Shown here: piece by piece, positions 1 through 36,906 of the stretch | Layout: the number at the start of each line of letters is the position of its first letter | Numbering within the stretch: the stretch's first letter is position 1 | Assembly (NCBI GenBank): GCA_019694735.1 | Contig: JAIBBJ010000013.1 | Span: 1 to 36,906 of the forward strand | Direction: 5' to 3' | Length of the DNA: 36,906 nt | Source: Gemmatimonadaceae bacterium | GTDB taxonomy: Bacteria > Gemmatimonadota > Gemmatimonadetes > Gemmatimonadales > Gemmatimonadaceae | Position numbers and translations under genes: made by a program | Notes under the pieces: generated by a model | Told to the model about the DNA's origin: nothing | The model's database searches: none | Seen by the model: the letters and a program-made list of their open reading frames with translations, nothing else

Positions 1-1251
1 CTCGGCCTCACGCCTCGGCTCGCCCACCTCGTGCTCATCGGCGCCGCGCGCGGCATCGCCACGCTCGCGAGCGAACTCGCCGCGCTGCTCGCCGAGCGCG
101 ACGTGCTCCGGCGCGAGGCCGCCGCGCTCGATGCCGACATCCGGACGCGCGTCGACATGCTACGCGCGCGCGGCCGCGCGGCGGACGCGGACCGAGGCCG
201 GCTCGAGCGGGTCCGTCAGGAGGCACGCGCCCTGCGTCGCGCCCTCGGGGCGGCGGCGAGCGACGCCAGCGAGACGCTCGACGAAGTGGGAGCGCTCCTG
301 GCCCTGGCCTATCCGGATCGTGTCGCGATGCGCCGCCCGGGGGACGCCCCGCGATTCCTGCTGCGCAATGGCCGCGGGGCACGGCTGGACGCGGGCAACG
401 CGCTGGCACGCGCGGAGTTCCTCGCGATCGCCGACCTCGACGGCGACGCGGCGGAGAGCCGCATCTGGCTCGCCGCCCCGCTCGACGAGGCGGCGGTGCG
501 CGAGGCGCTCGGGCCGGCGGTCGTCACCGAGTCGGTCGTGGCGTGGGATGCGCGCGCCGGGCAGGTCCGCGCGCTCGAGCGCGAACGAGCCGGCGCGCTG
601 GTACTGAAGGAGCGTCCGCTGCGCGACGTCCCGAGCGAGGCCGTCGCGAGGGCCTTGGTCTCGGCCCTGCGGGACGGGGGGATCGCCGCCCTGCCGTGGA
701 GCGACGCGGCGCGCGCCCTGCGTGCACGACTCGCCTTCGCGCACCACATCGCGCCGGAGACGTACCCCGATGTGTCGGACGTCGCGCTCCTTGCGGACCT
801 CGAGATCTGGCTCGCGCCGGCGCTCGCGGGGATGCGCAAGCTGAGCGAGGTGGCGCGGGCGGACCTCGGCGGCGCGCTGCTCGGCCGCCTCCCCTGGGCG
901 GCCCGCTCGCGGCTCGAGGCGCTGGCGCCGACGCATCTCGAGGTGCCGAGCGGTTCGCGGATCGCGCTCGATTACACCGACCCGGCGGCACCGGCGCTGG
1001 CGGTGCGCCTGCAGGAGATCTTCGGCTGGCCGGAGACGCCGCGCATCGGCGAGGGACGCGTGCCGGTCACGCTCCAGCTCCTCTCGCCCGCCCACCGGCC
1101 GGTGCAGGTCACGCGCGATCTCGCGAGCTTCTGGCGCTCAGGGTACTTCGAGGTGCGGAAGGACCTCAAGGGCCGATACCCGCGCCATCCTTGGCCCGAT
1201 GACCCGCTCGCCGCGGAGGCCACGCGGCGCGCGAAGCCGCGCGGCACCTGA
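1..1251 (+). CDS. hrpB: ATP-dependent helicase HrpB, C-terminal part (5' end cut by window)
   Basis: The reading frame is open from base 1, so the start lies outside the window; about 416 residues of an expected 800-850 are present. HrpB is a DEAH-box-type helicase of the RNA helicase superfamily whose bacterial role is not well settled. What is visible is the family-specific C-terminal region and no helicase motif: a variable helical segment rich in Ala/Arg, then the conserved blocks RVAMRRPG, LLRNGRGARL, PSGSRIALDY, VPVTLQLLSPAHRPVQVT and the very conserved end (DLASFWRSGYFEVRK, KGRYPRHPWPDDPL). These blocks are diagnostic of HrpB rather than HrpA. It converges on a reverse-strand lipoprotein gene, with a hairpin between them. 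There is no sign of decay. Confidence 0.93.
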   Translation, partial: LGLTPRLAHLVLIGAARGIATLASELAALLAERDVLRREAAALDADIRTRVDMLRARGRAADADRGRLERVRQEARALRRALGAAASDASETLDEVGALLALAYPDRVAMRRPGDAPRFLLRNGRGARLDAGNALARAEFLAIADLDGDAAESRIWLAAPLDEAAVREALGPAVVTESVVAWDARAGQVRALERERAGALVLKERPLRDVPSEAVARALVSALRDGGIAALPWSDAARALRARLAFAHHIAPETYPDVSDVALLADLEIWLAPALAGMRKLSEVARADLGGALLGRLPWAARSRLEALAPTHLEVPSGSRIALDYTDPAAPALAVRLQEIFGWPETPRIGEGRVPVTLQLLSPAHRPVQVTRDLASFWRSGYFEVRKDLKGRYPRHPWPDDPLAAEATRRAKPRGT

Positions 1252-1257
1252 GCGCGC

Positions 1258-1297
1258 CCGGCCGCCGCGCCCGCGCGAGGCCCGCGCGGCGTGCCGG
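1258..1297. terminator. GC hairpin between convergent genes
   Basis: The left arm at 1258-1270 pairs with 1284-1297 over 13 bp with one bulged base (1292) and a 13-nt loop. It fills the 54-nt gap between hrpB and the convergent lipoprotein gene, where a bidirectional terminator would be expected. There is no U-tract, so intrinsic termination is not assured. Confidence 0.45.
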
Positions 1298-1305
1298 TGG
1301 CCGCG

Positions 1306-1869
1306 TCAGCGGATCCACGCGGGCCGCGCGATCGCGGCCCACTTGCCCTCGCCGTGCGAATAGCCGAACCACGCCGTGTCGCCGCCGGTGCGCGGGAAGG
1401 CCCGGACGATCTGGTCGCCGCCGCCGAAGCCGAACCGGTCGTGCCCGGCATAGCCGGCCAGCTGCGCGGAGTCGAGCGCCGCGAGCGGGAGGCGGGTGAT
1501 GCCGCTCGGCGCATCGGTGTAGGCGAAGAGGGCGCCCCTGCGGTCCTCGGCGGTGCTGGCCGTGGCGACGAAGAACTCCCCGCGACCATCGCCATCCACG
1601 TCGGCGGTGCCGATGAAGCCGACCGTCCCATCGCGCGTCTCGCCGAGCGTCTGGAGCGTATCCTCGCCGCGGGTGAAGACCACCTGGAAGGTGCCCGACG
1701 CGCACGCCTCACCGGCCGGGATCACGACCTCGGCGACGAGGTCCTGGAAGGAGAGGACGCGGCTGCCGAAGCAGGACGCATCCCCGGCCGCGGCCGGCGC
1801 GGCGGCCTCCTGCTTCGGCGCACCACACGCCGCGAGGAGGACGAGGGGGACGATCCGGGTGATGCGCAT
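1306..1869 (-). CDS. small secreted lipoprotein with an FG-GAP-like calcium motif
   Basis: This encodes 187 residues. The start at 1869 was chosen because it directly begins a lipoprotein signal peptide (MRITRIVPLVLLAAC, lipobox LAAC, Cys15 as the lipidated residue). The mature part contains a stretch GTADVDGDGRGEFFV, the Asp/Gly pattern of FG-GAP/integrin-type calcium-binding repeats, and a repeat-like GGGD segment near the end, so a short single-blade beta structure is possible. No enzyme motif is seen. It is followed upstream, on the same strand and 17 nt away, by a DUF1569-like gene. I do not recognise a named family; an envelope-anchored protein of unknown role is the safest reading. Confidence 0.75.
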   Translation of the reverse strand: MRITRIVPLVLLAACGAPKQEAAAPAAAGDASCFGSRVLSFQDLVAEVVIPAGEACASGTFQVVFTRGEDTLQTLGETRDGTVGFIGTADVDGDGRGEFFVATASTAEDRRGALFAYTDAPSGITRLPLAALDSAQLAGYAGHDRFGFGGGDQIVRAFPRTGGDTAWFGYSHGEGKWAAIARPAWIR

Positions 1870-1886
1870 GCGGACTCCGGGCCGCG

Positions 1887-2333
1887 TCAGCAGCCGAATT
1901 GCGTGAGGTGGTGGTCGATGTGCCGGAAGATGAGGACGGCCCAGTCGTGCTTGGTCATCGGGCCGAAGGCCGGATGCGGCGGCACGCTGTCGTGCGCCCC
2001 CGGTTCGGGAAGCGTGAGGATGCGCTGGCGCAGCGCCTCCACGTCTGCGGCGAAGCTGGTGGGAACGCCCGCGAGCAGCTCGGGCGCGGTCGGCGCGCCC
2101 TTGGGCCAGCCCAGATGGTGGATGAAGAGCGGGCGGGTGAGGAAGGTCAGCGGAAGGTTCCGCGTCCGCGGCCGCAGCTCGCCCGTCGCCATCTTCAGCG
2201 ACTCGAGGAGGTGCAGCACCATCTTGGGCGCGTTCATCGAGCCCCACTGCGCGGGCCGGTCCGCGGTGAGGCCGGCGAGGCGGTCGGCGAGGGCACGACG
2301 CGTCGCGGGGTCGTAGAAGGAAGGGTAGGCCAT
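1887..2333 (-). CDS. DUF1569/DinB-like domain protein
   Basis: This encodes 148 residues starting MAYPSFYD. Pattern and length match the DUF1569 branch of the DinB/YfiT four-helix-bundle superfamily: an N-terminal helix, the segment WGSMNAPKMVLHLLESLKMATGE with a His in helix two, and a terminal WAVLIFRHIDHHLTQFG with the closely spaced His residues that bind a divalent metal in this superfamily. Members are often thiol-dependent transferases or stress proteins, but the substrate cannot be read from sequence. It is probably cotranscribed with the downstream lipoprotein (17-nt gap). It diverges from the DUF481 gene across 88 nt, which must hold both promoters. Confidence 0.8.
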   Translation of the reverse strand: MAYPSFYDPATRRALADRLAGLTADRPAQWGSMNAPKMVLHLLESLKMATGELRPRTRNLPLTFLTRPLFIHHLGWPKGAPTAPELLAGVPTSFAADVEALRQRILTLPEPGAHDSVPPHPAFGPMTKHDWAVLIFRHIDHHLTQFGC

Positions 2334-2421
2334 GGGAGGTCCCGGGAGGTTACGCCGCGCGGGCCGATGCCGCCAGCCATGCGGGCGGATATCTTGCGGA
2401 CGGACCCTCACCCGCCTCCCG

Positions 2422-3156
2422 ATGCCGACCCGTCCCGTGCGCATCCCTGCCCTGCTCGCCGCCCTCCTCGTCGCCGCCCCCGCGCTCCGCGCACAGGAGG
2501 CACCCGCGGTGGTCACCAAGATCACCGCCGACCTCGGCTACGTGGCCGTCACCGGCAATACGGAGGTCACCACGTTCAACATCGGCGAGAAGCTGAACCA
2601 GTCGCGTGGCCGCTGGACCTTCGATCAGGGCGTGGCGCTCGTGTACAGCCAGCAGCGCGACAGCGTGATCACGAACTGGTTCAAGGCGAACGTCCGCGGC
2701 GACTACCGGATCGACAAGATCCTCGCGGCGTTCACCGGCGTGATCTACGACCGCAACACCTTCGCCGGCATCGAACGGCGCTTCGAGGAGCAACTCGGCC
2801 TCACCGCCCGCCTCGTCGGCACCGCGCGCGACACCGTGCGCGTCGAGGGCGGCGGCAGCTTCACCCAGCAGGTCGGCACCGACGGCATCCAGCAGAACTT
2901 CCCGTCGGCGCGCGGCGCGATGAGCTGGCGGCACGGGTTCACCGCCTCCGCCTACTTCACGCAGCAGCTCGAGTACATCCCGAACCTCAAGGAGACCGAG
3001 GACTGGCGCGTGAACACCGAATCCGCGCTCGTCGCGCCGCTCTCGGCGAAGATCGGCCTCAAGCTCGCGTACGTGATCCGCTACGACAATCTCCCGCAGC
3101 CCGGCTTCCGCTCGACCGACCGGCTGTTCACGTCCGGCATCCAGATCACGTTCTGA
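2422..3156 (+). CDS. DUF481 family outer-membrane beta-barrel protein
   Basis: This encodes 244 residues. The start at 2422 gives a clean signal peptide (MPTRPVRIPALLAALLVAAPALRAQ, cleavage after RAQ or ALRA). The mature protein is a series of amphipathic strands beginning with DLGYVAVTGNTEVTT, the typical DUF481/YdiY opening, and ends with Phe (SGIQITF), the usual C-terminal signal of outer-membrane barrels. DUF481 proteins are called salt-induced outer-membrane proteins in some species; no transport substrate is known. A TATCTT box about 30 nt before the start is a plausible -10. The gene stands alone and converges on the DUF1648 gene. Confidence 0.85.
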   Translation: MPTRPVRIPALLAALLVAAPALRAQEAPAVVTKITADLGYVAVTGNTEVTTFNIGEKLNQSRGRWTFDQGVALVYSQQRDSVITNWFKANVRGDYRIDKILAAFTGVIYDRNTFAGIERRFEEQLGLTARLVGTARDTVRVEGGGSFTQQVGTDGIQQNFPSARGAMSWRHGFTASAYFTQQLEYIPNLKETEDWRVNTESALVAPLSAKIGLKLAYVIRYDNLPQPGFRSTDRLFTSGIQITF

Positions 3157-3163
3157 CGGAGGC

Positions 3164-3198
3164 GGACGTCGCGCGCGGCTCCTGGCGCGCCCCCGTCC
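3164..3198. terminator. weak hairpin between convergent genes
   Basis: 5 bp (3164-3168 with 3094+100, that is 3194-3198) and 6 bp (3171-3176 with 3185-3190) are separated by a small internal loop, with an 8-nt apical loop. It lies in the 81-nt gap between the DUF481 and DUF1648 genes. Stability is moderate and there is no U-tract. Confidence 0.25.
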
Positions 3199-3237
3199 AG
3201 GGACGCGGAAGCCTGCGAGCCCCTCGGCGCCCTGACC

Positions 3238-3768
3238 TCACGAGGGCGGGGCGCCGGCCTCCTTCCACGCGCGGTGGGCCGAGTCGACCGCGCCCGTCAT
3301 GCGCGCGATCCCGAACGCGAGGACGATCACGAGCAGACCGGGCGCGAGGAAGAGGACCACCGGCGGCACGCCGTGACGACCGAGCGCGACCTCGGTGAAC
3401 TGCCACTGGAGCGCGGCCAGGAGGACGGCCACGCCGAGCGCGACCAGGTCGAGGAATCCGGCGACGGTCGCCAGTACGGGCGCGCGGAACCGCGGCGGCA
3501 GCGCGAGCAGCCGCTCCTTGTCGGGGATGTTGATGTGCTGGGGATTCGCCAGCGCGACGCGGCCGACGACGACCATCAGGCCCTGGAGCGCGATCGCCAG
3601 CGCCGGCATGAGGAACCACGCGCTAAGGCTCCGCGCTGACCAGCCGTCGGGCTGCCCGTCGGGACCGAGGTGCGTCGGGATCGGATCGGGCAGGTCAGGC
3701 CAGGCGGCCGCGGCGATGGCCACGGTCGCCAGGCACAGCCCCCACGCGGCAAGGCGGATGGGACGCAT
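3238..3768 (-). CDS. DUF1648 domain membrane protein
   Basis: This encodes 176 residues with four predicted membrane helices (about residues 5-22, 49-70, 98-121 and 134-156). After helix one comes LPDPIPTHLGPDGQPDGWSAR, close to the DUF1648 signature (LPxxIPxHxGxxGxPDGW) seen in SdpI-like immunity and membrane regulator proteins. Helices two to four carry no charged catalytic pattern. It is the third gene of a reverse-strand run after the protease and the PhoD-like gene (51-nt gap to the latter), so it may be cotranscribed, though there is no functional link that I can name. The role is unknown; SdpI-type immunity is only a family-level analogy. Confidence 0.8.
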   Translation of the reverse strand: MRPIRLAAWGLCLATVAIAAAAWPDLPDPIPTHLGPDGQPDGWSARSLSAWFLMPALAIALQGLMVVVGRVALANPQHINIPDKERLLALPPRFRAPVLATVAGFLDLVALGVAVLLAALQWQFTEVALGRHGVPPVVLFLAPGLLVIVLAFGIARMTGAVDSAHRAWKEAGAPPS

Positions 3769-3819
3769 ACCCCAAGGTCTAACCGCGCGGCGCGGCGCCG
3801 GGAAGGGGCCGCGATCCGC

Positions 3820-5358
3820 TCAGAGCCTTGCGATGCCCGGCGTGCCGTGCTCCACGCGCCACCGCGTGGGGGTGCGCACCGGCGCGCCTGGACGGGAGAC
3901 GTACTCGAAGGTGCGGTACTCGGTGGTCCACGCCTGGGGCGTGACGTCGCACACGTAGTAGCCGCGCCGGGAGTTCTGCCACTTCACGTGCGGATTGCCG
4001 GGGAGCGCGCGCTGCACCTGCGGCGCGATCTCCTCCCCATCGCCGCCCGACGCGATCGACGTGCCGACGAACTCCGCCGCGACGACCGGCTGGTCGGGCC
4101 GGTCGAAGCCGGCACGCAGCTCGTTCACCCAGCTCGAGTGGATGTCGCCCGTGAGCACGACGGTGCGGTTGGGCGCGCGGTCCGCGATCACGCGCAGGAG
4201 GCGGTCACGGTTGGCGGGATAGCCGGACCATTGGTCCATCGACACGCGCACGGGGTCGGCCGGGTCGCTGTCGTACGGCGCCATCATCACCTGCTGGCCG
4301 AGGACCTGCCAGTGCGCGGCCGAGGCGCCCAGTCCATCGTACAGCCATTGCTCCTGCTGCGCCCCCATCAGGGAGCGCGACGGGTTGTCCCAATCGCCGC
4401 AGGGGACCGCACGGGTCCCGTCGCCGCACGCCTGGTCATCCCGGTACTGGCGCGTGTCGAGCATCCACACGCGGGCGAGCGCCCCCCAGTCGGTGGTGCG
4501 GCGGATGTCGAGGTCGGCCCACGAGCGCGCGCGCGGGACGCGCACGGGCTGGTGTTCCCACCACGCCTGATAGCCGGCGGCGCGGCGCGCCCGCATCTGC
4601 TCGACCGACTCCATCAGATTCTCGCCGGCGTCGCCGGCGTAGTTGTTGTCGACCTCGTGGTCGTCCCAGGTCACGAGCCACGGGCACATCGCGTGCGCGG
4701 ACTGCAGGGCGGGGTCGAGCTTGTACTGGGCGTAGCGGCCACGGTAGTCGTCGAGCGCGACGACCTCCTTCGAGGCGTGCCGTCGGATGGCGCCGTCCCG
4801 CGACGCATACTCGTAGATGTAGTCGCCGAGGTGCGTCACGAGGTCGCAGCGCTCGCCGGCCATCGCCTGGTACGCGGTGAAGAGCCCCTGCTCGTAGTGC
4901 TGGCAGCTCGCCACGGCGAAGCGGAGGTCGCGCATCGCCCCGGCGGCCGGCGTGGTCCGTACGCGGCCGACCGGGCTCGTCGCGTCACCGCTGCGGAAGC
5001 GGTAGAAGTACCAGCGGTCCGCCGCGAGCCCGTCCACCTCGACGTGCACGCTGTAGCCGAGCTCCGGCGCGGCGGTGTACCGGCCGCGCCGGACGACCTT
5101 GGTGAACGCGTCGTCGTCGGCGACCTCCCAATCGAGGACCGGACGGTTGCCGTCCATGCCGCCCATGGGCTCGAGGGCCCGCGGCGCGAGCCGCGTCCAG
5201 AGCACGGCGCCGGTGCTCCACGGATCGCCGCTCGCGACCCCGAGCGTGAACGGGTCATCAACGAACCGGGGACGCCAGGTGAGGCGCCACTCGCTCGGCA
5301 GCGCGGCGCAGAGGGCCGCGGTGCGAGCGAGGTCCGACAGGAAACGGCGACGGTGCAT
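3820..5358 (-). CDS. phoD: PhoD-like alkaline phosphatase/phosphodiesterase, exported
   Basis: This encodes 512 residues. The N-terminus MHRRRFLSDLARTAALCA has a twin-arginine-type start (RRRFL), fitting the Tat export typical of PhoD. The N-terminal fibronectin-like PhoD_N domain (about 35-140, with FTLGVASGDP and AVLWTRLAP) is followed by the metallophosphatase domain (about 145-500). Visible family motifs are SCQ at 151-153, HLGDYIYEY near 176-184, WDDHEVDNN at 231-239 and GDIHSSW near the C-terminus. These residues bind Ca/Fe in characterised PhoD enzymes, which release phosphate from phosphoesters in the periplasm. It starts 8 nt after the stop of the upstream protease gene, so the two are almost surely one transcript. 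Confidence 0.93.
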   Translation of the reverse strand: MHRRRFLSDLARTAALCAALPSEWRLTWRPRFVDDPFTLGVASGDPWSTGAVLWTRLAPRALEPMGGMDGNRPVLDWEVADDDAFTKVVRRGRYTAAPELGYSVHVEVDGLAADRWYFYRFRSGDATSPVGRVRTTPAAGAMRDLRFAVASCQHYEQGLFTAYQAMAGERCDLVTHLGDYIYEYASRDGAIRRHASKEVVALDDYRGRYAQYKLDPALQSAHAMCPWLVTWDDHEVDNNYAGDAGENLMESVEQMRARRAAGYQAWWEHQPVRVPRARSWADLDIRRTTDWGALARVWMLDTRQYRDDQACGDGTRAVPCGDWDNPSRSLMGAQQEQWLYDGLGASAAHWQVLGQQVMMAPYDSDPADPVRVSMDQWSGYPANRDRLLRVIADRAPNRTVVLTGDIHSSWVNELRAGFDRPDQPVVAAEFVGTSIASGGDGEEIAPQVQRALPGNPHVKWQNSRRGYYVCDVTPQAWTTEYRTFEYVSRPGAPVRTPTRWRVEHGTPGIARL

Positions 5359-5366
5359 GGGTGCGC

Positions 5367-7760
5367 TCAGGGCCAGGGCAGCGGGAGGACGGTGAAGCGC
5401 GAGCGCGCGGCCGGCTCGTCATCGCCGGCGAAGTAGCGGTCGATCTCGCGCACCGCGGCGGCACGGAGCGCGCGGTCGGCCGGGGATCCCCCGCTCATGC
5501 CGGCGACCCGCTCGCGCAGCTGCGTGAGGTGCAGCTCGGCCACCTGTCGCACGTCCGGCAGCGCCTCGCGATCGCCGGCCCGGTCGAGCAGGGTGTTGAG
5601 CACGACCCGCTGCACCGTGCGGCGGAGCGACTGCACGTGCGGATCGTCCGACGCCGCCGCCCCCCACGTGCGGTCCACCACCGTCTGCAGCACCTCATCC
5701 AGCGTCGGGAACTCCGCGCTGCGGGCGCGGAAGAGCGCCACGCGGGCGAGCCGCTCGCGCTGCAGCAGCCCCTCGACGACCTCGGTGGCGAGGCCGCCGG
5801 CGAGCGAGATCTCATCGAAGGCGGTGCCGCCGCCTCCCTGGATCCACATGAACTGTGGGTCGCCGCCCGGCGGGAGCGGGACCATCAGCGCCTGCACGCG
5901 CTCCGGCACCGCCAGCGCGGCCGGCTCGAGCGCATCGAGCGCCATCGCCAGCGCGCGTCGCTGCTGGGGGGCGGGGATGATCGTGGTGGGTGGCTGGCCG
6001 TCGCCGCGGTACGCGTAGCGGAAGTCCATCCCGCCCACGTTCTTGACGAGCCCCTCGAGCGAATACCGGTGGTGCAGGTAGACGTGGGCGAAGCGCATGT
6101 TGAGCAGGTAGAGCGGCTCCCCGGGCTGCACGGCCCGCTCATCGAACTTCTCGACCAGCAGCCGGCGGACCGCCGTCGTGCGCTCGACCGCCTCGAACAT
6201 CGTGCGCCCTTCGACCCAGCGCGTCACCTCGGGGATCGAGCCGTCGGCGTCCGCGTGCTGGTCGGCGACGAAGCGCAGGTTGCGGCGGATCCCCTCCTGC
6301 ACGATGGCGTCGAGGCCCTTCGCCTCGCTCGCCGAGTCGGGGTACCAGGTGTAGCCGTACCGCACGGCGAGCGAGTCCCAGCCGCCCGCGAACGGCCGCC
6401 ACGCCTTGGAGAGGTCGAGCTGCCCCCGCGCGTCGAGGGTGATGAGCGGGAACGGATAGTCCATGACGGACGCGCGGTCCGCGACGTGGGCGATGTAGTT
6501 GTGGGAGAAGCCGATGGTGTGCCCGATCTCGTGCGCGACGTGCTGCCGCCGGCGCATCATCGCGAACTCCTCGGGCTTCACGTTCAGGCCGCTCGGCCCG
6601 GCCGCGGGGAGCATCCCGGCGTAGATGTTGTAGTCGACGAGCGAGCGCCAGGCGTCCATGCGCACGACCGTGCGGACGATCTCGCCCGTGCGCGGATCGG
6701 AGAACGACGGGCCGACGGAGGGGCCGGGGCCGGCGCGGTGGACCCAGTAGATGAGGTTGTAGCGCGCATCCATCGGGTCGGCGCCGGCGGGGAGCTCCTT
6801 CACCTGGAAGCCGTTCTTCCAGCCCGCCGCCTCGAACACCTTGCCCCACCAGTTGCCGCCCTGGAGGAACGCGGTGCGGTACGGCTCCGGGATGCCGGGA
6901 TCGAGGTAGTACACCACCGGCTTCACGGGCTCGGTGAGCTGCCCCCGGAGATAGGCGGCCGGATCCTTGGGGACGAGCCGCCATCGGTTCGCGTAGCCCC
7001 CACGGTAGGTGCCGTCGAACCCCTGGCTGAAGTCCTGGAAGGTCGTGCCGAAGAGGCCCGAGCGCGCGTCCGCCCGGCGCGGGCGGAAGCCCGCGCGCTC
7101 CGGCAATGCCACGAGCGAATGGTGCACCTCGAAGGTGGGGGCCGACGGCTCTGGGGCGGCGCGGCGCATCGACGGGCCCGGGTTGTCGATCGCGAAGGTG
7201 AGGACCGCGTGGATCTCGGTGTTCATCGGGAACGCCTTCGTCCGCGCCGCGTCGATGAAGCTCCGGTTCGCGTCCACGCGCGCGTTCCCGCCTTGCGCGC
7301 GCCGGATGCCGTCGGCGACCCCGTAGGCGTCGGCGAGGAACAGCGAGGTGGCGTCCACCGTGAGGGTCCCGGCCGCCTCGGCTTCGATCGGGAAGGTCGC
7401 GACGACCGAGGTCGGGAACGCCTCGCTGGCCGCGCGCGCCTGGTCCTCCGTGCCGGACAGCGACCGCACGCTCCAGTTGTCGCGCGTGACGAGGACGCGC
7501 TTGCCGCGCCGCTCGAACCGGATGATGGCGCTGCCCCCCGTCTGCCCGCGGTCCAGCCCGAGCGCGGGCAGCCCGCCCCCGGTCGCGAGGACCATCTGGT
7601 GCATCAGGTCGGTATCGAGGCGCGCGGCCGGGATGTCGAGGAGGACCTTGTTGCGGTCGGCATCGACGCGGACCCCGACGAACGGGGCCTCCTGGGCGGG
7701 GAGCACGGCCGCCGCGGCGACGAGCAGCGTGAGGGCGAGGAGCGGGCGGAGAGGACGCAT
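5367..7760 (-). CDS. secreted zinc metalloprotease, DUF5117/DUF4953 (metzincin-like)
   Basis: This encodes 797 residues; the start at 7760 gives a signal peptide (MRPLRPLLALTLLVAAAAVLPAQE). A beta-rich N-terminal part (about 25-300, DUF5118/DUF5117-like) precedes the catalytic part: HEIGHTIGFSHNY with zinc ligands His410, His414 and His420 and base Glu411, then SVMDYP with Met433 as the Met-turn. That combination is a metzincin signature. A long C-terminal helical region follows (DUF4953 end). These proteins are widespread in Bacteroidota and Gemmatimonadota as large periplasmic or secreted zinc-dependent proteases; the substrate is unknown. It is the first gene of the run with phoD and the DUF1648 gene. 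A strong hairpin separates it from the pilin operon upstream. Confidence 0.93.
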   Translation of the reverse strand: MRPLRPLLALTLLVAAAAVLPAQEAPFVGVRVDADRNKVLLDIPAARLDTDLMHQMVLATGGGLPALGLDRGQTGGSAIIRFERRGKRVLVTRDNWSVRSLSGTEDQARAASEAFPTSVVATFPIEAEAAGTLTVDATSLFLADAYGVADGIRRAQGGNARVDANRSFIDAARTKAFPMNTEIHAVLTFAIDNPGPSMRRAAPEPSAPTFEVHHSLVALPERAGFRPRRADARSGLFGTTFQDFSQGFDGTYRGGYANRWRLVPKDPAAYLRGQLTEPVKPVVYYLDPGIPEPYRTAFLQGGNWWGKVFEAAGWKNGFQVKELPAGADPMDARYNLIYWVHRAGPGPSVGPSFSDPRTGEIVRTVVRMDAWRSLVDYNIYAGMLPAAGPSGLNVKPEEFAMMRRRQHVAHEIGHTIGFSHNYIAHVADRASVMDYPFPLITLDARGQLDLSKAWRPFAGGWDSLAVRYGYTWYPDSASEAKGLDAIVQEGIRRNLRFVADQHADADGSIPEVTRWVEGRTMFEAVERTTAVRRLLVEKFDERAVQPGEPLYLLNMRFAHVYLHHRYSLEGLVKNVGGMDFRYAYRGDGQPPTTIIPAPQQRRALAMALDALEPAALAVPERVQALMVPLPPGGDPQFMWIQGGGGTAFDEISLAGGLATEVVEGLLQRERLARVALFRARSAEFPTLDEVLQTVVDRTWGAAASDDPHVQSLRRTVQRVVLNTLLDRAGDREALPDVRQVAELHLTQLRERVAGMSGGSPADRALRAAAVREIDRYFAGDDEPAARSRFTVLPLPWP

Positions 7761-7851
7761 GTGGCTCGCGGGAAGGGGAGGGAGCGCGGGTGTCCCGGTT
7801 ACGCGATCGGGGGCGCCCGCGTTCGGGAAGGTGCGCCGCGGCGGCAGGAAC

Positions 7852-7890
7852 GGCAACGGCCCGGCGGCACGGGGCCGCCGGGCCGTTGCC
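7852..7890 (-). terminator. strong terminator-like hairpin after the pilin operon
   Basis: A perfect 17-bp stem (7852-7868 with 7874-7890) with a 5-nt loop ACGGG. It lies 22 nt past the stop of the PilX-type gene and before the protease start, so it probably ends the minor pilin transcript. It lacks a clear U-tract. Confidence 0.65.
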
Positions 7891-7911
7891 CGGAGCGGGG
7901 GAGCGCAGCGA

Positions 7912-9738
7912 TCAATGCGGGATCAGCAGTTCCCAGTAGGTGTCGATGTCGAAGCCGGCCGGGTCGATCTCGTAGTAGTGGCCGCGCACGAAGTGCCCGG
8001 TCGTCGGGAAGTACGGCGGCGGGTTGGAGGCAGCGCACGCGTCGTACTGGTAACGCTTGATGTAGCCGCGGCCGTTCGTCTGGCCCACCGGGCCGCGGGT
8101 GTACTGGATGATGCCGCCCGTGAGGTAGAGACAGCCGCGCGCGTCGTTCGCGCCCTGGCAGTCCTCGACGTCCTGCGGATCCCGATTGTAGTTCTCCGCC
8201 GTGAAGTTGGAGAGCGCGAGCACGACCGCGTGGAAGTACTCGTCGCCGCCGCGGCCGGACCAGGTGCGATAGGCGAGCGACGTGGTGCCGCGCTGCGGGG
8301 CGTTGATCAGGTTGTCGGCGATCAGCACGTCGGTGCCGCTGAAGAGGCCGATCATGTCCCGCTCCTGGGCGTTGCACGGCGTCGTGCCGCCCGGGTTCGT
8401 GACGTAGGTCAGGTTGTCGACGAGGATGATGTCGTTCGTCGCGGCGAGGGTGATCTTGCCCCGGACCTTGCCGCTGATGCCGACCTTGCCGTCGACGTAG
8501 ATCACGCCCTTGAAGTTCGGGTTGAGCGAACGCGAGATCGGCCAGAGGTAGTTCGCATCGGCCGGCCGCGCCGCCGTGACCCGGGCGTCCACGGTGCCGG
8601 TCCAGGCGCGCCACGACCCGATGGAGTCGGTGGCGAGGAAGTTGCCCGCCGGGGTCGTCCAGTCGTTCAGGGCGTTCGAGCCGCCGAGATAGCAGCGGTG
8701 GCCGGTGCCGTTCGCCGGATTCACGGCCCACGTCGCGCGGTCCTGCGTCGTGCCGGTGGCGTGGCGGCGGAAGGTCCGGAAGGCGGTGTGCGCGCCGGTG
8801 CCGGTCGCACTGATGTGGCCGCAGTTCGCCGAGCGGGTGAGGCCGTTGGTGCCGAAGTTGCCGGTCGTGTCGGCGGTCACGAAGTACGCGTTCGCCGTGC
8901 TGGCGACCGAGTAGATCTTCATGAAGCCCTCGTCCACATCCGTCGAATCACCGTCGCCGTTCAGGTCGAGCGCGACGAACTCGATGCGCATGGTCGCCTG
9001 GCCGGTGCCGCCGCCGGTGGAGCCGGTGAAGGCGGTCCCGCCGGCGTTCGCCTGCGCCTGGAGCTTGTTGAGGTCCGAGGTCTCCGGGAAAGGGATCTCC
9101 GCGACGTTCTCCTCGTATCCGGCGAAGTAGCGGCCGGTGGACCGGTTGGTGATCGTGCGGGCCGTGCGGAGCTTGCCGTAGAACGCTGCGCCCGGCGTGC
9201 CGGTCTGCAACTGGATGACGTCGTTCGAGTGGACCGGCCCGTACAGGATGTCGTTGACGCCGAAGACGATCGAGCCCTCGACGTCGGTGAAGTAGGCGTA
9301 CTTCGCGAACGACTCCTGCATCACCTCGAGCCGCCGGACGACCTGGCTGCCGGTCGCGTCCCGGACGATGGTGACGATCGAGCCGAACACCCCGTACTGC
9401 CCGCTGGTCACGCCGGTCGGGCCGACGTACGTCCAGCGGGTGATGCCGGGGATCGTCTGCCCTGCCGCATCGGTGACGGTGACGCCGTTCTCGTACACGA
9501 CGTAGCCGCTGTCGGGGTAGAGCGAGTCGTTGGCGTTCATCGCCGAGCGGGCCTGCTCGAGGCCGGCGTCAGCGACGCTCTCGAGCACGCTCTGGCGCGC
9601 ATGGTAGGTGGAGACGAGCGAGGTGTTGAGCGTGAGGAACGTGGCGCCCATGGCGATCGCCGCGACGGCGAGCGCCACGAGCAGCACCACGATCATCGCG
9701 ATGCCGCGCCGCGGACGCAGGCGGGGTCGAGGGGTCAT
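7912..9738 (-). CDS. PilX-type minor pilin with a large C-terminal domain
   Basis: This encodes 608 residues. The start at 9738 was chosen because it follows the previous stop by 13 nt and leads straight into a prepilin-like leader: PRRG12 followed by IAMIVVLLVALAVAAIAMG, the hydrophobic N-helix of PilX-type proteins (no Glu at +5). It is far longer than classical PilX (about 200 residues). The extra part contains YGPVHSND, a phrase I associate with DUF4900-type pilin-like proteins, and LDLNGDGDSTDVDEGF, an EF-hand/dockerin-like Asp pattern suggesting a calcium site. Several Cys residues near the C-terminus could form disulfides. It is the last gene of the FimT-PilV-PilW-PilX operon and probably part of the tip or priming complex of a type IV pilus. 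An in-frame ATG at 9771 is less likely. Confidence 0.8.
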   Translation of the reverse strand: MTPRPRLRPRRGIAMIVVLLVALAVAAIAMGATFLTLNTSLVSTYHARQSVLESVADAGLEQARSAMNANDSLYPDSGYVVYENGVTVTDAAGQTIPGITRWTYVGPTGVTSGQYGVFGSIVTIVRDATGSQVVRRLEVMQESFAKYAYFTDVEGSIVFGVNDILYGPVHSNDVIQLQTGTPGAAFYGKLRTARTITNRSTGRYFAGYEENVAEIPFPETSDLNKLQAQANAGGTAFTGSTGGGTGQATMRIEFVALDLNGDGDSTDVDEGFMKIYSVASTANAYFVTADTTGNFGTNGLTRSANCGHISATGTGAHTAFRTFRRHATGTTQDRATWAVNPANGTGHRCYLGGSNALNDWTTPAGNFLATDSIGSWRAWTGTVDARVTAARPADANYLWPISRSLNPNFKGVIYVDGKVGISGKVRGKITLAATNDIILVDNLTYVTNPGGTTPCNAQERDMIGLFSGTDVLIADNLINAPQRGTTSLAYRTWSGRGGDEYFHAVVLALSNFTAENYNRDPQDVEDCQGANDARGCLYLTGGIIQYTRGPVGQTNGRGYIKRYQYDACAASNPPPYFPTTGHFVRGHYYEIDPAGFDIDTYWELLIPH

Positions 9739-9751
9739 CGAGGAGCTCCGG

Positions 9752-10930
9752 TCAGGGGATGGTGACGGCACTGCTGGTGCGCTGCGAGGACAGCGACGGC
9801 GTGCAGTCCTGCGCCGAGACGGCGTAGTTGTAGCGGTACCCGAATCCGGGCTCCACGCCGCCGTCGATGTAGAGGTACAGCGAGTCGCCGCCGGGCACGG
9901 CGACGTACGGGTCGCCCCAGTCCGTGGAATCGGCGAACTTGCGCCACACGACGTAGCGCTCGACGTCTTGCTCGCCGCTGTTCTCGTCGACCGAACGGAG
10001 CCACCGGATGCGCGCCACCACGCGGTTGCCCGCGTCGCGGATCGTGTCGGCGGTGATCGTCGAGGTGAAGATCGGCTGGTCGCCGCACGTGCGCGTGTTC
10101 ACGAGGCCCATGTTCGGCAGGCGCACGAGCCGCGACAGCGCGCGCTGGCGCTCGCTCGTGCCCGACAGGCCGTTGGTGATGGTGAAACTGATGCGGACGG
10201 CCCGGATCGAATCGATGCGGGCGAGGACGCCGGTGTCGTTCGTCGCGAGGTGGATGGGCCGGGAATGCCGCATCGGCAGCTCCGACGCGGCGACCTGGCT
10301 CATCGACAGGACGCCGGTGCTGGCGTTCGCCCGCACGCGGAAGTAGGCGAAGAACGGCGTGTTCGGCGTGCGCAGGACGTTGTTCGCCACGACCTCGGGC
10401 GCGAGGTTGTTGACGCGGCGCCAGAGGATGAAGTCGTCGGTGCGGCTGGTCGAGGAGTCGCGGCGGAAGTAGAAGCTGATCGTCTCCGAGGCGCTGTTGC
10501 CGACGCCGCCGGAATAGTTCGTGTCCGGATAGTTCGTGCTCGTGTACGGCAGCTGGATCTGCGACGTCTTGCGGAGTGCCATCACGGCGCTGTCCGGCGC
10601 GTCGGGGTTGTAGTACACCGCCTCGACGTCGCCCGCCGTATTGGTCCAGTAGTTGGCGTTGAACACCACCACGGAATCGGCGGCGTACACCATCTGCGGC
10701 TGCTGGTCCGGCGCCCCGGCACCCGACGTGCGCAGGTCCTTCTCCATCTCGTTGATCGCGAAGCGGCCGTTCTGGTACATCGCCACGCGCTCGGAGCCGA
10801 GCGCGAAGCCGCGGGTCTCGGTGCGGAGGAGCATCACGGCCCCGGCGGCGACGAACGAGAAGACGATCATCGAGACCATCATCTCGACGAGCGTCATGCC
10901 GGGACGCGGACGAAGGCGCATCGGGGTCAT
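9752..10930 (-). CDS. PilW-type minor pilin with a C-terminal fibronectin-like tail
   Basis: This encodes 392 residues. A short leader ends in PRPG11 followed by MTLVEMMVSMIVFSFVAAGAVMLL: the type III signal peptide of type IV pilins, cut after Gly11, with Glu at mature position 5. The middle part is a PilW-like beta domain (NGRFAINEMEKDLRTSG is a common PilW phrase). The last 100 or so residues (ADTIRDAGNRVVARIRWLRS to SSAVTIP) read like a fibronectin type III module, unusual for PilW and possibly adhesive. Its start overlaps the stop of the PilV gene by 4 nt (ATGA), so the two are translationally coupled. Confidence 0.85.
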   Translation of the reverse strand: MTPMRLRPRPGMTLVEMMVSMIVFSFVAAGAVMLLRTETRGFALGSERVAMYQNGRFAINEMEKDLRTSGAGAPDQQPQMVYAADSVVVFNANYWTNTAGDVEAVYYNPDAPDSAVMALRKTSQIQLPYTSTNYPDTNYSGGVGNSASETISFYFRRDSSTSRTDDFILWRRVNNLAPEVVANNVLRTPNTPFFAYFRVRANASTGVLSMSQVAASELPMRHSRPIHLATNDTGVLARIDSIRAVRISFTITNGLSGTSERQRALSRLVRLPNMGLVNTRTCGDQPIFTSTITADTIRDAGNRVVARIRWLRSVDENSGEQDVERYVVWRKFADSTDWGDPYVAVPGGDSLYLYIDGGVEPGFGYRYNYAVSAQDCTPSLSSQRTSSAVTIP

Positions 10931-11358
10931 GGGGAGGCCACGGTGACGGTGCGACTGACCGCCTGGGCGAGCCCCGGGCCAGTCACGCGCACGGTGAACT
11001 TCTTGTAGTTCTGCCCGCTCGAGGTCACGTTCTGCACGGTCGTGACGCGCTGGAAGCCCTGGAGCGTCGCGAAGCTCGTCTCGGTCCCGACGTAGGTGGA
11101 ATCGAGCCCGGCGTAGTTCGGGTCGGTGCGGATCTGGTCGGTGCGGTCGGTGACGAGCTGGATCGCCGCCTGCTCGCGCTCGGCGGTCGTCGAGAGATGC
11201 ACCGTCCGGCCCGTCATCGTGACCAGCGTGAGCATCACGATCAGCAGGATCGACATCGCCATCACGATCTCGATGAGCGTGAATCCCGCGCGGGGGCGCG
11301 GCAGGGTGCGGGCGGTCCCGCGCGCGCGGCGACCGGGGCGGAGGCGGATTCGGGGCAT
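10927..11358 (-). CDS. PilV-type minor pilin
   Basis: This encodes 143 residues. Start 11358 lies 2 nt past the upstream stop. A 25-residue basic leader ends in RAG25 followed by FTLIEIVMAMSILLIVMLTLVTMTG, with Glu at mature position 5: a type IV prepilin cleaved by PilD and carried through the inner membrane. The C-terminal beta part is short (TVQNVTSSGQNYKKFTVRVTGP), as in PilV/GspI-like minor pilins. Gene order (after FimT, before PilW and PilX) supports this assignment better than similarity alone, because GspI and PilV are hard to separate by sequence. Confidence 0.85.
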   Translation of the reverse strand: MPRIRLRPGRRARGTARTLPRPRAGFTLIEIVMAMSILLIVMLTLVTMTGRTVHLSTTAEREQAAIQLVTDRTDQIRTDPNYAGLDSTYVGTETSFATLQGFQRVTTVQNVTSSGQNYKKFTVRVTGPGLAQAVSRTVTVASP

Positions 11359-11360
11359 GG

Positions 11361-11942
11361 TCAGAACGCCTTCTGCCAGCCGTCCTCGCGATACCGGAAC
11401 CACGACGCGCGCCCGGTGGCGCGCGCGATGGTCACCGCGCGGGAGTCGTTGGGATGGCCGCCGTAGCGTGACTCGCGGAGCGAGGTCACGTAGAACCCGC
11501 CCGATGAGCTGGCACTGCCGTCGCGGTGGAAGATCACCGCGGGCAGGCCGCCGATCGAGCGGTTGAAGGTCACCGGGTTGCTGCCGAACGCCATCGCCGG
11601 CGCCGAGCCGCGGCCGAACACCACGCCCTCGCCGATCTGCACCGAGCGCTCGTGCTCGTCCGAGTCGACCGTCGCATCGTTGTCGCGGTCGTCATGGATC
11701 CGCAGCCGATGCTGCGCGGTGTCGATCTTCACCACGATGTCGTGCTGTTCGTACATCGCCTGGCGCTGCGCGGTGAGCATCGTCGTCCCGAGGAGCTGCA
11801 TGGAGGAGTTCACGCGATAGCGCGTCGGGTCGATGTTCGGCCCGGCGAGGCCGACCACCAATCCGACGATCACCATCACGATCAAGAGTTCGATGATGGT
11901 GAAACCGCTCCGGCGGCCTCGCCCATCGTGCTCCGTGTGCAT
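11361..11942 (-). CDS. FimT/GspH-type minor pilin
   Basis: This encodes 193 residues. The leader MHTEHDGRGRRSG is followed by FTIIELLIVMVIVGLVVGLAGP, with processing after Gly13 and Glu at mature position 5. The C-terminal domain (INRSI-, AVIFHRDGSASSSGGFYVT, AVTIARATGRASWFRY) matches the GspH/FimT beta fold; the RAVTIxxxTGRxxxW end is typical. FimT-type pilins help build type IV pili, and some bind DNA during uptake; the tail here is not obviously Arg/Lys-rich enough to claim that. It is the first gene of the minor pilin operon and is followed at 2 nt by the PilV-type gene. Confidence 0.88.
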   Translation of the reverse strand: MHTEHDGRGRRSGFTIIELLIVMVIVGLVVGLAGPNIDPTRYRVNSSMQLLGTTMLTAQRQAMYEQHDIVVKIDTAQHRLRIHDDRDNDATVDSDEHERSVQIGEGVVFGRGSAPAMAFGSNPVTFNRSIGGLPAVIFHRDGSASSSGGFYVTSLRESRYGGHPNDSRAVTIARATGRASWFRYREDGWQKAF

Positions 11943-12110
11943 AACGCGCTGCCTCCATGCCGGGGCTGCCCGGCGGCGTGACGAGGTCCCGCCGGGTGCC
12001 CGGTGGCTGGTGTCCAATAGACCGACCGGTGCCGGACACGGCAACGGCCTGCCTCACATCCTATCACAATGTGTGAGGACGACCCGGCGCCCCTTCGGGG
12101 CACTGCCGGG
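11943..12110 (-). promoter_or_regulatory. leader and putative promoter of the minor pilin operon
   Basis: Reading the reverse strand: a possible -35 TTGCCG at 12044-12039, 17 nt, and a weak -10 TCTATT at 12021-12016, leaving a leader of about 70 nt. Within the leader an 8-bp hairpin (11969-11976 with 11989-11996) sits 27 nt before the start codon. Just upstream of the -35 lies an inverted repeat (12052-12058 with 12072-12078) whose inner part is the near palindrome TCACAATGTGTGA at 12064-12076, a possible operator. The hexamers fit poorly, so the promoter is tentative. Confidence 0.3.
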
Positions 12111-12145
12111 CGGCCTGAGGGCCAGGTGGGGCACCTTGCCCCACC
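12083..12145 (-). terminator. two tandem hairpins after the coiled-coil membrane gene
   Basis: Hairpin one (12125-12145): a perfect 9-bp stem, GGTGGGGCA paired with TGCCCCACC, loop CCT. Hairpin two (12083-12110): a 6-bp outer stem CCCGGC/GCCGGG enclosing a 5-bp GCCCC/GGGGC stem with a TTC loop and a 3-nt bulge. Both lie just beyond the stop at 12171 of the reverse-strand gene and before the pilin promoter region, where a terminator is expected. Confidence 0.5.
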
Positions 12146-12170
12146 GTCCCCGTCGGCTACGCTTGCCCGC

Positions 12171-12842
12171 TCACCGCCGCGGCGCGAGTGGGGCGTCCGC
12201 TCCCGGGCCCGCCATCTCCGGCAGGGCCGCGGCCGCCCGGTCCTGCCGCGAGCCGAGGAGCTGGGTCACGAACCGCTGTCCTTCGCCGATCCGCTCGATC
12301 TCCACCGCGACCGCGTCGAGGTTCCGCTCCATCTGCGCGATCCGGTCCGTGAGCTCCGGTGGGACGGCCGAGACGACGCTCGCCCGCCGCCAGAGGCGTC
12401 GCGCGTAGGCGAGGGCGATCGGGAAGAGGAGTACCGCTCCCAACGCCATCCCCGTCGCCACGAGTTCGACCGGCGGGCCATTGACCCAGGGATCCCGGCG
12501 CGGACTCTCCAGCGCCCCGGGGATGGCCGCCAACTGCGCGACGACCCGGTTCGCCTCCTCGATGTCGATCGAGATCTTGGCGATCGCCTGATCCACCTGC
12601 GCCAACTGCTGTTCGAGTCCCGCCTTGTCGGCGGGGCTCGCTGGGCCTTCGCGGAGCTCCTGCTGCAGGCGCTCGCGCTCCTCCTGCAGCCGTTCCTTCT
12701 GGTTGGTCAGCACCTCGCGCGCCGTCCGCGCCCCCTGATGGCGCTGGGCCGCCGTGCCGGACGGCGAGGCGGGTGCGGTGACGGGCTGAGCGGGACCGCC
12801 CGGGGCGGGAGTCGACGGGGCCTGCGGCGTGGTCTGCGGCAT
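12171..12842 (-). CDS. membrane protein with coiled coil, unknown function
   Basis: This encodes 223 residues from MPQTTPQAP. Layout: a Pro/Ala-rich N-terminal stretch (1-40), a charged coiled coil (about 45-110, rich in Glu/Gln/Arg, with KERLQEERERLQQELREG), one membrane helix (about 127-150, VATGMALGAVLLFPIALAYA), and a second helical coiled coil (160-205) that reads ELTDRIAQMERNLDAVAVEIERIGE. There is no signal peptide, so the orientation is uncertain. It resembles many small Gemmatimonadota membrane coiled-coil proteins but no named family. It lies 65 nt downstream of the OsmC gene on the same strand. An upstream in-frame ATG would overlap the OsmC gene and is rejected. Confidence 0.7.
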   Translation of the reverse strand: MPQTTPQAPSTPAPGGPAQPVTAPASPSGTAAQRHQGARTAREVLTNQKERLQEERERLQQELREGPASPADKAGLEQQLAQVDQAIAKISIDIEEANRVVAQLAAIPGALESPRRDPWVNGPPVELVATGMALGAVLLFPIALAYARRLWRRASVVSAVPPELTDRIAQMERNLDAVAVEIERIGEGQRFVTQLLGSRQDRAAAALPEMAGPGADAPLAPRR

Positions 12843-12907
12843 CGGGGCGGTGGGAGTCGGGTCCGCCGCCCCGTACGCGGGGCGGCGCGGCAGGGTTTCC
12901 TTCCCGA

Positions 12908-13333
12908 CTACTTCAGCGAGGCGGCGAGGGTCATCGGCACGGCCGAGAGCGCCCGGGAGATGATGCACCCCTCCTTCGTGGCCTCGGCGACGCGCTGGAA
13001 GTCAGCGGCCGGGATCCCTGGCACCTCCGCCTCGGTCTCCAGATGGATCCCGACCACGGTCATCTTCTCCTGCACCCGCTCGAGCTTCACCGTGGCCGTG
13101 GTGTGCACACGCACCGGAGTGTGGCCCGCCTGCGTCAGTCCGAGCGCGAGCGCCATCGAGAAACAGCCCGCGTGCGCCGCCCCGAGCAGCTCCTCGGGAT
13201 TGGTCCCCGGAGCGCCCTCGAAGCGCGTGCCGAACGAGTACTTGCCTTCGAAGGCGCCTGAGCCGAGGCGGATGGCGCCCTGGCCGGCCTTGAGGTCGCC
13301 GTGCCACTGCGCGGTCGCGGTACGCTGGATCAT
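12908..13333 (-). CDS. OsmC/Ohr family peroxiredoxin
   Basis: This encodes 141 residues, the full length for the OsmC subfamily. Peroxidatic Cys57 sits in GAAHAGCFSMALA and resolving Cys123 in TKEGCIISRAL; the motif around NPEELLGAAHAGC is diagnostic. OsmC reduces organic hydroperoxides in the cytoplasm using lipoylated proteins or thiols as the donor. It diverges from the large nuclease gene across 175 nt. The coiled-coil membrane gene follows on the same strand; no functional tie is apparent. Confidence 0.93.
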   Translation of the reverse strand: MIQRTATAQWHGDLKAGQGAIRLGSGAFEGKYSFGTRFEGAPGTNPEELLGAAHAGCFSMALALGLTQAGHTPVRVHTTATVKLERVQEKMTVVGIHLETEAEVPGIPAADFQRVAEATKEGCIISRALSAVPMTLAASLK

Positions 13334-13408
13334 CGGGGTGCCCGGGGATTGAGAGGGGTGAGGTCGTCACCCCATGGTAACGGCCGTGCACCCACAAGGG
13401 GAGCGCGC

Positions 13409-13438
13409 TTCCGCCATCACGAAGTGACGGCGTAGAAT
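13409..13438 (+). promoter_or_regulatory. putative promoter of the secreted nuclease gene
   Basis: A TAGAAT hexamer at 13433-13438 (five of six to TATAAT), with TTCCGC at 13409-13414 as a weak -35 and an 18-nt spacer. The spacer holds TCACGAAGTGA (13417-13427), a small palindrome that could be an operator. The predicted leader is about 65 nt. The same 175-nt gap must also hold the OsmC promoter on the other strand. Confidence 0.4.
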
Positions 13439-13508
13439 TTGCGGCGCCTTCGGTGATTCCGCGCCCCCGGGGCCCCGCCCCGCCCCCACCCTTCCGACTC
13501 CCGTTCCC

Positions 13509-16412
13509 ATGCGTCCGACGCTGCTGCGCTCCCTCCTCCTGCTGGGCGTGTTCACGCTCGCCGTCTCCTGTGCGGGTGACGGCCCGACCGCCCCGGCCCG
13601 CGTCGAGCTGCGCCGCCCGGCCACGGCCGGCGTGGTCGGCACCGGCCCCGCGGTCCGCATCGCCGAGATCCACTATGACAATACCGGCACCGATGCCGGC
13701 GAGGCGATCGAGATCTCCGGCCCGGCCGGCACGGACCTGACGGGGTGGACGGTCGTGCTCTACAACGGCAACGTGCCGAGCGCGGCGGTCGCGTACGGCA
13801 CGACCGCCCTCACGGGCACGATCCCCACGACCTGCAACCAGCGCGGGGTCGTGGTGGTCTCGTACCCGGTGAATGGCATCCAGAACGGGCCGAATGACGG
13901 CGTGGCGCTCGTGAACAACGTCGGCACGGTGGTCGAGTTCCTCTCGTACGAAGGCCCGATGACTGCGAGTGCCGGACCGGCGCTCGGTCTGACCTCCACG
14001 AACATCGGCGTGAGCGAGGTCGGCACCGAGGTGGTCGGCCTCAGCCTGCAACGGCGTCCCGACGGCACCTGGACGTCGCCGGTCCCGCAGACGTTCGGTG
14101 CCTGCAACGACGGCGACGAGAACGCCGGGGCGACGCCCACCGTCGCGTCGGTCGTCGTGAGCCCCGAGGCCGCGACTGTCCAGGTCGGCGCGACGGTGGC
14201 GCTGACCGCGTCCGCCCGCGATGCCGCGGATGCGCCGATCGCCGGCGCGGCCCTGAGCTGGACCTCCACGGCGGAGGCCGTCGCGACCGTCTCCGCGAGC
14301 GGCCTCGTGACCGGCGTCGCGGCCGGGGACGCACTCATCATCGCCGCCGCGGAGAACGGGCGCGCCGACACCGCCACCGTGACGGTGACCCCGCCGCCCC
14401 CGCCGCCCGCGGGCGTGCGGTTCTCCGAGCTCCACTACGACAACTTCGGGACGGACGTGAATGAGGGCATCGAGGTCGAGGGCCCAGCCGGCACCGATCT
14501 CGCCGGCTGGCGCATCTACCTCTACAATGGCAACGGCGGCGTCACCTATGAGCCGACGCAGACGCTGAGCGGCACCATCCCCGACGCCTGCAGCGGCCGG
14601 GGCGTGGTGGCGGTGACGTACCCCAGCAACGGCATCCAGAACGGCGCACCGGACGGCATGGCGCTCGTGAATGCCGACGGGACGGTCATCGAGTTCCTCT
14701 CCTACGAAGGCACCTTCACCGCGACCAACGGACCGGCGGCCGGCCTGACCTCGGTCGACATCGGCGTCCTGCAGAACTCGGCGCCCGTCGGGACCTCGCT
14801 CCAGCGCAACGCGGCGGGCACCTGGGTGGAGGCGCCGTCGAACCTCGGCTACTGCTTCGGCGTCACGCCGCCTCCGCCGGCCAACGGCATCACGTTCAGC
14901 GGCCGCGACAACACGGACCCGCCCCTCCCCGTCGGCTTCGAGGACCAGCTGTTCGCGACGCTGCGCTCCGGCGCGGACGGCTCGACGATCGCGACGACCT
15001 GGACGTGGACCTCGGAGACCCCGCTGCTGGCGTCGGTGGATGCCAATGGCGTCGTGCGCGCCCTCGGTGCCGGCACGATGGTCCTGCGGGCGACGGCCAG
15101 CGACGGCACGACCGCGACGTACGCGCTCGAGAGCCGCGTGGCGTCGCCGGGCACCGCGGCCTACGCGAACAACACCGAGTTCGGCGATCCGTCGGACGGC
15201 GACGCATCGGACGAGATCATCCTCCGGCGCGCGCAGTACACCTCGTCGTTCAGCGCCGCCCGCGGCATCCCCAACTGGGTCAGCTATGACCTCGACGCCT
15301 CGCATTTCGGCGCGGAGGATCGGTGCGACTGCTTCACGTACGATCCGGAACTGCCCGCGGCGCAGCGCTACACCACGGCGGACTACACGGGCGCGGGCGC
15401 CGCGGCCGGCTATGGCATCGATCGCGGCCATCTCGCGCGCTCGTTCGACCGCACGTCGGGATCGGCGGACAACGCCACGACCTTCTATTTCGCGAACATC
15501 ATCCCGCAGGCGTCGGACAACAATCAGGGCCCGTGGGCGGCGTTCGAGACGTACCTCGGTGACCTCGCGCGGTTCAGCGACCGCGAGGTCCACATCATCG
15601 CCGGGGCCTCCGGATCGAAGGGAACCGTGAAGAACGAGGGCCGGATCACGATCCCCACCATCACGTGGAAGGTGGCGGTCGTCCTGCCGCGCGACGGCGG
15701 GCTGTCCGCGGTGCACGGTCCGGATGACCTCGAGGTCATCGCGGTGCTGATGCCGAACGACCCGGGGATCCGCAACGTGCCGTGGGAGACGTACCGCGTG
15801 ACCGTGGACGCCGTCGAGGCGGCGAGCGGCTTCGACGTGCTCTCCGCGCTCCGGGACGACATCGAGATCGCGGTGGAGAGCGGCACGCGCGCGCCGACGG
15901 CAGCGCTGGACGGGCCGTGGAGCACCATCGCGGGCGACCTGCTGACGATGAGCGGAGCCGGCTCCACCGATCCGGACGCGGATGCGCTCGCATTCGCGTG
16001 GGACTTCGGCGACGGGACCACCGGCACGGGGGCGACCCCGTCCCACGCCTTCGGTGCGGCGGGCGCCTTCACGGTCACGCTCGTCGTCACCGACGCGCGC
16101 GGCCTCGCCGACACGACCGTCAGCACGGCGACCGTCGCGCCGTTCACGACCGCACTGGGCTTCGCGCGGTGGCGGTCCACCACGACCGCCCTCTACGCCG
16201 ACGGCGCGCTCTCGAAGGCCATGCGCAACACGCTGCTCGGCGTGCTGGACAAGGCGGAAGCGGCCGCGGCGGCAGGCGACGCCGCCAAGGCGCGCCAGCG
16301 CGTCGAGGAGGCGATCGAGGACATCGCCGTCGCGCTGCGCAAGAACCTCATCAGCCGCGCCTCGGCGGATGCGGTGCTCGCGATTCTCGATCGGACGCTC
16401 GCTACGCTCTGA
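13509..16412 (+). CDS. multidomain secreted DNA/RNA non-specific endonuclease with two lamin-tail domains
   Basis: This encodes 967 residues. N-terminal signal MRPTLLRSLLLLGVFTLAVSC with a relaxed lipobox (AVSC, Cys21). In order: lamin-tail domain 1 (about 48-200, IAEIHYDNTGTDAGEAIEI), Ig-like Big_2 domain (about 210-294), Pro-rich linker, lamin-tail domain 2 (about 303-450, FSELHYDNFGTDVNEGIEV), a second Big_2-like domain (about 460-545), the beta-beta-alpha-metal nuclease (about 553-780), PKD domain (about 794-876, AWDFGDG), and a C-terminal helical domain (880-967). The nuclease has DRGH with catalytic His641 and, later, the NNQGPWAAFE helix carrying the metal-binding Asn, as in NUC1/Serratia-type enzymes. 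It probably degrades extracellular nucleic acid as a surface-bound scavenger; the substrate is inferred from the family. A strong hairpin follows. Confidence 0.92.
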   Translation: MRPTLLRSLLLLGVFTLAVSCAGDGPTAPARVELRRPATAGVVGTGPAVRIAEIHYDNTGTDAGEAIEISGPAGTDLTGWTVVLYNGNVPSAAVAYGTTALTGTIPTTCNQRGVVVVSYPVNGIQNGPNDGVALVNNVGTVVEFLSYEGPMTASAGPALGLTSTNIGVSEVGTEVVGLSLQRRPDGTWTSPVPQTFGACNDGDENAGATPTVASVVVSPEAATVQVGATVALTASARDAADAPIAGAALSWTSTAEAVATVSASGLVTGVAAGDALIIAAAENGRADTATVTVTPPPPPPAGVRFSELHYDNFGTDVNEGIEVEGPAGTDLAGWRIYLYNGNGGVTYEPTQTLSGTIPDACSGRGVVAVTYPSNGIQNGAPDGMALVNADGTVIEFLSYEGTFTATNGPAAGLTSVDIGVLQNSAPVGTSLQRNAAGTWVEAPSNLGYCFGVTPPPPANGITFSGRDNTDPPLPVGFEDQLFATLRSGADGSTIATTWTWTSETPLLASVDANGVVRALGAGTMVLRATASDGTTATYALESRVASPGTAAYANNTEFGDPSDGDASDEIILRRAQYTSSFSAARGIPNWVSYDLDASHFGAEDRCDCFTYDPELPAAQRYTTADYTGAGAAAGYGIDRGHLARSFDRTSGSADNATTFYFANIIPQASDNNQGPWAAFETYLGDLARFSDREVHIIAGASGSKGTVKNEGRITIPTITWKVAVVLPRDGGLSAVHGPDDLEVIAVLMPNDPGIRNVPWETYRVTVDAVEAASGFDVLSALRDDIEIAVESGTRAPTAALDGPWSTIAGDLLTMSGAGSTDPDADALAFAWDFGDGTTGTGATPSHAFGAAGAFTVTLVVTDARGLADTTVSTATVAPFTTALGFARWRSTTTALYADGALSKAMRNTLLGVLDKAEAAAAAGDAAKARQRVEEAIEDIAVALRKNLISRASADAVLAILDRTLATL

Positions 16413-16428
16413 ATCGGCGGGCGCCCGA

Positions 16429-16478
16429 CGAGACACGGCGGCCCCGGATGCGAAGGCATCCGGGGCCGCCGTGTCTCG
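16429..16478. terminator. perfect 23-bp bidirectional terminator hairpin
   Basis: 16429-16451 pairs with 16456-16478 over 23 bp without mismatch, loop GAAG. It lies between the convergent ends of the nuclease gene (stop at 16412) and the Rieske gene (stop at 16487), so it can serve both. It is the strongest hairpin in the window. Confidence 0.8.
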
Positions 16479-16486
16479 CGGGGACT

Positions 16487-17023
16487 TCAGCCGACGGTGA
16501 GCGTCCCCGCCAGCGCATCGAGGGTGACACCGTATTCGGCGAGGTCCGAAGCCCGTTGCCCACCGGTCCATCGCCCCTGGGCGTCGAACCGCGCCCCGTG
16601 ATTGGGGCATTCGAAGCCGCCGCCCGTGATCGCGATGGGGCGGTAGCCCGCGTGCGGACAGATCATCGAGAACGCGCGAAAGGTGCCCGCCGTCAGGCGG
16701 GCGACCGCGATCGGCCGGCGGCCGCCGCCATCCACGCGCGCGATGCCGCCGTCGGCGGCGAGCGCGGGGAAGTCCGCGAGCACGACCACCAGCGGACCAC
16801 TGCTGGTGACGCCCCCACCGCCGGACTCGGCGCCCGTGACCCCGCCGATGTTGCCGTCGCCGCACGCGGCGAGGAAGGCCGCGACCGTAGCGGCGAGGGT
16901 CGTCGCGAGGAAGTGTCGGCGGGCGGGATCGCACGCGTCGGGCACGGCGCGGAGACCGGCGTCGGGGCAGTCCGCGGCGCAGCGCGGCGACGGCGGAACG
17001 CGCGGGGTGACGGCGCCGCTCAT
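16487..17023 (-). CDS. Rieske [2Fe-2S] protein, Tat-exported lipoprotein
   Basis: This encodes 178 residues. The C-terminal Rieske fold has SMICPHAGY with Cys122 and His124, and CPNHGARF with Cys139 and His142: the full set of cluster ligands. The disulfide cysteines of the respiratory bc1 type are absent, so this is a ferredoxin- or soluble-type Rieske domain. The N-terminus has ARRHFL (Tat) and then LAAC, a lipobox at Cys54, so folded export and lipid anchoring in the periplasm are likely. About 34 residues with three Cys (15, 19, 31) precede the twin arginine, unusually long; a GTG at residue 28 is an alternative start. The ATGA overlap with the upstream membrane gene supports the longer start. 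Likely role: electron carrier paired with that membrane protein. Confidence 0.9.
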   Translation of the reverse strand: MSGAVTPRVPPSPRCAADCPDAGLRAVPDACDPARRHFLATTLAATVAAFLAACGDGNIGGVTGAESGGGGVTSSGPLVVVLADFPALAADGGIARVDGGGRRPIAVARLTAGTFRAFSMICPHAGYRPIAITGGGFECPNHGARFDAQGRWTGGQRASDLAEYGVTLDALAGTLTVG

Positions 17024-17634
17024 CGCCGGCTCGCGAAGACGTCGAGCATCGTCAGGTAGCTGACGGTCGCGATGCCGATCGACGAGAGCGCGACCGCCCG
17101 GTGCAGGTCTCGCGCATCGCCCGATGTCTCGGCGCGGTCGGCGAGGAGGCCGGTCGCGACGAAGCCCGCGTCCGCCACGAGCATCGTGACCCCATGGAAC
17201 GTGCGCCGCCCACGATCCGTGGGGTCACGTCGTGCCTCCCAGAGGTTCTGGACGCCGGTGAACGTGTTGAGCCCGAAGAGCGCGGCGACGCCGGTGGCCG
17301 CGACGCGGTGGCCGGTCCGCGCCCAGGCCGGCGCCTCGAAGCTCTTCTCGACGAGCTGCCGGCCGGCGGCGTACTGGAACGCGAAGAGCGGAAGCACGAA
17401 GTAGCTGGCCGTACGGTGCACGTCGAGGCGACGATAGTACGCGGCCGAGTACTCGAATGCCGTGTCGGGCGCCGCGCCGCGCGGGCCGCGCCCCACCCCG
17501 CCCCGCGCGGCGTCGAACCGGGCGAGCACGACGGGGGCAGCGGGCGTCGAGGCACGGTCCGGCACCGCGGCGAGGGTCGCGGGGACTTGCGCGAGCGCCT
17601 GCACGACGAGGAACGAGAGGACGGTGAGGTCCAT
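17020..17634 (-). CDS. four-helix membrane protein with conserved-looking histidines, possible b-type heme carrier
   Basis: This encodes 204 residues. Start 17634 gives a signal-like N-terminus (MDLTVLSFLVVQALAQ); an in-frame ATG at 17700 is possible. After a Pro/Ala/Gly-rich linker come four hydrophobic segments (about 74-90, 110-130, 147-165, 178-198), each opening with a His: His73, His109, His147, His178. A His at the start of every helix is the arrangement that would suit bis-His heme coordination, as in cytochrome b561-like bundles, but I do not recognise the family and heme binding is inferred. Its stop overlaps the Rieske start (ATGA), so the two are translationally coupled. It diverges from the dipeptidase across 85 nt. 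Confidence 0.75.
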   Translation of the reverse strand: MDLTVLSFLVVQALAQVPATLAAVPDRASTPAAPVVLARFDAARGGVGRGPRGAAPDTAFEYSAAYYRRLDVHRTASYFVLPLFAFQYAAGRQLVEKSFEAPAWARTGHRVAATGVAALFGLNTFTGVQNLWEARRDPTDRGRRTFHGVTMLVADAGFVATGLLADRAETSGDARDLHRAVALSSIGIATVSYLTMLDVFASRR

Positions 17635-17719
17635 GCGGTGGGGGGCGGGGGTGGCGCCCGACGTCGGCCGGGGCGAAGCTGTTGGGGCCTGCTCTCCCAT
17701 ATCCTTTACCGGTGAAGCG

Positions 17720-19030
17720 ATGTCAAGGTTCCTTCGGTCGGTCCTGCCCCTCCTCGTGCTCACCGCTGGCCGCGCCCGGGCGCAGGACGACCCGGCGCTC
17801 GTCGCGCGGGCCCGCGCGATCCATGACCGCGTGATGACGCTCGACACCCACGTGGACATCAGTCCGGCCGCCTTCCGGCGCGATTCCGCGAACTACGTCA
17901 CCGGGATCGCGCGCAACCAGGTGGACCTGCCGAAGATGGAGGCCGGCGGGCTCGATGCCGCGTTCCTCATCGTGTACGTGGGACAGGCCCGCGTCATCAA
18001 CGACTCCACGATGGCCGAGGCGTATCGCCAGGCGATGGAGAAGTTCGCGGCGGTGCACCGGCTCACCGACTCGCTGGCGCCGACGCGCGTGGGCTTCGCC
18101 CGCACCCCCGACGAGGCGCGGCGCATCTACGCGAGCGGGCGGAAGGTCGTCTTCATCGGCATCGAGAACGGGTTCCCGATCGGCAACGACCTGTCGCGGA
18201 TCCGCCAGTTCGCCGAGCTCGGCGGGCGCTACCTCTCACTCGCGCACAACGGGCACAGCCAGCTGTCCGACTCGAACACCGGCGAGCGCGACGGCGTGTG
18301 GCAATGGAACGGGCTCAGTCCGATGGGGCGCCAGGCGATCGACTCGCTGAACCTGTACGGCGTGATGATCGACATCTCGCACCCGAGCAAGGCGTCGATG
18401 ATGCAGACCGTGGAGCGCACGAAGGCGCCGATCATCGCCTCGCACTCCGGCGTCCGGGCGCTCTGCAACGTCTCCCGCAACCTCGACGACGAGCAGATCC
18501 GCGCGATGGGGCGGAACGGCGGCGTGATCCAGCTGGTGGCCTTCAACAGCTACGTGAAGTGCAACCCCGTCCGGGACGCGGAGCGGCAGGCGGCGGTGAC
18601 GGCGCTGCGCCAGCAGTACGGCATCACGGCGACCGCGCCGCGCGAGGTGCAGCAGGCGGTCGCGGCGCTGCCCGAGGACCGGCGCAACGCCTTCCTGGCG
18701 GCGCAGGAGGACATCACCGCGCGCCGCTACCCGGCCGACCCGATGGCGACGGTGAAGGACTACGTCGACCACATCGACTACGTCGTGAAGATGATCGGCA
18801 TCGACCACGTCGGGATCAGCTCCGACTTCGACGGCGGCGGCGGCGTGGACGGGTGGCGCAACGCGTCGGAGACGTTCAACGTGACCCTGGAGCTCGTGCG
18901 GCGCGGGTACACCGAGGAGCAGATCGCCAGGATCTGGAGCGGCAACCTGCTGCGCGTGATGGGAGAGGTGCAGGCGGTGGGCACGCGGCTGCGCGGCGGC
19001 CGGGCGATGGACGACGGGGCGGCGCCGTGA
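17720..19030 (+). CDS. membrane dipeptidase, peptidase family M19
   Basis: This encodes 436 residues. The signal peptide (MSRFLRSVLPLLVLTAGRARAQ) directs it to the periplasm. The TIM-barrel zinc sites of M19 are visible: TLDTHVDIS (His44, Asp46), GIENGFPIG (bridging Glu), LSLAHNGHS, IIASHSGVRALC (His) and the C-terminal IDHVGISSDFDGGGG motif. M19 enzymes (renal dipeptidase type) cleave dipeptides, including L,D and D-containing ones, with two zinc ions, and so serve peptide or cell-wall scavenging. The last 4 nt overlap the DUF2177 gene (GTGA). Confidence 0.95.
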   Translation: MSRFLRSVLPLLVLTAGRARAQDDPALVARARAIHDRVMTLDTHVDISPAAFRRDSANYVTGIARNQVDLPKMEAGGLDAAFLIVYVGQARVINDSTMAEAYRQAMEKFAAVHRLTDSLAPTRVGFARTPDEARRIYASGRKVVFIGIENGFPIGNDLSRIRQFAELGGRYLSLAHNGHSQLSDSNTGERDGVWQWNGLSPMGRQAIDSLNLYGVMIDISHPSKASMMQTVERTKAPIIASHSGVRALCNVSRNLDDEQIRAMGRNGGVIQLVAFNSYVKCNPVRDAERQAAVTALRQQYGITATAPREVQQAVAALPEDRRNAFLAAQEDITARRYPADPMATVKDYVDHIDYVVKMIGIDHVGISSDFDGGGGVDGWRNASETFNVTLELVRRGYTEEQIARIWSGNLLRVMGEVQAVGTRLRGGRAMDDGAAP

Positions 19031-19434
19031 CCGTCGGCGCGCAGCTCAAGCTGTACCTCGCCTGCCTCGCGGTCTTCTTCGCCCTCGACCTCACCTGGCT
19101 CGGGGTCGTCGCGAAGGGCTTCTACCAGCAGCAGCTCGGGCACCTCACGCGGCCCGACGTGATCTGGTGGGCCGCGATCCTGTTCTACCTCATCTACGTG
19201 GCTGCGATCGTCGTGCTGTGCGTGGCGCCGGCGGTGGAGAAGGGCTCGCTCGCGCGCGCCCTCGCGCTCGGCGCGCTCTTCGGCCTCGCGGCCTACGCGG
19301 CCTTCGACCTCACGTCGCTGGCCCTGCTGAAGGACTTCCCCGTGCGGGCGGTGGTCGTCGACCTCGCGTGGGGCACGGCGCTCACCGCCACCGTGTCCGC
19401 GGCGGGATTCGCGGTGGCGCGCCGGCTGGGTTAG
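19027..19434 (+). CDS. DUF2177 family membrane protein
   Basis: This encodes 135 residues. A GTG start overlaps the dipeptidase stop (GTGA). Four membrane helices fill nearly the whole chain: LKLYLACLAVFFALDLTWLGV, then a helix with the WWAAILFYLIYVAAI pattern typical of DUF2177, ALALGALFGLAAYAAFDLT, and a final VVVDLAWGTALTATVSAAGF. The family is of unknown function; conserved DxxWLG and AxFDLT segments are present. Coupling to the dipeptidase suggests a shared transcript only. Its stop codon overlaps the convergent paaZ stop within the bases TTAG. Confidence 0.85.
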   Translation: MTVGAQLKLYLACLAVFFALDLTWLGVVAKGFYQQQLGHLTRPDVIWWAAILFYLIYVAAIVVLCVAPAVEKGSLARALALGALFGLAAYAAFDLTSLALLKDFPVRAVVVDLAWGTALTATVSAAGFAVARRLG

Positions 19435-19446
19435 CCGGCGCGCCGC
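19414..19446. terminator. hairpin spanning the overlapping stop codons of two convergent genes
   Basis: 19416-19427 pairs with 19433-19444 over 12 perfect bp, extendable by a wobble and one GC pair to 19414-19446, loop GGGTT. Both stops (TAG of the DUF2177 gene, TAA of paaZ on the other strand) fall inside it. It is a plausible bidirectional terminator built into coding sequence. Confidence 0.55.
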
Positions 19447-21473
19447 ACCAGCGTGAGGATCGAGTAGAGCGCCACCGCCTCCCCGTGCTGGTTCGAGACC
19501 TCGACGTCCCATTCGACGACGCCTTGCGGGATGCCGCCCTCCGGGGTGTCCTTGGCCGTCTTCTGCTTGACCGTGAGCCGCACGCGGATGGTATCGCCCG
19601 GATAGACGGGCTTGGTGAAGCGCAGCTTCTCCAGTCCGTAGTTCGCGAGCACGGGACCCAGCGCCGGGTCGACGAACAGCCCCGCGGCGGCCGAGACGAT
19701 GAAGTAGCCGTGCGCGACCCGCCCGGTGAAGACGCCGTTCGTGCGCGCCTCCTCGTCGCTCATGTGCGCGTAGAAGCGGTCGCCCGAGAGCGCGGCGAAG
19801 GCCGCGATGTCGTCGAGCGTGATCGTCCGGGTGCCGGTGACCAGCGTGTCGCCGATCTCCAGCGCGTCGAAGGTCTTCCGGAACGGGTGCACGACGTCGG
19901 TCCGCTGGGCGGCGCCGGCGCTCCACTCGCGGGTGATCGCGGTGAGCATCGACGGGCTTCCCTGCACCGCGGTGCGCTGCATGTAGTGCAGGACGCCGCG
20001 CGCGCCACCCATCTCCTCACCGCCGCCCGCTCGTCCGGGTCCGCCGTGCACGAGGTTGGGCAAGGGCGAGCCGTGGCCGGTGCTCTCCTTGGCGCTCGTC
20101 CGGTCGAGCACGAGGAGGCGGCCGTGGTACGGCGCGACGCCGAGCACCACGCGGCGCGCGGTCGCGGCGTCGGCGGTGACGAGCGAGCCGCAGAGCGACC
20201 CACGCCCGCGGCGCGCCAGCTCGACGGCCTCGTCGAGCGTCGCGTACGGCATCACGGTGTTCACCGGCCCGAACGCCTCGATGTCGTGCGGCTCGGCCCG
20301 GCGGAACGGCGCGTCGCAGACCATGAGCATCGGACCGAAGAACGCGCCCCGCTCCCGGTCGGCACCGACCACGGCGAAGTCCGCGTCGCCGTACACCAGC
20401 TCGCCGGCCTCGCGCAGCCGAGCGGCCGCCGCGCCGACGTCGCGCACCTGGCCCTTGCTCGCGAGCGGCCCCATGCGCACGCCCTCCACCGCGGGATCGC
20501 CGATCGTGAGCTTCGCGAGCCGCGCCGTGAGCGCCTGCACGACCGCCTCCTCGAGTCCCGCCGGGACGAGCGTGCGGCGGATCGCCGTGCACCGCTGGCC
20601 CGCCTTCGTGGTCATCTCGCGCGCGACCTCCTTGACGAAGAGGTCGAACTCCTCGGTGCCGGGGACCGCATCGGGGCCGAGGATCGAGCAGTTCAGCGAG
20701 TCGGCCTCCATGTTGAACCGGACGGCGTGTTCGACCACGGCCTTCGACTCCTTCAGCATCCGGCCGGTCGCCGCGCTCCCGGTGAACGCGACCGCGTCCT
20801 GCTCGGTGACGTGCGCGAGCAGGTCGCCCGCCGACCCGACGATCAGCTGGAGCGCGCCCGGCGGCAGGATGCCCGACGCGATCATCTCGCGGAACATCAG
20901 CTCCGTCAGGTAGCTGGTCGCAGTGGCGGGCTTCACGATGCAGGGCACGCCGGCGAGCAGCGCCGGGGCCAGCTTCTCGAGCATCCCCCAGCACGGGAAG
21001 TTGAACGCATTGATGTGGATCGCGACGCCCTCGAGCGGGACGCAGATGTGGCGTCCCGCGAAGGTGCCGCCCTTGGACAGCATCTCCTGCGGCCCCTCGA
21101 CGTGGAACGTCTCGTCGGGGAACTCGCGTCGCCCGCGACTCGCGTACGCGAAGAGGGTGCCGATGCCGCCCTCGATGTCCACCCAGCTGTCCGACCTCGT
21201 CGCGCCCGTCGCGGCGGACAGCGCGTAGAAGGCGTCCTTCCGGTCCAGCAGGTGCCGCGCGAGCGCCTTGAGCATCGCGGCGCGCTGGTGGAACGTGAGC
21301 GCGCGCAGCCGCGGGCCGCCGACGCGGCGTGCGTGCTCGGCCATCGCGCCGAAATCGAGACCACCACTCGAGGTCTCGGCGACCGGGGCGCCCGTCACCG
21401 CGTGGAAGAGCGTGGTCTGCGGGCCGGTGCCCGCGACCCACTGATCGAAGGCGTAGTTCTGCAGGCGGTTCAT
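19431..21473 (-). CDS. paaZ: PaaZ, bifunctional oxepin-CoA hydrolase / 3-oxo-5,6-dehydrosuberyl-CoA semialdehyde dehydrogenase
   Basis: This encodes 680 residues, the normal length. The N-terminal aldehyde dehydrogenase domain (about 1-520) has general base Glu256 (MEADSLN) and nucleophile Cys295 (KAGQRCTAIRR), the same residue numbers as in the E. coli enzyme. The C-terminal MaoC-like hotdog domain (about 535-680) has Asp565 and His570 in SGDRFYAHM, the (R)-hydratase dyad. The enzyme opens oxepin-CoA and oxidises the resulting aldehyde with NADP; both domains appear active. It is the last gene of the paaG-H-I-J-cupin-Y-Z operon, 35 nt after paaY. Confidence 0.97.
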   Translation of the reverse strand: MNRLQNYAFDQWVAGTGPQTTLFHAVTGAPVAETSSGGLDFGAMAEHARRVGGPRLRALTFHQRAAMLKALARHLLDRKDAFYALSAATGATRSDSWVDIEGGIGTLFAYASRGRREFPDETFHVEGPQEMLSKGGTFAGRHICVPLEGVAIHINAFNFPCWGMLEKLAPALLAGVPCIVKPATATSYLTELMFREMIASGILPPGALQLIVGSAGDLLAHVTEQDAVAFTGSAATGRMLKESKAVVEHAVRFNMEADSLNCSILGPDAVPGTEEFDLFVKEVAREMTTKAGQRCTAIRRTLVPAGLEEAVVQALTARLAKLTIGDPAVEGVRMGPLASKGQVRDVGAAAARLREAGELVYGDADFAVVGADRERGAFFGPMLMVCDAPFRRAEPHDIEAFGPVNTVMPYATLDEAVELARRGRGSLCGSLVTADAATARRVVLGVAPYHGRLLVLDRTSAKESTGHGSPLPNLVHGGPGRAGGGEEMGGARGVLHYMQRTAVQGSPSMLTAITREWSAGAAQRTDVVHPFRKTFDALEIGDTLVTGTRTITLDDIAAFAALSGDRFYAHMSDEEARTNGVFTGRVAHGYFIVSAAAGLFVDPALGPVLANYGLEKLRFTKPVYPGDTIRVRLTVKQKTAKDTPEGGIPQGVVEWDVEVSNQHGEAVALYSILTLVRRAG

Positions 21474-21508
21474 CGGGATCTCGGTGGCGGCGGCGGGGCG
21501 CCGGCCGG

Positions 21509-22114
21509 TCAGGCGCCCGTGTCGGCGCGCGTGGCGTTCCAGCTCTTGAGCAGCGCGGATTGCACCGGGCGGTCGGCAGGGACGTCGCGGAGCGGCTCGA
21601 CTGCCCGCCACGAGGCGCGCATCGCCGCGGGAAGCTGCTGGTAGAGCGCCGTGCCCTCGGTCTTCCAGGCGAGCATCTCGTCCGTCACCGGCTTCACGAC
21701 GCGCGCCGGGTTGCCCACGACCACCGAGCGATCCGGCACCTGCAGATCGGCCGGGACGAACGCGAGCGCGCCGACGATGCTCCCCGCGCCGATGACCGCG
21801 TTGTCCATGATGACGGCGTTCATCCCGATCAGCGCGTTGGCGCCGATGCGCGCCCCGTGCACGATGGCCCCGTGGCCGATGTGCGCCCCGGCCTCGAGCA
21901 CGACCGTCACGCCGGGGAACATGTGGATGGTGCAGTTCTCCTGCACGTTGCACCCATCCTCGATCACGATGCCGCCCCAGTCGCCGCGGATCGCCGCACC
22001 GGGCCCGATGTACACGTCCCTCCCGATCACCACGTTGCCGGTCACCGCCGCCTGCGGATGCACGAAGGCGGACTCGTGGATCACCGGGATGAAGTCGTCG
22101 AAGGCGTAGATCAT
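21509..22114 (-). CDS. paaY: PaaY, gamma-carbonic-anhydrase-fold thioesterase/hydrolase
   Basis: This encodes 201 residues. A left-handed beta helix of hexapeptide repeats (VIGRDVYIGPGAAIRG, AVIGAGSIVG) carries three metal-binding His in the gamma-carbonic anhydrase spacing: His64 (in NVQENCTIH), His81 and His86. The C-terminal helix VGNPARVVKPVTDEML is typical of PaaY/CaiE. In phenylacetate degraders PaaY removes stalled or spontaneously formed CoA thioesters, relieving trapped CoA. The ATG overlaps the stop of the membrane cupin gene by 4 nt. Length, fold and operon place make this secure as PaaY; the exact substrate is inferred from the family. Confidence 0.93.
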   Translation of the reverse strand: MIYAFDDFIPVIHESAFVHPQAAVTGNVVIGRDVYIGPGAAIRGDWGGIVIEDGCNVQENCTIHMFPGVTVVLEAGAHIGHGAIVHGARIGANALIGMNAVIMDNAVIGAGSIVGALAFVPADLQVPDRSVVVGNPARVVKPVTDEMLAWKTEGTALYQQLPAAMRASWRAVEPLRDVPADRPVQSALLKSWNATRADTGA

Positions 22115-22866
22115 GTCCGGACCGAGGTGGCGCGCACGGGCGCCACGCGCTCGGCGCCAAGCCAGTGGAGCAGCACGCAGGGCGTGTCGCCCGTCACGAA
22201 GATATCGTGGGGGCGGGCCGGGAGGTGGAAGGCGGCGCCGGCGACCAGCGCGAGCACCTCGCCCTCGTCGAACACGACCTCCGCCGCCCCGCTCAGGACG
22301 AGGCCCGCCTGCTCGACGGCGAGGCGCCGCATCTCGACCGCCGGACCGACATGCGTGGACCAGCGCCATCCGGGCGCCAGCGTCGCGCGCCCGATCACCT
22401 GCTCCCCGAGCCGCACGAGCTCGAACGTCGCGAGCGGCAGGACGCGGCGCTGCTCGGCCTGCTCGAACCGCGCGACAAGTCCTTCCGCGCGCGCGGCCTG
22501 CCGCTGCCAGGCGCGCGCCACCGCGGCCACGGTGTCCTGCGCGGGCGCGCCGGTCAGCGACGCCAGGTCGGGCCCGGCCTCCGGCTTCACCGTCGGCTGC
22601 CGTCCGCGGTGACGCCGCTCCCACAGGGCACCACTCGCCGCACCCGCACCGAACCCCAGCGCGGCGCCCCCGAGCCCGCCGACGACGAGCTTGACGGCGA
22701 AGTAGATGACGCCGAGCGTGGCGTCCGCGCCGTCCTCGAAGGAGGCCATGAGCGCGGCCCATCCGAACGGCGCCGCGCCGAGGAAGCCGACGAGGAACCC
22801 GAGATAGGCCCCGGTATCGGTCATCTCCCCGCGGCGGGGGCCGTAGAAGTCGTCCCGCGCGCTCAC
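22111..22866 (-). CDS. membrane-anchored cupin protein embedded in the paa operon
   Basis: This encodes 251 residues from a GTG start; an ATG at 22824 (residue 15) is an alternative. Two Gly/Ala-rich membrane helices (about 18-42 and 50-78) are followed by a basic linker, a short amphipathic helix (about 106-140, AWQRQAARAEGLVARFEQAEQRR) and a C-terminal cupin (about 142-245). The cupin has GWRWSTHVGP near its start, EQAGLVLSGAAEVVFDEGEV, LVAGAAFHLPARPHDIFVTGD and PCVLLHW, giving three to four His that could hold a metal. It sits between paaJ (46-nt gap) and paaY (ATGA overlap), so it is part of the pathway transcript. I know no named paa gene of this architecture; effector sensing or a small-molecule enzyme are both possible. 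Confidence 0.8.
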   Translation of the reverse strand: MSARDDFYGPRRGEMTDTGAYLGFLVGFLGAAPFGWAALMASFEDGADATLGVIYFAVKLVVGGLGGAALGFGAGAASGALWERRHRGRQPTVKPEAGPDLASLTGAPAQDTVAAVARAWQRQAARAEGLVARFEQAEQRRVLPLATFELVRLGEQVIGRATLAPGWRWSTHVGPAVEMRRLAVEQAGLVLSGAAEVVFDEGEVLALVAGAAFHLPARPHDIFVTGDTPCVLLHWLGAERVAPVRATSVRT

Positions 22867-22912
22867 ACGCCCCCCGCGCGGGACGCGCCGCCGGTGCGCG
22901 CCGCGGGCCAGA

Positions 22913-24124
22913 TCACGCGCGCTCGAGGATCAGCGCGTACCCCTGCCCCACGCCGATGCACATGGTGCAGAGCGCGTAGCGGCCCTGTCGACGCTGCAGC
23001 TCGCGCGCCGCGGTGAGCGCCAGGCGCGCCCCGCTCATCCCGAGCGGATGGCCGAGCGCGATCGCCCCGCCGTTGGGGTTCACGCGCGGGTCGTCGTCCG
23101 CGACGCCGAGCGCGCGCAGCACCGCGAGCCCCTGCGCCGCGAACGCCTCGTTGAGTTCGATCACGTCGAAGTCGCGCATGGCGAGCCCGGTGCGCGCGAG
23201 CAGCCGCTGGGTCGCCGGCACCGGCCCGATGCCCATCACGCGCGGCTCGACGCCGGCCGCCCCCGCCGCGACGATGCGCGCGCTGGGCGCGAGGCCGTGC
23301 GCCTTGAGCCCCGCCTCGCTCGCGACCAGCAGCGCCGCCGCCCCGTCGTTGAGCCCCGACGCGTTGCCAGCGGTCACCGAGCCCGCGCCGTCGTGCCGGA
23401 ACGCCGGCTTGAGCTTGGCCAGGCCCTCCAGCGTCGTCTCCGGCCGGATGAACTCGTCCTGCTCGACGCGCGTCGTGCCCTTCTTGCCGACGATCTCCAC
23501 CGGCACGATCTCCTCGGCGAGCCGTCCCGCGGCCCGCGCGGCGGCCGCCTTCTGCTGCGACCGGAGCGCGAACGCGTCCTGGTCCGCGCGGCTCACGCCG
23601 TAGCGCTCGGCCACGTGCTCCGCCGTCTCGCCCATCGAATCGGTGCCGTGCGCGGCCTTCATCGCCGGGTTGACGAAGCGCCAGCCGAGCGACGTGTCGA
23701 AGAGTTGCATGTCGCGGGCGAAGGCCGTCGCCCCCTTGGAGAGGACGTACGGCGCGCGCGTCATGGACTCGACGCCGCCGGCGACGTACACGTCGCCCTC
23801 ACCGGCCGCGACCCCGCGCGCCGCGCTCGCGACCGCGCTCAGGCCGGAGGCGCAGAGCCGGTTGACCGTCTCGCCGGGCACGGTCGTCGGGAGGCCGGCG
23901 AGCAGGAGCGCCATGCGCGCGACATTGCGGTTGTCCTCGCCCGCCTGGTTGGCGCACCCGAGGATCACGTCGGCGATCGCGGCGGGGTCGAGCGCGGGGT
24001 GTCGGGCGGCGAGCTGCCGGATGACGTGGGCGCCGAGGTCGTCGGCGCGGACGGCGCTGAGCGCGCCGCCGAGCGAGCCGATCGGCGTGCGGACGCCGTC
24101 GACGAGGTACGCGGTGGGGGTCAC
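22913..24124 (-). CDS. paaJ: PaaJ-type thiolase (3-oxoadipyl-CoA / 3-oxo-5,6-dehydrosuberyl-CoA thiolase)
   Basis: This encodes 403 residues from a GTG that overlaps the paaI stop (GTGA). It is a type II thiolase with nucleophile Cys91 (NRLCASGLSAV), His359 (GHPLGMSGAR) and second acid/base Cys389 (TMCIGVGQG). The VNPNGGAIALGHPLG and SGLNDGAAALLV blocks and the length fit PaaJ/PcaF. It carries out the two thiolytic steps that give acetyl-CoA, succinyl-CoA and 2,3-dehydroadipyl-CoA in the lower pathway. Sequence alone does not separate PaaJ from PcaF; the operon does. Confidence 0.95.
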   Translation of the reverse strand: MTPTAYLVDGVRTPIGSLGGALSAVRADDLGAHVIRQLAARHPALDPAAIADVILGCANQAGEDNRNVARMALLLAGLPTTVPGETVNRLCASGLSAVASAARGVAAGEGDVYVAGGVESMTRAPYVLSKGATAFARDMQLFDTSLGWRFVNPAMKAAHGTDSMGETAEHVAERYGVSRADQDAFALRSQQKAAAARAAGRLAEEIVPVEIVGKKGTTRVEQDEFIRPETTLEGLAKLKPAFRHDGAGSVTAGNASGLNDGAAALLVASEAGLKAHGLAPSARIVAAGAAGVEPRVMGIGPVPATQRLLARTGLAMRDFDVIELNEAFAAQGLAVLRALGVADDDPRVNPNGGAIALGHPLGMSGARLALTAARELQRRQGRYALCTMCIGVGQGYALILERA

Positions 24125-24627
24125 GGGAGCGACTTGCGGGTGCGGTAGACGGTGCCCTTGAAGAGCGCGACGACCTCACCATCCTGGTTGCGGACGACGA
24201 TGTCGCTGAAGCCGAGCCGGTTGCTCTCGGTGCGCTGCTCGGCGGTCGCGGTCAGCACGTCGCCGACGCGGATCGCCGCGGGATAGCTGATGTGGCAGTC
24301 GGTGGCGACCGAGATCTCGCCGGCGGAGTTGGAGCAGAACGCGTGCGCGGAATCGGCGAAGGCGAAGGCGATGCCGCCGTGCGCGAAGCCGAACCCGTTG
24401 GCCATCTCGGGGCGCACGGTCATCTGGATGACCGCCCGGGTGTCGGCGACGTCGAGGACCTTGATGCCGAGCCACTGCGAGAAGGCGTCCTTCGCCAGCA
24501 TCCGCGCGACGACGTCGCGGGCGGTGGCGTCGGCCTCGGAGGGCGCCGGCGGCGTCGGCGCCGCCCCGGTGAGGGAGATGCGGTCGATGTGCAGGGTCCC
24601 GCGGCGCGGGCGATGGTCGTGACTCAC
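24121..24627 (-). CDS. paaI: PaaI, hydroxyphenylacetyl-CoA thioesterase
   Basis: This encodes 168 residues from a GTG overlapping the paaH stop (GTGA). It is a hotdog-fold thioesterase with the PaaI signature GFGFAHGGIAFAFADSAHAF: His83-Gly-Gly and catalytic Asp92, with Asn77 upstream. There is an N-terminal extension of about 30 residues relative to the E. coli enzyme (140 residues), rich in His/Arg/Pro and without a recognised motif. PaaI removes CoA from dead-end hydroxyphenylacetyl-CoA intermediates, a proofreading role shared here with PaaY. It works in the cytoplasm. Confidence 0.94.
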   Translation of the reverse strand: MSHDHRPRRGTLHIDRISLTGAAPTPPAPSEADATARDVVARMLAKDAFSQWLGIKVLDVADTRAVIQMTVRPEMANGFGFAHGGIAFAFADSAHAFCSNSAGEISVATDCHISYPAAIRVGDVLTATAEQRTESNRLGFSDIVVRNQDGEVVALFKGTVYRTRKSLP

Positions 24628-25817
24628 GGTGCGAGCGTCCCTCCGTCGCGGACGATCCGCCGGAGCAGCGGGCTCGGGCGGTAGCGGTCCTCGCCGTACT
24701 CGGCCTGCAGCGTCTCGAGCCGGTCGAGGATGGTGCGGGGGCCGATCGCGTCACCCCACGCGAGCAGCCCCCGCGGATAGTTCACGCCGCGCTGCATCGC
24801 GAGCTCGACATCGTGCGGCGTCGCGATGCCGAGGCGCACCGCCTCGACGGCCTCGTTGACGAGCATCGCGAGGATGCGGTCCACCACCTGCTGGCCGGTG
24901 GCGTGATGGGTGAGCGGTTCGGGCCGCACCGCGCCGGGGCGGTGGTCGTAGTGGCCGCGTCCCGACTTGCGGCCGAGCAGGCCGGCGGCGACGAGCCGCT
25001 GCTGGATCAGCGACGGACGGTAGCGCGGGTCCTGGAACATCCCCTCGTACACCGACAGGGTCACGGCGAAGTTCACGTCGTTGCCGATGAGGTCCATCAG
25101 CTCGAACGGCCCCATCCGGAACCCACCGAGCGCGGTCATCGCCCAGTCGACCGTGGCGGGCGTGGCGAGCCGCTCCTCGACGATCCGGAGCGCCTCGCCG
25201 TAGAACGGTCGCGCGACGCGGTTCACGATGAAGCCCGGCGTGTCGGTCGCCACGACCACGACCTTGAGCCAGTGCTCGGCGAGCGCGCGGGCGGCTGCCG
25301 TCACCGCCGGGTCGGTGGCAATCGCCGGGATCACCTCGACGAGCGGCATCACCGGCGCGGGATTGAAGAAGTGCAGGCCGACGACGCGCCCCGGGTGGGC
25401 GCAGGCGCCGGCGATCGCGGCGATCGAGAGCGAGGACGTGTTCGTCGCGAGGATCGCCGTCGGGGCGACCACCGTCTCGAGGTCGTGGAAGAGCCGGCGC
25501 TTCGCCGCGAGGTCCTCGACGACCGCTTCGATGACCAGCGCGCACGGCGCGAACTCGGCCAGCTGCGCGGGCGCGACGCCGGGGACGTACACGAGGCGCG
25601 CGAGCGCCGCCTCGGCGTCGGTCGCCTTCATCCGTCCCTTCTCGACCTCGCGCGCGAACGCCCTCGCGTGCCCGTCGCGCGCCCGCTCCACCGCCGCCGG
25701 CACCGCGTCGGCGAGGAGGACGCGGTGGCCGCGCTGCGCGGCGACCTGCGCGATGCCGGCGCCCATCGCCCCGGCGCCGACGACGCCGACGACGGCGTCG
25801 GACGCGATGCTGGTCAT
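24624..25817 (-). CDS. paaH: PaaH-type 3-hydroxyacyl-CoA dehydrogenase
   Basis: This encodes 397 residues; the ATG begins 1 nt after the paaG stop (TGAGATG). The NAD-binding Rossmann motif GVVGAGAMGAGIAQVAAQRG is at about residues 11-30. ATNTSSLSI and GLHFFNPAPVMPLVEVI carry the catalytic His/Glu pair, followed by GFIVNRVARPF. Two C-terminal 3HCDH domains follow; the second (about 310-390, LVNEAVEAVRLGIATPHDVELAM, GVNYPRGLLAW) is the PaaH/PaaC-type tail. It oxidises (S)-3-hydroxyadipyl-CoA with NAD. The usual PaaH is about 475-500 residues, so this one is compact, but no motif is missing. Confidence 0.95.
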   Translation of the reverse strand: MTSIASDAVVGVVGAGAMGAGIAQVAAQRGHRVLLADAVPAAVERARDGHARAFAREVEKGRMKATDAEAALARLVYVPGVAPAQLAEFAPCALVIEAVVEDLAAKRRLFHDLETVVAPTAILATNTSSLSIAAIAGACAHPGRVVGLHFFNPAPVMPLVEVIPAIATDPAVTAAARALAEHWLKVVVVATDTPGFIVNRVARPFYGEALRIVEERLATPATVDWAMTALGGFRMGPFELMDLIGNDVNFAVTLSVYEGMFQDPRYRPSLIQQRLVAAGLLGRKSGRGHYDHRPGAVRPEPLTHHATGQQVVDRILAMLVNEAVEAVRLGIATPHDVELAMQRGVNYPRGLLAWGDAIGPRTILDRLETLQAEYGEDRYRPSPLLRRIVRDGGTLAP

Positions 25818-25818
25818 C

Positions 25819-26610
25819 TCAGGATCCGGTGAAGGTGGGGCGGCGCTTCTCGAGGAAGGCGCGCACGCCCTCCGCATAGTCGGCGGTCCGGCCCGCCTCG
25901 GCCATCAGCGACGCCTCCAGCTCGAGCTGCTCCGCCAGCGTGTGGCCCCAGGTGGCGTTCATCGCCCGCTTGGTGAGGCCGAAGCCGCGGGTCGCCTGCG
26001 TCGCGAGCTGCTTCGCGAGGTGCAGCGCGACCTCGTGCAGGCGCGCGTGCGGCACGACCTCCCAGATCAGTCCCCACGCCTTGGCCTGCGCCGCCTGCAG
26101 CTTCTCGGCCAGGAAGAACATCCCCGCCGCGCGCTGCGGACCGACCAGGCGCGGCACGAAGAAGGTCCCGGAGGTGTCGGGGATCAACCCCAGCTTGGCG
26201 AAGCTCTCGACGAAGGTCGCCTCCTCCGCCGCGATCGTCAGGTCGCACGCGAACGCGAGATTGGCCCCCGCGCCCGCGGCCACGCCGTTGACCGCGCAGA
26301 CCACCGGCTTCTCGAGAGTGCGGATCGCGGTGATGATCGGATTGTAGCCCTCGCGCACGAAGGTGCTGATGTCGGGCATCGGCTGGCCGTCGGCCGGGAG
26401 GGCCTCGGCGAGGTCCTGGCCGGCGCAGAATCCGCGGCCCGCGCCGGTGAGGAGGACGCAACGGACCGCGGGGTCCTCGGCCGCGCGCCGGAGCTCGGCC
26501 AGCAGGGCCTGCGCCATCGCCCGCGTGAACGAGTTGAGGACGTCCGGCCGGTTGAGCGTGAGGACGAGGACGCCGTCGTGCAGCTCGGAGAGGACGGAGG
26601 GGGTCGTCAT
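25819..26610 (-). CDS. paaG: PaaG, 1,2-epoxyphenylacetyl-CoA isomerase
   Basis: This encodes 263 residues of the crotonase family. LLTGAGRGFCAGQDL and VCAVNGVAAGAGANLAFACD are nearly identical in pattern to E. coli PaaG. The position of the crotonase Glu144 is Phe, and Asp145 (GLIPDTSGT) is the acidic residue instead, as expected for an isomerase rather than a hydratase. It ends HPTFTG-like (RRPTFTGS). It turns the ring epoxide into oxepin-CoA. First gene of the seven-gene reverse operon; its ATG lies 7 nt after a TATCTT hexamer, suggesting a leaderless mRNA. Confidence 0.95.
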   Translation of the reverse strand: MTTPSVLSELHDGVLVLTLNRPDVLNSFTRAMAQALLAELRRAAEDPAVRCVLLTGAGRGFCAGQDLAEALPADGQPMPDISTFVREGYNPIITAIRTLEKPVVCAVNGVAAGAGANLAFACDLTIAAEEATFVESFAKLGLIPDTSGTFFVPRLVGPQRAAGMFFLAEKLQAAQAKAWGLIWEVVPHARLHEVALHLAKQLATQATRGFGLTKRAMNATWGHTLAEQLELEASLMAEAGRTADYAEGVRAFLEKRRPTFTGS

Positions 26611-26623
26611 GCCGGGAAAGATA
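26611..26623 (-). promoter_or_regulatory. -10-like box immediately before paaG (leaderless)
   Basis: On the reverse strand TATCTT (26623-26618) is followed by TCCCGGC and then the paaG ATG at 26610. The 7-nt spacing from the hexamer to the start codon puts +1 at or next to the A of ATG, and no ribosome binding site is present. The same layout occurs before paaA. Confidence 0.5.
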
Positions 26624-26669
26624 CCGTCCGCGGGTACCGGGCGCTCCGGTCGGCTGTCAGATTCTTGGG

Positions 26670-28760
26670 ATGCCCCGCCCCCCCCTCGCCGGCCTCGACT
26701 GGCGCCGCATCGCGTACCACGTGCTCGTCTCCCGCGCCCTCGACGACGTCGAGGAGGCGACGAACCGGAACCGCGCCACCGTGCCGAAGGACCACGTCGT
26801 GCTCTACCAGTTCTCGGCGCGCGGGCACGACGTGGCCCAGTGCATCCTCGGCGCGATGATCGACGGCAGGCGCGATGCGGCGGGCGCGTACTATCGCAGC
26901 CGCCCGCTGCTCCTCTCGCTCGGCCTCCCGATCGAGGACGCGCTCGGATCGCCGCTCGGCCGCGCCGGCGGATTCTCCGACGGCCGCGACATCGGCGTCG
27001 TCTGCAACCTCCCCAATCCCGACGGACCGGTGGTCCTGCCGATGTCCGGCGACGTCGGTTCGCAGTACACGCCGACTGCCGGATGGGCGCAGGCGATCAC
27101 CTACCATCGCGACACGCTGCAGGACCCCGCCTGGGCCGGCGCGATGGGCGTCGCGCTCGGCGGCGACGCGTCGGTGGCGACCAGCGGCTTCTGGGCGGCG
27201 CTCACGATGGCGACCACGCTCAAGCTGCCGATGCTCTTCTACATCGAGGACAACGACCTCGGCATCAGCGTGAAGGGCGGGATGCAGACCCCGGGGGGCA
27301 ACATCGCGCGCAATCTCGCCGCGTTCGGCGAGCTGTTCATCCGCGACGGCGATGGCACCGACCCCGACGCGACCGCACGCCTCGTGCGCGAGTGCGTGGC
27401 GCACGTGCGATCGGGCGCCGGTCCGGCGCTCGTGCACCTGACGGTGCCCCGGCTCTCGAGCCACTCCGGCCCCGACAACCAGAAGGGCTACCGCACCGAC
27501 GCCGAGATCGCGGCCGACCAGGCGCGCGACCCGCTGCCGCGCCTGAAGGAGTACCTGGTGCCGGCGCTCCTCACCGAGGCCGACTGGGCCGCGCTCGAGT
27601 ACGAGGTGATGCGCGACGTGGAACGGGCGCTCGCCGCGGCCCGTGCGCGTCCCGTCCCCGACCCTGCGCGCATCGCGCAGCATGTCCGTGCGGACGACCG
27701 CGACGAGGTGGCCCCGGCGTTCGGCGGCCTGCCGCGGCACGTGCGCCGCGCGCTCGGCGGCACCGACGCGCCGCGCGAGGACGGCGAGCTGCTGCGCTTC
27801 GCCGAGGCGGTGCGGCGCACGCTGCGCCGCGAGCTCGAGGTGAACCCGCGCGTCGTGGTCTTCGGCGAGGACGTCGGCCGGAAGGGCGGCGTCCACCTCG
27901 TGACCGAGGGGCTGCAGAAGCAATTCGGCGCCGACCGCGTGTTCGACACGAGCCTGAGCGAGGAAGGCATCATCGGGCGGGCGAGCGGACTCGCGATCAG
28001 CGGCCTCATGCCGGTCGCGGAGATCCAGTTCCGCAAGTACGCCGACCCGGCGACCGAGCAGCTGAACAACACGGGCACGATGCGGTGGCGCACCAACAAC
28101 CGCTTCGCGGCGCCGATGGTGGTCCGGATGCCGGGGGGCTTCGGGAAGGATGTCGGCGACCCGTGGCATTCGCTCTCCGACGAGGTGCGGTTCGCGCACG
28201 CGTACGGGTGGCAGGTGGCGATCCCGTCCAACGCGGCCGACGCGGTCGGGCTGCTGCGCGCCGCCCTGCGCTCGCCCGATCCCACCATCTTCTTCGAGCA
28301 CCGCTCCCTGCTGATGACCGGCGACGGCAGCGCCCGCTATCCGGGCGACGACTACGTCCTGCCGTTCGGGCGCGCCCGCGTGGTGCAGCCGGGCCGCGCG
28401 CTCACGCTCGTCTCGTGGGGTGCGATGGTGCACCGATGCGCCGAGGCCGCGGCCCGGTTCCCGGACATCGTCGAGCTGCTCGACCTGCGCACGATCGCGC
28501 CGTGGGACCGCGGCGCGGTCCTCGCCTCGGTGGAGCGGACCGGCCGCTGCCTCATCGTGCACGAGGACAACCTCACCGCCGGCTTCGGCGCCGAGGTCGC
28601 GGCCGTGGTGACGCAGGAGGCGTTCTGGCATCTCGACGCCCCGGTGCGCCGGCTCGCGCCCGAGGACATCCCGATGCCCTACCATCCGGTGCTCCTCGAC
28701 GCCGTCCTGCCGGACGCCGACCGCATCGCGCTCGCGATCGAGGCCCTACTGGACGTGTGA
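26670..28760 (+). CDS. 2-oxoacid dehydrogenase E1, fused alpha and beta subunits
   Basis: This encodes 696 residues. The alpha part (about 1-360) binds thiamine diphosphate: GVALGGDASVATSGFW with the downstream EDNDLGIS is a variant GDG-N30-N motif. YQFSARGHDVAQCILGAMI and the alpha signature GxQYTPTAGWAQA precede it. The beta part (about 375-696) has VVVFGEDVGRKGG, EEGIIGRASGLAISGLMPVAEIQF, the IPSNAADAVGLLRAA loop and the C-terminal TGRCLIVHEDNLTAGFGAEVAA. Fused E1 is common in Bacteroidota and Gemmatimonadota branched-chain (2-oxoisovalerate) complexes. E2 and E3 are not nearby, so substrate is inferred. It is divergent from paaG by 59 nt and overlaps the convergent phosphoribosyltransferase by 15 nt. 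Confidence 0.93.
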   Translation: MPRPPLAGLDWRRIAYHVLVSRALDDVEEATNRNRATVPKDHVVLYQFSARGHDVAQCILGAMIDGRRDAAGAYYRSRPLLLSLGLPIEDALGSPLGRAGGFSDGRDIGVVCNLPNPDGPVVLPMSGDVGSQYTPTAGWAQAITYHRDTLQDPAWAGAMGVALGGDASVATSGFWAALTMATTLKLPMLFYIEDNDLGISVKGGMQTPGGNIARNLAAFGELFIRDGDGTDPDATARLVRECVAHVRSGAGPALVHLTVPRLSSHSGPDNQKGYRTDAEIAADQARDPLPRLKEYLVPALLTEADWAALEYEVMRDVERALAAARARPVPDPARIAQHVRADDRDEVAPAFGGLPRHVRRALGGTDAPREDGELLRFAEAVRRTLRRELEVNPRVVVFGEDVGRKGGVHLVTEGLQKQFGADRVFDTSLSEEGIIGRASGLAISGLMPVAEIQFRKYADPATEQLNNTGTMRWRTNNRFAAPMVVRMPGGFGKDVGDPWHSLSDEVRFAHAYGWQVAIPSNAADAVGLLRAALRSPDPTIFFEHRSLLMTGDGSARYPGDDYVLPFGRARVVQPGRALTLVSWGAMVHRCAEAAARFPDIVELLDLRTIAPWDRGAVLASVERTGRCLIVHEDNLTAGFGAEVAAVVTQEAFWHLDAPVRRLAPEDIPMPYHPVLLDAVLPDADRIALAIEALLDV

Positions 28761-29396
28761 CGGCGCCGCCGGCGCGAGCAGCGCCCGCACCTCGGCGTCG
28801 GTCGTCGGCGTGAAGTCGTCATACCACGCGCCCACCGCGTAGAACGGTGACGGCGTCGAGAGGCAGACCACCTCGTCCGCGCTCGACGCGAGCGCGTTGG
28901 CGACCTCGGGCGGGGCGACCGGCACCGCGACCACGATCCGCGCGGCGCCCTGGTCGCGCACCGCGCGCACGGCCGCCCGCATGCTGGCGCCCGTCGCCAG
29001 CCCGTCGTCCACCAGCAGCACGGTGCGCCCGGTGAGCGGCACCGGCGGGCGCGTGCCGCGGTAGGCACGTTCGCGGCGCGCGAGCTCGAATCGCTCGTCC
29101 GCCGCCACGCGCGCCACGGTCTCGCGCGGGACCCCGAACGATTCCAGGGTCCGCTCATCGGTCACCTCGACGCCGCCTTCGGCGATCGCCCCCATCGCGA
29201 GTTCCTCGTGGCCCGGCAGACCGAGCTTCCGCACGATCACCGCATCGAGTGGGAGGTGGAGGCGCTCCGCCAGCGCGGCCGCGACGGGCACGCCGCCGCG
29301 CGGCAGCCCGAGGACGATGACGTCCTCGCGGTCGGCGAACGCCGTCATCCGCTCCGCGAGCCGTTGGCCCGCCTCCCCGCGATCGAGGAACCGCAT
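28746..29396 (-). CDS. phosphoribosyltransferase domain protein
   Basis: This encodes 216 residues from MRFLDRGEAG. The PRPP-binding loop VLLVDDGLATGAS (127-138) is the type I phosphoribosyltransferase signature. LGLPRGGVPVAAALAERL (29-46) is the PPi loop region of the broad Pribosyltran family of unassigned specificity, often near hydrolases or phosphatases. The flexible hood (about 60-110) is short and polar, so the purine-specific classes cannot be assigned. Its stop (TAG) lies inside the last codons of the convergent E1 gene. Confidence 0.88.
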   Translation of the reverse strand: MRFLDRGEAGQRLAERMTAFADREDVIVLGLPRGGVPVAAALAERLHLPLDAVIVRKLGLPGHEELAMGAIAEGGVEVTDERTLESFGVPRETVARVAADERFELARRERAYRGTRPPVPLTGRTVLLVDDGLATGASMRAAVRAVRDQGAARIVVAVPVAPPEVANALASSADEVVCLSTPSPFYAVGAWYDDFTPTTDAEVRALLAPAAPSHVQ

Positions 29397-29743
29397 CGGC
29401 ACCCCCGGTGGTCGACCGCACGATGCGTCCGGCCGGCGGCGCAGGCAATCAGCGAAAGCTTGACGCGGTCCGGTGCCGCGGATACCCTCAGTGGTCCGCG
29501 CGCCCGAGCGCGACCTTCCCCAACCGTGGTGCATCGGTGGACCAGACCCTGTTCCTCGACTTCCTGAGCCGGTGCGTCCGGTCCGAGGCGAGCATGCGCT
29601 CGACCCCGGCCGTCCCGGCCAAGGTCCGCGGAGCAGGGCTCCTCGGGTAGCCGCGACGATCCGCGTCGCGCCCCGGGTTCCAGCGCCCTCCCTGCTCCGT
29701 CGCAGCGAGGGCGTCGTCATTTCCGACCGGAGCCTGGTCCCGT
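29397..29743 (+). promoter_or_regulatory. 347-nt non-coding region: sigma70-like promoter and structured leader of the MATE gene
   Basis: TTGACG at 29460-29465, a 17-nt spacer and TACCCT at 29483-29488 are the best sigma70-like pair in the window; transcription would start near 29495 and give a leader of about 250 nt. The leader contains a 7-bp hairpin (29652-29658 with 29664-29670, loop ATCCG) and a second imperfect one near 29686-29712. A short frame (GTG at about 29536 to TAG at 29650, 37 codons) starts after no clear ribosome site. I recognise no riboswitch class. It could equally be a small RNA; the phosphoribosyltransferase promoter must also lie at the left edge. Confidence 0.45.
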
Positions 29744-31174
29744 ATGCATAGTCCTCACGACACCACCGCGCCCACGCCCGCCGCGCCCAGCAGCAGCTGG
29801 TGGCGCGACCTCACGGACGCGTTGCGCGGCGTCCCGCACGATTACACCAGCGGCGCACTCGGCCGCGCCATCCTCCTCCTCGCCGTGCCGATGGTGCTGG
29901 AGATGTCGATGGAGAGCCTGTTCGCCGTCGTGGACGTCTTCTTCGTCGGCCGGATCGGGCCCACCGCCGTCGCGGCGGTGGGGATGACCGAATCGCTGAT
30001 GATCGTCATCTACACCCTCGCCTTCGGCCTCAGCATCGGCGCGACCGCGACGGTGGCGCGGCGCATCGGCGAGCAGGATCCCGACGGCGCCGCCCGGGCC
30101 GCCGTGCAGGTGCTCATCCTCGGCGCCAGCCTCTCGCTCGTGCTCGGTGCGGGCGGCGCGCTCTTCGCGCCGCAACTGCTCGCGCTGATGGGCTCCTCCC
30201 CGGAGGTCATCGCCGAGGGGACCGGCTATGCCCGGGTCATGCTCGGTGGCGGCGCCAGCGTGTTCCTGCTCTTCGTGATCAATGCGACCTTCCGCGGCGC
30301 GGGGGACCCCGCGGTCGCGATGCGCGTGCTGATGGTCGCGAACAGCCTGAACATGGTGCTCGACCCGCTGTTCATCTTCGGGCTCGGGCCGGTGCCCGCA
30401 CTCGGCGTGACGGGGGCGGCGGTCGCCACGACGATCGGGCGCACGGTCGGCTTCCTGATCGCGCTGCGGATGCTGCTGCGCGGCTCCGGCCACCTGCGCG
30501 TCGCGCGTCCGCACGTGCGCCTCGAGCCGGCGACCATGCTCGGCATCCTGCGGCTCTCCACCGCGGGCACCTTCCAGACCGCCATCGCGACCATGAGCTG
30601 GCTGGGCCTCATCCGCGTCGTCGCGTCGTTCGGTGCGACCGCGATGGCCGGCTACACGTTCGCGATCCGCCTCGCCATCTTCGCCTTCATGCCGGCGTTC
30701 GGACTCGGCGGCGCGGCGGCGACGCTCGTCGGTCAGTCGCTCGGGGCGAAGAAGCCGGACCGGGCCGAGCAGGCGGTGCGCGTCGCGACGAAGGTGGACG
30801 TGGCGTTCATGGGCACCATCGGCCTCGTGTACTGGCTCTTCGCCGAACCGATCATCGGGCTCTTCACGCAGGATGCGCCGGCGGCCGCCCTCGCCGCGAC
30901 CGGGCTCCGCATCATGGCCTACGGCTTCCCGCTCTTCGGGGCCGGGATGGTGCTCGAGCAGGCGTTCAACGGCGCTGGCGACACCTGGACGCCGACGTGG
31001 ATCAACCTCGGCGTCTACTGGATCATCCAGATCCCGCTCGCGTGGCTCCTCGCCAGGCCGCTCGGCTTCGGCGTGCCCGGGGTGTTCGTCTCGGTGACCA
31101 TCGCCTACAGCGTGTTCGTGCTCGTCGCGTGGGTGCTCTTCCGGCGCGGGCGGTGGAAGCTCAAGCACGTCTGA
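29744..31174 (+). CDS. MATE family efflux transporter
   Basis: This encodes 476 residues with about 12 membrane helices arranged as two MatE halves (about 40-200 and 255-440). Typical phrases are LAVPMVLEMSMESLFAVVDVFFVGRIG, GMTESLMIVIYTLAFGLSIGATATVARRIGE, FRGAGDPAVAMRVLMVANSLNMVLDPLFIFG and AFNGAGDTWTPTWINLGVYWIIQIPLAWLLA. MATE proteins export cationic or organic compounds by Na+ or H+ antiport; the coupling ion and substrate cannot be read from sequence. No ribosome binding site is obvious before the ATG. The gene is followed by a hairpin. Confidence 0.95.
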   Translation: MHSPHDTTAPTPAAPSSSWWRDLTDALRGVPHDYTSGALGRAILLLAVPMVLEMSMESLFAVVDVFFVGRIGPTAVAAVGMTESLMIVIYTLAFGLSIGATATVARRIGEQDPDGAARAAVQVLILGASLSLVLGAGGALFAPQLLALMGSSPEVIAEGTGYARVMLGGGASVFLLFVINATFRGAGDPAVAMRVLMVANSLNMVLDPLFIFGLGPVPALGVTGAAVATTIGRTVGFLIALRMLLRGSGHLRVARPHVRLEPATMLGILRLSTAGTFQTAIATMSWLGLIRVVASFGATAMAGYTFAIRLAIFAFMPAFGLGGAAATLVGQSLGAKKPDRAEQAVRVATKVDVAFMGTIGLVYWLFAEPIIGLFTQDAPAAALAATGLRIMAYGFPLFGAGMVLEQAFNGAGDTWTPTWINLGVYWIIQIPLAWLLARPLGFGVPGVFVSVTIAYSVFVLVAWVLFRRGRWKLKHV

Positions 31175-31203
31175 CCGGCGGGCCGCGCCCTGCTGCGCGC
31201 GTC

Positions 31204-31235
31204 GAGGGGCCGTCCGCGGATGCGGGCGGCCCCTC
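31204..31235. terminator. bidirectional hairpin after the MATE gene
   Basis: 31204-31217 pairs with 31222-31235 over 14 bp with a single G-U, loop GGAT. It lies in the 72-nt gap between the MATE gene and a convergent small gene. Confidence 0.7.
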
Positions 31236-31246
31236 CGCGCCTCCGG

Positions 31247-31738
31247 TCAGCGCAGCAGGCCGAGCCCGCGCAGCGCCTCATCCACCTCGGCCGCGGTGGC
31301 ACCCCGTGGGTAGCGGTCGCCGCGGGCGTTGCGCTCCATCACCTTCTCGATCGCCACCACCCGGCCGCCAGCGTCCACCTTCACGAACGACTCGGCGGTG
31401 CCGAGTTCCCGGTGAACGCCCTGCTTGATGGTGAAGACGAGCAGCCAGGCCTGCCCGCCGTCCCACTGGCGGGTGACGGCATAGTGGCGCACGGCGCCAT
31501 AGCGCGTGAGCGCCACCGGTCGCTCGACGCGCCGGCCGTCGCGGATGGTGATGGCCCGCGCCGACAGGTCCGCCTCGGGCTCGTCGGTGTGGTGGTGTCC
31601 CTCGACCAGCAGCACCGCGCCCGGCACGGGCGGGTTCCCGCGCACCTCGGTGACCGTGATCTGCGGCGGGCCGAAGGCGCGGGCGGCGAGGACGGTGACC
31701 GCGAGTGCGGCCACGAGGGCAGGGCGAAGGGCGGGCAT
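31247..31738 (-). CDS. small secreted protein, unknown function
   Basis: This encodes 163 residues. The signal peptide (MPALRPALVAALAVTVLAARAFG) is followed by a single compact domain: VRGNPPVPGAVLLVEGHHHTDEPEADLSARAITIRDGRRV, then WDGGQAWLLVFTIKQGVH, and a C-terminal helix (ATAAEVDEALRGLG). A cluster of three His (GHHHTDE) near residue 48 is the only striking feature and may bind metal. I do not recognise the family. Start 31738 was chosen for the signal peptide; an ATG at 31768 is also in frame. It converges on the MATE gene and is divergent from the next gene. Confidence 0.6.
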   Translation of the reverse strand: MPALRPALVAALAVTVLAARAFGPPQITVTEVRGNPPVPGAVLLVEGHHHTDEPEADLSARAITIRDGRRVERPVALTRYGAVRHYAVTRQWDGGQAWLLVFTIKQGVHRELGTAESFVKVDAGGRVVAIEKVMERNARGDRYPRGATAAEVDEALRGLGLLR

Positions 31739-31842
31739 CGGGACTCCGGGTCGAGGTGAGTGGGGCACTCCTTCCGATGCCGTGGCGCCAGCGGCCGTTT
31801 ACGCGGGCTGGCGGACCGGCGCGCCCGGCCGGAACTTCCGGC

Positions 31843-32808
31843 ATGCGGCCGATGCTCTTCGCCTTCTTCTATGGGATGGGGGCCTATGCCGTCTCCTTCC
31901 TGGACGGCCTGCTCGGGCTCAGCGCGTATCTGCTGCTCTTCGCGTTCCTGTTCGGTATCCCGTTCGGCATCGGCTACACCACCGCGCGCGGCTTGCAGCG
32001 CCACGACCGCACCGGCGCGCTGCTGGCGCCGCTCGTGCCGCTCGGCGCCATCCTGCTCGCACTCGTGATGTTCGGCTGGGAGGGATGGATCTGCATCGCG
32101 ATGGCCGCCCCGCTGGTGCTGGCCGGCGCCTTCACGGGCGGGCTGTGGGGCTGGATGCGCCGCGCCGTGCGGGGCCGACGCGAGCCGTTCGTGACCCTCA
32201 CCCTGCCGTTCCTCCTCATGCCGGTCGAGGCACAGCTCGTGCCGCGCGACCGCGCCGGCGCCTCGCAGACGAGCATCGACATTGCGGCCCCGCCGGCGCG
32301 CGTGTGGGAGGAGATCGCGTCGGTGGATTCCATCCGCCCCGAGGAACGGGCGCCCGCCCTGTACACCGCGATCGGCTTCCCCGCCCCGGTCGCCGCGACG
32401 CTCGACCGGCCCGGCGTCGGCGGCGTGCGCATCGCGACCTTCGCCTGGGGCATCCGCTTCGAGGAGACCGTCACCGCGTGGGTGCCGGGGCGCGAGCTCG
32501 CGTTCGCGATCCGCCCCGACTCGATCCCCGACCTCCCGACGCTCGACCCGCATGTCCGGATCGGCGGCGAGCACTTCGACGTGCTCGAGGGGCGCTACCG
32601 GATCGAGCCCCTCGCCGACGGGCGCGTGCGGCTGCACCTCGAGAGCCGCCACCGCGTGCGGACGCGCTTCAACGCCTACGCGGGTGCGTGGGCGGACCTC
32701 GTGATGGGGAGCGTGCAGCGCGGCATCCTGCACGTCATCCGCGCGCGGGCCGAGGCGCCGGCGGCGGCCACCGCGCGGCCGTCAGGGCCGGCGGTCAGAA
32801 CGCCTTGA
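31843..32808 (+). CDS. membrane protein with a C-terminal SRPBCC (START-like) domain
   Basis: This encodes 321 residues. Four membrane helices lie in the N-terminal 115 residues (MLFAFFYGMGAYAVSF, LLGLSAYLLLFAFLFGIPFGIGY, LLAPLVPLGAILLALVMFGW, CIAMAAPLVLAGAFTGGLWGW). The rest (about 135-305) is a SRPBCC ligand-binding fold: TSIDIAAPPARVWEEIASVDSI is the classic first strand and helix, and HLESRHRVRTRFNAYAGAWADLVMGSVQRGILHVIRARAEA the long C-terminal helix. The domain binds hydrophobic ligands in related polyketide cyclases. The pairing with four helices is known in unnamed proteins only. Its end overlaps paaD by 14 nt. The ATG at 31843 was preferred because it starts the first helix; an upstream in-frame ATG at about 31780 is possible. 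Confidence 0.8.
   Translation: MRPMLFAFFYGMGAYAVSFLDGLLGLSAYLLLFAFLFGIPFGIGYTTARGLQRHDRTGALLAPLVPLGAILLALVMFGWEGWICIAMAAPLVLAGAFTGGLWGWMRRAVRGRREPFVTLTLPFLLMPVEAQLVPRDRAGASQTSIDIAAPPARVWEEIASVDSIRPEERAPALYTAIGFPAPVAATLDRPGVGGVRIATFAWGIRFEETVTAWVPGRELAFAIRPDSIPDLPTLDPHVRIGGEHFDVLEGRYRIEPLADGRVRLHLESRHRVRTRFNAYAGAWADLVMGSVQRGILHVIRARAEAPAAATARPSGPAVRTP
32770..32795. terminator. hairpin at the convergent end of paaD and the SRPBCC gene
   Basis: 32770-32780 pairs with 32786-32795 over 10 bp with one bulge, loop GTCAG. For the reverse strand it begins right at the paaD stop; for the forward strand it lies within the last codons of the SRPBCC gene. It is another terminator-like structure embedded in coding sequence. 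Confidence 0.4.
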
Positions 32809-33328
32809 ACTCGTCGAACGGTTGCCGGCAGCTGCGGCAGACGTGGATGGCCTTGCAGGCGGTGCTGCCGAACTCGCTGCGGAGCTCGGTGTCGCGCGAA
32901 CCGCACCACGGGCACGGCACCGGCGTCCGCGCGCGCATCAGGGTGATGAGGCCGGCGGGCTCGGCCTTCCCCGGCGGCGCGATGCCGTAGCGGCGCAGCT
33001 TCTCGCGGGCCTCGGGCCCGATCCAGTCGGTCGTCCACGCGGGCGCGAGCACCGTCCGCAGCTCGACCCGCGGGGCGCCGGCGGCCGTGAGGGCGGCCGT
33101 GATGTCCCGCTCGATCTCGCGCATCGCGGGACAGCCGGAGTAGGTCGGCGTGATGGTGACCGCGACACCACCGTCCGGCGCGACGGTCACGTCGCGCACG
33201 ATGCCGAGCTCGACGACCGAGATCACCGGGACCTCGGGATCGGGTACCGTGCCGACGATGCGGAGGGCGTCGTCCTGCGTGAGCATCGGCGTGGCGCGCG
33301 CCGGACGGGCGGCGCGCGCTCCCGTCAC
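32795..33328 (-). CDS. paaD: PaaD, maturation factor of the phenylacetyl-CoA epoxidase
   Basis: This encodes 177 residues. A GTG start overlaps the paaC stop (GTGA); an ATG at residue 15 (33286) is the alternative. The N-terminal MIP18/DUF59 domain (about 18-120) has DPEVPVISVVELGIVRDV and Cys66 in SGCPA, seen in Fe-S carriers. The C-terminal zinc ribbon is CPWC...CRSC with Cys139, 142, 164 and 167 (and Cys158). PaaD supplies the iron-sulfur or di-iron centre maturation needed by the PaaABC(E) oxygenase. Last gene of the paaABCD operon; paaE does not follow. Confidence 0.95.
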   Translation of the reverse strand: MTGARAARPARATPMLTQDDALRIVGTVPDPEVPVISVVELGIVRDVTVAPDGGVAVTITPTYSGCPAMREIERDITAALTAAGAPRVELRTVLAPAWTTDWIGPEAREKLRRYGIAPPGKAEPAGLITLMRARTPVPCPWCGSRDTELRSEFGSTACKAIHVCRSCRQPFDEFKAF

Positions 33329-34170
33329 CAGGCGGCGCCCGGGTGCGACCGGGCGACGATCTGCATCGTCGCGAGCAGGTGCCCGAGGTGCTCGGTGTGC
33401 CGGCCGGTCCGGCCGCCGTGGCGCATGCCCGCATCGGCGGGGCGGACGAGCGTCGCGCGGGCGAGGACGTCATCCACGATCGCGTCCCAGCGAGGCCGGA
33501 TCGCGGCCGCGTCGAGCGCGATGCCGTGCGCGGCGACCGCCTCGTCCACGGCGTCGCGCCGGAACAGCTCGCCCGTGAAGCGCCACAGGTCGTCGAGCGC
33601 CCGCTGCACGCGCGCATGGCTCTCCGCCGTGCCGTCGCCGAGGCGCACCACCCACTCGCTCGAGTGCCGGAGGTGGTACTTGTCCTCCTTGAGCGCCTTC
33701 CCCGCGACGGCGGCCAGCCCCGGGTGCCCGCCCGCCGCCAGCGCCTCCCACACGAGCACGCTGTGCGCGTCGAACAGGAACTGGCGCACCATCGTGACGC
33801 CGAAGTCGCCGTTGGGCTGCTCGACGAGGAGGCAGTTGCGGAACTGCACGCCGTCGCGGAAGTAGGCGAGCGCGTCCTCGTCGCGGCCGCGGCCCTCGAC
33901 CTCGCCGGCGAGGCGCAGCAGGCTCGCGGCCTGGCCGATCAGGTCGAGCGCGAGGTTGGAGAGCGCGATGTCCTCCTCGAGGATCGGCCCGTGGCCGCAC
34001 CACTCGGAGAGCCGGTGCCCGAGGATCAGGCGGTCGTCGCCCAGGCGGAGCAGGCACTCGACGAGCGGGTCACCCAGGTCGGGCCCGCGCGCGCCGGCGA
34101 CGGGCCGCGTGCCGGCGCTGGCCTCGCCGGCGGCGATGCCGAGCTCCTCGTCCCCGTGCGCGGCGCTCAA
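33325..34170 (-). CDS. paaC: PaaC, structural subunit of the phenylacetyl-CoA epoxidase
   Basis: This encodes 281 residues. The start is a TTG at 34170 that overlaps the paaB stop (TTGA), preceded by GAAGG at about -8; no ATG or GTG fits upstream of the conserved part. The all-helical ferritin-like domain carries EDIALSNLALDLIGQA, KEDKYHLRHSSEWVVRLGDG and TEHLGHLLATMQ, typical of PaaC. It is longer than E. coli PaaC (248) by an N-terminal extension of about 25 residues (GEASAGTRPVAGARGPDLG). PaaC pairs with PaaA but lacks its own di-iron site. Confidence 0.92.
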   Translation of the reverse strand: MSAAHGDEELGIAAGEASAGTRPVAGARGPDLGDPLVECLLRLGDDRLILGHRLSEWCGHGPILEEDIALSNLALDLIGQAASLLRLAGEVEGRGRDEDALAYFRDGVQFRNCLLVEQPNGDFGVTMVRQFLFDAHSVLVWEALAAGGHPGLAAVAGKALKEDKYHLRHSSEWVVRLGDGTAESHARVQRALDDLWRFTGELFRRDAVDEAVAAHGIALDAAAIRPRWDAIVDDVLARATLVRPADAGMRHGGRTGRHTEHLGHLLATMQIVARSHPGAAW

Positions 34171-34472
34171 AAGACCTTCACGCCGCGCGGCACCTTGTAG
34201 AACTGCGGGTGCCGGTAGGCCTTGTCGTTGCCCGGGTCGAAGAACGGCCCGGCGTCGCCCGGTGCCGACGCGGTGATGGCGCTCGACGGGACCACCCAGA
34301 GGTTCACCGCCTCGCCGCGGCGCGCGTAGACGTCGCGCGCATTCTGCAGCGCGTGCTCGGCGTCCGTCGCGTGGAGCGACCCGGCGTGCTCGAACGGTTC
34401 GCCCTGATTCCCCTGCGTGAAGACCTCCCAGAGCGGCCAATGGCTGTCGCCGCCGATCGCGCCGGCGCTCAT
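34167..34472 (-). CDS. paaB: PaaB, bridging subunit of the phenylacetyl-CoA epoxidase
   Basis: This encodes 101 residues, normal length. [50 protein letters not shown] is the whole-family pattern, and the end ([16 protein letters not shown]) is diagnostic. PaaB joins PaaAC heterotetramers into the larger active complex and is needed in vivo. ATGA overlap with paaA, TTGA overlap with paaC. Confidence 0.96.
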
Positions 34473-35434
34473 GCGGCCTCCGTGCTGCGCGCGGCCTGCT
34501 TGGCCTGGTGCGCGGTCGCCGCCTCGCGGACCCAGCGGCCCTCGTCGTGCGCGCGATTGCGTGCCGCCAGCCGCTCCTGGTTGCAGGGACCGTTGCCCTT
34601 GATGACCTCGTAGAACTCCGACCAGTCGATCGCCCCGAACACCCAGTTCTTGGTCTCCGGGTCGAAGCGGAGGTCGGGATCGGGGAGCGTCACGCCGATG
34701 GCCTGCGCCTGCGGGACCGTGAGGTTCACGAAGCGCTGACGGAGCTCATCGTTCGTCTTCCGCTTGACGCGCCAGCGGAGCAGTTCCGCCGAGTTGGGCG
34801 AGTCGGTGTCCGACGGGCCGAACATCATCAGGGCGGGCCACCAGAAGCGGTTGACGCTGTCCTGCAGCATCGCGCGCTGCGCCGGCGTGCCGGCCGCGAG
34901 CGTCGCGCAGAGCTCGTAGCCCTGCCGCTTGTGGAAGTTCTCCTCCTTGCAGATCCGCACCATCGCGCGGGCATACGGACCGTACGAGGTCTTGGCGAGC
35001 ACCGTCTGGTTCACGATCGCCGCGCCGTCCACCAGCCAGCCGATCACGCCCATGTCCGCCCAGGCGAGCGTCGGGTAGTTGAAGATGCTCGAGTACTTGG
35101 CGGTGCCGTCGAGCAGCTGGCGATAGAGGTCGAAGCGGTCCACCCCGAGCGTCTCGGTGCCGCAGTAGATGTAGAGCCCGTGCCCGGCCTCGTCCTGCAC
35201 CTTGGCGATGAGGCTCATCTTGCGGCGCAGCGACGGCGCGCGCGTGATCCAGTTCCCCTCGGGGAGCATGCCGACGACCTCGGAGTGCGCGTGCTGCGAC
35301 ATCATGCGCGTGAGCTGCCGGCGATAGCGCTCCGGCATCCAGTCCTTCGGCTCGATGCTCTCGCCGGCGGCGATGCGCGCCTCGAAGGCGGCGAGGAGCG
35401 CCGGGTCCTCCTGGGGGGTCGGCTTCGGGTCCAT
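34469..35434 (-). CDS. paaA: PaaA, catalytic di-iron subunit of the phenylacetyl-CoA 1,2-epoxidase
   Basis: This encodes 321 residues (E. coli 309). Di-iron ligands are visible in QDEAGHG (Glu82, His85) and [10 protein letters not shown] (Glu164-Glu165, His168). [16 protein letters not shown] and [11 protein letters not shown] are also strongly conserved. With PaaC it inserts one O atom of O2 into the aromatic ring of phenylacetyl-CoA. The reductase PaaE that feeds it is not in the window. The ATG lies 7 nt after a TATAGT hexamer on the reverse strand and has no ribosome binding site, suggesting a leaderless mRNA. Confidence 0.97.
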
Positions 35435-35455
35435 GCCGAAAACTATATTTGGCGG
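35435..35455. promoter_or_regulatory. 21-nt divergent promoter between paaA and the crotonase gene, likely leaderless both ways
   Basis: A shared AT element. Reverse strand: TATAGT (35447-35442), then TTTCGGC, then the paaA ATG at 35434. Forward strand: TATATT (35444-35449, also TATATTTG, the Bacteroidota-type TAnnTTTG box), then 6 nt and the ATG at 35456. The hexamers overlap, so polymerase could serve only one direction at a time. No clear -35 element is seen on either side. Confidence 0.55.
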
Positions 35456-36241
35456 ATGACCACGACCACCAGCGCCACGCCTTCGGTCCCGGAGGGCACG
35501 GTCCGGACCGAGACGCGGGACGGGATCGCCACCGTCGAGTTCGCGCATCCGAAGGGGAACTCCCTACCGGCGGCGCTCCTGAACGATCTCGCCGCCGCCA
35601 TCACCGCGGCCGGCGCCGACCCATCGGCGCGCGTGATCGTCCTCCGGAGCGCGGGCGGCTCCACCTTCTGTGCCGGCGCCTCGTTCGACGAGTTCACCGC
35701 GGTCGCGACGCCCGAGGCCGGGCAGGCCTTCTTCTCCGGCTTCGCCCGGGTGATCCTCGCGATGATCCGCGCGCCGAAGTTCGTGCTGGTCCGCGTGCAG
35801 GGCCGGGCGGCCGGCGGCGCGCTCGGGGTCATCGCGGCGAGTGACTACTCATTCGCGGTCCGGACGGCGCAGGCGAAGCTGAGCGAGCTGCAGGTCGGCA
35901 TCGGGCCCTTCGTGGTCGGCGTGGTCCTTGAGCGGAAGCTCGGGCAGGCGGCCTTCCAGCACCTCGGCGTGCACGCCGACTGGCACGACGCCGCCTGGTG
36001 CGAGCGGCACGGCCTGTACGCGATGCTCTGCGACGACACGGCGGGCCTCGACGCCGCGGTCGAGGCGCATGCGACGCGGCTCGCAGGCGCGAACCCGGAG
36101 GCGATGCGCGAGATGAAGCGGATCTTCTGGGCGGGCACCGAGGGCTGGGAGGCGCAGATGCGCGAGCGCGCCGCGATGAGCGGCCGGATGGTGCTCTCGG
36201 ACTTCACGCGCGAGGCGCTGGCGCGGTTCCGCGCGCGCTGA
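35456..36241 (+). CDS. enoyl-CoA hydratase/isomerase family protein linked to the paa operon
   Basis: This encodes 261 residues of the crotonase fold. Oxyanion segments are [14 protein letters not shown] and [19 protein letters not shown]. The Glu144 equivalent is present ([12 protein letters not shown]), but the second catalytic Glu (Glu164 in the rat enzyme) falls on His or Gln in [10 protein letters not shown], so water addition may be lost or altered. A related crotonase accompanies paa genes in Bacteroidota and might stand in for PaaF (2,3-dehydroadipyl-CoA hydratase), which is not otherwise present here. The divergent, shared promoter with paaA supports a role in the pathway; the reaction is not proven. 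Confidence 0.85.
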
Positions 36242-36257
36242 GTCCGCCAGCCGGCCC

Positions 36258-36287
36258 ACCGTCCGCATGAGGATATCGGCGGACGGT
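36258..36287 (+). terminator. terminator-like hairpin after the crotonase gene
   Basis: 36258-36266 pairs with 36279-36287 over 9 bp (core CCGTCCGC/GCGGACGG), 12-nt loop, followed by a modestly T-containing stretch (TTCGACCTTCTG). It sits 16 nt past the stop. Confidence 0.55.
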
Positions 36288-36338
36288 TCGACCTTCTGAC
36301 CCCCCGACCGTGGCTGGCGCGGTCATCGCGCGCGCCCC

Positions 36339-36344
36339 TACACT
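36339..36344 (+). promoter_or_regulatory. possible -10 box of the histidine kinase gene
   Basis: TACACT, about 48 nt before the ATG at 36392. No matching -35 hexamer is visible at 16-18 nt, so this is a weak call. Confidence 0.25.
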
Positions 36345-36391
36345 GAGTGGGCAGGGTTCCTCCGCTCCCCCCCCGTCGCACGGAGCGTTCG

Positions 36392-36906
36392 ATGACCGAC
36401 CACCTGGCCGACGCCCAGTTGCGCGCCGTGTTGGAGCACGCGCCCTCGGGTCTGCTGCTCACGGACGCCGGGGGCCGCATCCTCTTCCTGAACCGCGAGG
36501 TCGAGCGCCTCTTCGGCTATCCGCGCGAGGAGCTGCTGGGCGCGTCGATCGACCGGCTGGTGCCACCGGAGGTGCGCGCCGCCCACGCCGGCCAGCGATC
36601 CGGGTTCAGTACCACGCACGCCTCCCACGCGCATCGCCCGCTCGGCAGCGGACGCGACCTCACGGGCGTGCACCGCGACGGGCACGCGATCCCGGTCGAG
36701 GTGGGCCTCACGCGGATCGACGGAGGGGCCGAGCCACTCGTGCTCGCCGCCGTGCTCGACATCGCGGAGCGCACGCGGCTCGCGCAGGAGCACCGCCACC
36801 TCGAGGCGCGTCTCCGCCGCGCCCAGCAGCTCGAATCGCTCGGCACCCTCGCGGGCGGCATCGCGCACGACTTCAACAACATCCTGGGCGGGATCCTCGG
36901 CTACGC
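36392..36906 (+). CDS. PAS-domain histidine kinase (3' end cut by window)
   Basis: The frame is open to the window edge; 171 residues are present. There is no signal or membrane helix, so it is cytoplasmic as far as seen. A PAS domain covers about 8-125 ([49 protein letters not shown]), followed by a coiled linker and the H-box [20 protein letters not shown] with phospho-acceptor His159. The HDFNN form is that of the hybrid or PAS-rich kinases, often ending in a receiver domain, which cannot be seen. The signal and partner regulator are unknown; it is separated from the paa genes by a terminator. Confidence 0.93.

Follow-up and report, generated by a model that had tools for sequence, protein, structure and literature searches.

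Within the window, the whole stretch of 36,906 nucleotides that was analysed, two overlapping genes on the minus strand encode a small membrane protein, referred to here as MP, and a Rieske protein, referred to here as RK. The features of this locus are as follows:

17020..17634, minus strand: MP, a 204-amino-acid, predicted four-helix membrane protein of an unnamed family (open reading frame, homologues, AlphaFold2)
17416..17418, minus strand: His73 codon, MP helix 1, residues 64-100 (sequence, fold prediction, alignment)
17308..17310, minus strand: His109 codon, MP helix 2, residues 103-136 (sequence, fold prediction, alignment)
17194..17196, minus strand: His147 codon, MP helix 3, residues 141-168 (sequence, fold prediction, alignment)
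17101..17103, minus strand: His178 codon, MP helix 4, residues 172-195 (sequence, fold prediction, alignment)
17020..17023, minus strand: ATGA overlap of the MP stop and the RK start (sequence)
16487..17023, minus strand: RK, a predicted 178-amino-acid exported Rieske [2Fe-2S] lipoprotein of the Rieske B type (open reading frame, motifs, Pfam)
16907..16921, minus strand: twin-arginine stretch RRHFL of RK, residues 35-39 (sequence)
16862..16873, minus strand: lipobox LAAC of RK, residues 51-54, ending in Cys54 (sequence)
16598..16660, minus strand: ligand region CPH...CPNH of RK, with C122, H124, C139 and H142 (sequence)

The two reading frames share the minus-strand bases 17023-17020, which read ATGA, as had been described in an earlier reading made from the letters of the window (the sequence-only reading). 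An upstream ATG for MP is possible at 17859. Because this start would overlap the divergent gene for an M19 dipeptidase (17720-19030, plus strand), and because close homologues share a start equivalent to 17634, we kept MP as a protein of 204 amino acids. MP passed no Pfam cut-off and had no NCBIfam match, and the family libraries that we used leave it nameless, as a member of an unnamed family.

RK matched the Pfam Rieske model (PF00355) with 38.5 bits (cut-off 20.3, E = 1.1e-9), and its four proposed cluster ligands, Cys122, His124, Cys139 and His142, were found in place within CPHAGY...CPNHGARF. Its proposed export as a Tat lipoprotein was supported by the twin-arginine stretch and by the lipobox; the Pfam TAT_signal model matched RK below its cut-off (E = 0.0055). 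These motifs predict an exported Rieske domain protein that would hold its cluster through CxH and CxxH ligands. Tyr and Asn occupy the positions of the disulphide cysteines in RK, and Ala and Phe occupy those of the Ser and Tyr that tune the potential. Because of the Ala, the Phe and the missing disulphide, the potential of RK is predicted, with caution, to lie below that of the bc1 Rieske protein.

Convergent with RK, positions 13509-16412 of the window (plus strand) encode a 967-amino-acid DNA/RNA non-specific endonuclease with Lamin tail, Big_2 and PKD domains; similar proteins are also encoded downstream in some loci of the same genus (L035, L036). Elsewhere in the window (26670-28760, plus strand), a 696-amino-acid protein fuses the alpha and beta parts of an E1 dehydrogenase (E1_dh, Transket_pyr, Transketolase_C).

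Conserved histidines and predicted fold of MP

Homologues of MP were found in 31 of the 61 nearest genomes and in 122 of 395 Gemmatimonadota genomes, representing 39 of 138 genera. When contigs were scanned with the single MP protein as query, four close relatives were returned, all from Gemmatimonadota, the phylum to which the named relatives belong; a search of plasmids gave no match. An alignment of 35 homologues, 34-61% identical to the window protein, contained 14 invariant columns: Y66, H73, P82, G91, H109, A113, F120, N123, T126, G127, N130, H147, F158 and H178. The sequence-only reading had set the invariance of the four histidines among homologues beforehand as a test. Among 118 Gemmatimonadota homologues from 118 loci, His73 was kept in 113/113, His109 in 116/117, His147 in 117/117 and His178 in 118/118, where the denominators are the sequences that cover the position and gene models that do not reach it were left out. 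The sole true substitution was one Met at position 109. The alignment indicates that this four-histidine pattern is not due to chance.

An AlphaFold2 model of MP, built from the 35-sequence alignment, consists of four helices (64-100, 103-136, 141-168 and 172-195), mostly with pLDDT above 90, that follow 60 uncertain N-terminal residues. As the sequence-only reading had proposed, one histidine lies near the start of each helix: His73, His109, His147 and His178 sit 6 to 9 residues in, where the hydrophobic part begins. Each is also near the centre of the conserved face of its helix, with conservation moments pointing 16, 17, 2 and 33 degrees away from the histidine in helices 1 to 4 (permutation p = 0.117, 0.022, 0.019 and 0.015). 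Similar spacings after the histidines recur between helices: three have a small residue at +4, helices 1-3 have Phe at +11, and helices 1-2 have Gly at +18.

In the model, the antiparallel course of the helices would put H73 and H147 at one end of the bundle and H109 and H178 at the other. Which end faces the periplasm is a point on which the topology signals conflict. Positive charges favour an arrangement with the N-terminal flank and the loop between helices 2 and 3 inside, whereas the signal-peptide-like N-terminus of MP and a CxxCH motif in the linker of one homologue favour the outside. In either orientation, one histidine pair would lie on each side of the membrane. The homologue in question (L066:5918-6592, plus strand) carries this motif, of the heme c type, before helix 1 and is a single case among 118.

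In structural comparison, the designed diheme protein 4D2 superposed on the model with Z = 12.1 (r.m.s.d. of 1.8 Å over 100 residues) and cytochrome b6 with Z = 12.1 (3.2 Å over 126 residues). The match to 4D2 is unspecific, given that MP2, a second membrane protein encoded near many MP homologues, also matched 4D2 with Z = 12.0 and that other four-helix bundles outscored 4D2 against MP. Because the bundle match is common to MP2, we do not take it as evidence that heme is bound; the superposition speaks only for the feasibility of heme binding by MP. Foldseek returned no match at E < 0.001 for either the MP or the MP2 model. Among the structural matches listed there was no solved b561 structure, an absence to which we attach no weight.

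Gene neighbourhoods of MP and the four-gene unit

We compared 118 MP loci, in which genes were called with a simple codon-usage caller. In 95 of 113 loci, a Rieske gene lay in the co-directional run of MP, no more than four genes away; this set excludes those loci without a Rieske gene that are cut by a contig end. The loci share descent within a single phylum and so are not independent. Among the other 18 loci, seven had a Rieske gene within five genes. The pairing of MP with a Rieske gene, whose conservation in other genomes the sequence-only reading had also set as a test, is therefore conserved. The window's 3.5 Mb genome contains three Rieske genes, so by our own estimate a chance adjacency of MP and a Rieske gene would have a probability of <1%. 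The other two genes lie in a Suf-like cluster and at an orphan locus (L104, contig C117, 1396-1920, minus strand); the orphan encodes an A-like, Tat-type protein (CPHRGTMVEW...CPKHKSTF) with neither MP nor MP2 beside it.

The commonest gene order among the 118 loci was MP-MP2-RieskeA-RieskeB, with MP2 present in the same co-directional run in 78 of 118. In the window's genus, the gene right after MP is Rieske B in most members, and 15 of 17 genomes, the window's own among them, have no MP2. The proposal of a minimal two-gene module thus mostly holds for this genus and does not describe the commonest unit; the window carries a short form of a four-gene module. Where MP and a Rieske gene are direct neighbours, the gap ranges from -11 to +233 bases, and an overlap of exactly ATGA is not the rule. 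The flanking genes vary between genera: the unit holds together while its surroundings change. A c-type cytochrome gene was looked for as a constant neighbour of the MP loci and was absent as a near-universal one. Four loci (L169, L170, L174 and L189) have two MP genes each, in the order MP-MP2-MP-RieskeA-RieskeB at L174.

MP2 is a protein of about 170 amino acids with four main helices (mean pLDDT of 95) and invariant residues that include H39, D54, R55, H79, K113 and N123. Its 48 members showed weak matches to DUF2214 (36/48, best E = 2.4e-6), DUF6644 (22/48), UPF0093/HemJ (21/48) and CopD (8/48, best E = 1.1e-4). The two members checked in detail fell below the DUF2214 and UPF0093 cut-offs, with 22.9 bits against a cut-off of 34.1 for DUF2214. 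A comparison of the MP and MP2 profiles detected no kinship.

The two Rieske proteins of the full unit differ at the positions that tune the cluster. All 70 sequences of Rieske A (CPHQN..., CPKH/CPRH) retained both the Ser and the Tyr, and Rieske A has no disulphide cysteines. In Rieske B, Ala replaced the Ser in 65 and Phe the Tyr in 67 of 85 sequences, a set that still contains some A variants. In the yeast Rieske protein, the potential falls by 130 mV when the Ser is removed and by 65 mV when the Tyr is removed, as quoted in PMC12954380, which also shows a Rieske protein that bears Phe and yet has a high potential. Rieske A therefore retains the Ser/Tyr pair that raises the cluster potential, and most Rieske B sequences, RK among them, are without it.

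Comparison with known redox systems

Membrane-linked Rieske proteins are mostly discussed within bc1/b6f complexes or a few oxidoreductases. The MP module resembles bc1 and b6f in having an exported Rieske protein beside a four-helix membrane protein, for which a diheme state is predicted. It differs in that a gene of the cytochrome b family is absent from the run. The histidines also differ, with one on each of four helices in MP, whereas in cytochrome b the heme histidines are on two helices; RK, for its part, has neither the disulphide cysteines nor the Ser/Tyr pair of the bc1/b6f Rieske proteins. We rejected the assignment of MP and RK to a bc1/b6f complex on the grounds of the missing cytochrome b and the other histidine pattern.

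The bc1-type cytochrome b model (PF13631) had no match in the window's genome, whereas 81 of 150 genomes of the phylum and 8 control genomes matched. The window's genome has an NrfD-family match (at C32) and several matches to the COX1 oxidase family; the former suggests that an alternative complex III takes the place of bc1. MP is found in genomes that have PF13631 as well as in genomes that lack it.

A man-made protein has a comparable histidine arrangement. In 4D2, four histidines on alternating helices hold hemes across opposite helices (PMC10400981), and CytbX, its membrane version, contains two b hemes (PMC10120048). MP shares with 4D2 and CytbX (7ah0) a single-chain antiparallel four-helix bundle with histidines on alternating helices, and its heme is predicted. 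It differs in having a Rieske partner, whereas 4D2 is man-made, which precludes any membership, with hemes 6 Å apart and helices of 25 residues. A profile search of solved structures with MP returned only m4D2 (E = 0.068) and one unrelated match. Homology to m4D2 was rejected, as the similarity is confined to a few residues (YxxGQ...HR) and 4D2 is a designed protein.

In keeping with the sequence-only reading, which could match the gene pair to no named system, we found no description of an MP-Rieske module in the open-licence literature, nor of DUF2231, DUF2214, DUF6644 or DUF4079 paired with a Rieske protein. Literature on Gemmatimonadota and Rieske proteins led to HucE, which is set among hydrogenase genes (PMC7784904). 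Overall, the earlier observation was right, and it is stronger than had been claimed.

A putative membrane heme wire linked to a Rieske protein

The best reading of MP and RK is an electron-transfer module. MP probably represents a new family of small b-type cytochromes that span the membrane, and would act as a two-heme membrane wire to the periplasmic Rieske protein. In the scheme that we infer, from heme in MP and the pairing of its ligands to the Rieske contact, the quinone partner and the direction of flow, His73 and His147 would lie at one membrane face and His109 and His178 at the other because the helices alternate in direction. The two histidines of a pair, on helices diagonal to each other, would ligate one heme b, and the two hemes would form a wire across the membrane. 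RK would dock on the periplasmic side and exchange electrons with the outer heme of MP. On the membrane side, electrons would come from or go to the quinone pool, which we consider likely, or the cytoplasm, and a further periplasmic partner would lie beyond the Rieske protein. In the fuller versions of the unit, MP2 and Rieske A would extend the chain.

MP might instead be a distant member of a known diheme family, of the DUF4079 or b561 type, which would make the module an ordinary quinol-linked cytochrome b. Prokaryotic cytochromes b561 and Ni_hydr_CYTB proteins are small diheme cytochromes of the membrane with four helices and are able to react with quinone, as is E. coli CybB, cited in PMC10120048. 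MP resembles them in its predicted four helices and predicted diheme state, and 7 of 35 MP members matched PF01292. The window's MP reached only 14.9 bits where 30.1 are required, however, and an hhalign comparison with 23 prokaryotic b561 sequences of the phylum gave E = 0.8 with a probability near 0; MP was rejected as a PF01292 cytochrome b561 on both counts. Eukaryotic-type cytochromes b561 carry one heme-ligand histidine on each of four consecutive helices and have six helices in all. MP has one histidine on each of its four predicted helices; PF03188 was matched by only 1 of 35 members (E = 0.2), and in our search of the phylum PF03188 gave no positive control match, so that MP may yet be related to this family. 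Weak similarity to DUF4079 (PF13301) recurred, with 24 of 35 members matching at E up to 1 (best 3.6e-4). The match of the window's MP covered about 60 residues at a shifted position, and its 15.7 bits stayed below the cut-off of 31.4, so that MP was rejected as DUF4079 by the cut-off, though it may be distant kin. With all matches below their cut-offs, we regard membership in a known diheme family as unlikely.

The invariant histidines could also bind copper or another metal, so that MP, together with a CopD-like MP2, would handle metal at the membrane, with the Rieske proteins as metal reductases or redox partners. The weak CopD matches of MP2, which stand along with those to DUF2214 and HemJ, fit this explanation; they are rarer than the DUF2214 matches (8 versus 36 of 48), and MP occurs without MP2 in the window's genus. 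Among the neighbouring genes listed, we noticed no copper gene, and the histidines are divided between the two ends of the bundle, with each alternating helix carrying one, which is a better fit to two bis-His hemes than to a single metal site. We therefore consider a metal site very unlikely. A role for MP, with or without MP2, as an assembly or anchoring factor that serves the Rieske proteins in folding, cluster protection or docking and carries no electrons would agree with the Rieske adjacency, our strongest fact, which also fits a dedicated chaperone, and the cofactor of MP is itself a prediction. Against this, a chaperone would need no four invariant membrane histidines with conserved faces centred on them, RK brings a Tat signal and a lipid anchor of its own, and some MP genes have no Rieske gene in their run. 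Such a role seems improbable to us.

An extension of the heme-wire reading, which is possible but doubtful, is that the full unit encodes a Gemmatimonadota redox complex of Rieske and cytochrome-b-like proteins whose origin was independent of bc1. In this complex, a diheme MP, a second heme protein MP2, a high-potential Rieske A and a low-potential Rieske B would pass electrons, or split them, between quinol and a pair of periplasmic carriers, and the window would encode its short form.

The pair is probably part of a previously undescribed electron-transfer module of Gemmatimonadota that does without the cytochrome b found in textbook Rieske complexes. If our reading is true, this phylum-wide module would offer a further route for linking a Rieske cluster to a heme wire in the membrane, whether or not a genome also has bc1. 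Should MP indeed carry two hemes, it would be the natural equivalent of minimal membrane cytochromes made by design, such as CytbX. For a poorly studied phylum, these results would give testable roles to genes that have been left unnamed, such as MP, or labelled just 'Rieske domain'.
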